This document shows positions 1-64,000 of a stretch of DNA of 64,000 bases, in pieces. The notes beneath the pieces are model-generated. The model did no database searches, was not told where the DNA came from, and saw nothing but the letters and a program-made list of their open reading frames with translations. Each line of letters begins with the position of its first letter. Position 1 is the stretch's first letter. Origin of the DNA: Parafannyhessea umbonata. GTDB lineage: Bacteria; Actinomycetota; Coriobacteriia; Coriobacteriales; Atopobiaceae. The translations under genes were made by a program, and so were the position numbers. The stretch is from assembly GCF_012844235.1 (NCBI RefSeq), contig NZ_JABAGR010000002.1, forward strand, positions 62,001 to 126,000, read 5' to 3'.

Positions 1-1548
1 TCGGCGTCGCTTGCACAGTGCTCCGCGGACGCGATCATCGTGTGCGGGCAGACGTCCGTGGAGGCGCCCGTGAGGGCGGAGGACGACGTCGCATCCGCCC
101 TGCTGGAGGCCTTGGGGGTCGAGCCACGGGAAGACCCCATGGCGCGGCCGCGCGCGGAGTTCTGGTCGCGGCTTGCCGTGGCGCGGCACCACGTGACGCT
201 GGAGCGTACGCTCTACGACGCCACGTCGAAGGAGTGCTACCCCTCCGTCATGATGACGGAGCTGCTGGCCTGCTACGGCGGAGGGGACGGCGACCCCGCC
301 GAGAAGGGCCTTGCCATCCGCTCGCTGGCCGAGACCCAGGTTGCGGCGAACCTCAGCGCAACGGGAACCGCGCCCGAGCTCGTGGCGAGCGAGGAGCCGG
401 AGGCGGCGGGCCGCGTGGCCGACGCCTCCGCGCGCGCCCTCGTGAACGTGCCGCCGGAGGGCAAGCCAGACCTGCTGGACGGAAGGCCAGTCCTCTCCGC
501 GTCGCAGATAGAGTCGTACCTGGAGTGCCCGTACAAGTGGTTCAGCCTGCGCCGCCTGCGGCTGCGCGACTCGGACGCGGGCTTCGGCCCCATGGAGATG
601 GGCACGTTCGCGCACCACGTGCTCGAGGTGACGCACCGGACGCTTCTTGAGGAAGCGCTCGCCTCCCTCGAGGGGACGGGGGACGCGGAGCCGGATGTTG
701 CGAGGGACCTCTCCGCCCGCATCCCCGGCTCGGGCGTGAGCGAGGAGGACCCGGAGCTTGTGACCCATGCGAAGCGGGTGCTCTCGCGCGCGCTGGAGGA
801 GGACCGTCGCGCGCAGTTCCTCGTCACGCGGCGGCGCGAGCGCCCGCAGGCGTTCGTGCCACACTCCGCCCAGGACGAGGGACAGCTCGAGACGCTCGAG
901 AGGGACCTGCTCTCCGCCATCGACTACGAGTCCGGCCTGCTGGTCGGCTTCGAGCCGAGGCTGTTCGAGTGGGACTTCGGCCATGGGCGGGACCTGGTGG
1001 AGTACGCGGGCGCATGGCTGAACGGAACCGTGGACCGCATCGACGTCGACGCCCACGGCAACGCCGTCGTGATCGACTACAAGCACAAGGGCGTCGCGGG
1101 CTTCGCCCGGGAGTACGCCGCACTTCCCGACGGGCCCGAGGGCGGGGAGGCCACGTCCTTCTCGCTCCCCAGGCGCGTGCAATCGCTCATCTACGGGCAG
1201 GTCGTTCGGCGGCGCTTCCCGAACCTCGACGTGAGGGGTGCCGTGTACCTCTCGACGCGTGGGCGGGAGCACGCTCTTTCCGGCGCCGTGGACGCGAACC
1301 TGATGGACCGCGTGTACGGCAGCCGCACGCCTTCGAAGGCGACGGCGGAGGCCGTGGCCGTTGACCCGGGCGGAGGCTTCGGGACGGACGGGGCGCACGG
1401 CATGGACGCGCTGCTTGACGCGACGGAGGAGGCCATCCGGGCGGCGGTCGCCCGCATGCTTGACGGCGACATCGAGGCGGCGCCCGTCGACGCGTCCGCG
1501 TGCGCGTACTGTCCGGTCATGAACTGCGTAAGGAGGATCGCGAAGTGA
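1..1548 (+). CDS. addB: AddB, ATP-dependent nuclease subunit B (5' end outside window)
   Basis: This is the C-terminal part of AddB, partner of AddA in the helicase-nuclease that resects double-strand breaks for RecA-dependent repair. The frame is open from base 1, so the start lies upstream. A RecB-type PD-(D/E)XK nuclease domain is visible: LSASQIESYLECPYKWF near 490-540, GTVDRID near 1027-1047 and VIDYKHKG near 1069-1092, the last carrying the catalytic D-x-K. One Cys codon at 526 and a C-x2-C-x4-C set at 1501-1527 look like the four ligands of the AddB iron-sulfur staple. The stop overlaps the addA start by four bases, so the pair is translationally coupled. The N-terminal inactivated-helicase part cannot be judged here. 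Confidence 0.9.
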   Translation, partial: SASLAQCSADAIIVCGQTSVEAPVRAEDDVASALLEALGVEPREDPMARPRAEFWSRLAVARHHVTLERTLYDATSKECYPSVMMTELLACYGGGDGDPAEKGLAIRSLAETQVAANLSATGTAPELVASEEPEAAGRVADASARALVNVPPEGKPDLLDGRPVLSASQIESYLECPYKWFSLRRLRLRDSDAGFGPMEMGTFAHHVLEVTHRTLLEEALASLEGTGDAEPDVARDLSARIPGSGVSEEDPELVTHAKRVLSRALEEDRRAQFLVTRRRERPQAFVPHSAQDEGQLETLERDLLSAIDYESGLLVGFEPRLFEWDFGHGRDLVEYAGAWLNGTVDRIDVDAHGNAVVIDYKHKGVAGFAREYAALPDGPEGGEATSFSLPRRVQSLIYGQVVRRRFPNLDVRGAVYLSTRGREHALSGAVDANLMDRVYGSRTPSKATAEAVAVDPGGGFGTDGAHGMDALLDATEEAIRAAVARMLDGDIEAAPVDASACAYCPVMNCVRRIAK

Positions 1549-4500
1549 GCGGCATCGACCTTTCCACACTGAATGACGAGCAGAGGAAGATCGTCACGAC
1601 CCTGGACGAGCCACTGTTCGTGGAGGCCGGCGCCGGCTCCGGCAAGACGTTCACGCTCACCCGGAGGGTGGCGTGGGCGCTCACGCCCGGCTCGGGCACG
1701 GACGGTGCGCCGTTTCTGGACGACCTGTCGCAGGTGCTCGTGATCACGTTCACGAACGCCGCCGCGCAGGAGATCAGGGAGCGCGTGCGCTCCACGCTGC
1801 GCGAGGCGGGCATGCGCGAGCAGGCGCTGCAGGTCGACTCCGCGTGGATCAGCACCATCCATGGCATGTGCGCTAGGATCCTGAGACGCCACGCCTTCGA
1901 GCTCGGCCTTGACCCGAAGTTCAAGATCGCCGAGGGAAACGATGCGGAGGCCATGCAGGACCGTGCCCTGGAGGAGGTCGTGGGCTCCGCCTACAGGGAC
2001 CGCGACGCCAGCCCCGCGCTTCGCGAGGCGTTCGGGGAGTACCAGCTCGGCCGAAGGTCCCAAGGCGGCTACTCCGGCCTCATGGGCGTGGTGCAGGACG
2101 TGCGCGCCGCGGCGCGTGCGGTGCCCGACGGGTACGAGGGCCTGACGTTTCCGCAGGCAGACAGCGCGTCAGAGGTCATGGCGCGCCTGACGGAGGAGAT
2201 GGAGTCCCTCGCCGCGCAGAAGCTCACGGCAAAGGCGGCCGAGAAGGTCGCCCCCTCCCTGGAGGTGCTGAGGTCGTTCATGGGGCTCGCGCCGGGCCGT
2301 CGCACGGCGTCCGCGGCCGCCGCCGCGCTCGACTCCGTGACGCTTCCCCGCAGGGTCAACAAGGAGGCGAAGGAGCAGGCGGATCTTGCGAAGGCGGCCC
2401 TCGCGGAGGCAAGGGCCTGCGTCCTTCTCGCCCGTCCCCGGGCGTGGGTCGAGGACATCGTGGGGCTCGCGCGCAGGGTGGACGAACGCGTGGCGGAGTT
2501 GGAGCGCGCGGCGGGCGTGCTCTCGAACGACGAGCTCGTGAGCCTTGCGCTGCGGGCCGTTCGCGACAACGAGGCCATCGCCCGCGACTACGCGGGGCGC
2601 TTCAGGCTCGTGATGGTGGACGAGTTCCAGGACACGGACGCGACGCAGCTGGAGCTCATCGGCCTTTTGGCGGGGCGCGGCGCCCGCCACCTGGCCACGG
2701 TGGGCGACGCGCAGCAGTCCATCTATCGCTTCCGCGGCGCCGACGTGGGGGTGTTTCGCGGCAGGGGGGAGGAGCTTCCCCCGGAGTGGCACGTGAGGCT
2801 TGCCGTGAACTACCGCAGCCACGCGGACGTGCTGTCCCTGGTGGACCGCGTGTGCGGCGGCGACGCCGGTGTGCTTGCGGACTTCATGCACCTGGACCCC
2901 AACCCGGGACGCGACGACAGGTATCGCGCGCGGGACCTTCCGCGCATCGACGTGGAGGTCACGCGCGGCGTGGGCACGAGGGGGCAGGTGGGCGCCCAGC
3001 AGGCGCAGGTCGCCGCCGCGGCGATGGCGGACAGGCTCGCGGAGTACGCGGCGCACGGCGAGCGCCCGGGCGACGTGGCGCTCCTCTTGGGCACCACCAC
3101 GAAGGCGGCCCTCTACATCGACGCGATCCGCGAGCGCGGGCTCGAGTGCGTGGTGACGGGAGGCTCGACGTTCACGAGCGCGCCGGAGGTGGTCACCATG
3201 GCGAAGCTCCTGCACGTGCTCGCGAACCCCAAGGACACGCAGTCCGGACTCTTCCCGCTGCTCACGAGCGAGATGTTCATGCTCGACGCCAGCGACCTGC
3301 TGCAGCTGGGCACCCGCGCCCAGCGCGAGCTCGACGCCCCGACGATGCGCAAGATCGACCGCGGCATCGAGACCATGGAGTTCTTCCACGGCGCGGCCCC
3401 GTCGCGTCGCCTCGCACATGCGCATGACGTGCTGGCCCGCGCGCGGCTTGCGATGAGGCGCATGCCCGTCGCGGACGTCTGCCTTAAGGTCGTGCGCGAG
3501 TCGGGCTGGCTCTCGCGGTTGGAGGCGGAGGGGGCCACCGGGGTGGCACGCGAGGCGAACGTGCTTGCCGCCGTGGGCTACATACGGGACCTGACGGACG
3601 GCATGGGGCTCGGTCCCGCCCGCGCCGCCACGGAGTTCGACCTGTGGCTCGAGGTGTCCAAGATCCCGCCGGCGTCGCTTGCGGGCGGCAGGATGGAGTC
3701 CGTGCGCGTGATGACGATCCACGCTTCGAAGGGCCTGGAGTTTCCCGTCACGGCCGTGGCGGAGTGCTGGGGGCAGAGGCCGGAGGGAGGCAGGCTCAAG
3801 ACGCTCGCGAGCGGTCGGGGGAGCGTCTGCGTGCTCGCGCCGCAGGACGCGATAGGGGACCTCGATCGCATCGCGGAGACGGACCGGCCGTCGAACCTTG
3901 CGGAATGGCTGCGCCACGCGACGTTCGCGAACGACGAGGCTGCCGCCGCCGAGAAGACCAGGCTCCTCTACGTCGCGCTCACCCGCGCCCGCGAGGCCCT
4001 CATCGTGGGGTGCAACGTCGCCGCGAAGAAGGACGGCATGAACCCTGCGCTCGCCTGCGGCTTCTTGGATGCGCTCCTGCCCGGGGGCGTGCCCGCGGCG
4101 GGGGAGCATCGTTTCGGGTACGGCGGCACGCAGCCCGGGCGCCTGCGCGTGATAGACGTGACGAAGGCGGACGGCGAGTTTGCGGTGGACTCCGCGGGAT
4201 CGCTCGCCGGCGCCGACGGGGCGCTCGCGGCGGAGCCGGAAGCCGTCGAAGGCGCGGCGGACGGGGCGGCCGCGAGCTTCGACATCTATGCGGTCGAGGA
4301 CGAGCCGACAGCCGGACGCGTCGACGTCTGGAGGCCGCGCGAGGGCGTGTTCAGCTTCAGCAGCGCGCACGAGCAGATGGCCGAGCGCTTTGCGGAGGGC
4401 GAGCCCGGAGGCGGGCGCGATGCCGCGGGGGACGCCTCCCGTCCCCTTCCCGTCCGCGTCCCCACACGCGCGGAGCGTGCGGCGGAGCAGGAGGGCGCGC

Positions 4501-5069
4501 CCGTGACGGGCGACGAGGACCGGGCGACGAACTTTGGATCCGCCTTCCACGAGCTTGCGCAGTGCCTGGTGGAGGTGGGCGAGGGGCTTGGGGACCCGTG
4601 CGAGGCGAACCTACCCGAGGGAAGGTTCGATGCGACGTGCGACCTCTGGCGTCTCTCCGCGAGAAACAGGGCGCGCCTGCGCACGGCTCTTGACCGCTGG
4701 CGCACCTCGCGGCTCCGGCGGGAGGTCCTCTCCCACGGACGGGTGCGGGCGGAGGTGCCGTTCTTCTCGCCCGCGGACTCCGAGTTCGGGGAGTACGTCG
4801 AGGGCGCGATCGACCTGCTCGCAACGGACGAGGGCACAGGCGCCGCGCTTTTGGTGGACTACAAGACGGGCGACCGCGGGCTTTCCGCGGAGCAGGTTCG
4901 CGCAAGACACGAGATGCAGGCGAACTTCTATGCGTCGGTGCTCATGCGCCACGGGTTCGCTTCCGTCGACTGTCGCTTCGTGTGCGTGGAGCTTGCGGAC
5001 CCGGACGACCCCGACGAGCCGTACTCCGTGAGCTACCGCTTCGACGCAGACAACCCCCCGCGGATGTAG
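1545..5069 (+). CDS. addA: AddA, ATP-dependent helicase/nuclease subunit A
   Basis: AddA is the motor and second nuclease subunit of the AddAB complex. The GTG start at 1545 is chosen because AGGAGG lies at 1531-1536 and GTGA overlaps the addB stop; the product is 1174 residues, close to the usual ~1200. UvrD-type superfamily 1 helicase motifs are in order: Walker A GAGSGKT (29-35), Walker B MVDEFQDTD, VGDAQQSIYRFRGAD, NYRS, TIHASKGLEFPV and LLYVALTRARE. A C-terminal PD-(D/E)XK nuclease follows, with EGAIDLL and LVDYKTGD (catalytic Asp about 1105, Lys about 1107). All key residues look present, so the protein should be active. Confidence 0.95.
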   Translation: MSGIDLSTLNDEQRKIVTTLDEPLFVEAGAGSGKTFTLTRRVAWALTPGSGTDGAPFLDDLSQVLVITFTNAAAQEIRERVRSTLREAGMREQALQVDSAWISTIHGMCARILRRHAFELGLDPKFKIAEGNDAEAMQDRALEEVVGSAYRDRDASPALREAFGEYQLGRRSQGGYSGLMGVVQDVRAAARAVPDGYEGLTFPQADSASEVMARLTEEMESLAAQKLTAKAAEKVAPSLEVLRSFMGLAPGRRTASAAAAALDSVTLPRRVNKEAKEQADLAKAALAEARACVLLARPRAWVEDIVGLARRVDERVAELERAAGVLSNDELVSLALRAVRDNEAIARDYAGRFRLVMVDEFQDTDATQLELIGLLAGRGARHLATVGDAQQSIYRFRGADVGVFRGRGEELPPEWHVRLAVNYRSHADVLSLVDRVCGGDAGVLADFMHLDPNPGRDDRYRARDLPRIDVEVTRGVGTRGQVGAQQAQVAAAAMADRLAEYAAHGERPGDVALLLGTTTKAALYIDAIRERGLECVVTGGSTFTSAPEVVTMAKLLHVLANPKDTQSGLFPLLTSEMFMLDASDLLQLGTRAQRELDAPTMRKIDRGIETMEFFHGAAPSRRLAHAHDVLARARLAMRRMPVADVCLKVVRESGWLSRLEAEGATGVAREANVLAAVGYIRDLTDGMGLGPARAATEFDLWLEVSKIPPASLAGGRMESVRVMTIHASKGLEFPVTAVAECWGQRPEGGRLKTLASGRGSVCVLAPQDAIGDLDRIAETDRPSNLAEWLRHATFANDEAAAAEKTRLLYVALTRAREALIVGCNVAAKKDGMNPALACGFLDALLPGGVPAAGEHRFGYGGTQPGRLRVIDVTKADGEFAVDSAGSLAGADGALAAEPEAVEGAADGAAASFDIYAVEDEPTAGRVDVWRPREGVFSFSSAHEQMAERFAEGEPGGGRDAAGDASRPLPVRVPTRAERAAEQEGAPVTGDEDRATNFGSAFHELAQCLVEVGEGLGDPCEANLPEGRFDATCDLWRLSARNRARLRTALDRWRTSRLRREVLSHGRVRAEVPFFSPADSEFGEYVEGAIDLLATDEGTGAALLVDYKTGDRGLSAEQVRARHEMQANFYASVLMRHGFASVDCRFVCVELADPDDPDEPYSVSYRFDADNPPRM

Positions 5070-5146
5070 CGCGCGGAACGCGCCTTTCGCGGCCGCGGCG
5101 TCGGACTTGTGTGCGTCGTCTGGAGCGTGGCGGACGCCTGGTTGAC

Positions 5147-5197
5147 CCCCTGAGCTGCGGATGCGCGAGGACCTTGCATGGCACCGCAGCTCAGGGG
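5147..5197. repeat. 14-bp perfect inverted repeat upstream of dnaE
   Basis: CCCCTGAGCTGCGG at 5147-5160 is exactly complementary to CCGCAGCTCAGGGG at 5184-5197, with a 23-base loop. It lies 77 bases after addA and just before the LexA-like box. No T-run follows, so it is not a typical intrinsic terminator. It may be a transcript hairpin that stabilises the addA 3' end, or a protein site. The function is unknown. Confidence 0.6.
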
Positions 5198-5210
5198 ACG
5201 TGTACGGAAT

Positions 5211-5226
5211 AAGAACATGTGTTCTT
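5211..5226. promoter_or_regulatory. LexA-like SOS box upstream of dnaE
   Basis: AAGAAC-ATGT-GTTCTT has perfect six-base arms around a four-base centre. Its core GAAC-RNRY-GTTC matches the Gram-positive/actinobacterial LexA operator core. It sits about 30 bases upstream of a TATCAT -10-like element at 5255-5260, where LexA could block the -35 region. A box of the same design precedes ruvC. Assignment is by consensus and context. Confidence 0.6.
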
Positions 5227-5254
5227 CTCGCCTGCGCGAGGCGTCGCCGTGGGG

Positions 5255-5260
5255 TATCAT
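5255..5260 (+). promoter_or_regulatory. Putative -10 element of dnaE
   Basis: TATCAT lies 39 bases before the dnaE ATG, with the LexA-like box upstream. No good -35 hexamer is visible. Similar TA-rich hexamers occur before several other genes in this window. Confidence 0.35.
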
Positions 5261-5298
5261 GGACGGGTCAAATCTTGGGCTTGCCTTCGGAGGGTTAC

Positions 5299-8200
5299 AT
5301 GGCTTTCGTCCACCTGCACAACCACTCGGACTTCTCGATCCTGGACGGCGCGACGCCGATTCCGGACATGGTGAAGCGTGCCGTCGACTTTGGGATGCCT
5401 GCCGTTGCCATCACGGACCACGGCTACATGTTCGGCATACCCGAGCTCGACCTGGAGTGCCGCAAGTACAACGACGGCCAGAAGAACATGAAGCAGTGGC
5501 GCCACGACGTCGAGTGCTTCAAGAAGGAGTGGACGCTCGAGGAGCCGGCGGCGGACCCCGACGACGCGGACTACTTCGACCGCGTGCACGACCAGTGGGC
5601 GTCCGACGTCAGGGTGTGGGAGGAGAGCGGCCACGACGTGAAGGCCGTGGAGGCGAATCGCCCGCGCCTCAAGATCAAGCCCATCTTCGGCTGCGAGGCC
5701 TACTTCATACCGGGGGACCACGTCGAGCGCGGCCACAGGGAGAAGCGCTACCACCTGATCCTGCTGGCGAAGAACTCGACCGGCTACCATAACCTGCTGA
5801 AGTGCATGTCGGAGGCCGCCGGCCACGAGATGATGTACTACGGCAAGCCGCACACCGTCTTCAACATGCTGGAGAGGTACCACGAGGGGCTCATCTGCCA
5901 GAGCGCGTGCGTGCAGGGCATCATCCAGCAGTGCGTGCTGGACGGGCAGTTCGACGAGGCGCGCGACTGGGCTCGCAAGTTCCATGCGCTGTTTGGCGAC
6001 GACTTCTACATGGAGATCCAGGATCACGGCCTCACGTTCCGCAACGGCTGGGACGACCGCAAGCTCGACGAGTACCTGGTGAAGCTCGCCCACGAGGAGG
6101 GCATCAAGGTCGTCTGCACCAACGACTTCCACTACCTCACGCGCGAGGACGCCTCCACGCAGGACATCCTGAGCTGCATCGGGAAGGCGACCACGCTCGA
6201 CGACCCCAACCGCATGCGCATGGAGGGCACCGAGTTCTACATGAAGAGCGAGGAGGAGATGCGCGGCCTGTTCTCGTGGTGCCCCGAGGCCGCGGACACC
6301 ACGCTCGAAATCGCGGACAAGTGCGACTACGAGCTCGACTGGTCGAGCATGTACCTGCCGGAGTACCCTGGGCTTCGTCCTGGCGAGACCGCGGAGGAGC
6401 GCTTCCGTGAGGAGTGCGAGAAGGGCCTCGCGCGACGCTACGGCGAGAACTGGCGCGACCTCACCATTGGCGACTGGAACGTGAAGGACCGCTTCGAGCA
6501 CGAGTACAAGATCATCACCGAGAAGGGCTTCGCGAACTACTTCCTCATCGTCCAGGACTACGTGCAGTGGGCGAAGGACAACGGCATCGGCGTGGGCCCG
6601 GGGCGTGGCTCCGCCGCCGGCGCAATCGTCGCGTACGCCATGAACATCACGAACTTCGACCCGCTCGAGAACGGCCTGATGTTCGAGAGGTTCCTCTCGC
6701 CGCAGCGTTCGGAGATGCCCGATATCGACATGGACTTCGACGACGAGCACCTCCAGGACGTGCTCCAGCATGTTCGCGACGTCTACGGCGAGGACCACGT
6801 ATGCAAGGTCATCACGTACTCGACGATCAAGGCGAAGCAGGCCATCAACGACGCGAACCGCGTCCTGGGCTTCCCGGTCTTCATGGGACAGAAGCTCTCG
6901 AAGATGCTCTCGAACGACCCGAAGCTGACCCTGCCGAACGCGCTGCACAAGAACGAGAAGAAGCCGGACCAGTACTCGCCGGACTTCGAGGAGGCCTACA
7001 ACAAGGACCCCGACGCGCACCGCATCATCGACGCGGCCCTCTCGATCGAGGGCTTCATGCGCGGCGAGGGCGTGCATGCCTGTGCGACGCTCATAGCACC
7101 GACGCCCGTCACGGACCACGTGCCGACGAAGCTCGACACGAAGGGAAACGTCACCATCACCCAGTACGAGGGCCACTCGGTCGCGGACATGGGCCTGCTC
7201 AAGATGGACTTCCTGGGACTCAGGACCCTGACGGTCATCAACAAGGCACTCGCGAACATCAGGCGCAGGTACCCGAAGGCGTCTGACATAGAGCGCGTGC
7301 CGGAGGCCGTGAGGAAGTGCCTGAAGGATGGCGCGACCTGCGTCGACATCGACGTGGACAAGATCGACTTCTCGGACCCGAAGATCTACGAGCTCCTCGG
7401 TTCGGGCCAGACCGCGGGCGTCTTCCAGGTCGAGTCCGGCGGCATGACCGCGACCATCAAGAACATGCAGCCCAACCAGTACAAGCAGATCGTCGCTCTC
7501 ATCGCGCTCTACCGTCCCGGCCCCCTGGGCGCCGGCATGGTCGACAGCTACATCAAGCGCATGCACGGAGAGGAGAAGATCTCCTACTACGACGACAGGC
7601 TGAAGCCGATCCTGGAAGAGACCTATGGCACCATGGTCTACCAGGAGCAGGTCATGCAGATCTCGATGAAGATGTCCGGCTTCACGCCGGGCGAGTCCGA
7701 CTCGCGCATGCGCAAGCCCGTGGCCAAGAAGAAGATCAAGATGCTGACCGACCAGGTCTTCCACTGGGAGAAGACCGGAGCGGACGAAACGATCTACGAC
7801 CACTGGATGAACGGCGCCGAGGCGAACGGCTATAGCCGTGACATCGCGCAGGAGATCTGGGACAACGTCCTCGAGTTCGCGTCGTACGCGTTCAACAAGT
7901 CGCACTCCGCCGGATATGCGATCCTCGTCATGCAGACCGCATGGCTGAAGGCGTACTTCCCGAAGGAGTACATGGCCTCGGTCCTCACGTCCTACATGGG
8001 CAAGACCGACAAGATCGTCCACTACGTCACGGCGTGCAACCATGACGGCACCAAGGTCCTTCCGCCGGACATCAACAAGTCCGGCAAGGACTTCACGGCC
8101 ACCGACGAGGGCATCGTCTTCGGCTTCGCCGGCATCAGGGGCGTGGGCGAGGGGCCCGCCGAGGCGATCATGGCCGAGCGCGCCGCGAACGGCCCGTTCA

Positions 8201-9210
8201 AGAACCTGCATGACTTCTGCGAGCGCGTCGACTCCTCCCAGGCGAACCGTCGCGTGGTCGAGGCCCTCATCAAGGCGGGCGCGTTCGACGAGACGGGCTA
8301 CCCTCGCAAGCAGCTCATGGAGTTCGTGGACAAGAACAATCCCGCGAACATCATCGACGCGGCGGCGAAGCGCCAGAAGGACAAGGCGAACGGGCAGGTG
8401 TCCATGTTCGACATGTTCGCGGACGTCGCCGGCTCCGGCTTCACGGATGACGTGCCAGAGCCGGATCCCGACGACGAGTGGGACCGCCACCTCAAGCTGC
8501 AGCAGGAGCACGACGTCCTCGGACTCTACGTTTCGGACCACCCCCTGCGCCCGTTCGAGTACGCGCTGTCGAAGGCCCGTGACTGCACCATATCCGAGGC
8601 GATGGCCTCGGAGGACTACGTCGACCCGGTGACGGGCGCGACCTCCCAGCGCTTCAAGGTGGAGGACGGCAAGGTCATCAAGCTTGCCGGCATGGTCCCC
8701 GTCGGCGGCGTCGCAAAGAAGGTCACCAAGAAGGGCGACCAGATGGCCATCGTCACGCTCGAGGACATGGAGGGCGAGATCTCGCTCGTCGTCTTCCCGA
8801 AGACCTACCAGGAGTGCGCGTCCGCCCTCGAGGGTGAGGTCGACCCAGACACCGGTGAGCGCATCGGCGACGTCTTCATCCAGGCAACCGGCAAGATCGA
8901 GCACGGTGACAGGGGAGACCAGCTCATCTGCTCGAGGATCGAGGCGCTCGAGCTGAACGAGAGGACGAACAGGCCGAAGGTGTTCGAGGTCTACATCCCC
9001 TCCAGGATGCTCTCGATGGACAGGATGGAGACGCTCCAGTCAATCTTCGACCGCTACAACGGCCTCGACCACATCGAGCTCATGGTCGAGAGCTCGTGCG
9101 GCGACATGATGAGGATGGAGCTGCCGACGAAGGTGGACGCGAAGAACATGGTCCTCCTCGCGGAGGTGAAGGACTTCGTCGGCCGCGACGGCCACGTGCA
9201 GATTGCCTAG
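5299..9210 (+). CDS. dnaE: DNA polymerase III subunit alpha (DnaE)
   Basis: Replicative C-family polymerase, 1303 residues from the ATG at 5299, which has GGAGG at 5289-5293; an upstream in-frame extension lacks conserved sequence. The PHP domain begins at once (HLHNHSDFSILDG, residues 5-17; ITDHG, 38-42) and keeps the metal-ligand motifs HLHNHS, TDHG, GCEAY, SAC and DFHYL. This suggests a working PHP proofreading nuclease as in actinobacterial DnaE1. The palm motif PDIDMDFDDE gives catalytic Asp477 and Asp479, with Asp637 in LLKMDFLGL. Finger, HhH and OB-fold regions follow. About 67 extra residues interrupt the PHP domain between residues 47 and 126. The stop overlaps that of the convergent Abi gene by two bases. 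Confidence 0.95.
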   Translation: MAFVHLHNHSDFSILDGATPIPDMVKRAVDFGMPAVAITDHGYMFGIPELDLECRKYNDGQKNMKQWRHDVECFKKEWTLEEPAADPDDADYFDRVHDQWASDVRVWEESGHDVKAVEANRPRLKIKPIFGCEAYFIPGDHVERGHREKRYHLILLAKNSTGYHNLLKCMSEAAGHEMMYYGKPHTVFNMLERYHEGLICQSACVQGIIQQCVLDGQFDEARDWARKFHALFGDDFYMEIQDHGLTFRNGWDDRKLDEYLVKLAHEEGIKVVCTNDFHYLTREDASTQDILSCIGKATTLDDPNRMRMEGTEFYMKSEEEMRGLFSWCPEAADTTLEIADKCDYELDWSSMYLPEYPGLRPGETAEERFREECEKGLARRYGENWRDLTIGDWNVKDRFEHEYKIITEKGFANYFLIVQDYVQWAKDNGIGVGPGRGSAAGAIVAYAMNITNFDPLENGLMFERFLSPQRSEMPDIDMDFDDEHLQDVLQHVRDVYGEDHVCKVITYSTIKAKQAINDANRVLGFPVFMGQKLSKMLSNDPKLTLPNALHKNEKKPDQYSPDFEEAYNKDPDAHRIIDAALSIEGFMRGEGVHACATLIAPTPVTDHVPTKLDTKGNVTITQYEGHSVADMGLLKMDFLGLRTLTVINKALANIRRRYPKASDIERVPEAVRKCLKDGATCVDIDVDKIDFSDPKIYELLGSGQTAGVFQVESGGMTATIKNMQPNQYKQIVALIALYRPGPLGAGMVDSYIKRMHGEEKISYYDDRLKPILEETYGTMVYQEQVMQISMKMSGFTPGESDSRMRKPVAKKKIKMLTDQVFHWEKTGADETIYDHWMNGAEANGYSRDIAQEIWDNVLEFASYAFNKSHSAGYAILVMQTAWLKAYFPKEYMASVLTSYMGKTDKIVHYVTACNHDGTKVLPPDINKSGKDFTATDEGIVFGFAGIRGVGEGPAEAIMAERAANGPFKNLHDFCERVDSSQANRRVVEALIKAGAFDETGYPRKQLMEFVDKNNPANIIDAAAKRQKDKANGQVSMFDMFADVAGSGFTDDVPEPDPDDEWDRHLKLQQEHDVLGLYVSDHPLRPFEYALSKARDCTISEAMASEDYVDPVTGATSQRFKVEDGKVIKLAGMVPVGGVAKKVTKKGDQMAIVTLEDMEGEISLVVFPKTYQECASALEGEVDPDTGERIGDVFIQATGKIEHGDRGDQLICSRIEALELNERTNRPKVFEVYIPSRMLSMDRMETLQSIFDRYNGLDHIELMVESSCGDMMRMELPTKVDAKNMVLLAEVKDFVGRDGHVQIA

Positions 9211-10172
9211 ACGCCCGCGATCCCCGTCCGCTCGAGCTCGCGTGCGATGACGGGGCACGCCCGCGAGTACTCGGTCACCAGCGACTCGATGCCGCCCTGC
9301 AGGTGCGCGAGGTCGCCGGGCTCGAGGAAGTGGGACATCATGGAGACGAAGGCGGCAAAGTCCGCCTCGTCCTCCAGCCCGAAGCGTCCGTCGTATAGGC
9401 GCTCCCCGTGGGCGCAGACGTTGCGGACGTCGACGATGGCCTCGAGGTCGCGGGCGACGCGCCGTGGGGTGAGCGGTCTCTGGGACGGGGCCGCGCGCTT
9501 CTCGCCCGCACGCGCCGTGACGGTGTGGCCCGCGGAGCGGCAGGAGCTGAGCTCCGCGAGGTTGTCGCAGACCGCGATCTGCTCCTCGCGGCGCAGGAGC
9601 GCGAAGAGGTACTTGAGGTTCCCGAACGTGAGCTCGTCGACGAGGACCCACAGCGGCACGGTGTCGTGCTTGTCCTGGAAGTGGGCCACGCGCACGTCGC
9701 GGCGGTCGCCTCGCGGGTCGCGATCTCGCGTGCGGGCGTGGTGGGCGAGCGTGTCGATCATCCAGCGCAGGTCGCCCTCGAAGGCGTCCTCCCCGCGCAG
9801 GTAGTCGCGTCGACAGGTGTAGCTGGACTCGTCGAGGTACGCCTCCGGCCTGGGGTGGCGCTCGCAGAACGCGTAGCTTATGAGGGAGCGCAGCGTGGCC
9901 TCGACCAGCATGAGGTGGCGGAACGTGAGCGCGCGGAGGCCGCGGTCGAAGCGGAAGAGGGCATACACGTCCGAGAAGGACGTGCCCTTCAGGTAGCGGT
10001 CCTCCTTGGCGGCGCGGGTGGCACCTTGGTCTAGGAACGGCCGCTTGTAGCCGTTCACCACCGCGTAGTAGCCCTCGCGCAGGAGGATGCGCGGCGTCTG
10101 GGCGTCGCAGCGAAGGCCGCGGGCCGCGAGGAGCTCCACCTGCTCCGCTATGGTGAGGAAGCGCTTCTCCAC
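9207..10172 (-). CDS. Abi family abortive infection protein (AbiD/AbiF type, HEPN)
   Basis: This 321-residue protein resembles the Abi_2 (AbiD/F) family, phage-exclusion proteins of the HEPN ribonuclease superfamily. Visible signatures are an N-terminal KRFLTIAEQVELLAARGL block, REGYYAVVNGYKRPF, and near the C-terminus VRNVCAHGERLYDGRF. In the last block R-N-x3-H fits the HEPN catalytic R-x4-H motif. The GTG start at 10172 is chosen because GGAGG (complement of 10178-10182) is spaced five bases away and family homology starts there; longer frames upstream are not conserved. An extended -10 (TGGTACAGT, complement of 10221-10229) fits a transcript starting just upstream. It is a single gene, convergent with dnaE. 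Phage defence is inferred from the family. Confidence 0.75.
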   Translation of the reverse strand: MEKRFLTIAEQVELLAARGLRCDAQTPRILLREGYYAVVNGYKRPFLDQGATRAAKEDRYLKGTSFSDVYALFRFDRGLRALTFRHLMLVEATLRSLISYAFCERHPRPEAYLDESSYTCRRDYLRGEDAFEGDLRWMIDTLAHHARTRDRDPRGDRRDVRVAHFQDKHDTVPLWVLVDELTFGNLKYLFALLRREEQIAVCDNLAELSSCRSAGHTVTARAGEKRAAPSQRPLTPRRVARDLEAIVDVRNVCAHGERLYDGRFGLEDEADFAAFVSMMSHFLEPGDLAHLQGGIESLVTEYSRACPVIARELERTGIAGV

Positions 10173-10220
10173 GTTGGCCTCCGCGTTGGGTTGCGGGCCG
10201 CGCGGGGCGGCCACGAGCCG

Positions 10221-10229
10221 ACTGTACCA
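10221..10229 (-). promoter_or_regulatory. Putative extended -10 promoter of the Abi gene
   Basis: Read on the minus strand this is TGGTACAGT, an extended -10 (TG-N-TACAGT). It lies about 50 bases upstream of the GTG start at 10172, supporting that start over longer ones. No clear -35 was found. Confidence 0.35.
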
Positions 10230-10268
10230 CGACGGCGGTGCATTTGGGACTTTCGTCACGGAGACGGT

Positions 10269-10295
10269 TATTCTGCCACCGTATGGGGCAGAATA
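10269..10295. promoter_or_regulatory. 27-bp palindrome, probable operator upstream of superoxide reductase
   Basis: TATTCTGCC at 10269-10277 is mirrored exactly by GGCAGAATA at 10287-10295. The site lies 68 bases before the desulfoferrodoxin gene and 97 bases before the divergent Abi gene, so it could control either. It does not match PerR, Fur or Rex boxes as I know them. TATTCT itself could serve as a -10 for the rightward gene. Confidence 0.5.
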
Positions 10296-10363
10296 GATGA
10301 AAGGCCAGGCGCGGCACGCGGCCGGGCATGGCACACGTAGGGTTGATTCGCAAGGAGGAATGT

Positions 10364-10744
10364 ATGGCAGAGCTCACGTTCTATCGTTGCAACAAGTGCG
10401 GTAACCTGGTCATGGTGGTCGACAGGGGCGCCTGCGTGCCCACGTGCTGCGGCGAGCCCATGGAGAAGCTGGTTGCCGGCTCCGTCGACGCGGCGGCCGA
10501 GAAGCACGTGCCCTTCATCGAGCGCGACGACAAGCACATGATCGTGAAGGTCGGCGAGGTCGCGCACCCCATGACCGAGGAGCACTACATCGAGTGGATC
10601 GCCGTGGCGGCCGAGGGAAAGACCGTCATCAAGTACCTGAAGCCGGGCGAGGAGCCCACGAAGACCTTCTGCAAGAAGTTCGCGGACCACGGCACGGTCT
10701 ACGCGTACTGCAACCTGCACGGCCTGTGGAAGGCAGAGTTCTAG
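10364..10744 (+). CDS. dfx: Desulfoferrodoxin (two-iron superoxide reductase)
   Basis: This 126-residue cytoplasmic enzyme reduces superoxide to peroxide without making oxygen, a defence typical of anaerobes. Both iron sites are complete. The N-terminal desulforedoxin-type centre uses Cys9, Cys12, Cys28 and Cys29 (C-x2-C then CC). The catalytic centre uses His48, His68, His74, Cys116 and His119 (VAHPMTEEHYIEW and YCNLHGLW), with the conserved Glu46-Lys47 pair before His48. The spacing matches Desulfovibrio desulfoferrodoxin almost residue for residue. The ATG at 10364 has AAGGAGG at 10352-10358. The gene appears monocistronic, since a strong terminator follows, and a palindromic operator candidate precedes it. 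Confidence 0.95.
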   Translation: MAELTFYRCNKCGNLVMVVDRGACVPTCCGEPMEKLVAGSVDAAAEKHVPFIERDDKHMIVKVGEVAHPMTEEHYIEWIAVAAEGKTVIKYLKPGEEPTKTFCKKFADHGTVYAYCNLHGLWKAEF

Positions 10745-10788
10745 AACCGTAACGCGACGGATGGTCGCGCACTGCGGCCAAGCGGCAC

Positions 10789-10843
10789 ATCCCTCCGTCG
10801 GGTAGCGTCCCCTCTGGCGGGCGTGCCCGCGGAGGGATTTTTT
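10789..10843 (+). terminator. Terminator region with two competing hairpins, overlapping the next gene's SD
   Basis: Hairpin A pairs CCCTC (10810-10814) and GCGGGC (10817-10822) with GCCCGC (10825-10830) and GAGGG (10832-10836), followed by TTTTTT at 10838-10843. Hairpin B pairs ATCCCTCCG (10789-10797) and CGGG (10799-10802) with CCCG and CGGAGGGAT (10826-10838). The two exclude each other and both consume the GGAGGG that acts as SD for the ATG at 10846. This is a terminator for the superoxide reductase gene and possibly a control element for the next gene. Confidence 0.7.
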
Positions 10844-10845
10844 AC

Positions 10846-12741
10846 ATGAGGATTGGCATCGCACAGATAGACACGCGCGCGGGCGACCTGGAGGCAACGG
10901 CCACGCGCATGGTCGCGCTTTCCGGCAGTGCCGCGGAGCAGGGGGCTGACCTTCTCGTCTTCCCCATGGCGGCGCTGACGGGACCCCTGCCCGTGCGCGA
11001 GAGCGAGCAGGACGACTTCCTTGTGGACGTGATGGACGCGCTCGTGCGCCTTTCTGAGGAGGTGTCGTGCCCCTGCATCGTACCCGTCGTCGGCGCGCTC
11101 GACGGCCAGCCGGCGCCGGAGGCGGTGCTGGTGGGGGACGAGAAGATCCTGCCCCTGAAGATGCAGGCCTATGCGCAGTCCGAGGACGCCGGCCAGGCGG
11201 ACGACGAGGACGCGCCGGCGCCTGACCTGCCCGAGTTCGAGTTTGGCGGCATGCGCCTGGGCGTCGCCTTCACCTATGAGGACCTGGACGACTACGACAA
11301 CTTCGACATCGACGTGGACGCCATCATCTACATCGCGGGCTACGGGTATGCCGCGGACGACGTGGACTCCGCGCTCGGCGGCGACCTCGCCGAGAACCGC
11401 TACGTCGCGGATGCGCGCACCACGGGCGCCTGGATCGTGGGCGTGGGGTCCGTCGGCGGCTACGGTACGTCCGTGTACTCCGGGTCGAGCTTCGCGCTCT
11501 CGCCGGAAGGCGAGCTCGTGGCGTCGCTTCCCGCCTGCGAGGAGGGGCTCGTCGTGGCAGAGGTGGGCGGCTCGCCCGCGGACGGTGACGAAGAGGTCCT
11601 GCCCGAGGTCTACAACCGTCCGCTCTACCTGTGGCAGACGCTCGTGCTTGGGCTGAGGGACTACCTCCACAAGCTTGACCAGAGTAGCGCCGTGCTCGCG
11701 CTGGACGGCAGCGTGGGCTCCATGGTGGTCGCCGCGCTCGCGACCGACGCGCTCGGACCCACGAATGTGCACGCGATCGTGGACGTGCCGGGCGACGTCA
11801 GCCGAGAGGCGTGCTGCCAGCGCCTTGCGCGAAACCTCAGGATCGACGTGCGGGACGTGGGCGACATGCGCGCGGCCGCGTTCGTCGCGAAGCCGGAGGA
11901 TGCGCTCCTCCGCCGCGGCATCGTGGACGCCTACCTTGCGGCATGGGCGGCGGAGGTCGGCGGCGTGGTCCTTTCCGGCGCGGACAAGACCGCCCTCGCG
12001 CTGGGCGAGAAGCGCCTGGCCCTGGGGGCCGACGCGCTGAAGCCCGTCGGGGACGTATACCGCTCGGACGTGCTCGAGCTCATGCGCATGAGGAACACGA
12101 TCAGCCCGGTGTTTCCGTCGACGAGGCTCGCGGCGGGCGAGGCGCCCGAGGTGGGGCTCGACCATCCGTCGCTTTCGGACGAGGCGTGGTGCGCCGAGGT
12201 AGACCAGGTGCTCTCCGACCACATCGAGTACGGCAGGAGCGTGACGGAGGTCGCCGCCGACCTGCGCGACGACAGGCTGGTCGAGGCGGTGCTCGCACGG
12301 CTGGACGAGAGCGAGCCGTGGCGCGTGGGACGCGGGCTGTACCTCATGGTGTCCACGGTCACGCTCTTCGACGCGCGGAGGCCGGTGGGGCTTGCGTGGC
12401 ACAACCGCATCCGCGCGGACCGCGACGCGGCCTCTACGCTCGACCGCGTCACGCGGCGCGTCGGCGCGGGCATCGGCCTCTCTGACCTGAGGGGCGGCCC
12501 CGCCTCAAGAAAGGACGCGCACAAGGAGCCCGATGACGGGGACGCCGGTGCGGCGGCGCCGTCGCGCGGTGACGCGAGGCAGGTGAAGGACGCGCTCTCG
12601 TTTTTGAGGGACTTCTCGTATGACGGCGGCTTCAGGCCGAAGGGCTTTGGCGACGCGCAGGACGGCGGTCAGGGCGGTCCCGCGAACGGGTTCGAGGACT
12701 CTCATGGGCGGACGTGGCCAAACCCATTTTCCGAGAACTAG
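10846..12741 (+). CDS. NAD synthetase-like protein (nitrilase plus NadE domains) with substituted active sites
   Basis: At 631 residues this has the size and layout of glutamine-dependent NAD+ synthetase: a nitrilase-fold amidase domain (about 1-270) and an NadE domain (about 280-550). Key residues appear lost. The amidase Glu motif (usually FPE-ALTG) reads FPMAALTG, and the Cys of the CED motif is replaced in FTYEDLDD. The lysine motif is also not recognisable. In the NadE domain the SGGxDS loop for ATP reads DGSVGS, and the GTGNKSE motif reads SGADKTALALG. About 60 Gly/Asp-rich residues follow. The frame is intact and codon use looks like neighbours, so it is not an obvious pseudogene. It could be a pseudoenzyme with a regulatory role or a strongly diverged enzyme. 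The ATG at 10846 has GGAGGG buried in a terminator hairpin. Confidence 0.75.
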   Translation: MRIGIAQIDTRAGDLEATATRMVALSGSAAEQGADLLVFPMAALTGPLPVRESEQDDFLVDVMDALVRLSEEVSCPCIVPVVGALDGQPAPEAVLVGDEKILPLKMQAYAQSEDAGQADDEDAPAPDLPEFEFGGMRLGVAFTYEDLDDYDNFDIDVDAIIYIAGYGYAADDVDSALGGDLAENRYVADARTTGAWIVGVGSVGGYGTSVYSGSSFALSPEGELVASLPACEEGLVVAEVGGSPADGDEEVLPEVYNRPLYLWQTLVLGLRDYLHKLDQSSAVLALDGSVGSMVVAALATDALGPTNVHAIVDVPGDVSREACCQRLARNLRIDVRDVGDMRAAAFVAKPEDALLRRGIVDAYLAAWAAEVGGVVLSGADKTALALGEKRLALGADALKPVGDVYRSDVLELMRMRNTISPVFPSTRLAAGEAPEVGLDHPSLSDEAWCAEVDQVLSDHIEYGRSVTEVAADLRDDRLVEAVLARLDESEPWRVGRGLYLMVSTVTLFDARRPVGLAWHNRIRADRDAASTLDRVTRRVGAGIGLSDLRGGPASRKDAHKEPDDGDAGAAAPSRGDARQVKDALSFLRDFSYDGGFRPKGFGDAQDGGQGGPANGFEDSHGRTWPNPFSEN

Positions 12742-12763
12742 CCGTGCGATGCCGCCTTGCTGT

Positions 12764-12771
12764 GCTACCAT
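12764..12771 (+). promoter_or_regulatory. Putative extended -10 promoter of ruvCAB
   Basis: GCTACCAT preceded by T-G gives TG-C-TACCAT, an extended -10. The LexA-like box starts at the next base and would cover the transcription start. Confidence 0.4.
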
Positions 12772-12785
12772 AGAACGAACGTTCT
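12772..12785. promoter_or_regulatory. LexA-like SOS box upstream of ruvC
   Basis: AGAAC-GAAC-GTTCT fits the same AGAAC-RNRY-GTTCT form as the dnaE box. It lies directly after the putative -10 and 28 bases before the ruvC start. The ruv genes are classic SOS genes in many bacteria, which supports the call. Confidence 0.7.
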
Positions 12786-12813
12786 GTTTAGTGACGCACG
12801 GTAAGGCGGCATA

Positions 12814-13467
12814 GTGATAATACTTGGCATAGACCCAGGCCTTGCGCATACGGGGTGGGGCGTGGTCGAGACGCGCGGCTCCCTCTGTCGTGCCCGCGCC
12901 TATGGTTGCGTCACGACGAAGGCTTCCGAGCCCATCGACCAGCGGCTCGGAAGGATCTTCGACGACCTCACGGAGGTCATCGTTCGCTACCATCCCTCGC
13001 AGCTCTCGATAGAGAGGATCTTCTTCGGAGAGAACACGCGCTCCGCCATCGCCACGGCCCATGCGCGCGGCGCCGCGATTGTCGCGTGCTCGAACGCCGG
13101 GCTTGCCGTGGGAGAGTTCACGCCCATGCAGATCAAGCAGGCCGTCGTGGGCACCGGCTCTGCGGACAAGCGGCAGGTCATCTACATGGTGCGCAACATA
13201 CTGGGCCTCGACCACGACCCGAAGCCGGACCATGCCGCGGACGCGCTCGCGGCGGCTATCTGCTACGCGAACCTCAAGCGCACGAGGAACATCGCGCGCG
13301 CCGTCGCGACGGACCAGCTGAGGGAGCAGGAGCGGGCCCAGCGCGAGGCCGACGCGGAGGCGGCACGTCAGATCACTGCGGCAGCGACTGCCGCGAACAT
13401 AGCACGCGCTCAGGGCAAGGGCGACCCGCTCTTCTCCACGCGGGCGAGCAGGAGGAGCAGCAGATGA
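12814..13467 (+). CDS. ruvC: Holliday junction resolvase RuvC
   Basis: RuvC is the RNase H-fold endonuclease that cuts Holliday junctions after RuvAB branch migration. The 217-residue protein opens with ILGIDPGLAHTGWGVVE, whose Asp is the first catalytic acid. IERIFFGENTRSA supplies the second (Glu), and the C-terminal DHDPKPDHAADALAAAICY supplies the last acids of the active site. The GTG at 12814 begins the conserved motif; the SD AAGG at 12803-12806 is modest. A charged C-terminal tail rich in Ala, Gln and Arg (about 165-217) extends beyond the usual ~165 residues. The stop overlaps the ruvA start as ATGA. Regulation is probably by LexA. Confidence 0.95.
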   Translation: MIILGIDPGLAHTGWGVVETRGSLCRARAYGCVTTKASEPIDQRLGRIFDDLTEVIVRYHPSQLSIERIFFGENTRSAIATAHARGAAIVACSNAGLAVGEFTPMQIKQAVVGTGSADKRQVIYMVRNILGLDHDPKPDHAADALAAAICYANLKRTRNIARAVATDQLREQERAQREADAEAARQITAAATAANIARAQGKGDPLFSTRASRRSSR

Positions 13468-14096
13468 TAGTAAGGCTAACGGGAACGCTCTTGGAGGTCC
13501 TGCCGACGCACGTCGTGCTGGACGTAAACGGCGTCGGATACGAGCTTGGCGTCTCGGCGAACACGGCGGCGTCGCTTCCTCCTGCGGGGGAGGCTGGCGT
13601 CACGCTTCTGACGAGGCTCATCGTGCGCGAGGACGCCATGGAGCTGTATGGCTTCTCGTCACGCGAGGAGCGGGCGCTCTTCGACCGGCTCGTCGCGATC
13701 TCGGGGGTCGGCCCGAAGCTCGCGCTGTCCGTGCTCTCGACGTTCAGGCCGCAGGAGCTCGCAACGGTCGTCGCCACGGAGGACGTCGGGCGCATGAGCC
13801 AGGTGTCAGGGGTCGGGAAGAAGAAGGCCCAGCGGCTGCTCGTGGAGCTCGAGGGCGTGTTCCAGAAGGACGCCGAGCTCAGGAGCCTCGTCGGCCTCTC
13901 GCAGCCATCGCACGGCGACGTCGTCGCGTCCGCCCCCGCGCTTCCGGTGCAGGCGGAGGCGACCGACGCGCTCCTCTCCATGGGCTTCACGTCGCAGGAG
14001 GTCGAGCTCGCGCTGCAGGGCCACGAGGAGGCGGGGGCGACGACCATACAGCAGGTGCTGTCGTACGCGCTCAAGCGGCTGGGAAGCGGGGCATAG
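13464..14096 (+). CDS. ruvA: Holliday junction DNA helicase subunit RuvA
   Basis: RuvA tetramers bind Holliday junctions and load the RuvB motor. The 210-residue product shows the N-terminal OB-fold (MIVRLTGTLLEV ... LDVNGVGYELGV, 1-65). Tandem helix-hairpin-helix motifs follow (LVAISGVGPKLALSVLS and VSGVGKKKAQRLLVEL, about 70-130). A C-terminal three-helix domain that contacts RuvB ends the protein (ALLSMGFTSQEVELAL, about 165-208). The ATG overlaps the ruvC stop, with GGAGGAG about ten bases upstream. Length and domain order match the family. Confidence 0.95.
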   Translation: MIVRLTGTLLEVLPTHVVLDVNGVGYELGVSANTAASLPPAGEAGVTLLTRLIVREDAMELYGFSSREERALFDRLVAISGVGPKLALSVLSTFRPQELATVVATEDVGRMSQVSGVGKKKAQRLLVELEGVFQKDAELRSLVGLSQPSHGDVVASAPALPVQAEATDALLSMGFTSQEVELALQGHEEAGATTIQQVLSYALKRLGSGA

Positions 14097-14099
14097 GCC

Positions 14100-15173
14100 A
14101 TGTGGGAAGCTGGTAGGGACGACCTGTTCGACGATGCGGGAACGGCGGGGATGCGGGGCATGCACGAGACGGGCCCCAGGTCCGTCACGGCGGAGCTCAC
14201 TGCGGACGATCTCGACGTAGACCGCACGCTGAGGCCAAAGTCGCTCGACGACTACTGCGGCCAGGAACGCGTGAGGGAGAACCTCCGGGTCTTGATCCAG
14301 GCCGCGAAGGAGAGGAACGAGCCCCTTGACCACGTCATCTTTTCGGGACCGCCGGGCCTAGGCAAGACGACGCTCGCGGGCGTGGTGGCGAACGAGATGG
14401 GGGCGAAGCTCCACACGACGTCGGGTCCCGCGATCGAGAGGACCGGCGACCTTGCCGCAATCCTCACGAACCTCGAGGAGGGAGACATCCTCTTCGTGGA
14501 CGAGATACACCGCCTTAACCACCAGGTGGAGGAGGTGCTCTATCCCGCGATGGAGGACTTCTTCCTGGACATCGTGATAGGCAAGGGGCCCGCCGCAAGG
14601 TCCATCAGGTTGGACGTGCCGCGCTTCACGCTCATCGGCGCGACCACGAGGACCGGTCTTCTCACCGGTCCGCTGCGCGACCGCTTTGGTATCAGCTACC
14701 GTCTCGACTACTACACGACGGAGGAGCTTGCGCGCATCGTCGTGAGGTCGGCGGGCATCCTCGGCGTGGACATAGATCAGCAGGGTGCGCTCGAGATCGC
14801 CTCGCGCTCTCGCGGCACGCCGCGCCTTGCGAACAGGCTCCTCAAGCGCGTTCGCGACTACGCGCAGGTGAAGGCCGAGGGAAGCATCACGTGGGACATC
14901 GCGGCCGAGGCGCTGAAGTTCTTCGAGATCGACGAGATGGGTCTCGACTGGATGGACGTGAAGATTCTTACGGCCCTCACGAAGACGTTCAGGGGCAGGC
15001 CCGTGGGGCTAACGACGGTCGCGAGCGCCGTGGGTGAGGATCCCGCGACGCTCGAGGACGTGTACGAGCCCTACCTGCTTCAGACCGGCCTCATCATCAG
15101 GACCCCACAAGGCAGGCAGGCCACACAGCTCGCGTTCGAGCACCTTGGGGTCGTTCCGCCTGCCACGAGGTAG
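14100..15173 (+). CDS. ruvB: Holliday junction DNA helicase subunit RuvB
   Basis: RuvB is the AAA+ ATPase that drives branch migration. The 357-residue protein has Walker [10 protein letters not shown], Walker [10 protein letters not shown], sensor 1 GATTR and the arginine-finger region [10 protein letters not shown] lid and a C-terminal winged-helix domain follow ([15 protein letters not shown] onward). The ATG lies three bases after ruvA, completing a coupled ruvC-ruvA-ruvB operon. An N-terminal extension of about 25 residues before the conserved [13 protein letters not shown] is slightly longer than usual and may be over-called; a later in-frame start is possible. Nothing suggests loss of activity. 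Confidence 0.95.
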
Positions 15174-15191
15174 GGCTTGCGGTTCTGGGCA

Positions 15192-15197
15192 TATGCT
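15192..15197 (+). promoter_or_regulatory. Putative -10 element
   Basis: TATGCT lies about 75 bases upstream of the ATG at 15271. The same hexamer stands before several other genes in the window, which is the only support. Confidence 0.3.
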
Positions 15198-15270
15198 ACG
15201 CTCGTCGGTGACGAGACGGGCGAGGCCTTGCGGCGCTGGGTCGCTGCGGGACCACGGTTTGGAGGGTGGA

Positions 15271-15660
15271 ATGCTGCAGCACGACTATCTTCTTGAGGTG
15301 ATCAGTCGCTTTGTGGAGGCGGTGAGCGCGAGCCTGCGGGGAGTGCTCTGCGACGGCGACTTCGCCCGCGTCGGCGAGGTGGAGCGCGCCGTGGGGGAGC
15401 TGCTCGACCTGGACGCGCAGACGGCCATGGCGCTCTCGCCGCAGTCGCTCGTCACCATGATGACGCTGTCCGGCGTGGGGGAGTCCGTGGCGGCGTACGC
15501 CGCATACGCGCTGGACAAGGTCGCGCTCGCCTACGAGCGGCAGGGAGACGCCACCGAGGCGTCCCTTAGGCAGGCGCAGGCCTCGGCCATCGCGCGGGCG
15601 TTCCATGCGGACGGCTCTGTGCCAAAGGAGTTCGAGGAGCTCGAGTCGGAGCTGTCATAG
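15271..15660 (+). CDS. Small conserved-looking hypothetical protein
   Basis: The ATG at 15271 follows a strong GGAGGG (15261-15266) and gives 129 residues. It starts MLQHDYLLEVISRFVEAVSASL, is predicted mostly alpha-helical, has no signal peptide or membrane segment, and ends in an acidic EEFEELESELS-like tail. The opening recalls small Firmicutes/Coriobacteria proteins of the DUF6483 type, but I cannot confirm this. It has its own putative promoter after ruvB. A Gln/Ala-rich segment (SLRQAQASAIARAF) could be a TPR-like helix pair. The function is unknown. Confidence 0.65.
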   Translation: MLQHDYLLEVISRFVEAVSASLRGVLCDGDFARVGEVERAVGELLDLDAQTAMALSPQSLVTMMTLSGVGESVAAYAAYALDKVALAYERQGDATEASLRQAQASAIARAFHADGSVPKEFEELESELS

Positions 15661-15796
15661 TGTGAGAGAACGGTGTGGAAGTACGTCAGCCCGTGCTTTC
15701 ATGCAGCTGCCTTTGGGTTTCGGGAAGCAATGATTCAATTTAGGGTCGAATTTCGTCCGTAAACGGTTTGTGGGAGAGGTAGCGTGGTCTTTGGGG

Positions 15797-15802
15797 TAAT
15801 AT
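15797..15802 (+). promoter_or_regulatory. Putative -10 element of the cold-shock gene
   Basis: TAATAT lies 96 bases before the csp ATG. It would give a roughly 90-base leader, typical of cold-shock genes whose leaders act as RNA thermosensors. The region 15661-15897 is more AT-rich than its surroundings. No -35 is obvious. Confidence 0.35.
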
Positions 15803-15897
15803 ATCCCTCGTGACGCGCCGTAGGGCGGGTTGCACAATGTATCGCGCGAAAGCGCAGCGTTCATGTTCCCTTGCGGAACAAGAAAGAAAGGCACGAC

Positions 15898-16101
15898 ATG
15901 GCTCAGGGTACTGTTAAATGGTTCAACGCCGACAAGGGCTACGGCTTCATCTCTCGCGAGGACGGCGACGACCTGTTCGTCCACTACTCCGAGATTCAGA
16001 TGGACGGCTACAAGACTCTCGACGAGGGTCAGGCTGTCGAGTTCGATATCACCACTGGCCAGAACGGCAAGCTCCAGGCTTCCAACGTCCGTAAGCTCTA
16101 A
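15898..16101 (+). CDS. csp: Cold-shock protein (CspA family)
   Basis: A 67-residue single cold-shock domain that binds single-stranded RNA/DNA and acts as an RNA chaperone. RNP1 is KGYGFI and RNP2 is LFVHYS; the start [15 protein letters not shown] is canonical. The ATG at 15898 is preceded by AAAGG. A long leader lies upstream and a textbook terminator downstream, so the gene is transcribed alone. High expression is expected from the family. Confidence 0.97.
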
Positions 16102-16125
16102 TCACGAATCTAGAAGAGCTGAATG

Positions 16126-16151
16126 GGGACCGCTTCGGCGGTCCCTTTTTT
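16126..16151 (+). terminator. Intrinsic terminator after csp
   Basis: GGGACCGC (16126-16133), tetraloop TTCG, GCGGTCCC (16138-16145), then TTTTTT (16146-16151). This is a perfect 8-bp stem with a T-run. Confidence 0.95.
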
Positions 16152-16246
16152 GATGTGCGGACCCTACGTCCGCCAAGGGCGAGGCCATGAGCTTGACCCG
16201 ACGTGTACCATGGGTCTCGCACAACGACACGAGAGATGGAGGAAGC

Positions 16247-17677
16247 ATGCCTGACGACAAGCTCAAGCAGGAGGTCGACGCCTACGTCGACGAGATATGG
16301 GAGGACGCGGTCGGGGACATCCGCACGCTGGTGAGGATTCGCTCCGTTCGAGACCCCAAGACGGCGGGCCCGGGCATGCCCTGGGGCAAGGGGAGCCACG
16401 ATGCGCTTGTGGCGGCGCTCGGCATCGCACGGAGGCTGGGGCTGGACGCCCACGAGTGCGACGGCTACATAGGCTACGCCGACCTTCCGGGTGCGTCGGA
16501 TCGCCAGATCGCGACCATCGCCCACACGGACGTCGTTCCCGAGGGTCTTGGATGGACGGTCGACCCGTTTGATGTGACGCGTCGCGAGGGCTATCTCATC
16601 GGCCGTGGCGTGCTGGACGACAAGGGCCCGTTCGTGCTTTCGCTCTATGCGGCCCACTTCTTCAAGCGCAAGGCGGAGGAGACCGGCAGCCCGCTGCCGT
16701 ACACCCTGCGCTGCCTCGTGGGCAACGAGGAGGAATGCGAGATGGGCGACCTCAAGTGGTACCTCGCCCATTACGAGGAGCCCGCGTTCGCGTTCACGCC
16801 CGACGCCGACTTCCCGCTCATCTGCGGGGAGAAGGGCGTCTTCCACGGTCACTTCACGAGCGGGGTCATCGCGGGCGACACCCCGGGCAGCCGCATCGTG
16901 GAGCTTGACGCCGGAACGGTCGCCAACGCGATCCCCGGCCAGGCGACCGCACTCGTGCGCGTTGCCGCGGGCGAGCTTCCCTCGGCAGACGGAATCGACG
17001 TCGAGCCGGCGGGCGAGGGGCTCGCAAGAGTCGTCGCGCACGGCATCGGCGGCCACGCGTCCCTGCCGGCGGGAACCGTTAACGCCATAGGCGTGCTCGT
17101 GGATTACCTCCTGGACCACGACGTCTGCTCCGAGCGCGAGCGTGCGTTCCTCTCGTTCGAGCACCTGCTGTGCGCCGCGTCCACGGACGGATCCTCTGTG
17201 GGCATTGCGTCTGCGGACGAGAAGTTCGGCCCCCTTACCTGCATCGGGGGAACGGTGCGCACCGAGGGAGGCCGCTTCGTGCAGACGGTCGACTCGCGCT
17301 ATCCCACCTCGACCATGGACGAAGAGATTGCCTGCGCGCTCGCGACGCTCGGCGAGGAGCATGGCCTTGCGTTCGACGTGGACGGCGTGAAGGTCCCGTT
17401 CTACATCGAGCCCACGTCGCCCGAGATCAGGACGCTGCTCGACACGTACCACGAGTACACGGGCAGGCCGGCGGAGGCGATGGTCATCGGCGGCGGCACG
17501 TACGCGCGCAACTTCAGCCGCGCCTGCGCCTTTGGCCCGAACGACCCGGAGGCGAAGCTGCCGGCGTGGGTCGGGCCGGAGCATGGTCCCGACGAGGGCA
17601 TCGCGGAGGAGACGCTGCGGCGGGCGCTCAAGATCTACATCGTGTCCATCGCGCGCCTCATGAGGCTCGAGCTCTAG
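16247..17677 (+). CDS. pepV: M20 family dipeptidase (PepV-like), copy 1
   Basis: A 476-residue zinc peptidase of the PepV/carnosinase branch of M20 that likely cleaves dipeptides in the cytoplasm. The metal-site motifs are intact: IAHTDVVPEG (His ligand, D nearby), GRGVLDDKGP (bridging Asp), GNEEECEMGD (catalytic Glu pair), PDADFPLI (Asp ligand) and a His in the C-terminal part (GPEHGPDEG). The lid domain insertion lies about 180-340. The ATG at 16247 follows GGAGG at 16238-16242. A paralogue with the same motifs and the same IYIVSIARLMRLE ending lies at 20287. Substrate preference is unknown. Confidence 0.9.
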   Translation: MPDDKLKQEVDAYVDEIWEDAVGDIRTLVRIRSVRDPKTAGPGMPWGKGSHDALVAALGIARRLGLDAHECDGYIGYADLPGASDRQIATIAHTDVVPEGLGWTVDPFDVTRREGYLIGRGVLDDKGPFVLSLYAAHFFKRKAEETGSPLPYTLRCLVGNEEECEMGDLKWYLAHYEEPAFAFTPDADFPLICGEKGVFHGHFTSGVIAGDTPGSRIVELDAGTVANAIPGQATALVRVAAGELPSADGIDVEPAGEGLARVVAHGIGGHASLPAGTVNAIGVLVDYLLDHDVCSERERAFLSFEHLLCAASTDGSSVGIASADEKFGPLTCIGGTVRTEGGRFVQTVDSRYPTSTMDEEIACALATLGEEHGLAFDVDGVKVPFYIEPTSPEIRTLLDTYHEYTGRPAEAMVIGGGTYARNFSRACAFGPNDPEAKLPAWVGPEHGPDEGIAEETLRRALKIYIVSIARLMRLEL

Positions 17678-17728
17678 GCCGGGCGCGCCGCTCGCGTGCG
17701 GCACCTGGGCCCGGCGTCGCCGGCGCCC

Positions 17729-18466
17729 CTACAGCGCTATGTCGCGCCAGTCGTCCAGGAAGAGGTCCGCGACCGTGCGGACCTCTTCCACGTCCTGCGT
17801 CGGGTCGTTCGAGCGTACGCCGCACGTGAGCATGCCGGCGCCACGCGCGGACCGTATGCCTACGGCGAGGTCCTCGAACACGATGCAGTCCCCGGGCGCG
17901 GCGCCCAGGCGTCGCGCCGCCTCCAGGTAGATGTCCGGCTTGCTCTTTGGCACGGGCACGTCCTTGCCGTGGACCCTCGTCTCGAAGAGTGCGTCCATGT
18001 CGATGCCACGCATGGAGTCCAGCACGTCCGGGTCGTTCGTCGTCGCGAGCGCGACGGAAACGCCCCGCCCGCGCAGCGCGCGGATGTAGGCCTCGGCGCC
18101 GGGGCGCAGCTGGGCCTCGTCCCTGTAGAGCGCGCGTCCCATGGCGTTCCACTCGTCGCAGATGTCTTCAACGGACTCGCGCAGGCCAAAGCGCTCGATG
18201 GTGTAGCGCGCGCCGGCCTCGAAGCCCAGCACGGACAGCGTGCGCGCGTAGTCCGGCGGAACCTGGAGGCCGCGTGACCCCAAGAACGCCTCGTCCACCT
18301 TGCGCCACAGGGCCGCGGTATCGGATATCGTCCCGTCGAAGTCGAATATCGCGGCACCAAAGCGCGGCGGCCACAGCGCCGCGGGGGCCCTTCCCGCAAG
18401 CCACGGCGCCCTCTTGGCCCCCGGGTTCTCGGTCCTTCTCGACGCGTCGTGTTGGGATGGGTCCAT
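17729..18466 (-). CDS. HAD superfamily phosphatase (subfamily IA)
   Basis: A 245-residue haloacid dehalogenase-fold hydrolase of the beta-phosphoglucomutase/phosphatase group. The four motifs are present: FDFDGTISDT (nucleophile Asp and general acid), ATTN, KSKP (Lys) and CIVFEDLAVGIRSARGAG (metal-binding acids). A helical cap of about 70 residues follows motif I. The ATG at 18466 has a well-spaced GGAGG (complement of 18472-18476). The 45 residues before motif I are Arg/Pro-rich and look disordered. The gene is convergent with the dipeptidase and divergent from the transporter. The substrate cannot be assigned. Confidence 0.85.
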   Translation of the reverse strand: MDPSQHDASRRTENPGAKRAPWLAGRAPAALWPPRFGAAIFDFDGTISDTAALWRKVDEAFLGSRGLQVPPDYARTLSVLGFEAGARYTIERFGLRESVEDICDEWNAMGRALYRDEAQLRPGAEAYIRALRGRGVSVALATTNDPDVLDSMRGIDMDALFETRVHGKDVPVPKSKPDIYLEAARRLGAAPGDCIVFEDLAVGIRSARGAGMLTCGVRSNDPTQDVEEVRTVADLFLDDWRDIAL

Positions 18467-18554
18467 GGGAGCCTCCGTCGCCTGGTGTATGGGTGGAGCG
18501 TGTGGGCGGTCCGCGTGCCGTGCGCGAGCGGGCGCGTGCGCGACCGCCGTGAGA

Positions 18555-18560
18555 TATGCT
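18555..18560 (+). promoter_or_regulatory. Putative -10 element of the YhhQ transporter transcript
   Basis: TATGCT lies about 95 bases before the ATG, placing the riboswitch candidate at 18598-18647 inside the leader. Confidence 0.35.
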
Positions 18561-18597
18561 AGTCTATCGTGCGTCCTATGCGGGTGCAAACGCCCGC

Positions 18598-18647
18598 CGA
18601 GCAGTTCGGTTCCTAAATCCTGCTCGCTAAACCTAAAACCAAAGGAG
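18598..18647 (+). ncRNA. Probable preQ1 riboswitch (type I-like H-type pseudoknot)
   Basis: CGAGCAG (18598-18604) pairs with CTGCTCG (18620-18626) around a 15-base loop, TTCGGTTCCTAAATC. An A-rich tail leads into the SD AAAGGAG (18641-18647), eight bases before the ATG. Loop TCCT (18611-18614) can pair with AGGA (18643-18646), forming an H-type pseudoknot that would hide the SD. Hairpin, A-rich third loop and SD sequestration are the architecture of translational preQ1-I switches. The downstream gene is a queuosine-precursor transporter family member, which fits. I have not tested it against a covariance model. Confidence 0.55.
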
Positions 18648-18655
18648 ACAATCGC

Positions 18656-19426
18656 ATGCTCAGGGACTTTCTCAGGGATTATCGGCTGCTGCTGCGCAAC
18701 GTGCCCAGCACAAACGTCACGCTCTTCGTGCTGAGCGTCGTCCTCATGAACCTGCTGGCCAACAAGGAGCTCGTCTCGCTTCCGTACCTTGCGCTCGACT
18801 GCGGCATCACGCTCAGCTGGGTCTCGTTCCTCTGCATGGACATGATCACCAAACGCTTCGGGGCGAAGGCCTCCATCAAGATTTCCGTGTTCGCGCTCGC
18901 GTGCAACCTCGCGGTCGTCGCGCTGCTGTGGCTCGTCAGCCTCGCGCCCGGTCACTGGGGCGCGTACTACTCCTCCGGGCTCGCTCCCGTGGACGCGGGC
19001 CTCAACGCCACGTTCGGCGGCAGCTGGTACGTGGTCCTTGGCAGCTCGATATCCATGCTCCTCTCGTCCGTCACGAACTCCCTGCTCAACCAGTTCATCG
19101 GCGGCAAGTTCGCGAAGGACAGCTTTGGTACGTTCGCCGTGCGCTCCTACGCCTCCACCCTCGTGGGCCAGCTCGTAGACAACCTCACGTTCGCCGTCAT
19201 CGTCAGCCACACGTTCTTCGGCTGGACGTGGGCGCAGGTGCTCGGCTGCTCCGTCACCGGCGCCCTCGTCGAGCTGCTGTGCGAGGTCGTGCTCAGCCCC
19301 ATCGGGTTCCGCGTCGTGCGCCAGTGGGAGCGCGACGGCGTCGGCCAGGCGTACCTCGACGCGCAGGGCGAGAAGGACGCGGCCCCGGCGGCCGTGGCGG
19401 ACGCCACCGTCGCGAGGGAGGCGTAG
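18656..19426 (+). CDS. yhhQ: VUT/YhhQ family transporter (queuosine precursor uptake)
   Basis: A 256-residue integral membrane protein with about six hydrophobic segments (near 20-40, 45-65, 78-100, 125-145, 165-190 and 195-215). It carries the family signature MDMITKRFGAKASIK, equivalent to the aDxxxErfG motif of YhhQ/COG1738. These proteins take up preQ0, preQ1 or queuine for the tRNA modification queuosine. The probable preQ1 switch in the leader supports that role. A charged Ala-rich tail of about 30 residues ends the protein. The next gene starts two bases after the stop and is probably cotranscribed. Confidence 0.8.
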   Translation: MLRDFLRDYRLLLRNVPSTNVTLFVLSVVLMNLLANKELVSLPYLALDCGITLSWVSFLCMDMITKRFGAKASIKISVFALACNLAVVALLWLVSLAPGHWGAYYSSGLAPVDAGLNATFGGSWYVVLGSSISMLLSSVTNSLLNQFIGGKFAKDSFGTFAVRSYASTLVGQLVDNLTFAVIVSHTFFGWTWAQVLGCSVTGALVELLCEVVLSPIGFRVVRQWERDGVGQAYLDAQGEKDAAPAAVADATVAREA

Positions 19427-19428
19427 CC

Positions 19429-20151
19429 GTGGGCGCGCGGGACGGGCGGCAGCCCATGGACGTGCTCGTGACCGGTGCCTCCGGCGGCATCGGTCGCGCG
19501 GTCTCGGAGCTCTTCCTCGAGTGCGGGCACCGCGTGGACGGCCTCGACGTCGTGCCGGCGACGGTGGAGCACGCCCGCTATCGCCACCACATCGCGGACG
19601 TGCGCGACGCCGCGTCGCTTCCCGACCTGTCCCCGCAGGTCATCGTCACGTGCGCCGGCGTCCAGGACACCCCGGACGACATAGACGTCAACCTCAAGGG
19701 TGCGATCAACGTGTGCGAGCGCTACGCGTTTCAGAGCGTCTCGCGCCCGCGCGAGCGGGTGCGCTCCGTGGTGAACGTCGGGTCGTCGTCCGGTCATAAC
19801 GGCTCGGAGTTCCCGCACTATGCCGCTAGCAAGGGCGGCATCATCGCGTACACCAAGAACCTGGCGCTGCGCCTGGCGCCGCAGGCCATCGCAAACAGCG
19901 TCGACCCCGGCGGCGTCCTCACGGATCTCAACCGTCCCGTGATGGACGACCCGGAGCTCTGGGGCAAGATCATGGCGCTCACGCCGCTGCGCCGCTGGGC
20001 CACCCCGCGCGAGATCGCGGAGTGGGTGTACTTCGTGGGCGTGACCAACCGCTTCATGACGGGGCAGAGCCTCCTCGTCGACGGGGGAGAGGCGGGCAAC
20101 GCCCAGTTCGTGTGGCCGGACGTCGAGGTTGGGCACAAGCCGACCGAGTGA
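19429..20151 (+). CDS. Short-chain dehydrogenase/reductase (SDR)
   Basis: A 240-residue classical SDR that oxidises or reduces an alcohol/ketone with NAD(P). TGASGGIGRA is the cofactor-binding glycine motif. The catalytic set is Ser in NVGSSSG and Y-x3-K in HYAASKGG; a PGG segment and the VDGGEAG tail typical of the family are present. NAG is replaced by TCAGV. The GTG at 19429 is chosen for its GGGAGG (19415-19420) and tight coupling to the transporter gene; an ATG at 19456 is the alternative. The substrate is unknown. Linkage to the transporter may be only operonic. Confidence 0.85.
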   Translation: MGARDGRQPMDVLVTGASGGIGRAVSELFLECGHRVDGLDVVPATVEHARYRHHIADVRDAASLPDLSPQVIVTCAGVQDTPDDIDVNLKGAINVCERYAFQSVSRPRERVRSVVNVGSSSGHNGSEFPHYAASKGGIIAYTKNLALRLAPQAIANSVDPGGVLTDLNRPVMDDPELWGKIMALTPLRRWATPREIAEWVYFVGVTNRFMTGQSLLVDGGEAGNAQFVWPDVEVGHKPTE

Positions 20152-20286
20152 TAGCGCCGGCCTCGTGCCCGTCGTTCCGCGCGCGCGTCCGCCCGCGCCG
20201 CCCGCGGAAGACGCGTCCGTGATTGTTGCCAGCCTGTTACACTGGGTGGGTATTGGATACGGCAACACATATATGCGGAGGTTTCC

Positions 20287-21699
20287 ATGACGGACGAGGA
20301 GCTCAAGCAACGCGCGAGTGAGTTTGTCGAGAAGAACTGGGAGGACGTCGTCGCGGACATCGACTCCCTGGTGCGGATCAACTCGGTCGAGGACCTCGAC
20401 CACGCCGAGCCCGGCAAGCCGTACGGCCCCGCGCCGTTCGAGGCGCTCGACACCGCCGTGAAGATCGCGGCGCGCCTGGGGCTCGACGCCCACAACTGCG
20501 ACGGCCACATCGGCTACGCGGACGTCCCCGGCGCGTCCCCCAAGCAGATCGCGACCATCGGCCACACGGACATCGTCCCTGCCGGCACCGGCTGGACGTT
20601 CGAGCCGTTCAAGGTGACCCGCAAGGATGGCTACCTCATCGGCCGCGGCGTGCTCGACGACAAGGGCCCCACGACCCTCTCGCTCTACGCGGCGAAGTTC
20701 TTCGCGGACCTCGCGCGCGAGACGGGCGAGCGGCTTCCGTACACGCTGCGCTGCATCGTCGGCAACAACGAGGAGACCGAGATGGCCGACGTCGAGTGGT
20801 ACCTCGACAACTTCGACCAGCCCGAGTTCCTGTTCTCACCGGACGCGGACTTTCCGCTCATCTACGGCGAGAAGGGCGGCTGGTCCGCGACCGTCACCTC
20901 CAAGCCCGTCTCGGACGTGATCGTGGACTTCCAGGGTGGCACCGTCGGCAACGCCGTCGCTGGCGAGGCCACGGCCGTCGTGCGTGCGGACGCGTCCAAG
21001 CTCCAGTCCGCCGACCGCATAGACGTCGAGAGCGCGGGGGAGGGGCTGGCGCGCCTCACGGCCCACGGCATCGGCGCCCACGCGTCCACGCCACAGGGCT
21101 CGATCAACGCCATCGGTCTTCTCGTCGACTACCTGCTGCAGAACGACCTGTGCTCCGCGGGCGAGAAGGACTTCCTCCAGTTCGAGAGGCTGGTCTTTGG
21201 CTCCACGGACGGCTCTACTTTGGGCATCGCGTGCCAGGACGAGTACTTCGACCCCCTGACGTGCATCGGCGGCACCATCGCCACCAAGGACGGCCGCTTC
21301 GAGCAGACGCTCGACAGCCGCTACCCCACGAACATCACCGGCGAGGAGATTACGCGTCGCGTGGGGGCGCTCGCGGCCGAGCACGGCTGCACCATACATG
21401 TAGACCTCGACATGGTGCCGTTCCTCACCGACCCGGACACGCCTGCCATGCAGACGCTCGTGAGGACGTACAACGAGTACACGGGCCGCGACGCGAAGGG
21501 CTTCTGCATCGGCGGCGGCACGTACGCGCGCCACTTCAAGGCCGGAGGCTCCTTCGGCCCGAACGACCCGGCGTTCCCCATGCCCGACTGGGTGGGCGCC
21601 GAGCACTCCGCGGACGAGGGCTTCAGCGAGGAGCAGCTCAAGCGCGCGCTGCAGATCTACATCGTGTCCATCGCGCGCCTCATGAGGCTCGAGTTCTAG
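20287..21699 (+). CDS. pepV: M20 family dipeptidase (PepV-like), copy 2
   Basis: A 470-residue paralogue of the dipeptidase at 16247, with the same zinc and catalytic motifs: IGHTDIVPAG, GRGVLDDKGP, GNNEETEMAD and PDADFPLIYGEKGG. The ATG at 20287 follows GGAGG (20277-20281). Much of the sequence aligns with copy 1 without gaps, including the end IYIVSIARLMRLEF, so the two come from a duplication. The catalytic segment differs slightly (GNNEETE against GNEEECE). A gap of 135 bases precedes it, and GTTGCC/GGCAAC arms (20225-20266) occur there without an evident role. Confidence 0.9.
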   Translation: MTDEELKQRASEFVEKNWEDVVADIDSLVRINSVEDLDHAEPGKPYGPAPFEALDTAVKIAARLGLDAHNCDGHIGYADVPGASPKQIATIGHTDIVPAGTGWTFEPFKVTRKDGYLIGRGVLDDKGPTTLSLYAAKFFADLARETGERLPYTLRCIVGNNEETEMADVEWYLDNFDQPEFLFSPDADFPLIYGEKGGWSATVTSKPVSDVIVDFQGGTVGNAVAGEATAVVRADASKLQSADRIDVESAGEGLARLTAHGIGAHASTPQGSINAIGLLVDYLLQNDLCSAGEKDFLQFERLVFGSTDGSTLGIACQDEYFDPLTCIGGTIATKDGRFEQTLDSRYPTNITGEEITRRVGALAAEHGCTIHVDLDMVPFLTDPDTPAMQTLVRTYNEYTGRDAKGFCIGGGTYARHFKAGGSFGPNDPAFPMPDWVGAEHSADEGFSEEQLKRALQIYIVSIARLMRLEF

Positions 21700-21830
21700 G
21701 GGGCTCCCGCCTTCGGGCGATCCTTGCTCTGGGCACAACCGCGCCCCGGGCACCGTGCCAGACCGTGGCGCGCGTGTCCGGGGCGCTTTCCATTCGCGCT
21801 CTGCGTGGGTCCGTAAACCGGCGCGCGGCG

Positions 21831-24551
21831 CTACTGGTCGGGAACGCCCTCCATGGAGTCCAGCACCTGCAGTATCACGTCGTCCGGGTCGAACGCGGCG
21901 AGCACGCTCACGAAGTTTCGCGCCACGGGGTAGACCTCCGCGTCCATTGACGCGCGCGTGCACTCCAGGAACGTCTTCGACACCTCGTCCGTCGGCGCGA
22001 CGGGCACGCCGTGGTAGCCAAGCGTCGCCTCGACCTCCTGCTGCGACATGGGGCTCAGGGCAAGCCCGCCCCTCTCGCCCTGGGACTGCGCGGCAATGCC
22101 CGTCACCTCCATCACCACGACGGGCGTGATGGAGGGCATGAAGCTCATGGCGCTCTGGTAGCACGCCTGCGCGGCGAGCGTGTTGCCGCGGGCCATCTGG
22201 AACGACGCCATGCGATAGTAGCCGAGCCCTATGGCCTCGGGGTCGTGCGCGCCCCTCAGGAACTCCGTCAGGGTCGCCATGGCCTCGTCCGTGCGGCCCG
22301 CCTCCTCCAGGCAGCGCACCAGCTGCAGGTTCGCGTGCTTGTCCAGCGGCGCCATCTGGCGCAGCCGGCGCGCGTGGGCAAGCGCGGCGTGCGTCTGCCT
22401 CAGGGCGAGGCTCGCGACGGAGAGGTAGAAGTGCGCCGCAAAGTACGCGTCCGGCACCAGCAGAAGCGCTCGCCCGTCGTCCGCGTGCTGGCGGTTGTAC
22501 AGCGTGCGGTCCACGTAGCTCGCGAAGTAGCGCCACACCACGCCGCCCCCGTCCGAGAAGAGCCCGGCTGCGTCCACGGGGCTTACCACGGGCTCTAGCA
22601 CGTCCTTCGCCCCGGCGGCATCGTGCCTGGTGAGACAGTCCTTCGCGCGCTCGCACGCCCTGTCCAGCGCGTCGCCGCGCACGAACTCCTCGCCGATGTC
22701 CGTGGGGTCCGTACCCACGGTGCCGTCAATCATGCCCCTCACCAGGCGCTCCGCCGCGGAGCGCACCGTGGGGTCCGGGTCGTTGCCGGCAAGCTCCATC
22801 ACCATGCGCACGTTGCGCTGCGTCGCGTCGCGCTCCTCCGGTGGGCACAGGTTCAGCATGATGTCGCCCGCGATGAGGCTGCGCTTGTCCGCCTCCTCGA
22901 TCGCAAGGCCGCTCACGCTTGGGGCGCCCAGGGCGCGCGCGAGCCGCTTGGGAAGGCGACGGCTGGAAAGGCCGACGGGCATGTGGCGCCACGTGGGGCT
23001 GAAGCGGGGGTCGGAAAGGTCCACGGTCTGTTCCACGGGACGGAGGATGTCATTCTCGACGCGCATGTTGGGAACGAACGGCCTCATGGTGCGCGGGAGG
23101 TCGTCCACGTGGTTCAGGTCAAGCCGACCGAAGCGCCACCGGTCGAAGTCGACGCACAGGTAGCAGCGGTGCGCGTGGGCGTCGTCCACCGTGCCTATGA
23201 CCCAGGCGTGGCGGATCTTCCGCGAGGCGCGAAACGCCGTCGCCGCAAGCAGTATGGCCACGCGCTGGGCGTAGGCGGACGCCGCCTTGCGACGCATCTC
23301 GCGCGAGCTCTGCACCACGCCGAGCCCCGCGACGAACACGGATGAGGGAAACACGCGCTCCGGCGTCAGGTCCACGTGGAAGCCAACGTTGCCGTCGGCC
23401 ACGTTCACGCGAAAGTGCTGCTCAAGGCGGTATGGCAGCTGCATGTCCTCGATGGCGGCGGCGATCTTGCGCCGCACGGCCCACTCGCCGTCCGGGTCCT
23501 CGCCCTCCTCGGACTCCAGCGGCACGTCCAGCCCCGGCGACTGCGCGCACACCGACGTGGCGAGCCCCTGCGTCAGCTTGTAGCAGTCGGCCTCCGTAAC
23601 GTCGTGCGGGTCGTCGAAGTACGTGCACGCGTAGCGCATCGCGTTCAGCGCCGCCTCGATCTTCAGCACGCGCAGCCGTGCCAGGTACGAGAGCTCGCGC
23701 TGCTCAACGCGCACAAACAGCATCTGCGAGTGCGGCGAGCGCACCACGGACATGCGCGGCAGCTCCGTGTCGGTCGAGAAGAGCCCCGCCTCCACCAGCA
23801 TCCGCGCCACGAAGCGCTCAACGGGGGAGGGCGAGAGAATCGCGGCGTCCGGGGTCGCGGCACCGCCGGAGTCGCGCGTCGCGGGCACCAGCGGCGCGTC
23901 TCCGGGGAGACGGGCCGCGTCAAGCTCGCGTGCGGCGTCCTCGCCGTCGGTCTGGGCCATGCGGGTGCGGATGTCTCCCACCAGCAGTTTGAGCTCGGCA
24001 AGCGGGTCCGGGCTCTGCACGATGCGCTCGCTCACGGCGTCGTAGTCCAGCTGCGAGCGGGCGATGGCGGGCTCGTTGCCCGCGGCGGCGTCCGTGGTGG
24101 AGGCTTCCTCTGCCTGCGCGGCCTCTGCCGGTGCGGCGACGTCGTCGCGCTCGGCGGCGGGAGCGTGCGCCGGCCGTGCGCCCGCGGGCGCGGTCACGGC
24201 AAGCTCGGCCGTGGCCGCGCCGGGCTGCGGCTGCGCAGGCCCCTGGTGCGACGGGGCGGCCGCGGCGTCAGGCGCCCCGTCCTTCTCGCCCGGCGCCGCG
24301 TGGGCGCCTTGGGCTGCCGCATGCGGGGGAGTCGCCGCCTGCGCCTGGCCGCTGCGTGCCTGCCGGTCCTGTGCCGCAGACCTGGTGAACGCCAGGATCG
24401 TGCTTGCGCCAAGGGCCGCGACGCCCGCGGTGAGCGCCCAGCCAACGCTGTCCAGCGCGACGGACTGGTAGCAGCCAAGCGCCGCCACCAGGGCGAGCGC
24501 CCCTGCGCCCGGAAGGAGTATGTGCCGCGACGAGAATCTGTCGTGTGTCAT
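21831..24551 (-). CDS. Large membrane-anchored protein of unknown function
   Basis: I do not recognise this 906-residue protein. The start at 24551 (MTHDRFSS) has a weak SD; a GTG four codons upstream is possible. Two N-terminal hydrophobic segments (about 14-30 and 37-55) form a hairpin anchor. An Ala/Pro/Gln/Glu-rich low-complexity linker of about 110 residues follows (about 65-175). The remainder is a large soluble part. Residues about 250-600 look globular with no known motif. Residues about 640-830 contain helix pairs such as YFAAHFYLSVASLALRQTHA and RMASFQMARGNTLAAQACYQ that resemble TPR repeats. The gene stands alone between convergent PepV copy 2 and the hypAB pair. A scaffold or envelope-sensing role is possible but speculative. 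Confidence 0.75.
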   Translation of the reverse strand: MTHDRFSSRHILLPGAGALALVAALGCYQSVALDSVGWALTAGVAALGASTILAFTRSAAQDRQARSGQAQAATPPHAAAQGAHAAPGEKDGAPDAAAAPSHQGPAQPQPGAATAELAVTAPAGARPAHAPAAERDDVAAPAEAAQAEEASTTDAAAGNEPAIARSQLDYDAVSERIVQSPDPLAELKLLVGDIRTRMAQTDGEDAARELDAARLPGDAPLVPATRDSGGAATPDAAILSPSPVERFVARMLVEAGLFSTDTELPRMSVVRSPHSQMLFVRVEQRELSYLARLRVLKIEAALNAMRYACTYFDDPHDVTEADCYKLTQGLATSVCAQSPGLDVPLESEEGEDPDGEWAVRRKIAAAIEDMQLPYRLEQHFRVNVADGNVGFHVDLTPERVFPSSVFVAGLGVVQSSREMRRKAASAYAQRVAILLAATAFRASRKIRHAWVIGTVDDAHAHRCYLCVDFDRWRFGRLDLNHVDDLPRTMRPFVPNMRVENDILRPVEQTVDLSDPRFSPTWRHMPVGLSSRRLPKRLARALGAPSVSGLAIEEADKRSLIAGDIMLNLCPPEERDATQRNVRMVMELAGNDPDPTVRSAAERLVRGMIDGTVGTDPTDIGEEFVRGDALDRACERAKDCLTRHDAAGAKDVLEPVVSPVDAAGLFSDGGGVVWRYFASYVDRTLYNRQHADDGRALLLVPDAYFAAHFYLSVASLALRQTHAALAHARRLRQMAPLDKHANLQLVRCLEEAGRTDEAMATLTEFLRGAHDPEAIGLGYYRMASFQMARGNTLAAQACYQSAMSFMPSITPVVVMEVTGIAAQSQGERGGLALSPMSQQEVEATLGYHGVPVAPTDEVSKTFLECTRASMDAEVYPVARNFVSVLAAFDPDDVILQVLDSMEGVPDQ

Positions 24552-24661
24552 GCCGTGAACCACCTAAGTGCCATGGGTTAGGGGGCGAAGCGCCGCCCCC
24601 ATAAGTGTCTTTCGTTTCTCATACCCAATCGCACGGCCGTCTACCAGTGCGTTACCAGTCT

Positions 24662-25006
24662 CTAACAGCCCTCTATCTGCTTGATCTCGCACTCGTTGCC
24701 CCGCAGGAGCACCGTCTGGTCGCTTCCGCAGTGCGGGCACGTGCGACCGTAGCGCACCGTTTCGTACGTGTGGCCGCACGCGTTGCATACGGTGACGGCC
24801 TTGATCTGCTCGACCTGCAGCGTGGAGTCGCGCAGCAGGTCGCTCTTCTGCTGCGCCCACTTCCAGCAGTCCACGAAGTAGTCCTCCAGTATGCCGGAGA
24901 CCTCGCCCAGACACATGGTGACGGAGCTGATGCGCGAAAGCTCGTTCTCGCGGGCAACGTCCTCGATCGTGTCCATCGCCGCGAACACCACTCCCAGCTC
25001 GTGCAT
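24662..25006 (-). CDS. hypA: Hydrogenase/urease nickel insertion protein HypA
   Basis: A 114-residue nickel metallochaperone that works with HypB to load nickel into [NiFe]-hydrogenase, or in some bacteria urease. The invariant MHE start provides His2 for nickel. The zinc site is Cys74, Cys77, Cys90 and Cys93 (CNAC ... CPHC). The sequence GEVSGILEDYF is typical of the family. It lies three bases after hypB on the same strand. No hydrogenase or urease structural genes are in the window. Confidence 0.95.
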   Translation of the reverse strand: MHELGVVFAAMDTIEDVARENELSRISSVTMCLGEVSGILEDYFVDCWKWAQQKSDLLRDSTLQVEQIKAVTVCNACGHTYETVRYGRTCPHCGSDQTVLLRGNECEIKQIEGC

Positions 25007-25009
25007 GCG

Positions 25010-25681
25010 CTAGGCCTTCCAGTCGCGGACGGCGTCGCGCAGCCAGTCCAGCCACTCGTCCATGCCCTCGCCGGTTTTCGCGGAGAGGTAGATGATCTTG
25101 GCATTCGGGTTGCGCAGGTGCACGTTCTGCTCGAGCTTCTGCTTGTCGAAGTCGAAGTACGGCAGCGTGTCCACCTTGCTGATGAGCACGAGGTCGCTCA
25201 CCTCGAACATGAGGGGGTACTTCAGCGGCTTGTCGTCGCCCTCGGGGACCGAGAGAATCATGACCTTCTTGCCGGCGCCCGTGTCGAACTCCGCGGGGCA
25301 GATGAGGTTGCCCACGTTCTCGATCACGACGAGGTCCTGGTCCTGGTAGCCCAGCTGGTTGAGCCCTTGCTCCGTCATGGCCGCGTCGAGGTGGCACATG
25401 CCGCCGGTGTGCAGCTGGATCGCCTTCGCCCCGGCCTCCTGCACGGTGTAGGCGTCCACGTCAGAGTCGACGTCCGCCTCCATCACGCCAATGTTCATCT
25501 CGTCCGCGAGGGCGCGCAGCGTGGCGGAGAGGAGCGTGGTCTTTCCGGCTCCCGGCGAGCTCATGAGGTTGATCATGAGCGTGCCCGCGTCGTGCATGCG
25601 CGCGCGGAGCGCCTCGGCCTCGCGGTCGTTGTTCGCGAACACGCTCTCCTTGACTTCGATTACCTTGATCGGGTCGGTCAT
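25010..25681 (-). CDS. hypB: Hydrogenase nickel incorporation GTPase HypB
   Basis: A 223-residue SIMIBI-class GTPase that powers nickel transfer from HypA. G1 is SSPGAGKTT, the metal-binding HTGGMCHLDAAM segment is present, G3 is ENVGNLICP and G4 is ISKVD. The N-terminal His-rich nickel store and CxxCGC motif seen in some HypB are absent, so this is the short form. The ATG at 25681 follows GGAGGA. A -10-like TATCAT lies about 25 bases upstream on the same strand. hypB-hypA form a two-gene unit. Confidence 0.95.
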   Translation of the reverse strand: MTDPIKVIEVKESVFANNDREAEALRARMHDAGTLMINLMSSPGAGKTTLLSATLRALADEMNIGVMEADVDSDVDAYTVQEAGAKAIQLHTGGMCHLDAAMTEQGLNQLGYQDQDLVVIENVGNLICPAEFDTGAGKKVMILSVPEGDDKPLKYPLMFEVSDLVLISKVDTLPYFDFDKQKLEQNVHLRNPNAKIIYLSAKTGEGMDEWLDWLRDAVRDWKA

Positions 25682-26168
25682 CTTTTCCTCCTATCGTTTT
25701 CGTCCATGATACAGGAGGCGGGTGCGCGCGGGGGCGCGATGCGAGGGCCTGGGCCACAGTTTCGCATTGCCGTTTCGCAGTGTGCAGAGCCCGCGACGGA
25801 ATGCGCGCGATACATACCCGGCTCCAGCTCGCAAGACGCCGCAAACTCACCCCTGGTGTGTTACCCGCATGGCTGCGCCCCGCGACGCAATGGGGTCCCT
25901 GGCCGTGGGCAGGCGGAGCGCCGACGTGGCGGAAGGCCGATCCCGGCGTCGGGCAAAATAGTTTCATGTATAAGAGTTTGAGTTAAATCAAGGTGCCGCA
26001 CATGCGCGGCTCCTCCATATGGGCACATGCATAAAGGCCATTTACCTGTACGTTTGACGCGCTTGGAAAAGCGTGAAACACACTTGAAACATTATCAGAA
26101 ACCATGTAAAACGTAATTTGAAGGGCACGTTGGCGCGTGCGGAACGATTCAATCGAACGGAGGGGTCT
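25682..26168. other. Intergenic region between hypB and a small membrane protein gene
   Basis: About 490 bases without a convincing gene. The hypB side holds its SD and a -10-like TATCAT on the minus strand. The right half turns AT-rich from about 25965 and holds a promoter candidate at 26084-26112 and a small CGCTT/AAGCG inverted repeat near 26060. Open frames crossing it are GC-driven and lack SD support. Confidence 0.5.
26084..26112 (+). promoter_or_regulatory. Putative sigma-70 promoter of the small membrane protein gene
   Basis: TTGAAA (26084-26089), a 17-base spacer and TAAAAC (26107-26112), about 57 bases before the ATG at 26169. The spacing is ideal; the -10 is moderate. Confidence 0.45.
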
Positions 26169-26354
26169 ATGGGTGCCTTCTCGATGCAGACGGTTCTGTT
26201 CATCATCTACACCATGCTCGGCTTCGTGGCGGCTCTTGCCGCAATAATGGTCGTCACCGGAATCATCAGGTTCTTGGTGCGAAAAGCCCTGGGGAGGATC
26301 GAGCCCGACCCCAACGCGACGACGTACCCCACCGAGGTTCCGCGCGTGGCGTAG
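26169..26354 (+). CDS. Small single-span membrane protein
   Basis: The ATG at 26169 follows GGAGGGG (26159-26165) and gives 61 residues. One hydrophobic helix spans about residues 7-33 (Phe, Ile, Val and Ala-rich), followed by a basic stretch RFLVRKALGR and a short Pro/Thr-rich tail. It has its own promoter candidate and a strong terminator, so it is a real independent unit. No family is recognised. The positive-inside rule places the C-terminus in the cytoplasm. Confidence 0.7.
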   Translation: MGAFSMQTVLFIIYTMLGFVAALAAIMVVTGIIRFLVRKALGRIEPDPNATTYPTEVPRVA

Positions 26355-26392
26355 CAATGTCTGGCAGGTAGCGCTCATACAGGCGTCATACA

Positions 26393-26429
26393 AGAGGGTC
26401 CGCAACCAACCGGCTGCGGACCCTTTGCT
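26393..26429 (+). terminator. Intrinsic terminator after the small membrane protein gene
   Basis: AGGGTCCGCA (26393-26402) pairs perfectly with TGCGGACCCT (26413-26422), followed by TTGCTTT. It may also stop the minus-strand deacetylase transcript, although the T-run in that direction is poor. Confidence 0.85.
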
Positions 26430-26457
26430 TTCGCACCCATGAGGCCCTGCACAGACG

Positions 26458-27936
26458 CTATGCGTCTCCCAGCTCCGTCGGCCACGTGACGCCCTTCGGC
26501 ATCTTCGCGTCGCCGGTCTGGATGGACTTCGGGATGGTGCTGTCCGATGCCATGAGCTCGTCAATCGTGACGAGGGTGTAGCCCGCGCTCTGGAGCGACT
26601 CGATGATCTTCGGCAGGGCCTCCACGTCCTGGTCGCGGTTGCCGCCGCCGTCGTGCATTAGGATGATGGAGCCGGACTTGACGTTCGCCAGGCTGTTCTT
26701 CACGATCGCGTCCACGCCGGGGCGCGCCCAGTCGCGCGAGTCCTGCGTCCACGTGACCGAGACGGAGGGGATGCCGCCGGCCGCGAGCCACGTCCTCTCG
26801 GTAAACGCGCCGTACGGCGGGCGGAAGACCGTCGTGTCTACGCCCGTCGCGTCGTTTATTGCCTTGAACGCGGTGTTGAACTCCGTCCTCAGCTCGTCGG
26901 AACCCAGCTTCGTCAGCTGCTTGTGCGATTGCGTGTGGCTTGCAATCTGGCTGCCTTGGTCCACGATCGCCTTCGCGAGCTGTGGGAACTCCTGCACCTG
27001 CCTCCCAAGGCAGAAGAACGTCGCCTTCGCGTTGTGCTTCCTCAGGATGTCAAGGTACTGCTGGGTGTACTTGTCGCTCGGTCCGTCGTCAAACGTGAGC
27101 GCCACGAGCTTCTTGTCGCCCTCGGGAATGGGCGTGCGCAGGTAGACCTCCGTGTCAACGGTCTTCGACTTCACGATTTCCGCCACCTGCTTCGACTTCT
27201 TGCCGGTGAGGCGCTCGACCCTGCCGGGCGTGCCCCAGTCCCTCACGTAGGCGATCGGGCCGTAGCCGCCCTTCATCACCAGCTTCGGGGCTTCGGTCTC
27301 GACCTTCTTCGTGTGCGGCTCCATCACGTCCCTGCCCGCAGAGAGTGTGATCTTGTCGTTCGCCCTCACGCGGTACTCCTGGGCCGCCTTGCCCGTGAGG
27401 GTCCTCTTTCCCACCGTGGCGTCAAACGGCTCGCCGCCGCCCGCCTTCAGGACGTCGCCCCTCACGCTCACGTAGTTTCCGGGCTTCGTGTGGATGGACT
27501 GGTCGCGAATCGCCTCCGCAAGCGTGCTGTCTATGCGCACGTCGTAGCTCTTCTCGTTGATGGTCACGCTCACCGTGCGGTTCGTCCACAGGTGCCAGGC
27601 GCCGCCTCCCAGCACAAGGATGAGCGCCAGGGCGAGAAACGCCGGCGTCTTGCTCGAGGCCGCCCTGTCAGAGCGGCTCTCGGCCGACCCGCGGCGCGCG
27701 TCCGCGGCGCCCCCGACCTTCGATGTCGTTGGGATGTAGTACACGTCGCGCCGCTCCTGACCGCGAGCCTTGCGTCGCCCCGCCTCGCCTGCGCGGGAAG
27801 ACCCCGCGCGCCCCGAGGCGCGCCGCGCGCCCTGCGGCCGGGCGCTTCTCCGCCCCTTGGGGGCGTCCTTTCCCTGCGCGGGGCTCTTACGTACGTGCTC
27901 GGCCCGCTGGGGGCCGTGGGAGTCAGTCTGTGCCAT
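26458..27936 (-). CDS. Membrane-anchored polysaccharide deacetylase (NodB domain)
   Basis: A 492-residue protein that probably removes N-acetyl groups from peptidoglycan or another surface glycan. The first 90 residues are Arg/Ala/Gly-rich and cytoplasmic. One transmembrane helix follows (about 99-117), then an extracellular domain of about 150 residues of unassigned fold. The CE4 NodB domain is C-terminal: LTFDDGPSDK (metal Asp284 and base Asp283), SHTQSH (His334, His338), RPPYG and ILMHDGGG. All CE4 motifs are present. The ATG at 27936 is the first Met before the charged region, with only a weak SD. An extended -10 lies at 27982-27990. Peptidoglycan modification is inferred. Confidence 0.9.
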   Translation of the reverse strand: MAQTDSHGPQRAEHVRKSPAQGKDAPKGRRSARPQGARRASGRAGSSRAGEAGRRKARGQERRDVYYIPTTSKVGGAADARRGSAESRSDRAASSKTPAFLALALILVLGGGAWHLWTNRTVSVTINEKSYDVRIDSTLAEAIRDQSIHTKPGNYVSVRGDVLKAGGGEPFDATVGKRTLTGKAAQEYRVRANDKITLSAGRDVMEPHTKKVETEAPKLVMKGGYGPIAYVRDWGTPGRVERLTGKKSKQVAEIVKSKTVDTEVYLRTPIPEGDKKLVALTFDDGPSDKYTQQYLDILRKHNAKATFFCLGRQVQEFPQLAKAIVDQGSQIASHTQSHKQLTKLGSDELRTEFNTAFKAINDATGVDTTVFRPPYGAFTERTWLAAGGIPSVSVTWTQDSRDWARPGVDAIVKNSLANVKSGSIILMHDGGGNRDQDVEALPKIIESLQSAGYTLVTIDELMASDSTIPKSIQTGDAKMPKGVTWPTELGDA

Positions 27937-28249
27937 GGTCACGCGTCCAATTCTTCTGCGTTTCGCTTCCAAAGCCGAACAAGCATAGCATGCCTGCGCG
28001 ACGCGGGACGCATTCACAAAGTCGGCTGAAACTTGCACACCATATAGGCGTCCTTTGCGTTTGCCAAGTTACATGCGCCCTAAAGAACAATACGAACGAG
28101 TGACGCGCACCTGACGCGCGCCGCCTTGGAACGCAAGGCAAAAATGTGGGCCCAAATGGTGCGCCAGCACAAGAAAGACGGGCGCGGCGCCAGGCCGTGC
28201 CCGTCCAAAAAAGCCATCTGCCGTCGCGGCGTGCCCGCCGCAGACAGCG
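27937..28249. other. Intergenic region between deacetylase and DUF1015 genes
   Basis: About 310 bases. It holds the deacetylase promoter candidate. Near 28212-28250, downstream of the DUF1015 gene on the minus strand, a GCGGCG/CGCCGC hairpin is followed at a distance by TTTTTT, which could be a weak terminator. No gene is supported. Confidence 0.45.
27982..27990 (-). promoter_or_regulatory. Putative extended -10 promoter of the deacetylase gene
   Basis: Read on the minus strand this is TGCTATGCT, an extended -10, about 46 bases upstream of the start at 27936. Confidence 0.4.
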
Positions 28250-29539
28250 CTACCGCAGCCTGCGAACGAAGAGGCCGCTGCGGAGCTTTGGCTCGAACCA
28301 CGTCGACTTCGGCGGCATCAGCAGCCCGGCGTCGGATACGGCCATGAGCTCGTCCACGGACGTGGGGAAGAGCGAGAACGCGACGCCGTCCGCGCCGGCA
28401 AGGCGCTCCAGCGCCTGCGGGCCCTCGATGCCGCCCACAAAGCGGATGCGACCGTCCTGGCGCGGGTCCTCGATCCCAAGGATCGGCCCCAGCACGCGGT
28501 CCTGCAGGATGGACACGTCGAGCGTCGCCACGGGGTCGTCCGCCGGAAGCGACGCGACCGCCTCGGGCGAGAAGCGCATGGCATGCCACGCGCCGCCCAC
28601 AAAGAGGCCAAAGCCATGGCGGGCGGAGGGCTCGGCGGGGGAGTCCTGGGCGGGGCCGACCTCGAAGCCGGCGACCCCTATGCGCTCGACGAGCTGTGCC
28701 GGCGCAAGGCCGGCCGTGTCCGTCACCACGCGGTTGTACGCCATGACCTTCAGCTGGCTCGCGGGGAACATGACCGCGAGGAAGGAGTCGTATGGCGCCG
28801 GGGACGCCTCGGCGCCGGGCGCCGCGCCCTTCTCGCCCGCGCGGCCCGCCTTGCGGGCTGCCTCCTGGCGCATCTCCTGGCACACCCGCACGGCGGAGGC
28901 GGCGCGGTGGTGGCCGTCGGCGATGTAGGCGCACGGCACGGTGGCGAACGTCGCCGTCATGGCCTCGACGGCCGCCGGCCGCGCCACGCGCCACACGGTC
29001 TGGTGCACGCCCTCCTCGTCCGTGAAGTCGTACAGGGGCTCGGCCGTGGACGCAAGGCCCACCAGCGTGTCCATCGCGAAGTTGTCGCGGTACGCCAAAA
29101 AGATCGGGCCCGTCTGGGCGCCGGTCGCGCGGATGTGCTCCACGCGGTCCTGCTCCTTGTCGCGGCGCGTGTTCTCGTGGCGCCGGATCGTGCCGTCAAG
29201 GTACTCGTCCACGGAGGCTGCGCACACCACGCCCGTCTGGGCGCGGCCGTCCTGCTCGAGGCGGTACACGTAGTAGCACGGCGTCTCGTCGCGCAGCAGC
29301 GTGCCGTCCGTCGCGGCGCGGCGCAGCAGCTCCGCGGCCTTCGCGTATACGTCCGGGGCGTACATGTCGTGGTCGGACGAGAAGGACGTCTCCGGCCGGT
29401 CGATGGCCAGAAACGAGCCCGGGTGCCTCTGCACGTAGGAGGCCGCCTGCGCGCGGTCGAACACGTCGTACGGCAGCGACGCGAACGTCGCCGCCTTGTC
29501 CGGGGCCGGACGGTAACAGCGTATGGGCTCGACGCGCAT
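28250..29539 (-). CDS. DUF1015 family protein, serine biosynthesis associated
   Basis: A 429-residue member of DUF1015, a family often linked to serA and serC. The hallmark AYIADGHHRAASAV is present near residue 220, along with RRHENTRRDKEQDR and PLYDFTDEEG. The ATG at 29539 follows AAGGAG. The start MRVEPIRCYRPAPDKAATFASLPYDVF is canonical. It lies 44 bases after serA in a serC-serA-DUF1015 run on one strand, so a role in serine metabolism is likely. The DGHHR motif recalls ParB/sulfiredoxin-fold serine kinases, which is only a suggestion. No serB is adjacent. Confidence 0.85.
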   Translation of the reverse strand: MRVEPIRCYRPAPDKAATFASLPYDVFDRAQAASYVQRHPGSFLAIDRPETSFSSDHDMYAPDVYAKAAELLRRAATDGTLLRDETPCYYVYRLEQDGRAQTGVVCAASVDEYLDGTIRRHENTRRDKEQDRVEHIRATGAQTGPIFLAYRDNFAMDTLVGLASTAEPLYDFTDEEGVHQTVWRVARPAAVEAMTATFATVPCAYIADGHHRAASAVRVCQEMRQEAARKAGRAGEKGAAPGAEASPAPYDSFLAVMFPASQLKVMAYNRVVTDTAGLAPAQLVERIGVAGFEVGPAQDSPAEPSARHGFGLFVGGAWHAMRFSPEAVASLPADDPVATLDVSILQDRVLGPILGIEDPRQDGRIRFVGGIEGPQALERLAGADGVAFSLFPTSVDELMAVSDAGLLMPPKSTWFEPKLRSGLFVRRLR

Positions 29540-29583
29540 GCGGTCTCCTTCCACGTGGGGCCTGCCGTCGCCAGCGCGGGGTG

Positions 29584-30774
29584 CTAGCGGGTGATTGCCG
29601 GGACGATCTGCCTGATGCGATAGACGCCGGGGATGGCGCGGAGCTTCTGCATCGTGGCGGCGTCCACCGGCTGGTCGGTGTCGATAAGAGTATAGGCGCT
29701 GCCGTCCTGCGCCTCGTTCGACATGCGCTGGATGTTCGCGTTCGACTGCGCCAGCGCGCCGGAGATCTGGCCGATCATGTTCGGCACGTTGTCGTGCAGC
29801 GCGGCGATGCGGCCGCCGGTGTGGCACGGGCCCATGTCGCAGTCCGGGTAGTTGACGGAGTTCCTGATGATGCCCTGCTCCAGGTAGTCCTTCATCTGGC
29901 TCACGGCCATGCTGGCGCAGTTGGCCTCGGCCTCGGCGGTGCACGCGCCCATGTGCGGCGTGATGAGGGTGTTCGGCATCTTCGTGGTCATGGGCGTCGC
30001 GAAGTCGCACACGAAGCGCCCGAGCTTGCCGGAGCGCAGCGCCGCGTCCACCGCGGGCTCGTCCACGATGTCGGCGCGCGCGTAGTTGATGAGCATGGCG
30101 CCGTCGCTCATGAGCGAAATCATCTCGGCGCCCATCATGTGGCGCGTGTCGTCCTTCGACGGGACGTGCAGCGTGACGTAGTCGGCGTTGCGGCAGAGCT
30201 CCGCCATCGAGTCGACGCGCTTCACGTTGCGGTTGAGCTGCCACGCGTGCTCGACGGAGAGGTACGGGTCGTAGCCGTACACGTCGAGCCCCAGCGCCTC
30301 CAGGGCGTTCGCGACCTTCGAGCCCACGGCGCCCAGGCCCACGACGCCGACCTTGCGGCCAATGGCCTCGCGTCCGACGAAGGCCTTCTTGTTCTTCTCG
30401 GCGTCCTTCACGATTTGCGGGTCGTCCGCGTTGCTCTGGACCCACCGCATGCCGTCGAGCGTGCCCCTGGAGTTGACCAGGATCATGCCCACGACCAGCT
30501 CCTTCACGGCGTTCGAGTTGCCGCCCGGCGTGTTGAACACCACGATGCCCTGCCTTGCGCAGCGCTCGATGGGGATGTTGTTGTAGCCGGCGCCGGAGCG
30601 CGAGACGCAGCGGACGTTCGGGCCAAAGTCGAGGTCGCGGATGTCAGAGGCGCGTATCAGGATGGCGTCCGCCTGGTTCACGTCGTCGGTCTTCTGGTAG
30701 CCGTCGCCCAGCTCCGCGACGCCGTCTCGGGTGATCTGCTTCGCGATGTTGTCGAATATCTTTACGTAGCGCAT
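29584..30774 (-). CDS. serA: D-3-phosphoglycerate dehydrogenase
   Basis: A 396-residue NAD-dependent dehydrogenase for the first step of serine synthesis. The Rossmann motif is GVVGLGAVGSKVANAL, the substrate Arg is in NYARADIVDE and the catalytic His is in ITPHMGACTAEAE. A C-terminal ACT domain (about 320-396) probably senses serine. The Glu usual 29 residues after the Arg is not present (FATPMTT here). I recall a short SerA subclass with this feature and the same NCASMA and NSVNYP motifs, so it is probably not a defect. The ATG at 30774 follows AAGGAG. It sits between serC and the DUF1015 gene. Confidence 0.9.
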   Translation of the reverse strand: MRYVKIFDNIAKQITRDGVAELGDGYQKTDDVNQADAILIRASDIRDLDFGPNVRCVSRSGAGYNNIPIERCARQGIVVFNTPGGNSNAVKELVVGMILVNSRGTLDGMRWVQSNADDPQIVKDAEKNKKAFVGREAIGRKVGVVGLGAVGSKVANALEALGLDVYGYDPYLSVEHAWQLNRNVKRVDSMAELCRNADYVTLHVPSKDDTRHMMGAEMISLMSDGAMLINYARADIVDEPAVDAALRSGKLGRFVCDFATPMTTKMPNTLITPHMGACTAEAEANCASMAVSQMKDYLEQGIIRNSVNYPDCDMGPCHTGGRIAALHDNVPNMIGQISGALAQSNANIQRMSNEAQDGSAYTLIDTDQPVDAATMQKLRAIPGVYRIRQIVPAITR

Positions 30775-30880
30775 CGGGTCTCCTTCGTGCCCCGTGGGGC
30801 CTGTCTCGTGCGCGGCCCCACGGGGCCGCGTCGGGTCTTGTCTGTGGTGCATGCCGGCGGCGCCGGCATCGTCGGAGTCG

Positions 30881-31990
30881 TTAGCGCGCGTCAGTGCGGC
30901 AGTCCGCGGCGTGCGTGCGCTCGAAGTCCTGCATGTAGTCCAGAAGCGCGTCCACGGCCTTCGCCGGGACGGCGTTGTAGCAGCTCGCTCGCATGCCGCC
31001 CAGGATGCGGTGGCCCTTGACGCCCACGATGTTGCGCTCTGCGGCGCCCGCCACGAACTCCGCGTCGAGCTCCTTCGTGGGGCAGCGGAACGTCACGTTC
31101 GCGATGGAGCGCGAGTCCGGCCTCGCGATGGGCGAGAAGAGCGAGCTTCCGTCGATGTAGCCGTAGAGGCGGTTGACCTTCTCCCAGTTTCTGGCCTCCA
31201 TGGCGGCAAGGCCGCCCGTGTTCTCGATCCAGTGGAACACCTTCCCGCACATGTAGATGCCCCACGCGTTCGGTGTGTTGTACAGCGAGTCCTTGCTGGC
31301 CTGCAGCCGGTAGCCCATGTACGTCGGCACGATGCCGCCAAGCGCCGGGCCGTCGCCGATCAGGTCGTCGCGGCAGATCACGACGGTGTTGCCCGCGGGA
31401 CCGGCGTTCTTCTGCACGCCGGCGTAGATGAGCCCGTAGCGCTCCACGGGCACGGGGCACGAGAGGAACATGCTCGAGACGTCCGCCACGACGGGCACGT
31501 CGCCGGTGTCGGGCAGCTCGCGCGTCATCGTGCCGTACACGGTCTCGTTCTGGCAGAGGTAGACGTAGTCCAGCGACTGGTCGACCGCGCCCTCCAGGCG
31601 TGGCGTGCGGTCGAAGCCCGTGGGCTCGCTCGTTGCGAGCACGTCCGCCTGGCCGTACTTGCACGCCTCCTGCCAGGCCTTCTTCGACCAGTTGCCCGCC
31701 ACCAGGTATCCTGCGTGACGGCCGCGCATGAGGTTCATGGGCACGCACGCAAACTGCAGCGTCGCGCCGCCCTGCATGAACATGACGCGGTAGCCGTCCG
31801 GGATCCCCATCAGGCGCCTGAGCGTCTGCTCCGCGTCGTCCAGGATCGACTGGAAGGTGGAAGATCGATGGCTCATCTCCATGACGGACATGCCGCAGCC
31901 CCCGTAGTCGAGCATCTCTGCGGCGGCCTCCTTCAGGACCACCTCGGGCAGAGCCGAGGGTCCCGCGGAAAAGTTAAACGCGCGTGCCAT
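30881..31990 (-). CDS. serC: Phosphoserine aminotransferase
   Basis: A 369-residue class V PLP aminotransferase that makes phosphoserine, the second step of serine synthesis. It starts MARAFNFSAGPSALP, the canonical family opening. EMSHRS and GGATLQF line the active site, and the PLP lysine is Lys194 in GVQKNAGPAG. The ATG at 31990 follows GGGAGG. It is the first gene of the serC-serA-DUF1015 run, 106 bases before serA. A GTTAG/CTAAC inverted repeat at 32041-32055 lies in the promoter region. Confidence 0.95.
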   Translation of the reverse strand: MARAFNFSAGPSALPEVVLKEAAAEMLDYGGCGMSVMEMSHRSSTFQSILDDAEQTLRRLMGIPDGYRVMFMQGGATLQFACVPMNLMRGRHAGYLVAGNWSKKAWQEACKYGQADVLATSEPTGFDRTPRLEGAVDQSLDYVYLCQNETVYGTMTRELPDTGDVPVVADVSSMFLSCPVPVERYGLIYAGVQKNAGPAGNTVVICRDDLIGDGPALGGIVPTYMGYRLQASKDSLYNTPNAWGIYMCGKVFHWIENTGGLAAMEARNWEKVNRLYGYIDGSSLFSPIARPDSRSIANVTFRCPTKELDAEFVAGAAERNIVGVKGHRILGGMRASCYNAVPAKAVDALLDYMQDFERTHAADCRTDAR

Positions 31991-32040
31991 CCAAACCTCC
32001 CTGTCGAAACGGCTTCGCACCCGCCCCATGCGGGCACATT

Positions 32041-32055
32041 GTTAGACACACTAAC
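32041..32055. promoter_or_regulatory. Small inverted repeat upstream of serC
   Basis: GTTAG-ACACA-CTAAC lies 50 bases upstream of the serC start. A further GTTAGT half-site on the minus strand lies at about 32088. It is a possible operator; no regulator is known. Confidence 0.3.
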
Positions 32056-32138
32056 GTACCCGTGTTTCAGACGTGGAAACTAACGCTCTAGCCACATGGC
32101 ACATGGGCCCGCCCCGCGCGGGTGCGCCCCGTCCGCGC

Positions 32139-32144
32139 TATGCT
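32139..32144 (+). promoter_or_regulatory. Putative -10 element of the HAD phosphatase gene
   Basis: TATGCT, 53 bases before the chosen ATG at 32197. It argues against starts upstream of 32150. Confidence 0.35.
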
Positions 32145-32196
32145 GGTGGGCGCACGGAAGGCGGGCGCACGGGGCGCCCTGCGGGTTGGGGGTCAG

Positions 32197-32925
32197 ATGG
32201 GCGAGAAGAGCGGGCGTGCGGCTTCGGGTATCTGCGCAACGGAGGCGACGCCTCGGCTGAGACACGCGGACCCCGCATCCCGCGGCGTCGTCGTGTTCGA
32301 CTTCGACGGCACGATCGCGGACACGCTTCCCTCGATCGTGGCCGTGGCGCGCCACGTCCTGGGCGCATGGGGGCTTCCCCCAGAGCGGCTCGCGGACTGC
32401 CCCAAGCTCGTGGGCCCACCGTTCCCGCAGGCATTCAGCATGGTGTTCGGGCTTTCCGAGGCGGACGCGCGCGAGGTGACGCGTCGCTACCGCGAACGGT
32501 ACGGTGCGCTGGGTCCCGAGGCGTGGCCGGCGTTTCCCGGCATGGGCGCGCTGCTGGACGAGCTCAGGGCGTCCGGCAGGCGGCTTGCGGTGGCGAGCTC
32601 CAAGAGGACGGCGCTCCTGCGCCGCGCGCTTTCGGACGAGGGGCTGCTCGGGCGCTTCGACGTCGTGCGCGGCAAGGAATCCGACGCGCAGCAGAGCAAG
32701 GCGGCGACGCTGGCCGCGGTGCTCGACGACCTCGGCGCCGCCTCGGCCGACGCCGTCATGGTGGGCGACCGCCACTTCGACGTGGACGCCGCGCTTGCGT
32801 GCGGCGTGCCTTGCGTGGGCGTGACGTACGGCGGGACCGCGCCGCTCGGGGAGCTCGAGGAGGCCGGCGCCTGCGTCGTGGTGGGAAGCGTCGAGGAGCT
32901 TGGACGCGCCCTTCTCGGCCGCTGA
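32197..32925 (+). CDS. HAD superfamily phosphatase (Gph/PpaX-like)
   Basis: A 242-residue HAD hydrolase. The motifs are FDFDGTIADTLPSI (nucleophile), AVASSK, GKESDAQQSK (Lys) and MVGDRHFDVDAA (metal acids), close to phosphoglycolate phosphatase and PpaX. The ATG at 32197 is chosen because a -10-like element lies at 32139 and a G-rich SD precedes it; the 25 residues of any longer form are not HAD-like. It is divergent from serC. A role as phosphoserine phosphatase is conceivable from position but is not shown by the motifs. Confidence 0.85.
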   Translation: MGEKSGRAASGICATEATPRLRHADPASRGVVVFDFDGTIADTLPSIVAVARHVLGAWGLPPERLADCPKLVGPPFPQAFSMVFGLSEADAREVTRRYRERYGALGPEAWPAFPGMGALLDELRASGRRLAVASSKRTALLRRALSDEGLLGRFDVVRGKESDAQQSKAATLAAVLDDLGAASADAVMVGDRHFDVDAALACGVPCVGVTYGGTAPLGELEEAGACVVVGSVEELGRALLGR

Positions 32926-33083
32926 CGTGCCAGGACGTACCCACGGGGCCCGCGCACCCGCCCGAGCCGCCCTGCCGCTCGCGGATGCGGTGCGTCTAGC
33001 GCCCGCGGCTTGGGGGTACAAGCATGAGCATGGTCCGCGCGCCGCGCGGCAAACTGTATGCCGTCCCAAGGAGAGGGGTCAAC

Positions 33084-33440
33084 ATGGCTGGTTTCGACGA
33101 TCTGGGCGATGGCGTCCGCAAGCTGTTCCTGGTGGGTGTCGGCGCGGTGGCGACCGGCGCCGAGAAGTCCACGGAGATCGTGAGCAAGCTCGTCGAGAAG
33201 GGCGAGCTCACCGTGGCCCAGGGCAAGGCCGTGAACGAGGAGCTCAAGCACACCATCAAGAACGCCGCCGGCGACACTTCCGAGGCGGTCCTGCGCGCGA
33301 AGCTGAAGACCATGACGCCGGAGGAGCGCGCCGCCTGGGTGAAGAGCGCCCAGAAGATTGCCGACGACCTCGATGCCGAGCCCGTTGAGGTTGAGGTCGA
33401 GGATGCCGACGACGCCGAGAAGGACAAGCCCGCGGAGTAG
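33084..33440 (+). CDS. Phasin-like coiled-coil protein
   Basis: A 118-residue protein, mostly helical: LGDGVRKLFLVGVGAVATGAEK, then EIVSKLVEKGELTVAQGK and NEELKHTIKNAAG, with an acidic tail. This pattern is common beside ABC1/UbiB kinases in Firmicutes and Coriobacteria and is often annotated as phasin-like. No PHA synthase is present, so granule coating is not implied. The ATG at 33084 follows GGAGAGGGG. The kinase gene starts 15 bases after the stop, so they form an operon. Confidence 0.8.
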   Translation: MAGFDDLGDGVRKLFLVGVGAVATGAEKSTEIVSKLVEKGELTVAQGKAVNEELKHTIKNAAGDTSEAVLRAKLKTMTPEERAAWVKSAQKIADDLDAEPVEVEVEDADDAEKDKPAE

Positions 33441-33455
33441 GGAAGAGCCACTTTC

Positions 33456-35222
33456 TTGGCAGAGGACAAAAGGCCAGTCCCCGGCAATTCCTCGGGCGAC
33501 TTCGATATAAACGAGCTGGACGACGTCGAGTACCTTGGCAAGTGGTACGAGAGCGTCTCGAAGACGAACACCCGTGATGCGGGAACGATAGGTATCCTGG
33601 GTGGGCGGAGCATGGACGCTGGACCATATAGGATCACGCGCGCGAAGAAGGCCGCCCGCCTGCGCGAGATTCTCAGGATCGCGAGCCACTACGACGTCCT
33701 CCACGGGCTTACGCCCGTCACGTTGCGCAAGCTTCTGGAGGAGCTTGGCCCCACCTTCGTGAAGGCGGGGCAGATTCTCTCGATGCGATCGGAGATTCTG
33801 CCGCAGAGCTTCTGCGACGAGCTTACGAAGCTACGCACCGATGTCGAGCCGATGGACCGCGAGGAGGTGCTCTCCACCCTCAGGGCGGAGTACGACACCC
33901 CCATCGAGGAGCTGTTCGACGCGATAGACGACGTTCCGCTCGGCTCCGCCTCCGTGGCGCAGGTGCACAAGGCGCGTCTCGTGACGGGGGAGACGGTGGC
34001 GGTGAAGGTCCAGCGCCCCCACGTGAAGGAGATCATGGCGCAGGACATCTCCATCATGCGCTCGCTCGCGAAGAGAAGCGCCATCGTCATGGGGGACGAG
34101 CAGGTGCTCGACCTGCAGTCCGTGGTGGACGAGCTGTGGCAGTCCTTCCGGGAGGAGACGGACTTCCTCGTCGAGGCGAGGAGCCTGGAGGAGTTCCGGC
34201 GCAACAACGCGGGATGCAAGTTCATCGACTGCCCGAAGCCATATCCGCGGCTCTGCACGGAGCACGTCGTGGTGATGGACTACGTCGAGGGCATACCCAT
34301 CGACAAGACGGCGCGCCTGAAGGCCGAGGGCTACGACCTCTCGGAGATCGGCGCGAAGCTCGTCGACAACTACACGAGCCAGATGCTGGACGACGGCTTC
34401 TTCCATGCGGACCCACATCCCGGCAATCTGGTGGTTAAGGACGGCAAGATCGTCTACCTCGACCTTGGCATCATGGGGAGGCTGTCCGCCCATGACAGGG
34501 CCGCCATGACGGACATGGTGAACGCCGTCGCCCTGCGAGACTCCGTCGGGCTCAAGAACGGCCTGCTGCGCTTCTCGGTCTCCGACACCTCCGAGGTCGA
34601 CCACCCCGGCCTGCTTGCCGACCTTGACTCGATCTTGGACAACTACGGCGAGGCGGACCTCTCGGACCTCGACATCGGCGCCTTCCTCAACTCGCTTATT
34701 TCGATGGCACGCAAGAACGGCATCGAGCTTCCGGGCACCGTCACGATGCTCGCGAGGTCGCTCGTCACGCTCGAGGGCGTCGTGGACGAGTTCCTTCCGG
34801 GAACGTCCATGATCGACATCGTACGCGCCCACGTGAAGTCCCACGCCGACCCCGTCGACGTCTCCAAGAGAGAGCTCAAGCGCCTGACGCGCGAGTCCAT
34901 AGCTGCGACGCATGGCCTGCTTGGCGCGGCTTCGCAGGTGTCCACGGCAATGAACATGCTCACGCGTGGGCAGCTGCGCATGAACCTTGGGCTCGACGGA
35001 TACCAGGACCCCATCGGCGACATGGCGCGCGCGGCGGATCGTCTGACGCTCGGCATCATCATCGCCGGCCTGTTCATCGGGTCGTCGGTCGTGTATTACG
35101 CGCGCATCAAGCCCGTGGTCTTCGGCATTCCCGTGATCGGGTTCTTCGGCTACGTTCTCGCGCTTGCGCTCGGACTGTGGATTGTGCACCAAGTCGTCAA
35201 GGAGAACAGGCACCGCAGGTAG
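33456..35222 (+). CDS. ABC1/UbiB family protein kinase-like protein
   Basis: A 588-residue member of the UbiB/ABC1 atypical kinase family. It has the KxGQ motif in FVKAGQILSMRSEILPQ, the Ala-rich loop PLGSASVAQVHKARL, AVKVQRP with the ATP lysine, and HADPHPGNLVVKDGKIVYLDLGI holding the catalytic and metal acids. Two C-terminal transmembrane helices (about 525-545 and 553-578) anchor it. In other bacteria the family supports quinone or lipid metabolism; the job here is unknown. The TTG at 33456 has GGAAGAG upstream; an ATG at 33612 is the alternative. It is cotranscribed with the phasin-like gene. Confidence 0.9.
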   Translation: MAEDKRPVPGNSSGDFDINELDDVEYLGKWYESVSKTNTRDAGTIGILGGRSMDAGPYRITRAKKAARLREILRIASHYDVLHGLTPVTLRKLLEELGPTFVKAGQILSMRSEILPQSFCDELTKLRTDVEPMDREEVLSTLRAEYDTPIEELFDAIDDVPLGSASVAQVHKARLVTGETVAVKVQRPHVKEIMAQDISIMRSLAKRSAIVMGDEQVLDLQSVVDELWQSFREETDFLVEARSLEEFRRNNAGCKFIDCPKPYPRLCTEHVVVMDYVEGIPIDKTARLKAEGYDLSEIGAKLVDNYTSQMLDDGFFHADPHPGNLVVKDGKIVYLDLGIMGRLSAHDRAAMTDMVNAVALRDSVGLKNGLLRFSVSDTSEVDHPGLLADLDSILDNYGEADLSDLDIGAFLNSLISMARKNGIELPGTVTMLARSLVTLEGVVDEFLPGTSMIDIVRAHVKSHADPVDVSKRELKRLTRESIAATHGLLGAASQVSTAMNMLTRGQLRMNLGLDGYQDPIGDMARAADRLTLGIIIAGLFIGSSVVYYARIKPVVFGIPVIGFFGYVLALALGLWIVHQVVKENRHRR

Positions 35223-35249
35223 AAGGCCGTGGCGCCCCACGAAGAGCTG

Positions 35250-36779
35250 CTATTCGATTCCGTTGACTGCGAGCTCTACGACCTTGTAGGCTCCGTCATA
35301 CACTCCTATGGCATTTGCCTGCTCGATACGGTCGCACATGAACGAGATAAGGTCCCTGTCCGATTGGAGCGAGTCTATCATCGAAAGGACCTCGTCCGTA
35401 TCATCCATCTCGTATGTTCCGTCTCCGATTTCTGCGGCGCGAATCGCACCCCAGGCCTCGTGACCACCGACGCGATGAATCATCAGCTTTGGCACCGGAT
35501 AGAACGAGAACTCGCTCGGCTTCGTCACCAGAATGTCTGAGCAACGCATGAGGACGTTTGAACTGTAGACGGCCGAGAATATGTCCGTGTCGCAGAATGC
35601 GTGGATTCCGGAGACGTCTCCGTCGAGTGCTTGGCTCGCGAACGAGCTTACCTCCGAGAAGTCGTCGAAGTGGGTCTGGGCGAGCTCGGAGAGTCCATGG
35701 ACAGATTCCACGAGGCCGTCCCAGACGTCGCTGTGGTCTCCAACGTTCACGAAGAGCGTCGCCTCACTGCGTCTGACGTATGGGATGAGATGCTCGATTA
35801 TCGAGGCGAAGAGATCCTGCTGCGCACCCGCGCCTCCCACGGAGATGAGGTACCGAACCGCGCCGTCACCCAGCACGCGTTTCCTGCGCGCCGCGCAGTC
35901 ACGTCCGATGTTGCTTACGAGCTCATGGTCGACGTAGTGTCCCGTGTAGACAAGAGAGCCCTTTGGCATTGGCTTCAGCTGACGTGACGGATCCATGCCG
36001 CGTAACTGGTGGTACCCGAGGTAGGCGCTTGGTGTCTGAACGGTGTGAATCGACCCTTCCGCGAGGTGGAGCGCCATAGGCCAGTTGTCTGGTATGGCGT
36101 TTACGACGTGGGTGAGACCGGCATGGACCGCCGCCTGGGACGGCCAAACATGCGTGCCGATGTAGGGGACGTCTTGCGGGAGGTCCCGAAAAAGGGGAAC
36201 GCACAGCTCGGCGTTCTTCTGGTCTCCAGAATTATAGGAGAGCTTCCTGAAGCCCTCGCTGTTCAGCGGCTCCCAGAACAGCTTGTCGAAGACGCCCACC
36301 CTCTGGGAAAGGCGCGAGCCCATGGAGTAGAGGCCGTTCTGGTACTCGATGGCCTTCGATCCCGTGCTCTCCTTGAACGAGGCGAGGTCGAGCCAATAGG
36401 GCGTATAGCCCATCGCGTGGGCAGCGGAGGCCATGGCCATCGAGATGCGATAGTGACCGAACCCCATTCGGATGTTACCTACCACGACAGGGCTTCCGCC
36501 GGCAGCCGCGACCGTCCTCTCGGTCTTCTGGGGCAGCGGCTGTGCCGCCGCGTCCGCGCGGATGTCCAAGGCGTCAGATCCATCTGCGAGCACGAGGTTC
36601 CTGACTCCCAATGTCTCACTGATCACGGGCACGTCCGCACCCTTTAGGTGGTACACGGCTTTGGAGTCATCCCCAAACTTCCTGAGGAACTTCTCTTTCG
36701 AGCGGACCGCCTTCCTGTACGTGGCCTCGTCTTGGACGTTTCCGAAGGCACTTCTCGCCCTGTCAGTTCCGGTCGTCAT
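35250..36779 (-). CDS. Putative GT-B glycosyltransferase-like protein
   Basis: A 509-residue protein I cannot place precisely. The motif NIRMGFGHYRISMAMASAA resembles the GxGH loop of MGDG-synthase/MurG-type GT-B enzymes. The C-terminal part has DILVTKPSEFSFYPVPKLM, reminiscent of the GT-B donor site, and ISVGGAGAQQDLF. No signal peptide or membrane segment is seen. The ATG at 36779 follows AAGGAGGA, an excellent SD. It is divergent from the TetR gene, and two 15-bp operators lie between them, so it is likely co-regulated with the galactoside genes. It may use UDP-galactose or UDP-glucose; that is inference. Base composition is lower in GC than flanking regions. Confidence 0.65.
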   Translation of the reverse strand: MTTGTDRARSAFGNVQDEATYRKAVRSKEKFLRKFGDDSKAVYHLKGADVPVISETLGVRNLVLADGSDALDIRADAAAQPLPQKTERTVAAAGGSPVVVGNIRMGFGHYRISMAMASAAHAMGYTPYWLDLASFKESTGSKAIEYQNGLYSMGSRLSQRVGVFDKLFWEPLNSEGFRKLSYNSGDQKNAELCVPLFRDLPQDVPYIGTHVWPSQAAVHAGLTHVVNAIPDNWPMALHLAEGSIHTVQTPSAYLGYHQLRGMDPSRQLKPMPKGSLVYTGHYVDHELVSNIGRDCAARRKRVLGDGAVRYLISVGGAGAQQDLFASIIEHLIPYVRRSEATLFVNVGDHSDVWDGLVESVHGLSELAQTHFDDFSEVSSFASQALDGDVSGIHAFCDTDIFSAVYSSNVLMRCSDILVTKPSEFSFYPVPKLMIHRVGGHEAWGAIRAAEIGDGTYEMDDTDEVLSMIDSLQSDRDLISFMCDRIEQANAIGVYDGAYKVVELAVNGIE

Positions 36780-36810
36780 CGATTCCTCCTTGACGGTGCG
36801 GTCAACGGCT

Positions 36811-36825
36811 GATAGTCTGACTATC
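36811..36825. promoter_or_regulatory. TetR operator site 1
   Basis: GATAGTC-T-GACTATC is a perfect 7-bp-arm palindrome in the 90-base gap between the divergent glycosyltransferase-like and TetR genes. Confidence 0.7.
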
Positions 36826-36830
36826 AATGT

Positions 36831-36845
36831 GATAGACAGACTATC
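36831..36845. promoter_or_regulatory. TetR operator site 2
   Basis: GATAGACAGACTATC is a near copy of site 1, with its centre 20 bp away (two helical turns). TetR dimers could bind side by side here. Confidence 0.65.
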
Positions 36846-36869
36846 ACTTGCTTAAAGGGGGAGTCAAGC

Positions 36870-37550
36870 ATGGCGTCCGAGGGGACGGAAGAGAACTTGT
36901 TGGCGGCTGGACAGCAAGGCGTCAGGGCCAGGCCGGAGACGATGCGCGACGAGTGGGTCGTGGAGTGCGCGGCCCAGCTCTTCCTCGAGGGTGGCCTCTC
37001 AAGCGTGAAGATGACGGACATCGCGGATGCGTCTGGGGTTGGCGTTGCGACCCTATACAGGCGCTTCAAGTCAAAGACACGGCTCTCGGTGGAGGCTGCC
37101 ACTCTTCTCTGGAAGAGGTTCAACGAGCGCATATCCGAGCTCGTAGAATCGGACGATTTCCTTACCATGAACGGGGCCGACCGCCTCGAGACGCTGCTCA
37201 GGGAGTACGGGGCGCACTATGTGGCTAATCGGGAGTTTGTGAGCTTCCTGGACGAATTCGACCACCTCGTTCTTTCCGAGGGGGTCGAAGGCGGTGAGCT
37301 AGAGAGCTACGGTCGCGAGGTCGATTCGTTTTACATCATATTCGACGATGCGTATAAGCTGGGCGTCTCGGATGGCTCGGTGCTGATCCTGCCTGACTTT
37401 GCGACGTTCTACAAGAGCGTCGCGCATGCCCTCGTCAGCGTTGCGGAGAAGATGGCCCGCGGGGAGGTCATCCCCTCTGATGACTTCTCCGACGGTATGG
37501 AGGAGCTTGACTGCATTGTCGACATGGCCGTGAAGTACGTGAGGAAGTAG
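36870..37550 (+). CDS. TetR family transcriptional regulator
   Basis: A 226-residue regulator with an N-terminal TetR helix-turn-helix (AAQLFLEGGLSSVKMTDIADASGVGVATLYRRFKSK region, about 33-70) and a helical ligand domain. The ATG at 36870 follows GGGGGAG. The divergent promoter region holds two 15-bp operators, so it is probably autoregulated. It likely controls the glycosyltransferase-like gene and the symporter, alpha-galactosidase, galK and galT genes downstream. The ligand is unknown; a galactoside or metabolite is inferred from context. Confidence 0.9.
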   Translation: MASEGTEENLLAAGQQGVRARPETMRDEWVVECAAQLFLEGGLSSVKMTDIADASGVGVATLYRRFKSKTRLSVEAATLLWKRFNERISELVESDDFLTMNGADRLETLLREYGAHYVANREFVSFLDEFDHLVLSEGVEGGELESYGREVDSFYIIFDDAYKLGVSDGSVLILPDFATFYKSVAHALVSVAEKMARGEVIPSDDFSDGMEELDCIVDMAVKYVRK

Positions 37551-37624
37551 GCTGGCGGATTCAGGCGCCCGTGCGATGGGCTTGTCTGCGACGGTGAGGA
37601 TTTGCTGTCAGAAGGAGATTCGAA

Positions 37625-39007
37625 ATGAGCGAAAAGAGACTTGCGGACGGCGCCGTGATCAGGAAGTTCGCTATCGGACAGCTTGGCTGGGCGATTCTCT
37701 CGGGAATCATCAGCAACTGGCTCGTCTACTACTACATGCCCTCCGATACGCTCGTCAGTCAGGGGATGACCGTCTTCATCACCCAGGGCATAGTGTTCGC
37801 AGGCCTCACGGTCATCGGAATTATCACGGCATGCGGGCGTCTCCTCGACGGCTTCATCGATCCGTTTATCGCCTCCAAGTCCGATTCGCTCGCAAGTCCG
37901 CTCGGGCGAAGGATACCTTTTATGAGGAGGGCGGCTGCGCCTTTTGCCGCAATGACTGTCTTCGTGTTCGTTATTCCGGGAACGTCGAGCGTGGTGGCGA
38001 ACAATGTCCTTCTCTTCGTATGTCTGATGCTTTTCTATGTGACGTTGTCGCTCTATTGCACGCCCTTCAATGCGCTCATCCCCGAGCTCGGTCGTACGCA
38101 GGAGCTGCGCGTCAACCTCTCGACTTACATCTCGGTAACCTACTTCGTGGGTACTGCGGCCGCTTACCTCGTTACCGCGTTGGCGGGAATCCTTGAGCCG
38201 TCATTGGGTCCCGTTGCCAGCTTCAGGGTTACGGTGGCCGTGCTGGCGGTTATCGCTCTCGCGTGCATGCTCGTGCCCGCCTTTGGAATCGACGAGAACC
38301 TCTATGCGGACACGCAGCCAAGTTCGACGCCCATGGGACAGTCCGTCGCGAAGACTTTTAGGAATCGCGAGTTCCAGATCTTCGAGGGTTCCGACGTCCT
38401 GTACTGGGTGTCGATCACGATGTTCCAGACGGGCTTGCCATATTACGTCACGGAGCTGATGGGCTTCGATGACTCCTGGACGTTCGTCTTCTTCGCAGCC
38501 ATGACGCTCATCTCCCTCATGTTCTACGCGCCCGTAAACGTTCTGGCAAAGCGCATCGGCAAGAAGAAGCTCGTCGCCTTTGCCTTTTTCTTCTTCTGCC
38601 TCGCGTTTGCCGTGACGTCTATATGCGGCCAGTTCGGAGTGCCCCAGATCGTGTGGGGCGTGGTCGTTGCTGTTCTGGCGGCGGTTCCCATGGCCATACT
38701 GGGAATCCTGCCCCAGGCGGTGCTCGCTGACATCGCCGAGGCGGATGCCGTCCAGACGGGAGAGAACCGAGAGGGGATGTTCTATGCTGCGCGAACGTTC
38801 AGCATGACGCTTGGACAGACCCTTGCGATGGTGCTCTTCACCTCCATCTCCTCTGCCGCCGCGGGCGGACTTGGGTATAGGCTCACGGCTGCGGTCGCAA
38901 CGGCGTTCTGTTTGATAGCGGGATTGGTGTTCACGCGCTATCACGAGGATAAGGTCCTTGGCGTGATTTCCGTGCTCGATACAAACGACGTGTCTGTGAC
39001 AGAGTAA
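37625..39007 (+). CDS. GPH family sugar:cation symporter (MelB-like)
   Basis: A 460-residue transporter of the glycoside-pentoside-hexuronide family, with about 12 membrane helices. The signature DGFIDPFIASKSDSL followed by GRRIPFMRR (about 80-105) matches MelB/XylP-type symporters, where the Asp residues bind the coupling cation. MFS-like helices with GLPYYVTELMGF are typical. The ATG at 37625 follows AAGGAG. It stands directly before the GH36 gene, so it probably imports alpha-galactosides such as melibiose. No EIIA regulatory tail is present. Confidence 0.9.
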   Translation: MSEKRLADGAVIRKFAIGQLGWAILSGIISNWLVYYYMPSDTLVSQGMTVFITQGIVFAGLTVIGIITACGRLLDGFIDPFIASKSDSLASPLGRRIPFMRRAAAPFAAMTVFVFVIPGTSSVVANNVLLFVCLMLFYVTLSLYCTPFNALIPELGRTQELRVNLSTYISVTYFVGTAAAYLVTALAGILEPSLGPVASFRVTVAVLAVIALACMLVPAFGIDENLYADTQPSSTPMGQSVAKTFRNREFQIFEGSDVLYWVSITMFQTGLPYYVTELMGFDDSWTFVFFAAMTLISLMFYAPVNVLAKRIGKKKLVAFAFFFFCLAFAVTSICGQFGVPQIVWGVVVAVLAAVPMAILGILPQAVLADIAEADAVQTGENREGMFYAARTFSMTLGQTLAMVLFTSISSAAAGGLGYRLTAAVATAFCLIAGLVFTRYHEDKVLGVISVLDTNDVSVTE

Positions 39008-39085
39008 AGTGGCAACAAATGGATTGGCGCCGATGTTGCGACGCGCACGGGCTTCGATTGATGCGCATGGGGGGAATGCGGAAGA

Positions 39086-41122
39086 ATGGACCTCAATCCG
39101 AAGTTTCAGATAACGTGGAGGGTGCCGGACGGCGGACAGCGAACAACGTATGTATCAGACCAGGTGCCGACTTTCGGTGCCGACTGCAGGGACCTGGACG
39201 TTACCGTCGAGCATGACGGAGACGTGTGGCGCGTATGGGTCGATCCGGAGTACGACCTCACGATCGAGTCCGCAACCGCCACGGTGTCTCTCGATCTCCA
39301 GCACGCCGATGCGCTGTTCCTGAATGGCTATAACTCGTGGACGGACTCCTGGGAGCGCTCGCCGCGAGCGAATATGCACGGGCTTTGGGGTACGCCGCAC
39401 AGTATTGTAGGTCGCTGGGTGCTTGACGCATCTGGTGACTATCGCTTTGCTAGACAGGACCCGCGTTTCGGCCACCAGCATGGAGAGGGATACGGATACC
39501 TTAGGTTCGGCCAGGCAGTATCGCTATTCGGGGAATGCAGGCCGGACACTGGCTTAACCGTAATATATGAGGATCTTCCAGAGAACACCGTTTCGCTGCA
39601 GAAGGAAGGTCCAAACAGGCCTCTTGCCGCTGGCGAGCGAGTCGAGATCCTTACGCTTGCCCTGGTGGAGGGGACGCTTCACAGCGCCTTCGCTCGGTAT
39701 GTCGAGCTCATGGGTATTCGACGTCGATCCGCGTTTCCGCTTGTGGGGTTCACGAGTTGGTATCGTCACTACGGCGACATCGATGCGGCAACCTTGAAGC
39801 GAGATCTCGTTGGAGTGTCAGACGTCCTTCTTGCCCAGCCCCTGGAGGGGGTCCTGCCCGTCTTCCAAGTGGACGACGGGTATGCGAAGGTGGGGGACTG
39901 GATGCAGCCCGACCCTAATCGCTTCCCGGCAGGAATGGGGGCGGTCGCTGACGACATACGCTCGGCGGGGCTCGTGCCCGGACTCTGGATGGCGCCCTTC
40001 GTCTGCGAGAAGGAGTCGCGCACATTTGCAGAGCATCAGGATTGGCTGCTAAGGGATTCATCCGGTCGCCCAGTCATGAGCGGGTCGCATTGGAGCGGCG
40101 GCTATGCCCTTGACACGCAGAATCCAGATGTTCGCGAGTACGTTAGCGCTTCGCTCGACACGGCAGCGCGTATTTGGGGCTTCAAGCTGTTGAAGCTCGA
40201 CTTCCTGTATGCCGCCGCCATGCTTCCGCATGCCGGGAAAAACCGCGGCGAGCTTATGGCAGACGCGCTCGACCTACTCCGCTCGAGCGTTCCCGAGGGA
40301 ACGCTGTTTGACTTCTGTGGCGTGCCTGTCGTGAGTGCCTTCGGACGATGCGAGTATTGCCGCGTTGGCTGCGATGTGGGACTCGATTGGAATGACACAC
40401 TGCACATGCGGATTACTGGCCGTGAACGCGTCAGCACAAAAAACAGCCTACACAACACCAAGGGCCGCGCTCACCTGAATGGCGTAACCTTTTTGAACGA
40501 CCCCGATGTCTTCTTCCTTCGGAGGGACGTAAAGATTACCGACTCGCAGCGTACCCGCCTTCTCTCGGCGGATTCGCTGCTGGGAGGTGTGCTCTTCACA
40601 TCCGACGATATGGGGGCGTGGGATTCTCGACAGGTGAGCATCTTTCGGAATGCGCTGGATACATTCGCGCGGCGTTCAAGCGAATTCGCACCTCAAACGA
40701 CTGGCCGGGTTGATGGTGAGGCCGGCGACTTATCGGATAAGCCGATTGGTCGGACGCACGATGCACATGGAGCACAATTGAATCCCGACACCTGCACGAC
40801 GAGCATGACCCAGCCCATGCCCGACATCGACATAACCCAGCCCATGCCCGACATCGACATGACCCAGCCCATGCCCGACATCGACATGACTGAGCCCATT
40901 GCGTCTTGCATCGACGAGGAACGGATGACCGTATCCGACATCACGGAGCCCATGGAAGATGTGACAGGGACAACTGCCAGCCCGGACGTGACGGTCGTCG
41001 ACCAGCCCCTTATGGTTGCAATCGAGGCGGCCGAGGAGGGGGAGGGACCAGGCGACGCGATTGAAACGTTGCCCGGGCAGATTGGCACGTCCGATGAGAT
41101 TGAGGGGGAGTCGAATGGATAG
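39086..41122 (+). CDS. Alpha-galactosidase, GH36 family, with repetitive acidic C-terminal tail
   Basis: A 678-residue enzyme that should release galactose from alpha-galactosides in the cytoplasm. It has no signal peptide. A beta-rich N-terminal domain (1-200) precedes the catalytic barrel. VFQVDDGYAKVGDW, PGLWMAPFV and KLDFLYAAA (nucleophile about Asp372) are seen, with DVGLDWND likely near the acid/base. After about residue 540 a roughly 135-residue Asp/Thr/Pro/Met-rich tail follows, with three in-frame copies of a nine-residue unit (QPMPDID core) encoded by a 27-bp tandem repeat. The ATG at 39086 has a modest GGAAGA SD. The stop overlaps galK. The tail function is unknown and unusual for the family. 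Confidence 0.85.
   Translation: MDLNPKFQITWRVPDGGQRTTYVSDQVPTFGADCRDLDVTVEHDGDVWRVWVDPEYDLTIESATATVSLDLQHADALFLNGYNSWTDSWERSPRANMHGLWGTPHSIVGRWVLDASGDYRFARQDPRFGHQHGEGYGYLRFGQAVSLFGECRPDTGLTVIYEDLPENTVSLQKEGPNRPLAAGERVEILTLALVEGTLHSAFARYVELMGIRRRSAFPLVGFTSWYRHYGDIDAATLKRDLVGVSDVLLAQPLEGVLPVFQVDDGYAKVGDWMQPDPNRFPAGMGAVADDIRSAGLVPGLWMAPFVCEKESRTFAEHQDWLLRDSSGRPVMSGSHWSGGYALDTQNPDVREYVSASLDTAARIWGFKLLKLDFLYAAAMLPHAGKNRGELMADALDLLRSSVPEGTLFDFCGVPVVSAFGRCEYCRVGCDVGLDWNDTLHMRITGRERVSTKNSLHNTKGRAHLNGVTFLNDPDVFFLRRDVKITDSQRTRLLSADSLLGGVLFTSDDMGAWDSRQVSIFRNALDTFARRSSEFAPQTTGRVDGEAGDLSDKPIGRTHDAHGAQLNPDTCTTSMTQPMPDIDITQPMPDIDMTQPMPDIDMTEPIASCIDEERMTVSDITEPMEDVTGTTASPDVTVVDQPLMVAIEAAEEGEGPGDAIETLPGQIGTSDEIEGESNG
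40805..40885 (+). repeat. Three tandem copies of a 27-bp repeat in the alpha-galactosidase gene
   Basis: Units at 40805-40831, 40832-40858 and 40859-40885 are identical except for one base (ATG to ATA at the start of unit 2). The next 12 bases start a degenerate fourth unit. The period is a multiple of three, so copy-number change would keep the frame. Confidence 0.9.
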
Positions 41123-42335
41123 CAACGCGATGACCGACGAGCACCTTCACATGCTGATGGGAGAGTACGAGGAGTCTTTCGGCAAGGTGGGAGAACGCGT
41201 GCTCGCCGTGGTGGCGCCTGGTCGTACTGAGCTTGCGGGAAATCATACCGATCACGAAGGCGGCCAGGTCATTGCTGGTGCAGTGAACCGTTATGTGCGT
41301 GGGATATTCTGCCCCAACGAGAGCGGCCGGATTCGCGTGAAGAGCCTGGGCTATGGACTCGTTGAGGTGAAGTGCTCGGATCTCACGTCCCGTGAGGAGG
41401 AAAGGAACACCTCTGCCGCAATCGTACGTGGACTGCTGGCCGCATTCCGCGAGCAGGGAGCGGGATCTGACCTCCAGGGATTCGACGCCGTCGTAACCAG
41501 TGAGGTTCCCGCAGGCTCTGGACTGTCTAGCTCCGCTGCCTACGAGCTAGAGATTGCGCAGGCTATGAATTGGCTCTGGGCTGGCGGCGGCTTCTCGGCC
41601 ATGAAGCTTGCCCAGATGTCGCAGTTCGCAGAGCGCATGTACTTTGGAAAGCCGTGCGGCCTGATGGATCAGGCCGCGATTGCCGTTGGTGGCATCGCCC
41701 ACATGGACTTCTCGAATGCGTCAGACCCTCAGGTCGAACGCCTCGATTTCGACTTTGCGGAGAACGGTTTCTCAATCTGCCTCGTCTCGGTGGGAGCGGA
41801 CCACTCAGCCAACACTGCGGACTACGCAGCCGTTCCACAGGAGATGCAGGAAGTTGCGCGCGAGTTCGGTTGCGAGCGCCTGTGTGATGTCCGCGAGGCC
41901 GACGTCATCAGCAGCCTTCCGGCTCTCCGTGCGAAGCTGGGAGACCGTGCGGCCTTGCGCGCGCTCCACTATTTCCGCGAGGAGCGTTTCGTTCAGAATC
42001 GCGTTAAGGCGATGCGTGCCGGTGACATGCCGGCTTTCCTCGAGCTCACGCAACGCTCTGGCGCATCGAGCGCGATGTACTTGCAGAACGTGTCGATTGG
42101 CGGGTCGCCGGAGCAGCCAGCCATGGTTGCGCTTGCCGTTGCGGAGGAGCTGCTTGGTGGTCGCGGGGCGGTTCGTATACACGGTGGCGGCTTTGGCGGA
42201 ACGATTCAGGCGTTTGTCCCCCTTAGCGATACCGACGAGTTCTGTCGAGCGATGGACCATGCCTTGGGCGGGCAGGTATCGTCAAGCTACGTTATCGATC
42301 ACGAGGGAGCTCGGGCACAATGGAGAGAAATGTAG
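41115..42335 (+). CDS. galK: Galactokinase
   Basis: A 406-residue GHMP kinase that phosphorylates galactose. Motif 1 is PGRTELAGNHTDHEGG, where the usual RvNliGEH is changed to RTELAGNH, keeping Arg and the His-x-Asp. Motif 2 is VPAGSGLSSSAAYE, the catalytic Asp is in GLMDQAAI, and motif 3 is IHGGGFGGTIQAFV. The ATG at 41115 with GGGGGAG overlaps the end of the alpha-galactosidase gene by eight bases, so they are coupled. It provides galactose-1-phosphate for GalT. Confidence 0.9.
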   Translation: MDSNAMTDEHLHMLMGEYEESFGKVGERVLAVVAPGRTELAGNHTDHEGGQVIAGAVNRYVRGIFCPNESGRIRVKSLGYGLVEVKCSDLTSREEERNTSAAIVRGLLAAFREQGAGSDLQGFDAVVTSEVPAGSGLSSSAAYELEIAQAMNWLWAGGGFSAMKLAQMSQFAERMYFGKPCGLMDQAAIAVGGIAHMDFSNASDPQVERLDFDFAENGFSICLVSVGADHSANTADYAAVPQEMQEVAREFGCERLCDVREADVISSLPALRAKLGDRAALRALHYFREERFVQNRVKAMRAGDMPAFLELTQRSGASSAMYLQNVSIGGSPEQPAMVALAVAEELLGGRGAVRIHGGGFGGTIQAFVPLSDTDEFCRAMDHALGGQVSSSYVIDHEGARAQWREM

Positions 42336-43897
42336 CAGCGGGGGAGCAGGTTGGTGCAGCGGCATCAAGGATTGTCGCGTATGCCGTCGGGCATCGCATA
42401 ATCGAACCAGGGGACGAGCGCTGGGCCTACAACCGTCTCCTCGAGTGCTCGGGGCAGACGTCGCCCGCCCCCAGCGACCTCTCTTGGGCTAAGGCACAGG
42501 TTCTTCTCGACGGGTACGACTTTGAGAGCGACCTCTCGACCTTGGCGGACGCTGCGGTAGAATACGGCGCCGCGCAGGATAGCGCTACGGGCAGAGATCG
42601 CATCTCCATGCGACTCATGGGGTCGATCATGGCTCGGCCGTCCGAGGTGACCAGACGCTTCCGCTCGATTGGGAGCCGCGAGGGAGCGCTTGCTGCGACC
42701 GACTGGTTCTATCGGCTCTGCTGCGACGTCGACTACGTCCGGCGCTCCGCCATCGCGAGGAACCTCAAGTGGTCGTGCCCAACGCAATGGGGGGACCTCG
42801 AGATCACCATCAACAAGTCTAAGCCCGAGAAGGACCCACGTGACATCGCCGCCGCCGCGACGGCTTCCGCGGGGGAGAAGTACCCTGCGTGCGCGCTCTG
42901 CCGCGAGAACGAGGGCTATGGCGGCAGGGCGGCGTCGGACGCGGGCGGCCATGCGGCTCGTCAGAACCTTCGAATCATCCCCATCGAGCTGGGAGGGGAG
43001 GGATGGGGCTTTCAGTACAGCCCCTACGCCTATTTCGAAGAGCATTGCATCGTAATGAGCGATGAGCACAGGCCGATGCACGTCGACAGGGCGTCACTTG
43101 GATGCCTGCTGGATTTCGTGGGCCAGTTCCCGCACTATTTCGTCGGGTCGAATGCGGACCTGCCCATAGTGGGAGGGTCGATCCTGTCTCACGACCACTT
43201 CCAGGGAGGCAGGCATGTGTTCGCGATGACTCGTGCGGAAGTGGCGGAGCCCTTCGAGATGGACGCGCATCCAGGAGTTGAGGCCGGCGTCCTTTTGTGG
43301 CCGCTCTCGGTCATACGGCTAAGGAGCGCTGACCGTGATGAGCTCCTTGGCTCGGCGGAGCATGTGCTGGACGTCTGGCGCGACTGGGATGACGCCTCGG
43401 TGGGCATCGTCTCCCATGCGGCGGACGGAACGCGCCACAACACGGTAACGCCGATATGCCGCATGAGGGACGGGCGATTCGAGCTCGACCTTGCCCTGCG
43501 CTGCAACGTGACCACGGAAGAGCATCCGCTCGGCGTGTTCCACCCGCATGCCGACAAGTGGCACATCAAGAAGGAGAACATCGGCCTTATCGAGGTCATG
43601 GGTCTCGCGATTCTTCCGCCTCGCCTCGAGCGCGAGATTGGGGCTGTGAGGGAGCGAATCGTCGAGGGTAGGCTCGACGGCATGGAGGATGACCCGCTCT
43701 GTGCGCCACATGCGGACTGGGCGAGGCGCGTTGCGGAGAGGAGGCCGGAGCTCCTGGGGGCGAGCGAGGACGTTTCGCGCGAGGCGATGCGTCAGGAGGT
43801 TGGCATGGTGTTCTGCCACGTGCTCGAGGACGCCGGCGTCTTTAAGTGGGACGAGACGGGGCGCGCTGCACTCGGAAGGTTCCTCGCAGCTCTCTAG
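42320..43897 (+). CDS. galT: UDP-glucose--hexose-1-phosphate uridylyltransferase, type 2
   Basis: A 525-residue GalT of the long Firmicutes type. It converts galactose-1-phosphate and UDP-glucose into UDP-galactose and glucose-1-phosphate. The catalytic HIT-like segment is SHDHFQGGRH. CxxC-like ACALCREN (about 195) and HADKWHIKKENIGLIEVMGLA are typical. The ATG at 42320 overlaps galK by 16 bases; its SD (GGGAGC) is fair. It ends the operon, 26 bases before the convergent cyclophilin gene. No galE is in the window. Confidence 0.92.
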   Translation: MERNVAAGEQVGAAASRIVAYAVGHRIIEPGDERWAYNRLLECSGQTSPAPSDLSWAKAQVLLDGYDFESDLSTLADAAVEYGAAQDSATGRDRISMRLMGSIMARPSEVTRRFRSIGSREGALAATDWFYRLCCDVDYVRRSAIARNLKWSCPTQWGDLEITINKSKPEKDPRDIAAAATASAGEKYPACALCRENEGYGGRAASDAGGHAARQNLRIIPIELGGEGWGFQYSPYAYFEEHCIVMSDEHRPMHVDRASLGCLLDFVGQFPHYFVGSNADLPIVGGSILSHDHFQGGRHVFAMTRAEVAEPFEMDAHPGVEAGVLLWPLSVIRLRSADRDELLGSAEHVLDVWRDWDDASVGIVSHAADGTRHNTVTPICRMRDGRFELDLALRCNVTTEEHPLGVFHPHADKWHIKKENIGLIEVMGLAILPPRLEREIGAVRERIVEGRLDGMEDDPLCAPHADWARRVAERRPELLGASEDVSREAMRQEVGMVFCHVLEDAGVFKWDETGRAALGRFLAAL

Positions 43898-43923
43898 GGG
43901 GAGCGTCAAGTGGTCTCGGAGAA

Positions 43924-44604
43924 TCAGTCGGTCATCCGAATGCTTGCGATGACCGGCTGATTGTCTTTCTCGACGGTGCCGTTGTCGTCCGTGACGGGCG
44001 TGTTGTCGCAGATGGAGTCAACGACCTCCATGCCCGAGGTCACCCTGCCGAACGCGGCGTACTGGCCGTCGAGGTTGCTGGAGTCCTCCTGCATGATGAA
44101 GAACTGCGAGCTGGCGGAGTTGTAGTCGTCGGAGCGCGCCATGCTGATAACGCCGCGTTTGTGCTGGATGGCGTTAGTGACGCCGTTCGCGCTGAACTCG
44201 CCCTTGATGCGCTGGTCGGAGCCGCCCGTGCCGTCGCCGTTGGGGTCTCCGCCCTGGATCATGAAGCCCTTAATCACCCGGTGGAACGTGAGGCCGTCGT
44301 AGAAGCCGGCGTTTGCCAGGCGTGCGAAGTTGCTGACCGTGATGGGCGTGTTGGTCGCGTTGAGCTCGAGCTTTATTGTGCCCAGGCCCTTGACCTCGAT
44401 CGTGGCGTGGTGGATGCCGGTGTCGTAGCCGTTGTCGAGCGGCTTCGTGAGGATCTCCTTCGACTGTGCCCCGGAGTCGCCCTCGTCAGAGGACGACTTG
44501 GACGTGCCCGAGTTGGAGTCAAAGCACGACGCGAGCGCCAGCGCCGCGCCCCCTGCGACGAAGGTGGCCAGGAAGCTGCGGCGGGTGATGTGGTCGTGGG
44601 TCAT
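43924..44604 (-). CDS. Lipoprotein peptidyl-prolyl cis-trans isomerase (cyclophilin type)
   Basis: A 226-residue exported foldase. The N-terminus has a twin-arginine-like RRSFLA (residues 8-13), a hydrophobic stretch and a lipobox LASC with Cys27, so it is probably a Tat- or Sec-exported lipoprotein. A Ser/Asp-rich spacer of about 25 residues follows. The cyclophilin domain has FHRVIKGFMIQGGDP and a core QFFI with the catalytic Arg in FHRVI. The ATG at 44604 follows GAGGAG. It likely helps exported proteins fold. It stands alone. Confidence 0.9.
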   Translation of the reverse strand: MTHDHITRRSFLATFVAGGAALALASCFDSNSGTSKSSSDEGDSGAQSKEILTKPLDNGYDTGIHHATIEVKGLGTIKLELNATNTPITVSNFARLANAGFYDGLTFHRVIKGFMIQGGDPNGDGTGGSDQRIKGEFSANGVTNAIQHKRGVISMARSDDYNSASSQFFIMQEDSSNLDGQYAAFGRVTSGMEVVDSICDNTPVTDDNGTVEKDNQPVIASIRMTD

Positions 44605-44910
44605 GCTCTTCTCCTCAGAGCCATGGCGGCCAAGGCTCGACCGTGGCTCAAGTCATCGCAAAGTGGCAGTTTCATGAGTCAACACTGGCAATTTTACCAA
44701 TAACCCTAATAAGTTGCGAATTCGATGGGCGAACGGGCCCAATTTGCTCTCGTTGGTGCCAGACGTGGGGTGTCTTGTGCCGCCTCTGATTGGGCGAGAG
44801 GGACTAGAGGGGCTAGAAGAACGAGAAAGGCACGCCGCACCAATCGATGCGACGTGCCCCGTGGAAGGTCCTTGTGCCCGGGAGCCCTCGTGCGCCCCCG
44901 CTGGCTGTCC
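44605..44910. other. Intergenic region between cyclophilin and ABC exporter genes
   Basis: About 300 bases. The right side holds the minus-strand terminator of the exporter operon. On the minus strand a TTGACT near 44676-44681 could be the -35 of the cyclophilin promoter, but the -10 is poor. No gene is supported. Confidence 0.5.
44820..44858 (-). terminator. Intrinsic terminator of the ABC exporter operon
   Basis: On the minus strand GGCACGTCGCA pairs with TGCGGCGTGCC (one T-G wobble) around an eight-base loop, followed by TTTCTCGTTCTT. It lies 53 bases past the stop at 44911. Confidence 0.75.
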
Positions 44911-46890
44911 CTACTCCAGCTCGAAGGCCCCGGTGTACAACTGATAGTACGTGCCGTGCTGGGCGATCAGCTCGTCGTGGGTGCCCTTCTCGATGATGCG
45001 GCCGTGGTCGAGCACGATAATCACGTTGGAGTTGCGCACCGTGGAGAGCCTGTGCGCGATGACGAACGTGGTGCGTCCGTACATGAGGGCGTCCATGCCC
45101 TTCTGGACGATCTGCTCGGTGCGGGTGTCGATGGAGGAGGTCGCCTCGTCCAGGATCATGGCGGGGGGGTCGGCGACGGCCGCACGCGCGATGGAGAGCA
45201 GCTGGCGCTGGCCCTGCGAGAGCTGGGTGGCGTTGTCGGTGAGCATGGTCTGGTAGCCGTCGGGGAGGCGCCGGATGAAGCTGTCGGCGCCGGCGAGCTT
45301 TGCGGCGCCGATGCACTCCTCGTCCGTGGCGTCAAGGCGCCCGTAGCGGATGTTGTCCATGACGGTGCCGGTGAACAGGTTCACGTCCTGCAGCACGATG
45401 CCCAGGGAGCGGCGCAGGTCGCCCTTGCGGATCTTGTTGATGTTGATGCCGTCGTAGCGGATCTTGCCATCGGCGATGTCATAGAAGCGGTTGATGAGGT
45501 TCGTGATGGTGGTCTTGCCGGCACCCGTCGCGCCGACGAACGCAACCTTCTGGCCGGGCTTCGCGAACAGCGAGATGTCGTGCAGGACGGTGTGGTCCGG
45601 CGTGTAGCCGAAGTCGACGTGCGAGAGGCGGATGTCGCCCGCGAGCGGCGTGTACGTGACGCTGCCGTCGTGGTGCGGGTGCTTCCACGCCCAGGTCTCG
45701 GTGCGCTCCTGGCACTCCTCGAGCTCGCCGGCAGCGTTCTTGCGCACGTTCACGAGGGTGACGTAGCCCTCGTCCTCCTCGGGCTTCTCGTCTATGAGCG
45801 AGAAGATCCGCTCCGCACCGGCGAGGCCCATGACCACGAAGTTGATCTGCTGTGACACCTGGCCGATGGAGCCGGCGAAGCGCTTCGTCATGTTGAGGAA
45901 CGGCACGACGACGGCGATGGACAGGGCCATGCCGCTGATGGAGGGGTTGGGGAAGCCGGTGGTGAGGAAGGCGATGCCTGCGAGGGCGACGATGACGTAG
46001 GCGAGGTTGCCCATGTTCATGAGGACGGGTATGAGGGTGTTGCCGTAGGTGTTCGCGGTGCGCGACGCCTCGTACAGCGCGTCGTTCACGGCGTCGAACT
46101 CCTCGATGGTCTTGTCCTCGTGCGTGAAGACCTTGATGACCTTCTCGCCGTTCATGGCCTCCTCTGCGAAGCCCTCGGTCTTGGCGAGCTGGATCTGCTG
46201 GTCGAGGAAGTAGTGGGCGCTCTTGCCGCCGAGGACGCGGGTGGCGTAGACCATGCACGCGACCATGATGAGCACGACGACGGACAGCGGGATGGAGTAC
46301 CACAGCATGATGGCGAGGACGGAGATCATGGCGAAGAGCATCGTGAGCAGGTTGGGCAGCGACTGGCCGATGAGCTGGCGCAGCGTGTCGACGTCGTTGG
46401 TGTAGTGGCTCATGATGTCGCCGTGCTTGTTGGTGTCGAAGTAGCGGATGGGCAGGCTCTCCATGTGGTCGAACATCTGGTTGCGCACGTGCATGAGCGT
46501 GCCCTGGCACACGATGGCGCCAAGCTGCGTGTAGGCGATGTTGGCGGCGAGCGCGATGACGTAGCACGTTATGAGGCTCGCGGCGACCCGGCCGACCTTG
46601 GGCGCGGCGCCCGCCCAGTCACCCGTGGGGAACGCGTGCTGCACGATGTCGATTGCCTGCTGCAGGAAGATGGACGGCACGGACGCGAGCACGGACGACG
46701 CGATGATGCAGAGGACCATGACCGTCGCGTGCACGGGGTAGTAGTGGAACACGGTACGCAGGATGCGCTTGAACGTGGCGCCGGGCCTCTGGGAGCCGCG
46801 GTGTCCCGAGGTGGGGGCGCCTGCCTGCGGGGATGCTTGCTCGGGGCGCGCGGCCTCGTTCTTCTCGCGAGTGTTGGCGTCGCTACTCAT
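44911..46890 (-). CDS. ABC transporter ATP-binding/permease protein (exporter subunit B)
   Basis: A 659-residue half-transporter with six membrane helices in the first 360 residues and a C-terminal nucleotide-binding domain. Walker A is GATGAGKTT, the signature LSQGQ and Walker B MILDEATSSID with the catalytic Glu intact. A roughly 40-residue Ala/Gln-rich N-terminal extension and an extra loop before the ATPase domain (about 380-420) are present. The ATG at 46890 follows AAGGAGG and overlaps the preceding subunit gene by eight bases. It forms a heterodimer with that subunit. Multidrug or toxin export is inferred from family and MarR linkage. Confidence 0.92.
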   Translation of the reverse strand: MSSDANTREKNEAARPEQASPQAGAPTSGHRGSQRPGATFKRILRTVFHYYPVHATVMVLCIIASSVLASVPSIFLQQAIDIVQHAFPTGDWAGAAPKVGRVAASLITCYVIALAANIAYTQLGAIVCQGTLMHVRNQMFDHMESLPIRYFDTNKHGDIMSHYTNDVDTLRQLIGQSLPNLLTMLFAMISVLAIMLWYSIPLSVVVLIMVACMVYATRVLGGKSAHYFLDQQIQLAKTEGFAEEAMNGEKVIKVFTHEDKTIEEFDAVNDALYEASRTANTYGNTLIPVLMNMGNLAYVIVALAGIAFLTTGFPNPSISGMALSIAVVVPFLNMTKRFAGSIGQVSQQINFVVMGLAGAERIFSLIDEKPEEDEGYVTLVNVRKNAAGELEECQERTETWAWKHPHHDGSVTYTPLAGDIRLSHVDFGYTPDHTVLHDISLFAKPGQKVAFVGATGAGKTTITNLINRFYDIADGKIRYDGININKIRKGDLRRSLGIVLQDVNLFTGTVMDNIRYGRLDATDEECIGAAKLAGADSFIRRLPDGYQTMLTDNATQLSQGQRQLLSIARAAVADPPAMILDEATSSIDTRTEQIVQKGMDALMYGRTTFVIAHRLSTVRNSNVIIVLDHGRIIEKGTHDELIAQHGTYYQLYTGAFELE

Positions 46891-48703
46891 GGTCTGCCTC
46901 CTTCTTCTCCTCGCCCATCTGGCTCATCTTCGCGTCGTGCGACTGCTTGTTCTGCGTCGTGTACGTCTCGCGGTAGATGTCGTTGGTGCGCAGGAGCTCG
47001 TCGTGGGTGCCGATGGCGTCTATCTGGCCGTCGCGCATGACGACGATGCGGTCGCACGACTCGATGGAGCTGGTGCGCTGGGCGATGATGATCTTGGTGG
47101 TCTCGGGGATGTAGCTGCGGAAGCCCTGCTGGATGAGCTTGTCGGTCTTCGTGTCGACCGCGGAGGTCGAGTCGTCCAGGATGAGGACCTTCGGCTTCTT
47201 GAGGAGGGCGCGCGCGATGCACAGGCGCTGCTTCTGGCCGCCGGAGACGTTGGCGCCGCCCTGCTCGATGTACGTGTCGTACTTCTGGGGGAAGCGCTGG
47301 ACGAACTCGTCCGCCTGGGCGAGCCTGCACGCCTCGACGAGCTCCTCGTCCGTGGCGTTCTGGTTGCCCCAGCGCAGGTTGTCCTTGATGGTGCCCGAGA
47401 AGAGCACGTTGCGCTGCAGGACGACGGCCACCTGGTTGCGCAGGGTGTCGAGGTCGTAGTCGCGCACGTCGTGGCCGCCGACGCGGACCGTGCCCGTCGT
47501 GACGTCGTACAGGCGGCTGATGAGCTGGATGAGCGTGGACTTGGAGGAGCCGGTGCCGCCGAGGATGCCGATCGTCTCGCCGCTCTTGATGTGGAGGTCG
47601 ATGTCCTTCAGGGCCATGCGCTCGGCCTTCTTGGAGTACTCGAAGCTGACGTGGTCGAAGTCGATCGAGCCGTCAGGCACCGAGAGCAGGGGGTTCTGCG
47701 GGTTGGTGATGTCGCTTTTCTCGACGAGGACCTCGCAGAGGCGGCGTGCGCCCTCCTCGGCCATGGTGACCATCACGAAGACCATGGACAGCATCATGAG
47801 GCTCATGAGCATGCTGAAGCCGTACGTGATGAGCGCGGACATCTGTCCGACGCCCATGAGCTGGGCCTTCGAGCTGACGATGGTGTACGAGCCGAAGTAG
47901 ACGACGAAGAGGTAGATGAGGTCGATCGAGAGCGTCATGAGCGGGGACATCCACGCGAGGATGCGCTCGACGTGCACGAAGTCGTGGTAGAGCTCCCCGG
48001 ATGCGGCGTTGAACTTCTGCTTCTCGTGCTCCTCGCGGACGAAGGACTTCACGACGCGGATGCCGGAGACGTTCTCCTCGACGGAGTCGTTCAGGCGGTC
48101 GTACTTCTTGAAGATGCGCTTGAAGATGGGCATGACCGTGAGGGAGATCTTGAACACGGCAAATCCGAGAAGGACGGAGACGACCACGAACGCCGCGGCC
48201 ATGGGGCCGCCGGTGACGAACGCCATCACGATGGAGAACAAGATCATGAGCGGGGCGCGCACGACGAGGCGGAGCAGCATCATGTACGCCTGCTGGACGT
48301 TGTTGACGTCCGTCGTGAGCCTCGTGACGAGCGAGCTGGTGCTGAAGTGGTCGATGTTGCTGAACGAGAAGCGCTGGATCTGCGCGAACACGTCGTGGCG
48401 CAGGTTGCGCGCGAAGCCCGTGGAGGCCTTGGCGCAGGTGATGCCCGCCATGGTACCGCAGAAGAGCGAGACGAGCGCCATGAGCACGAGCGTGACGGCA
48501 TAGGGGGCGATGTCGCCGAAGCCGCCGCCGAGCGAGATCTTGTCGATCAGGCCGGCCGTCTCGAACGGGATGAGGCACTCGACGGCGACCTCTCCCAGGA
48601 CGAAGAGGGGGGTCACGATCGCGCTTGCCTTGAACTCGCGAATGCTGGCCCCGAGCGTCTTTACTATCTGGCCGTATGTCAGGCCTTGCTGCTGTTTCGG
48701 CAT
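46883..48703 (-). CDS. ABC transporter ATP-binding/permease protein (exporter subunit A, degenerate site)
   Basis: A 606-residue half-transporter with a six-helix domain and an ATPase domain. Walker A is GGTGSSKST and the signature VSGGQKQRL is intact. Walker B ends LILDDSTSAVD, where Asp replaces the catalytic Glu. Such a change marks the non-hydrolysing site in heterodimeric exporters such as BmrCD and TM287/288, so this subunit should pair with the downstream one. The ATG at 48703 follows GGAGGGG. It overlaps the end of the MarR gene by 25 bases and the next subunit by 8. Confidence 0.93.
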   Translation of the reverse strand: MPKQQQGLTYGQIVKTLGASIREFKASAIVTPLFVLGEVAVECLIPFETAGLIDKISLGGGFGDIAPYAVTLVLMALVSLFCGTMAGITCAKASTGFARNLRHDVFAQIQRFSFSNIDHFSTSSLVTRLTTDVNNVQQAYMMLLRLVVRAPLMILFSIVMAFVTGGPMAAAFVVVSVLLGFAVFKISLTVMPIFKRIFKKYDRLNDSVEENVSGIRVVKSFVREEHEKQKFNAASGELYHDFVHVERILAWMSPLMTLSIDLIYLFVVYFGSYTIVSSKAQLMGVGQMSALITYGFSMLMSLMMLSMVFVMVTMAEEGARRLCEVLVEKSDITNPQNPLLSVPDGSIDFDHVSFEYSKKAERMALKDIDLHIKSGETIGILGGTGSSKSTLIQLISRLYDVTTGTVRVGGHDVRDYDLDTLRNQVAVVLQRNVLFSGTIKDNLRWGNQNATDEELVEACRLAQADEFVQRFPQKYDTYIEQGGANVSGGQKQRLCIARALLKKPKVLILDDSTSAVDTKTDKLIQQGFRSYIPETTKIIIAQRTSSIESCDRIVVMRDGQIDAIGTHDELLRTNDIYRETYTTQNKQSHDAKMSQMGEEKKEADHE

Positions 48704-49179
48704 GAGGTCTCCCCTCCGACGTAGCCTTGTGTTTCCCAATGGTCCCGCACGCGCTTGAGCAGGTCGCGGAGCTCGCGCTTCTCGTCCTCGGTCAGGACGG
48801 AGAGGCTGTCCTTCTCGAACGCCTCCTTGCGGGCGAGCATCTGCCTTGCCGTCTGCGCGCCTTCGTCCGTGAGGACTATCTCGAGCTGCCTGCGGTCGGC
48901 CTCCGAGCGCGTGCGCGTGATGAGCCCCTCCGACTCGAGCTTCGACAGCACCTCCGAGAGCGCCGCCGAAGAGATGTGAGTGCGCTCGAGCAGCTCGCGC
49001 TGGGGCAGGTGCCCGTCATGCTCGAGCAGGCGTCCCAGAATGACGTTCTTGCCGCCGCGACCGCCCGCATGCCAGTAGAGGAAATGCCCGAAGAATCCCA
49101 TGTCGTGCAGGACCTCGTCCTCTGGCGTCGACGCGCGGTCGCGGGGCTGACGACCGGGGTCTGCGTCCCTTTTCGTCAC
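48679..49179 (-). CDS. MarR family transcriptional regulator
   Basis: A 166-residue winged-helix regulator. HLPQRELLERTHISSAALSEVLSKLE is the helix-turn-helix and RTRSEADRRQLEIVLTDEG the wing with the conserved DRR. The GTG at 49179 follows AGGAGG at five bases. It is the first gene of a MarR-ABC-ABC operon. A 16-bp palindrome upstream (49217-49232) is the likely operator, so the operon should be induced when a drug or metabolite releases MarR. Confidence 0.92.
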   Translation of the reverse strand: MTKRDADPGRQPRDRASTPEDEVLHDMGFFGHFLYWHAGGRGGKNVILGRLLEHDGHLPQRELLERTHISSAALSEVLSKLESEGLITRTRSEADRRQLEIVLTDEGAQTARQMLARKEAFEKDSLSVLTEDEKRELRDLLKRVRDHWETQGYVGGETSCRNSSKA

Positions 49180-49216
49180 CCGTACCTCCTGTTCCTAGTT
49201 GCATCGGACGCAAAAA

Positions 49217-49232
49217 TGCTAGGTGCCTAGCA
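49217..49232. promoter_or_regulatory. Probable MarR operator
   Basis: TGCTAGG-TG-CCTAGCA is a palindrome with perfect seven-base arms, 38 bases upstream of the marR start. A further CCTAG half-site lies at 49194-49198. Size and position fit MarR autoregulation. Confidence 0.65.
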
Positions 49233-49335
49233 AATGGGGGTCAATGCACATTGGGGATTCGCAAGGTACCTTCACATTCAGGATCGCCGGCCCCAAGCGG
49301 GCGGCGCCGCGGAAAATGGCTGAATTATTTGGGAC

Positions 49336-49401
49336 GGTAAGGCGGCGTTACCTGCGACCTTACAAACAGCTAACGCTATGTAAGGCAATTGTAAACGCCA
49401 G
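49336..49401 (+). promoter_or_regulatory. Pho box: six 11-bp phased repeats upstream of pstS
   Basis: Cut into 11-mers, the segment shows a TAA/TTA-type core at the same phase in each: GGTAAGG, GTTACC, CTTACA, CTAACG, GTAAGG and GTAAAC. PhoB/PhoP-type regulators bind 11-bp-spaced direct repeats, and the probable cognate regulator gene lies in the same operon. The phase is seen; binding is inferred. Confidence 0.55.
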
Positions 49402-49529
49402 TCACGGCCCGGTAAGTCAGGGTGGATGACGCTCCCTGGGAGCCTGGCGGGTCATAGCATCCAAGTCGAAACGAGCCGAGCGACCGCAATCGCCGTGGCG
49501 CAGGCTCAAGACAAAGCGGAAGGAAGCAT

Positions 49530-50480
49530 ATGTCTCACAGCATGTCTCGTCGCAAGTTCGTCACCATCTCTGGCGCATCCCTCGCCGCGACCCTCGGCCT
49601 GGGCCTTGCGGCTTGCGGCGGAAGCTCCGACACCGACTCCAACGCGTCCAAGTCGGACTCGTCCTCCAGCTCGAGCAAGGAGGTCTCCGGCAACATCACC
49701 GCCGTCGGCTCCACCGCGCTCCAGCCCCTTGTCGAGGCCGCCGCGGAGCAGTACATGAACGAGAACCCCGGCGTGCAGATCACCGTCCAGGGCGGTGGCT
49801 CCGGCCAGGGCATCACGCAGATTGCCCAGGGCGCCGTGCAGATCGGCGACTCCGACGTCTTCGCCGAGGAGAAGCTCGAGAACAAGGACGACGCCAAGAA
49901 ACTGAAGGATAACAAGGTCGCCGTCGTGGGCATGGGTCCCGTCGTGCACCCGGACGTCAAGGTCGACAACCTCACCATCGACCAGCTCAAGGGCATCTTC
50001 ACCGGCAAGGTGACCAACTGGAAGGAGGTCGGCGGCGACGACAAGGAGATCGTTGTCATCAACCGCGCTGCCGGCTCCGGAACCCGCGCCACGTTCGAGA
50101 GCGCCGTGCTCGGCGGCGACAAGGTCCCCGAGGACTTCAAGCCGCAGGAGCAGGACTCCTCGGGCACCGTCGTCAAGATGGTCGCCCAGACGCCCAACTC
50201 CATCAGCTACCTCGCGTTCTCCTACTTCAGCGACGACGTGAAGGCGCTTAAGGTCGGTGGCGTCGAGCCCAAGGACAAGAACGTCGAGACCAACGACTGG
50301 ACCATCTGGGCCTACGAGCACATGTACACCGCCGCGAAGCCGGGCGCCGCGACGGCCGACTTCATCAAGTACATGCTCTCCGACGACGTCCAGGGCACCC
50401 TCGTCAAGAAGACGGGCTACATCTCCACCAAGGGCATGAAGGTCGAGCGCGACGCCGACGGCAACGTCAAGAAGCTCTAG
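49530..50480 (+). CDS. pstS: Phosphate ABC transporter substrate-binding lipoprotein PstS
   Basis: A 316-residue extracytoplasmic phosphate-binding protein. The N-terminus has RRKF (7-10) and lipobox LAAC with Cys29, followed by a Ser-rich linker (31-50). The binding-site motifs VGSTALQPL, DSDVFAEEK and NRAAGSGTRATFE are the classic phosphate contacts. The ATG at 49530 follows GGAAGGAA. It is the first gene of pstS-pstC-pstA-pstB1-pstB2-phoU-regulator-kinase, preceded by a Pho-type repeat array, so it should be induced by phosphate starvation. Confidence 0.95.
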   Translation: MSHSMSRRKFVTISGASLAATLGLGLAACGGSSDTDSNASKSDSSSSSSKEVSGNITAVGSTALQPLVEAAAEQYMNENPGVQITVQGGGSGQGITQIAQGAVQIGDSDVFAEEKLENKDDAKKLKDNKVAVVGMGPVVHPDVKVDNLTIDQLKGIFTGKVTNWKEVGGDDKEIVVINRAAGSGTRATFESAVLGGDKVPEDFKPQEQDSSGTVVKMVAQTPNSISYLAFSYFSDDVKALKVGGVEPKDKNVETNDWTIWAYEHMYTAAKPGAATADFIKYMLSDDVQGTLVKKTGYISTKGMKVERDADGNVKKL

Positions 50481-50509
50481 GGTTCGCGTACCTCGTCTAG
50501 CAAGGCATT

Positions 50510-51463
50510 ATGTCAAGGGAGAAGATCGTGTCATCACAGTCCAGTCCATCCTCAGAGGTGGTTGGCGTCTCTCCCAAGCGACGGATTGAACGCAGGGGCC
50601 AGATCCTCACTGGCCTCTGCGTCATGCTTGTCGTCGTCTTGGTGCTGACGCTCATCTTCATGGTGTGCTCGAGGGGCATCTCGACCTTCGCGAAGGACGG
50701 CATCCCTCTGGGGTCCTTCTTCGCGGGTACCACGTGGAACCCGCACCAGAACGGTGCCGACGGGGTCCCTCTCGTGGGCGCCCTGCCCATGATCGTCTGT
50801 TCCTTCTCGGTCACGCTGCTCTCGTGCCTGCTTGCGCTGCCGTTCGCGCTCGGTGCCTCCATCTTCGTGGTCGAGGTGGCCCCCGGCTTCGGCAGCCGCG
50901 TGTTCCGCCCGCTCACGGAGGTGCTCGTCGGCATCCCGTCGGTCGTGTTCGGCCTCGTCGGCCTCGGCGTCGTCGTGCCGTGGATGCGCGGCCTCGTCGG
51001 CGGCACGGGCTACGGCATCCTCTCGGCCTCCATCGTGCTCGCCGTCATGATCCTGCCCACGGTCACGTCGCTCTCGACGGACGCGCTCGCCGCGGTGCCA
51101 AACGCGTATCGCGACGGCTCGTACGGCCTGGGCTGCACGCGGTGGCAGACCGTCGTGGGCGTCGTGCTCCCCTCGGCCCTGCCCGACATCATGACCGCGG
51201 TCATCATGGGCATGAGCCGCGCGTTCGGCGAGGCGCTCGCCGTCCAGATGATCATCGGCAATGCGCCGCAGATGCCGGCCGGCCTGTTCACCCCGGCCTC
51301 CACGCTCACGTCCGTCCTGACCATGGGCATGGGCAACGAGGCCATGGGCACCGTCGCAAACGACGTGCTCTGGGCGCTCGCCATGGTGCTCCTTGCGATG
51401 TCCCTCGTCTTCATCCTCATCGTCAACCTCATCGGAAGGAAGGGGGGCGCAAAGCATGACTAG
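50510..51463 (+). CDS. pstC: Phosphate ABC transporter permease PstC
   Basis: A 317-residue inner-membrane permease with six helices. The EAA-type loop (ALAAVPNAYRDGSYGLGCTRWQTV region, about 190-220) contacts PstB. The ATG at 50510 has a weak AAGG; a GTG at 50528 with AAGGGAG six bases upstream is equally likely. The stop overlaps pstA by eight bases. It forms the channel with PstA. Confidence 0.95.
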   Translation: MSREKIVSSQSSPSSEVVGVSPKRRIERRGQILTGLCVMLVVVLVLTLIFMVCSRGISTFAKDGIPLGSFFAGTTWNPHQNGADGVPLVGALPMIVCSFSVTLLSCLLALPFALGASIFVVEVAPGFGSRVFRPLTEVLVGIPSVVFGLVGLGVVVPWMRGLVGGTGYGILSASIVLAVMILPTVTSLSTDALAAVPNAYRDGSYGLGCTRWQTVVGVVLPSALPDIMTAVIMGMSRAFGEALAVQMIIGNAPQMPAGLFTPASTLTSVLTMGMGNEAMGTVANDVLWALAMVLLAMSLVFILIVNLIGRKGGAKHD

Positions 51464-52436
51464 CAAAGACGCCACGGGCGAGAAGAACGCCCCCGTCGCA
51501 GAGGCCGAGGACCAGGCAAAGGCCCCCTCTGCCGACTACACCGCCACCGTCAGGCGCGCCCGCGTCCAGGACAAGGCGGCGACCGTCATCCTCACGGTCA
51601 TAGTTGTCCTCATCATCGTGGGGCTCGCCGCCATCATCGCCTACATCCTGGCGTCCGGCGCCGGCAAGCTCGTCGACCCCGGCTTCCTCACGAAGAAGCC
51701 GGAGCAGTTCAAGGCCGGCGGCGGCATCGGCCCCGAGCTCTTCAACTCGTTCTACCTGCTCGTCCTCACGTTGGTCATCTCGCTTCCCATCTCGCTCGGC
51801 GCCGCGATCTTCCTCACGCAGTACGCGCCGCAAGGTCCCGTCACCAACGTCGCCAAGACTGCGATCGAGACCCTGTCGAGCCTGCCGTCCATCGTCGTCG
51901 GCCTCTTCGGCATGCTGACGTTCGTGCTCACGTTCCACTGGGGCTTCTCCATCCTCTCCGGAGCCCTTACGCTCACGATGTTCAACATCCCTATCCTCGT
52001 CCGCGTCATCCAGCAGGCGCTCGAGGCCGTCCCGCGCGACCAGCGCGACGCCGCGCTCGCACTTGGCCTCACGCGCTGGGAGGCCACGGTCCACGTCCTG
52101 GTGCCGGCCGCCATGCCCGCCATCGTGACGGGCGTCATCCTGTCCGCCGGTCGCGTCTTCGGCGAGGCGGCAGCCCTCATCTACACTGCGGGCCAGTCCG
52201 CCCCTGAGCTCAGCTGGGCCGCCCCCATCACGAGCCTCGCCAACCCGCTGAACGTCTTCCGTCCGGCAGAGACCCTCGCCGTCCACATCTGGAAGATCAA
52301 CTCCGAGGGCGTCGTCCCGGACCTCACCGCGGTCTCGGCAGGTACGGCGGCGGTCCTCATGGTCTGCATCCTCGCGTTCAACATCATCGCCCGCATCGCG
52401 GGCCGCGCGCTCGAAAGGAGGCTGACGGCAGAATGA
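51456..52436 (+). CDS. pstA: Phosphate ABC transporter permease PstA
   Basis: A 326-residue permease with six helices and the loop ALEAVPRDQRDAALALGLTR that docks on PstB. A hydrophilic N-terminal extension of about 40 residues, rich in Ala, Glu and Lys, precedes the first helix. The ATG at 51456 follows AAGGGGGG and overlaps pstC. Its end overlaps pstB1 as ATGA. Confidence 0.95.
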   Translation: MTSKDATGEKNAPVAEAEDQAKAPSADYTATVRRARVQDKAATVILTVIVVLIIVGLAAIIAYILASGAGKLVDPGFLTKKPEQFKAGGGIGPELFNSFYLLVLTLVISLPISLGAAIFLTQYAPQGPVTNVAKTAIETLSSLPSIVVGLFGMLTFVLTFHWGFSILSGALTLTMFNIPILVRVIQQALEAVPRDQRDAALALGLTRWEATVHVLVPAAMPAIVTGVILSAGRVFGEAAALIYTAGQSAPELSWAAPITSLANPLNVFRPAETLAVHIWKINSEGVVPDLTAVSAGTAAVLMVCILAFNIIARIAGRALERRLTAE

Positions 52437-53224
52437 CCGAAGCAGCGCCCATCCAGGCAAGGCCCATCGACCCCGTGCTCCACACGCACGACGTCACGGT
52501 CGACTATTCGGGCAAGCGCGCCCTCAACGAGACGAGCCTCTCGTTCGAAAGCGGCACCGTCACGGCCCTCATCGGCCCCTCCGGCTGCGGCAAGTCCACG
52601 TTCCTGCGCAGCATCAACCTCATGAACAGAGAGATCCCCGGCTGCGTCATCGGTGGCAAGGTCGTGTACCACGACATCAACGTCAACGCCCGCGGCATAG
52701 ACACGCTGTGGCTGCGCAAGCGCGTCGGCATGGTGTTCCAGCAGCCCAACCCGTTCCGCAAGTCCATCTACGAGAACATCGCGTTCGCGCTGAAGAGCCA
52801 CGGGATGACTAAGCGAGCCGACCTCGACGAGCGCGTCGAGAAGAGCCTGCGCTCCGCCGCCCTGTGGGACGAGGTGAAGGACAAGCTCCACGACTCCGCC
52901 TACGCGCTCTCCGGCGGCCAGCAGCAGCGCCTGTGCATCGCGCGCACGCTCGCGCTCGATCCGGACGTCGTCCTCATGGACGAGCCCTGCTCCGCGCTCG
53001 ACCCCATCGCGACGTTTGCGATCGAGGAGACCATCACGGACATGGCGAGCCGCGGCATCTGCGTCATCATCGTCACGCACAACATGCAGCAGGCGAGCCG
53101 CGTGTCCAACCGCACCGCGTTCTTCCTCATGGGCACCATGGTCGAGTGCGGCGACACGCCGCAGATCTTCGGCGCCCCCAAGGACCAGCGCCTCAACGAC
53201 TATCTCAACGGGAGGTTTGGCTAA
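52433..53224 (+). CDS. pstB: Phosphate ABC transporter ATPase PstB, copy 1
   Basis: A 263-residue ATPase with Walker [12 protein letters not shown]-loop MVFQQPNPF, signature LSGGQQQRL and Walker [14 protein letters not shown]. All catalytic residues are present. The final residues DYLNGRFG are the PstB ending. It overlaps pstA by four bases and is followed at once by a second PstB gene. Confidence 0.95.
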
Positions 53225-53976
53225 TGGCAGAGAGCATGTCGGTCCAGAACCTCAACCTCTACTATGGCGACCACCATGCCCTGAAGGACATCACGCTCGA
53301 CATGTCCGCCGGCGAGGTCACCGCGTTCATCGGACCCTCGGGCTGCGGCAAGTCGACGCTCCTGCGCTGCCTCAACCGCATGAACGACCGCATCGACGGC
53401 TGCCGCGTGGAGGGCAAGGTGCTCCTGGGAAAGACCGACGTATACGAGAAGTACGACGTGTACGAGCTGAGGCGTCGCGTGGGCATGGTGTTCCAGAAGC
53501 CCAACCCGTTCCCGCTGTCCATCTACGACAACGTGACGTACGGACCTAGGCACTACGGGCACCACAGCAAGGCGGAGCTTGACCGGATCGTCGAGACCAC
53601 CCTCACCGGCGTCGGCCTCTGGGACGAGGTGAAGGACAAGCTCGACCACTCGGGCCTGTCGCTCTCCGGTGGCCAGGCGCAGCGCCTGTGCATCGCGCGC
53701 GCCCTCGCCGTGAACCCGGAGGTGCTGCTCATGGACGAGCCCACCTCCGCGCTCGACCCCATCTCGACGGGGCTCGTGGAGGAGCTCGCGGTCAAGGTCG
53801 CCAAGGACCACACCGTCATCATCGTCACGCACAACATGGAGCAGGCCACGCGAATCTCGAGCAAGTGCGCGTTCTTCTACCTGGGCGAGCTCGTCGAGGC
53901 CGCCCCGACGCCTGAGCTGTTCGTCACGCCAAAGGACAAGAGGACCGAGGACTACCTCACGGGAAGGTTTGGATAA
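53224..53976 (+). CDS. pstB: Phosphate ABC transporter ATPase PstB, copy 2
   Basis: A 250-residue second PstB with Walker [29 protein letters not shown] and [13 protein letters not shown], ending DYLTGRFG. It is distinct from copy 1, so the duplication is not recent. TAATG junctions couple it to both neighbours. The two ATPases may form a heterodimer or alternate with the same permeases. Confidence 0.95.
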
Positions 53977-54644
53977 TGGTTACCACCAGAAGCGCCTACA
54001 TCAAGCAGATCGACCAGCTGGACGGCCATGTCTCCGTCATCGGGCAGGCCGTCGTTGAGGACATCCGCAACACCGCCCTTGCCATCGGCCAGGGCAACAA
54101 GGCCGCGGCGCAGGAGGTCGCGGACGGCCACGACGCCTTCGAGCGCCTGCACCGCAACGTCGAGGACACCTGTATGAGCCTCATGCTCCTGCAGCAGCCC
54201 ATGGCGAGCGACCTCCGCCTGGTCACGGCGTCGTTCAGGGCGATCTCGGACCTCGCCCGCATCGACGAGATGGCCTACGAGACCGCGCTCCTCTCCATGG
54301 AGGTGGACCTGGGTTCGCCGAAGGAGGTCGCCGACCTGCTGGTGGCCATGGCCGACAACGCGGCTAAAATGGTCATGCAGGCCGTCGAGTCGTTCGGCAG
54401 CGGCGACGTCTCCGTCGCGGAGAACGTCTTCGTGGAGGACGACACGATGGACAAGCTGTACGAGCAGGTCCGCACGCGCGTCGTCGCGCTCCTGAAGGCC
54501 GGCGAGGAGCCTGCGAGCGTCGCACCGGAGATCCTTTCCGTCGCGAAGTACTACGAGCGCATGGGCGACCACGCGCAGAGCGTTTCGGACTGGTCCATCT
54601 TCCGCGCTACGGGCTCGTACCGCGGACGCACGATGGGGGAATGA
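53976..54644 (+). CDS. phoU: Phosphate signalling protein PhoU
   Basis: A 222-residue all-helical protein of two three-helix bundles with metal-binding E/DxxxD motifs (RIDEMAYE, about 107-114, and YYERMGDHA, about 191-199). PhoU links PstB to the sensor kinase and shuts the regulon off when phosphate is plentiful. The ATG is coupled to pstB2 by TAATG. The length is normal. Confidence 0.95.
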   Translation: MVTTRSAYIKQIDQLDGHVSVIGQAVVEDIRNTALAIGQGNKAAAQEVADGHDAFERLHRNVEDTCMSLMLLQQPMASDLRLVTASFRAISDLARIDEMAYETALLSMEVDLGSPKEVADLLVAMADNAAKMVMQAVESFGSGDVSVAENVFVEDDTMDKLYEQVRTRVVALLKAGEEPASVAPEILSVAKYYERMGDHAQSVSDWSIFRATGSYRGRTMGE

Positions 54645-54650
54645 CAGAAC

Positions 54651-55328
54651 GTGGTCTACTACGTCGAAGACGACACCAACATCCGCGAGCTCACGATCTA
54701 CGCGCTGAAGCAGGCGGGCATCGAGGCGGAGGGCTTCTCGGACGACGCGGAGTTCCGCGTTGCGTGCGCGAAGCGCGTGCCCGAGGCGGTGCTGCTGGAC
54801 ATCATGCTCCCGGACACGGACGGCCTGCAGATCCTCAGGCGCATCCGCCGAACGCCGGGCCTCGAGAACGTGCCAGTCATGATGCTCACGGCAAAGGACA
54901 CGGAGCTCGACACCGTGCGGGCGCTCGACAACGGCGCGGACGACTACCTTGCCAAGCCCTTCGGCATGATGGAGATGGTCAGCCGCGTGCGTGCCCTTCT
55001 CCGCCGCGCGGGAAGGAGCGCTATGGGCGAGAAGAACGAGGTCCTCTCGCTCGGTCCGCTCACGCTGTGGCCGAAGCGCCGCGAGGTGACGCTCGAGGGT
55101 GCCGAGATGACGCTCACCCAGAGGGAGTTCGACCTCCTGGAGTTCCTGATGCGCTATCCCGGCGAGGTATTCAGCCGCGAGGAGCTGCTCCAGCGGGTGT
55201 GGGGTTGGGACTTCGACGGTGGGTCGCGCACGGTCGACGTGCACGTGCAGCAGCTGCGCGCCAAGCTGGGCGACCACGCGGACCTGATAGAGACCGTGCG
55301 CGGCGTGGGATATCGCGCGCGCGGATAG
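54651..55328 (+). CDS. phoB: OmpR/PhoB family response regulator
   Basis: A 225-residue regulator. The receiver has YYVEDDTN (acidic pocket), phosphoacceptor Asp49 in LLDIMLPDTDG and Lys in AKPFGMME. A winged-helix domain follows (FDLLEFLMRYPGEVFSREELL ... VDVHVQQLRAKLG). The GTG at 54651 has GGGGGA upstream. It closes the pst-phoU operon and precedes the kinase, so it should be the regulator that binds the Pho-type repeats before pstS. Confidence 0.93.
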   Translation: MVYYVEDDTNIRELTIYALKQAGIEAEGFSDDAEFRVACAKRVPEAVLLDIMLPDTDGLQILRRIRRTPGLENVPVMMLTAKDTELDTVRALDNGADDYLAKPFGMMEMVSRVRALLRRAGRSAMGEKNEVLSLGPLTLWPKRREVTLEGAEMTLTQREFDLLEFLMRYPGEVFSREELLQRVWGWDFDGGSRTVDVHVQQLRAKLGDHADLIETVRGVGYRARG

Positions 55329-55339
55329 AAAGCAAGGGA

Positions 55340-55369
55340 ACGCGGCTCCCGTTCGCGCGGGGGCCGCGT
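55340..55369 (+). promoter_or_regulatory. Stable hairpin between response regulator and kinase genes
   Basis: ACGCGGCTCCCG (55340-55351) pairs with CGGGGGCCGCGT (55358-55369), with one T-G wobble and a six-base loop. There is no T-run. It ends 18 bases before the kinase ATG and may damp kinase translation or readthrough. Confidence 0.45.
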
Positions 55370-55386
55370 CTGGATTGGCGGTAGGC

Positions 55387-56826
55387 ATGGTGGGATTCAG
55401 GCTGACACGGACCTCGGCCGAGGGCGACGGCGCCCATGGCGGCGCCTCGCTCTCGCGTCGCATCTTCCTTGCGCTCGCGGGGGTGTGCGTGGCGGCATGC
55501 CTGCTCGTCTCGCTTGCGTCCGCCTACATCTACCAGCGCTCCGTCGTGGAGGACGCCTCGGCGGGCCTCCGGCGCGAGTGCGAGGCCGTGAGCTCGACCT
55601 TAAACGAGACGGCGCGCTCCGGCCGCAGCGAGTCCGCCGTGCTGCGCGGCCTGGACCTGGGCGAGGTGCGCGCGACGCTCGTCGCGAAGGACGGCACGGT
55701 GCTGTACGACTCGCTCGTCTCGGCGTCGTCGCTTCCCAACCACCGCTCGCGGCCGGAGGTCGCCGCGGCGCTCAGGGACGGCAGCGGCAGCTCGGAGCGC
55801 GACAGCGCGACCGTGGGCTACGTGAGCATCTACCAGGCACAGCGCCTGGACTCCGGCAGCGTGCTCAGGCTCTCGGAGGACCGCGACGGCATCATGCGCG
55901 TCATCGCAAACGACCTGTGGTTCGTCATCGGCACGGTCGTCGTGGTGGTGGGCGTGTCGTGGGTCGTGTCGCGCTCGCTCGCACGGCGCTTCGTCCAGCC
56001 CATACTCGCCATCGACACCGCCTCCGGAAACGCGGTCTCGCCGTACGAGGAGCTCGACCCGCTGGTCAGGCGCCTCAACGAGCAGCAGGTGGAGCTGAAG
56101 GCCCGCATGGACAGGATCGTGGACGCCGACGTCATGCGCCAGGAGTTCACGGCGAACGTCACCCACGAGCTCAAGACGCCCATCGCGTCGATATCCGGCG
56201 CCTCCGAGCTCCTGCGCGACGGCTTCGTGCGTCCCGAGGACGTGCGCGACTTCGCGGGCAGGATCTACGACGACGCCCAGAGGCTCTCGAGCCTCGTCTC
56301 GGACATCCTCATGCTCTCGAAGATGGACGAGTCGGAGCGCGTGGGCGACCAGGCGCTGTTTGGAGAGCCGCAGGACGTGGATCTGCTGTCCGTCGCGCAG
56401 GACGTCGTGGACCGGCTCAAGGACAGGGCGCGCAAGGCAAACGTCACGCTACACGTGCAAGGCGCGAACGTCCGCGTCAGCGGCTACCCCCGCCTTCTGG
56501 ACGAGCTCGTAAAGAACCTGTGCGACAACGCCATCCGCTACAACCGCACGGGCGGGTCCGTGCACGTGTTCGTGCTGCCCGTCAACGGCATGCCCACCCT
56601 CAGGGTGACGGACACCGGCGTCGGCATCGCGCCGGAGGACCAGCCAAAGGTGTTCGAGCGCTTCTATCGCGTGGACAAGAGCCGCTCGCGCGCAAGCGGC
56701 GGCACGGGCCTGGGCCTCGCCATCGTGAAGCATGCGGCGGCGCTGCACGGCGCCACGATAGACCTCGAGAGCGAACTCGGTCGCGGCACCACGATCACGG
56801 TCACGTTCCCCGGCGAGGACGGGTAG
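55387..56826 (+). CDS. phoR: Sensor histidine kinase (PhoR-like)
   Basis: A 479-residue membrane kinase. Two transmembrane helices (about 25-45 and 175-195) flank an extracellular sensor of about 130 residues. A HAMP-like linker, then the H-box FTANVTHELKTP (His260), N-box LCDNAIRYN, G1 DTGVGIAPED, F-box FERFYRV and G2 GGTGLGLAIVKHA follow. The ATG at 55387 is chosen; a TTG at 55375 adds four residues. It pairs with the regulator 58 bases upstream and is probably held inactive by PstSCAB-PhoU. Confidence 0.93.
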   Translation: MVGFRLTRTSAEGDGAHGGASLSRRIFLALAGVCVAACLLVSLASAYIYQRSVVEDASAGLRRECEAVSSTLNETARSGRSESAVLRGLDLGEVRATLVAKDGTVLYDSLVSASSLPNHRSRPEVAAALRDGSGSSERDSATVGYVSIYQAQRLDSGSVLRLSEDRDGIMRVIANDLWFVIGTVVVVVGVSWVVSRSLARRFVQPILAIDTASGNAVSPYEELDPLVRRLNEQQVELKARMDRIVDADVMRQEFTANVTHELKTPIASISGASELLRDGFVRPEDVRDFAGRIYDDAQRLSSLVSDILMLSKMDESERVGDQALFGEPQDVDLLSVAQDVVDRLKDRARKANVTLHVQGANVRVSGYPRLLDELVKNLCDNAIRYNRTGGSVHVFVLPVNGMPTLRVTDTGVGIAPEDQPKVFERFYRVDKSRSRASGGTGLGLAIVKHAAALHGATIDLESELGRGTTITVTFPGEDG

Positions 56827-56924
56827 GCGGCGCGCCCTACGCGGTGCCATGCGGATGGCCTGCGCAGATAGCGTGAACAAGTGTCTGCTTTCGACCGCGG
56901 GCGCCGGGCGCGCCCCGCGGCAGA

Positions 56925-56933
56925 TGCTATCCT
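56925..56933 (+). promoter_or_regulatory. Putative extended -10 promoter
   Basis: TGCTATCCT is an extended -10 lying 26 bases before the TTG start at 56960. Confidence 0.4.
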
Positions 56934-56959
56934 GTCGTAAACGACCGGATGGGAGCATC

Positions 56960-57205
56960 TTGCACAGGAACATCATCCCCATAGGCGACGTCATCGCCGT
57001 CAACCAGATGCTGGAGCGGCGGGGCAGCGCGCTTCGCGTCCACATGCACGACGCGTGCGGCGGCCAGTCCTTCTCGCTGCGCGCGGACGACGGCACGCCC
57101 GCGGACGAGGCCGGCCGCCAGGCCGTGGGGGAGTTCTTCTCCGCCCGCGGACACGCGGTGGAGTTCTCTGCCGCTGGCAGCGACTTCTGGGCGGTGCGCC
57201 CATGA
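56960..57205 (+). CDS. Small RDAC-like hypothetical protein
   Basis: The TTG at 56960 with GGGAG (56951-56955) gives 81 residues and fits the nearby extended -10. The sequence IIPIGDVIAVNQMLERRGSALRVHMHDACGGQSFSL resembles small Firmicutes proteins with an RDACG motif, here HDACG. The conserved Cys in DACGGQS could be functional. The stop overlaps the GtrA gene as ATGA, so they are cotranscribed. The function is unknown. Confidence 0.6.
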   Translation: MHRNIIPIGDVIAVNQMLERRGSALRVHMHDACGGQSFSLRADDGTPADEAGRQAVGEFFSARGHAVEFSAAGSDFWAVRP

Positions 57206-57930
57206 GCCAAGACCAGAACATCGGCGGCCAAAACGCAGGCGGCCAGGGTGCGGGCAGGGACGCCGCGGGCGAGAAGGGCCTGACGCAGAGGCTTCGCGGC
57301 ATGCTCGGCGAGCGCTTCACGCGTTTCGTGGGGTCGTCCCTCATCAGCACTGCGCTCGACCAGGTGCTGGCGTTCCTGCTGTTTGGCTGGCTGCGCGGGG
57401 TGTTTGTCTCGGCTGACTTCCTGCGCATCTTCACGGCGACGCTTATTGCGCGCGTGTGCTCCGTGGCGCTGAACTACGCCATCAACATGAAGCGCGTCTT
57501 CAACGACGACAAGGCCGACCACGCCAAGATCGAGGAGGCGCACGCGGCGCAGCTCGCCGGCTCCGACGAGGTCGAGGACGTGGAGCTGGACGAGGACGAC
57601 GAGGCCGGCATCGACTTCGACGACATTGTGGAGGGCCCGGACGACGAGGTGCGCCTTGGCCAGGTCGAGGTCCGCCCCATGCGCGAGAGCCTTCCCAGGT
57701 TCATCGCGCTCGCGGCCTTCGTGCTGTTCCTTTCCAGCGTGGGCGTCTACATCGGCCACGTGATCCTGGGCTTCAACGAGAGCGCCTCGAAGATCGTGTG
57801 CGACATGCTGCTGTTCTTCGTGAACTACTACTTCCAGCGCACGTGGGTGTTCGCTCGCCGCAAGCGCAAGTCGCACCGCGTGCGCGTGCGGCGCAGGCAT
57901 CGCAGGGAGAGGGACGGACGGTCCTCCTAG
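57202..57930 (+). CDS. GtrA family membrane protein with acidic insertion
   Basis: A 242-residue protein with four membrane helices as in GtrA flippase-like proteins, linked to cell-surface glycans. The motifs FVGSSLISTALDQVL and FVNYYFQRTWVF are typical. About 60 strongly acidic residues (EEAHAAQ ... DEDDEAG ... DIVEGPDDE, about 98-155) lie between helices 2 and 3, replacing the usual short loop. The tail is Arg-rich. It is coupled to the preceding small gene. Confidence 0.8.
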   Translation: MSQDQNIGGQNAGGQGAGRDAAGEKGLTQRLRGMLGERFTRFVGSSLISTALDQVLAFLLFGWLRGVFVSADFLRIFTATLIARVCSVALNYAINMKRVFNDDKADHAKIEEAHAAQLAGSDEVEDVELDEDDEAGIDFDDIVEGPDDEVRLGQVEVRPMRESLPRFIALAAFVLFLSSVGVYIGHVILGFNESASKIVCDMLLFFVNYYFQRTWVFARRKRKSHRVRVRRRHRRERDGRSS

Positions 57931-57979
57931 AGGCACGTCTGATGGCGCGGTCGGGCTTCCGGCCGCGCCATTTTGGGGT

Positions 57980-58861
57980 CTACGCCATCGCCATGGTGGC
58001 GAGCGCCTCGCGTGCGACGTCCTCCGGCGCCTCCTTGGGAAGGACGTGCCCCGCACCCGGCACGATCACGAGCCTGGATCCGGGGATGGAGGCGTGGATG
58101 AGGTCCGTCTCCTCGCGCTTGATCTCGTCGAACTCGCCCGCCATGACCGTCGTGGGACACGCTATCTGCGAGAGGCCCGCCGGGTCGATCTGGGGATAGA
58201 CCACCATCATGTGCAGCAGCTCGGCCGTGGTGCGCGCCTCCTGGGGCGTGGGGCTCACGAGGCTGGGGTCGACGTCGCGATGGGAGCCGTCGCCCTTCTC
58301 CCAGAAGTCGGCCCATGCAAGCAGGCCCTGTGCGGCCTGCTCCATCTGGAACGAGTCGTCCACGCCGTCGGGCGTAAGGTTGGCGCCGATGCAGAGGAGC
58401 GAGAGTGCGAGCTCCGGGTGGTCGCGCGCGATGACGAGCGCCTCGATCGCGCCGTCCGAGAATCCGAGCAGGTGCGCCTTGCCAAAGCCGAGTGCCGCGA
58501 GCGCCGCCAGGGCGTCGTCGGCCAGGAGCTCGTAGGTAAGCTCCGTCGTGCCGCGCGTGGACTTGCCCTGCGCGCGCGAGTCGACGGCGACGACCGGCCG
58601 GCCCGACGCGCAGACGGCGTCGATCACCTGGCCAAAGATCCCGTGCTCCTCTCCGTTGCCGTGGAGCATGAGCAAGGGGTCTGGCATCTGGGCGGCGGCG
58701 TCGGCGATGTCTGCGTCCGCCGTGCGGGCAAACGCGTCCGGCACGTACGCGAACGTGGCTATCTGGGCACCGTCTGCCATGGGCACAAGACGCGCCGCGG
58801 CAAGGTGCGCCGTCGGCAGGAGGTAGGGGCTGGGGAAGTGGAGCTGCGGACGCTCGGGCAT
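57980..58861 (-). CDS. Alpha/beta hydrolase
   Basis: A 293-residue alpha/beta-fold hydrolase. The nucleophile elbow is GFSDGAIEA with Ser, the acid is in AGEFDEIKRE and the His in PGAGHVLPKEAP. The oxyanion region LMLHGNGEEHGIF is normal. It has no signal peptide. The ATG at 58861 follows AAGGAGG. It is monocistronic, convergent with the GtrA gene. The substrate is unknown; esterases of this type vary widely. Confidence 0.88.
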   Translation of the reverse strand: MPERPQLHFPSPYLLPTAHLAAARLVPMADGAQIATFAYVPDAFARTADADIADAAAQMPDPLLMLHGNGEEHGIFGQVIDAVCASGRPVVAVDSRAQGKSTRGTTELTYELLADDALAALAALGFGKAHLLGFSDGAIEALVIARDHPELALSLLCIGANLTPDGVDDSFQMEQAAQGLLAWADFWEKGDGSHRDVDPSLVSPTPQEARTTAELLHMMVVYPQIDPAGLSQIACPTTVMAGEFDEIKREETDLIHASIPGSRLVIVPGAGHVLPKEAPEDVAREALATMAMA

Positions 58862-59324
58862 GGTGGCCTCCTTCGTAGGTTTACACGATGGTAGCCCATG
58901 CGGCACCGCGCGTCATGGCGGTCGGGACGGGTCTCGGTTGCGCGGGCTGCGACAAAGGCGTGGCCCGCGGCAGGCGGGGAAGGGCGGCCGATGCCTCCGG
59001 TGCTTCTCGTCTATTTATCGATCATGTATTTGCATGAATAAACTATTCATATACGAAACCATGCAGCGCAATGACGAATACGTGTCGCGAAAATACGAGA
59101 AATGAAACCGCTGTGGCGGAGTTTCGCTTCATAAGTAACGCTAATGACAGTTGAAGCAGCAGCTTATTCGTTCGTTTTGAAATACATTCCGTTTGGCGAC
59201 AGCAACATACCATTTAACAAATGATGATAGGGATAGCCGTCTGTAATAAAGCTGAAATACTAAGCTGTGACTCGTTGGCGAATCAATCTTGTCATGTCCT
59301 GCATAGACATGGGAGAGGGGCAGC
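58862..59324. other. AT-rich intergenic region upstream of the surface protease gene
   Basis: About 460 bases; from 59015 to 59320 it is much richer in AT than the rest. It holds an inverted repeat at 59034-59050 and a GAAAC/GTTTC stem near 59105-59136. No gene with an SD was found. It is a likely promoter and leader for the protease gene. Confidence 0.55.
59034..59050. repeat. AT-rich inverted repeat, possible operator
   Basis: ATGAATA-AAC-TATTCAT has perfect seven-base arms and lies 275 bases upstream of the protease gene and 173 bases upstream of the divergent hydrolase gene. Confidence 0.4.
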
Positions 59325-62039
59325 ATGATGCCTGAGTCAAGGGAGAGGAAGCTCGGTCTTTTGGTGTTGGATGCGCGCGCAGCGGTGCGCCGCTTCTCGA
59401 AGTGCAGGACGCTCTGCGCCCTTGCCGGCATTGCCGTTGCGGCGGCACTTGTATCGCCAGTACAGGCGTATGCGGCCGATTCTGGCAGCATAGATGAGCC
59501 TCGGGACGCGGTTGCGGAGCAGGTGGCAGCGCCAGACGCGTCGCTCCAGGCGGCGGGACAGACGGACGTGGCAGTCCAGGCTCCCTCCCAGCCGGAAGAT
59601 CCATCAAAGGCGGCCGTCGCCCCCACCGTCGAGGCCGCTGCGCCTGCGGAGACAGTTGGCTCGCTGGCTGACTCGCCCTCGGCCGAGGGAACGCCTGCGT
59701 CCCAGGTGAAAACGCCGGCCGAGGAGGCCGAACCTGGGCAGGCGGACGCAGCCGCGCCACAGGCCGACCCTGCGCTCGCCGCACAGGATGGAGCTGCGGG
59801 CACCAAGGACGTCGCCGTAACCGACGCAACCGACGAGAGGCAGACGGGCGCCGGGACCGCGCAGGCCGCCACGACGGACGCCCAGAATGCCGCCGTGCGC
59901 GACGCGGCGATGAAGGCCCTCTCGAAGGCGATTCGCTTCGACAAGTCCGGCACCACGATCATCCTGGACTTCAACGGTGACGGCAAGACTGACGACACGG
60001 ATTGGGCGGCCTACAAGAGCTGGATAAAGACGTACCGCGTGTTCGACTTCAACGGTGACTTCTCGAGCGGTTACAACGGCGGACTCCAGGTGACGGGCGG
60101 CACGCAGCTGGTCACCAACGGTCACGACAAGGGACCCGACGACCTCAACATAGGCATCGACGTCGACAAGATCAAGTCGTACTACCTCAACAACATCGGC
60201 CAGGCGACCTCCGTCAAGAACCAGTCTCCCTTTGGCAGCTGCTGGGCGTTTGGCGCGACGTCCGCGCTCGAGAGCGCGATTCTCAAGGCGATGGCGGGCG
60301 AGAAGGGCATGGCCTACGACCCGGCACTCCACCAGACGCCGAACCTCACCAACATAGACGACAAGGTCGACCTCTCCGAGCTCGAGCTCGCATGGCTGTG
60401 CTACTCCCTCCAGCCGGATGGTGACTACATCAAGGACACGCTTCCCGGTGACACGGATTCCGACCGCCTGAGCTGTGGTGGCTGGGGCGCCATGGCCGAG
60501 ACGATGTACACCGCGTGGCAGGCCGTGGCCAACGAGGCGGACGACCCCTACTGGCCGCTCGGCGTGCCGAAGACGTACGAGAACTTCAGGAAGCTCGGCA
60601 AGTTCGTCTGGGGTCTCACCGAGGGCACCAAGACGGCGATTGCGCACGTCCAGGGCGTGAACTACCTGCCTGACCCTGCCATCCTCCAGCTGGACAAGCA
60701 GGAGCACATGGTCTACCAGGGCCTTAACCAGAACGCCATCAAACTCATCAAGGAGGCGCTCGTCAAGTACGGCGCCGTCTCCATCGGCTACCAGGCCGAC
60801 ACCGCGCTTCCTGGCAAGCCGTCGGAGTCCGGCTACTTCAACTCCACGTACTGGGCGCAGTACTGCGACGCGGTGGACGACATCACGGACACGCATGCGG
60901 TCTGCATCGTCGGCTGGGACGACAACTTCGACCACAACAAGTTCAAGGCCGAGAAGAACGACGTGTCGAACCTGAAGGACGGTGCCTGGCTCGTGAAGAA
61001 CAGCTGGGGCTCCTACGACTGGCTGAAGAAGAACTTCCCCGACGCCGATCCCTCGAAGGCCGGCAAGGCGGCGAACTGGGGCATCACGGACGCAGAGGGC
61101 AACCACACCGGCTACTTCTGGCTCAGCTACTATGATCACTCCATCGTCACCCCGTCGTACTTCGAGGTGGACCTTGCCTCCGACGGCTTCGACTACGACA
61201 ACAACTACAGCTACGACCACCTCATCAACGAGTCGCAGATACCGTTCGTGCTTCGTACGAAGGATACCGGGACCGAGGTCGCCAACGTCTTTACCGCGAG
61301 GGGCGAGGAGGACCTAACGGCAGTCTCAGTGCACACGTTCGTGGCGGACTCCACCGTCCACGTTCGCGTGTTCCTGGTGACCGACGACGACCTCAGGGAC
61401 AACGACCCCACGAGCGGCAGGTGCGTTGCGGACTTCACGAGCGACCAGCTGGTCTCTGGCTTCCATACCGTTAGGCTTCCCAAGACCATCCGCCTTGCGA
61501 AGGGGCAGAAGTTCGCCGTCGTGGAGAACATCACGTCTGCCGACGCGAACGACGGCGGAGGCCGCGTCTCGTACATCGCGCTGGAGACGGGTATGGCGAA
61601 GGACGCCCAGACCGACGACAACATGGGCTATCTCTTCTCGCATGCGAATGCCGACCCAGGCACGACATACGTGCGGATCCTGACGGAGGACGGCTACAGG
61701 TGGATGACGCCGCAGGAGCTTGCGGACAACTACGACGGAGGCCAGATCTTTGAGTTTGGCAACGCCATGGTTAAGGCGTTCACTGCCAATGCGAAGGAGG
61801 AGGCGGCTCCCGCGGGCGACGTTACGACGCCCGGTCACGCGCTGCCCGCGACATACGGCGTGACGAACCCGGCACAGGCGGGCGACGTGGCTGCCCGCCA
61901 GGCAGTTGCGCGCGCGGCCGCGTCGGACGCGCTGCCTCGCACTGGCGACGCGAACGACGCCGCGACGGAGACGGCGCTCTTTGCGGCCGCCCTCGCCATC
62001 GTCGGCGCGGGACTCGCGACTCGTCGCACGAGGGACTAG
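59325..62039 (+). CDS. Cell-wall-anchored papain-like cysteine protease (LPXTG)
   Basis: A 904-residue surface protein. The signal peptide covers about 1-50 (cleavage near AYA-AD). An Ala/Pro/Gln-rich linker (about 60-195) follows. A dockerin- or EF-hand-like calcium loop DFNGDGKTDDTDW lies at about 214-226. The C1A peptidase domain has catalytic Cys306 in SPFGSCWAFGATS, His524 in DTHAVCIVGWDDN and Asn559 in KNSWG, all intact. A beta-rich domain follows (about 610-830). The C-terminus has LPRTG (870-874), a hydrophobic helix and RRTRD, a sortase anchor. The ATG at 59325 follows GAGAGGGG; a second ATG is next to it. It probably degrades host or diet protein or processes surface proteins. Confidence 0.92.
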   Translation: MMPESRERKLGLLVLDARAAVRRFSKCRTLCALAGIAVAAALVSPVQAYAADSGSIDEPRDAVAEQVAAPDASLQAAGQTDVAVQAPSQPEDPSKAAVAPTVEAAAPAETVGSLADSPSAEGTPASQVKTPAEEAEPGQADAAAPQADPALAAQDGAAGTKDVAVTDATDERQTGAGTAQAATTDAQNAAVRDAAMKALSKAIRFDKSGTTIILDFNGDGKTDDTDWAAYKSWIKTYRVFDFNGDFSSGYNGGLQVTGGTQLVTNGHDKGPDDLNIGIDVDKIKSYYLNNIGQATSVKNQSPFGSCWAFGATSALESAILKAMAGEKGMAYDPALHQTPNLTNIDDKVDLSELELAWLCYSLQPDGDYIKDTLPGDTDSDRLSCGGWGAMAETMYTAWQAVANEADDPYWPLGVPKTYENFRKLGKFVWGLTEGTKTAIAHVQGVNYLPDPAILQLDKQEHMVYQGLNQNAIKLIKEALVKYGAVSIGYQADTALPGKPSESGYFNSTYWAQYCDAVDDITDTHAVCIVGWDDNFDHNKFKAEKNDVSNLKDGAWLVKNSWGSYDWLKKNFPDADPSKAGKAANWGITDAEGNHTGYFWLSYYDHSIVTPSYFEVDLASDGFDYDNNYSYDHLINESQIPFVLRTKDTGTEVANVFTARGEEDLTAVSVHTFVADSTVHVRVFLVTDDDLRDNDPTSGRCVADFTSDQLVSGFHTVRLPKTIRLAKGQKFAVVENITSADANDGGGRVSYIALETGMAKDAQTDDNMGYLFSHANADPGTTYVRILTEDGYRWMTPQELADNYDGGQIFEFGNAMVKAFTANAKEEAAPAGDVTTPGHALPATYGVTNPAQAGDVAARQAVARAAASDALPRTGDANDAATETALFAAALAIVGAGLATRRTRD

Positions 62040-62128
62040 CAAGCGGGTCGGCGGGCCGCGGCAAGGCATGGCCCGCCGCAAACGGGGGAGGGGCGCCTGG
62101 CGACTCAGGCGCTTCTCCCTTAAGGGGA

Positions 62129-62158
62129 GCGCCCGTCGGATCGAGGTCCGGCGGGCGC
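62129..62158. terminator. Hairpin between convergent protease and metG genes
   Basis: GCGCCCGTCGGA (62129-62140) pairs with TCCGGCGGGCGC (62147-62158) with one T-G wobble. The T-run on either side is weak, so it may be a bidirectional terminator of low strength. Confidence 0.5.
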
Positions 62159-62195
62159 CCTTATGCGTCTGGCTCTTGTGGGGTGGCCTAAGGGG

Positions 62196-64000
62196 CTACT
62201 TGCCCTTCTTCACCTGCGAGGGATGCTTCTGGAAGAAGTCGAAGCGCGGCGGCAGCGCGACGATGGCGTGCTCGCCGGGCTCCTCGCCCAGCTTCTGCGC
62301 AAGCTGGCCGGGCGTCGCGAACGCGTTCTCCCAGCTGAAGAACAGCTCGTGCGCAAAGCCCATGTGGTCGCAGATCTGCTCGCAGCCCGCGGGCACGGCC
62401 GGGTGCATCAGCAGCGTCACGCAGCGCAGCTCCGCGAACGCGTCGGCCAGCGCCTGCTCGTACGCGGCGTCGTCGCCGTTCGCGGCCTTGGAGGCGTCGC
62501 CCCAGCGCCTGTTCGCGGCGCGGCAGAAGTCCTCCGCCACGGCGAGCGCACCGTGCGCGTCGAAGGCGTGCGCGCACTTCTCGAACTCGAGGGTCGCCTT
62601 GACGCAGTCCTCGACCACCTCGGCGTGCGGGGCGACGGAGGGCAGGTGCGAGTCGCACACGTTTGCCGCGCCATAGAAGCAGCTGCGCGCGAGGCGGTTG
62701 AAGATGTTCGTGAGGAAGGCGCTCTCCTTGAGGGCGGGGTCCACGACGCGCGGGTCGTCCTTTACCAGGACCTCCTCGCCGGTCTTCTTGTCCTTGTGGC
62801 TGACGGACGTGTCAAACGGCTTTGGCGAGAAGGACACGGCCTTCTGGTCGAGGCCAAGGCTCAGCCAGTGGGCGCGCAGCTGCTCCGGGGTGTAGTAGTC
62901 CAGGAGCTCCGCGGCCATCGGCGGCTTGATCGCGCCCGAGCTGGACGCCTTCTTGTTCATGAACAGGATGTGGTAGTTCGCGACGGGGATGTCCTGCGTC
63001 AGGCCCCAGTCGAGCGCCTCCCACAGCGCGGGCTGCACCACGCAGTAGAAGTAGATGTTGTCCTGGCCGATGAACTGGTACACCTTCGCGTCCTTGGAGC
63101 ACCACCAGTCGCGCCAGTCGTCCGTGGAGTAGCGGCCGCCGCCCTGCTTCGCGTCCGCGTCGAGCGCGGTCTGCGTGAAGCTGATGGGCGCCCACAGGCT
63201 CTCCGGCCAGCACCACACCGTGAGGTCGTGCGTCCCCTCGAGGTCGGGCGCGGCGACGCCCCACTCGATGTTGCCGGTGATGCGGAACGGCAGGAGCGTC
63301 TTGCCCGTGCGGAAGCGGACGCCGGACGACTCCAGCACCTCGCGCGCGCTGTCGCGGTCCTCCCAGTTGGCAAAGCCCACCGAGAACGACGTCTGGCCCT
63401 TCTCGGCCTCGCGGACCGTGTGCTTGGGAAGCTTGGACTCCACGGCGTCGAACTGCTCGCGGAACTTGCTCTGGATGTAGATGACCGGGTCCGCGAGGGA
63501 CTCGCGCACCGTCTTCGTGACGATGGCGCGCACCTGCGGGTCCGCGTCCCACTCGTCCATGAGGTCGTCGAGGACCTGGTGGAAGCGGGGCAGGTCGAAG
63601 TACCAGTTGTCCACGGGACGCAGCTCGGGCGTGGTGCCGGTGAGCTGGCTCACGGGGTTGATGAGCTCCTCGGGGTCAAACTGGTGGCCGAGGTCGCACT
63701 CGTCCGCGTACGCCTTCTCGCTCTTGCAGCCACGCACGGGGCAGTGGCCCTGCACCTGGCGGCCGTTGAGGAACGTCTGGGCCTTCACGTCATAGAACTG
63801 GCGTGTGGTGCGCTTGACGAGGACGCCCCTCTCGTGCAGGCGGCGGATCAGCTTGTCGGACAGCGCCGCGTGGAAGGGCTTCGCGGGCTCGAGGCCGGAC
63901 CCCGCGAAGATGTCGAGCGAGATCTGGTAGGCGTCGAGCGCCTCTTTCTGCAGGTCGTGGTTGTGGCGCACGTAGTCCTCGATCGTGCCCGTGTAGCCCT
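62196..64000 (-). CDS. metG: Methionyl-tRNA synthetase-like protein (N-terminus outside window)
   Basis: The 3' part of a class I aminoacyl-tRNA synthetase; the frame is open to the window edge, so the HIGH region is not seen. The connective peptide has a zinc-type motif with unusual spacing, HCPVRGC (C-x4-C), then DECDLGHQ. WWCSKDAKVYQFIGQDNIYFY and VANYHILFMNKK match the MetRS core. The KMSKS position reads KKASSSG (near 62935-62960), lacking the second Lys. An anticodon-binding helical domain follows. It ends QKHPSQVKKGK without the Trbp111-like tail. It could be the essential MetRS of this lineage or a variant copy. Confidence 0.85.
   Translation of the reverse strand, partial: GYTGTIEDYVRHNHDLQKEALDAYQISLDIFAGSGLEPAKPFHAALSDKLIRRLHERGVLVKRTTRQFYDVKAQTFLNGRQVQGHCPVRGCKSEKAYADECDLGHQFDPEELINPVSQLTGTTPELRPVDNWYFDLPRFHQVLDDLMDEWDADPQVRAIVTKTVRESLADPVIYIQSKFREQFDAVESKLPKHTVREAEKGQTSFSVGFANWEDRDSAREVLESSGVRFRTGKTLLPFRITGNIEWGVAAPDLEGTHDLTVWCWPESLWAPISFTQTALDADAKQGGGRYSTDDWRDWWCSKDAKVYQFIGQDNIYFYCVVQPALWEALDWGLTQDIPVANYHILFMNKKASSSGAIKPPMAAELLDYYTPEQLRAHWLSLGLDQKAVSFSPKPFDTSVSHKDKKTGEEVLVKDDPRVVDPALKESAFLTNIFNRLARSCFYGAANVCDSHLPSVAPHAEVVEDCVKATLEFEKCAHAFDAHGALAVAEDFCRAANRRWGDASKAANGDDAAYEQALADAFAELRCVTLLMHPAVPAGCEQICDHMGFAHELFFSWENAFATPGQLAQKLGEEPGEHAIVALPPRFDFFQKHPSQVKKGK

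Follow-up and report, generated by a model that had tools for sequence, protein, structure and literature searches.

A family-wide NAD synthetase homologue with both catalytic centres lost, very probably a conserved pseudoenzyme of the Atopobiaceae and related Coriobacteriales

The window, i.e. the whole 64,000-nucleotide stretch of Parafannyhessea umbonata DNA that was analysed, carries between the genes for desulfoferrodoxin (dfx) and ruvC an open reading frame that starts with ATG, contains no internal stops and encodes a two-domain homologue of NAD synthetase (NadE). Two Pfam matches above their gathering scores were obtained for the product, CN_hydrolase at residues 2-240 and NAD_synthase at residues 263-485. 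This is the domain order of PRK13981-type NAD+ synthases, but the protein scores only 112 bits against the PRK13981 equivalog cut-off of 479, and 23 against the TIGR00552 cut-off of 63.65. We refer to the gene as pseudo-NadE, and the features at the locus are as follows:

9207-10334, minus strand: Abi_2 (abortive-infection-like) gene
10328-10744, plus strand: dfx, usual upstream neighbour (Pfam, synteny)
10789-10838, plus strand: strong hairpin directly 5' of the start codon (folding)
10846-12741, plus strand: pseudo-NadE gene, two-domain NAD synthetase homologue with both catalytic centres lost, 631 aa
10846-11580, plus strand: dead nitrilase-like amidase (glutaminase) domain, residues 1-245 (Pfam and motif alignment)
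11617-12435, plus strand: dead NAD synthetase domain, residues 258-530 (Pfam, alignment, model)
11704-11721, plus strand: P-loop remnant, SGGxDS changed to DGSVGS, within the dead synthetase domain
12436-12726, plus strand: linker, mostly disordered and fast-evolving (low pLDDT outside a helix; identity comparison)
12727-12738, plus strand: C-terminal tip F-S-x-N, FSEN in the window protein, residues 628-631 (homologue alignment)
12772-12785, no strand assigned: LexA/SOS-box-like palindrome AGAACGAACGTTCT, between the pseudo-NadE gene and ruvC
12814-15173, plus strand: ruvC, ruvA and ruvB, usual downstream neighbours (Pfam for ruvC; synteny)

At all 58 dead-copy loci with long flanks the gene adjoins dfx, ruvC or both, in constant order, and a Collinsella aerofaciens record reads desulfoferrodoxin, 'hypothetical protein', ruvC, ruvA, ruvB, the pseudo-NadE copy thus being annotated merely as a hypothetical protein. 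In the window genome, in its closest relative and at locus L038 the Abi_2 gene lies between dnaE and dfx; the other relatives inspected showed no such gene at this position. The 3' arm of the hairpin holds the likely Shine-Dalgarno sequence GGAGGG, and a hairpin of this shape recurs before the gene in six other species with a different stem sequence. Possibly it is the dfx terminator, or acts as an RNA switch that covers the start site. A search of Rfam gave a single match, under the gathering score and on the opposite strand. The palindrome AGAACGAACGTTCT is kept at the same place in most relatives, and its position suggests that ruvCAB has a promoter of its own, probably under SOS control.

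Alignment with the solved NadE 5kha showed that both catalytic centres are replaced. In the amidase domain FPE has become FPM (residue 41, Glu to Met), T/Y stand in place of the Cys of CED (residues 143-144) and the catalytic Lys is also lost, although the Lys region aligned less certainly than the rest. In the synthetase domain the ATP loop SGGIDS reads DGSVGS (residues 287-292), TGNKSE reads GADKTA (residues 378-383), and the motifs PPSAEL and NEYKRR are likewise degraded. None of the PRK13981 hallmarks, i.e. the amidase Glu-Lys-Cys triad, the SGGxDS loop and TGNKSE, is thus present in the window protein. These losses are shared by every one of about 85 homologues, so the substitutions are more than chance. 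The sequence-only reading that preceded this work had described the gene as full length and in frame, with the amidase Glu and Cys and the SGGxDS loop replaced; the open 631-residue frame and the 5kha alignment bear this out, and the degraded TGNKSE, PPSAEL and NEYKRR extend its list. It had also allowed that catalytic residues might be restored elsewhere in the protein. We searched for such migrated residues and can discard the idea: SGGxDS, TGNxSE, the amidase Glu motif and the Cys motif were absent from the entire sequence in 62 of 62 aligned homologues from the Atopobiaceae and the Collinsella family, and even the best cysteine column reaches at most 40 of the 62. As judged from its residues, pseudo-NadE would be unable to make NAD or to hydrolyse glutamine. 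Labelling this gene 'NAD synthase' would be an error, with consequences for metabolic models.

The same genome, 2.3 Mb in size and with the window on contig C12, encodes a second, complete NadE (G000:C21) of PRK02628 type. It scores 860 bits, where the cut-off is 473, and retains Glu, Lys, Cys, SGGxDS and GTGDLSE. Across the order Coriobacteriales this canonical enzyme was found in 157 of 294 genomes (E <= 1e-40), comprising nearly every genome of the Atopobiaceae and the Collinsella family and just three elsewhere. Of 19 copies whose motifs were read, every one retains SGGxDS and GTGDLSE, although some were not matched by the strict amidase-residue patterns.

An AlphaFold model of the window protein, built with 64 sequences, reached a mean pLDDT of 87.7 and a pTM of 0.86, and a homologue from the Collinsella family gave 82.2 and 0.78. 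The best solved structural matches of the model are NadE structures, with 3n05 first (TM 0.64/0.71), and the predicted models and PDB matches thus indicate that the NadE fold is kept. Nei-Gojobori dN/dS was 0.03-0.40 in the closest homologue pairs (68-98% identical), which shows maintenance by selection. Comparison of the two nearest genomes gave values of 0.095 (amidase part), 0.107 (synthetase part) and 0.245 (tail); canonical NadE in the same two genomes had 0.081, to which the amidase and synthetase parts are close. With motifs lost and restored nowhere else, a fold that is apparently kept and a sequence maintained by selection, pseudo-NadE is very probably a conserved pseudoenzyme. This much of the sequence-only reading, a pseudoenzyme with its fold kept, has been strengthened by the model confidence, the 3n05 match, the purifying selection and the separate canonical nadE, the latter a gene that it had left to be sought and that is present with all motifs intact.

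Homologues were matched in 216 of 297 sampled genomes of the order; many of the matches outside the Atopobiaceae (coded f1, the organism's own family) and the Collinsella family (f10, as we infer from the named C. aerofaciens record) are live enzymes. The codes f2 to f9 denote further families of Coriobacteriales. Within the Atopobiaceae the pseudo-NadE gene is present in 134 of 140 genomes, and in 100 of the 101 that are good (at least 90% complete, at most 5% contaminated). The sole good exception is the single-contig genome G035, in which dfx and ruvC were likewise not found and the best ruvB match was weak, and the whole dfx-ruvC block appears to be gone. G035 retains canonical NadE, and pseudo-NadE is dispensable there.

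In the rest of the order the protein was met in an intermediate state. Families f3 to f9 and one f2 genome have a two-domain homologue without the amidase Glu and Cys (and, to the extent that the alignment is reliable there, without the Lys) in which SGGxDS and NKSE are intact, while most f2 matches are single-domain enzymes. From its motifs this half-dead form is apparently an ammonia-dependent enzyme that carries a dead glutaminase domain. Half-dead loci, spread over several families, were recorded as L083, L097-L107, L109-L111, L115-L117 and L121. The G004 genome (f3) has no clear NadE besides its half-dead protein, which presumably works with free ammonia. Another f3 copy, in G013, is cut by a contig end and lacks SGGxDS in a genome with another strong NAD_synthase match; this may be a second case of synthetase loss. 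As to location, the live NadE of f5 (L150, L151, L152, L159, L160) is not beside dfx or ruvC; its neighbours, named by eye from sequence, are apparently a RelA-like protein, a metallo-hydrolase, an EamA-type transporter and an aldolase.

In a tree built by a quick method the dead proteins of the Atopobiaceae and the Collinsella family form one clade (SH-aLRT 99) nested among the half-dead relatives. Tree and motif distribution together indicate that pseudo-NadE descends from a two-domain NAD synthetase, that the catalytic residues disappeared first from the glutaminase half, which is the state in the rest of the order, and later, in the lineage to the Atopobiaceae and the Collinsella family, from the synthetase half, and that the dead protein was then kept under purifying selection. 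From the distribution, the second NadE would have arrived after the amidase loss and before the synthetase loss, and it is a plausible cause of this last step.

Disorder prevails in the region beyond residue 530, the fastest-evolving of the protein, with identity between the two closest genomes of 76% in the linker vs. 94% in the domains, and one conserved helix, LxFLRDF, at about residues 575-592. Conservation is nevertheless strictest at the very end of the protein. Tails were read in about 85 proteins, and FSxN ends 85 of 85 dead homologues; F628, S629 and N631 are invariant, and W624 is invariant in the Atopobiaceae where ungapped. The codons of the tip vary, with all four TCN and AGC for Ser, both codons for Phe, both for Asn and all three stops, which argues that selection acts on the protein sequence and rules out a conserved nucleotide signal. 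An extreme homologue in G218 of the Atopobiaceae (L154:6987-10241) has 1076 residues with long acidic stretches and no Pfam match, precedes ruvC and ends NNPFSIN. Outside the dead clade the half-dead G004 protein ends FSKN, and 8 of 8 f5 proteins have a C-terminal Asn, in most cases preceded at a short distance by a hydrophobic residue. The presence of FSxN on the live synthetase of G004 argues that the tip is older than the synthetase loss. G004 has the tip but no PRK02628 NadE, so that enzyme is probably not the partner of the tip. A scan of the window genome (with TCN serine codons) found no other real FSxN-ending protein; the rejects were one with an in-frame stop and three ending in TGG, which is not a stop. 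No docking of the tip on its own body was seen in either monomer model, where the tip has a pLDDT below 50; as a model result this is expected for an intermolecular motif, yet it proves nothing. Short linear binding motifs, such as the C-terminus of SSB, are typically built in this way, with a disordered tether and an invariant tip. The sequence-only reading had seen neither this tip nor the shared, two-step, family-wide loss.

Taken together, our results favour, with a probability of about 0.6, that pseudo-NadE has been retained because its FSxN tip serves in binding rather than in catalysis. The second NadE would have taken over NAD synthesis and thereby released the old enzyme, which would have been retained owing to a second, non-catalytic job that it already had. 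The two folded domains could then serve as a stable platform from which the flexible linker presents the tip to a partner, and the protein may act as a tether, an adaptor or a competitor. The more specific history, in which the live synthetase had already gained its FSxN-based job, the sites decayed after the takeover and the peptide role kept the protein, is a tentative proposal to which we give somewhat less than even odds. If true, Coriobacteriales have a hitherto unknown receptor that reads a C-terminal FSxN motif, and the four residues offer a precise handle for finding the partner. A family-wide pseudoenzyme also makes it testable why cells keep dead enzymes, in bacteria common in the gut and mouth (Collinsella, Olsenella and relatives).

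Alternatively, pseudo-NadE could be a ligand sensor in which a remodelled pocket binds NAD, ATP or glutamine and the tail is the output. The overall fold is kept, and K381, T382, D403, R416 and a P-loop remnant G-x-L-x-S are conserved; of these, the invariant K381 and D403 and the near-invariant T382 could form a remaining ligand site, although K381 and D403 are also present in live enzymes and may be structural. In live enzymes, however, phosphates, deamido-NAD and glutamine are contacted by residues that vary in the dead family. Ligand-contact positions 41, 107, 291, 379, 383, 435 and 492 are among the variable ones, with position 291 (the Asp of the ATP loop) in the 81st and position 383 (the Glu of NKSE) in the 66th percentile of variability. 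We therefore consider a sensor unlikely, and the sensor of NAD or glutamine proposed in the sequence-only reading lost ground with the ATP, glutamine and deamido-NAD contacts, a new pocket being still conceivable. Pseudoenzyme-enzyme pairs are a common pattern, and pseudo-NadE and canonical NadE co-occur in nearly all genomes of the two families, as would suit a regulatory subunit in a mixed complex. Such a role is nonetheless decidedly improbable, as the most conserved part, the tip, exists in G004, a genome without PRK02628 NadE, and as the two proteins belong to different subfamilies, for which mixed assembly is not expected.

A new activity in one of the two old sites, also put forward by the sequence-only reading, would agree with the strongly conserved fold and with several invariant polar residues (Q7, S215, K381, D403). 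The old catalytic positions have become ordinary variable ones, with A, M, S, L, Y or F at position 41 and T, S, D, G, N or a gap at position 143, and they hold no conserved potential nucleophile, cysteine included, which makes new chemistry at the same sites very unlikely. Adjacency to ruvC is constant in the Atopobiaceae and the Collinsella family, and G035 lacks ruvC as well as pseudo-NadE, which could hint at a role in DNA repair together with RuvCAB. An operon partnership is weakened by the intervening SOS box, which suggests separate transcription, and by the location away from ruvC of the half-dead relatives, including one that shares the tip; G035 seems to have lost an entire block, and we regard this role as highly improbable. 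That the gene is a decaying pseudogene, as the loss of every catalytic residue might suggest, is refuted by frames intact in nearly all genomes, the dN/dS values and the invariant C-terminus. Thus, of the earlier interpretation the pseudoenzyme with its kept fold stood, and the sensor and the new activity fell back.

Pseudoenzymes in general have been recognised by the loss of catalytic motifs in sequence analysis and are presumed to have regulatory or scaffold roles, as we suppose for pseudo-NadE (PMC10211241). In the literature searched we found no description of a pseudoenzyme of the NAD synthetase or nitrilase family, and a standard account of NAD synthetase evolution covers, in the sections consulted, one- and two-domain forms with no mention of dead ones (PMC3376133). 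Compared with known systems, the Mycobacterium tuberculosis-type PRK02628 NadE has the same two domain families but belongs to another subfamily and locus, with complete motifs, about 640 aa and no FSxN tail. The PRK13981-type enzymes of Acinetobacter (5kha), Burkholderia (4f4h) and Streptomyces (3n05) share domain order, body length and fold with pseudo-NadE, which unlike them has lost the catalytic and many ligand-contact residues, has an added linker and FSxN tip and scores far below the cut-off of the type. The half-dead NadE, e.g. that of G004 at L083, shares the dead amidase, the tip and dfx as a neighbour, but differs in its intact synthetase motifs and in being the only clear NadE of its genome. 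Full enzyme, half-dead enzyme and fully dead protein, the evolutionary steps are thus still visible in living relatives.
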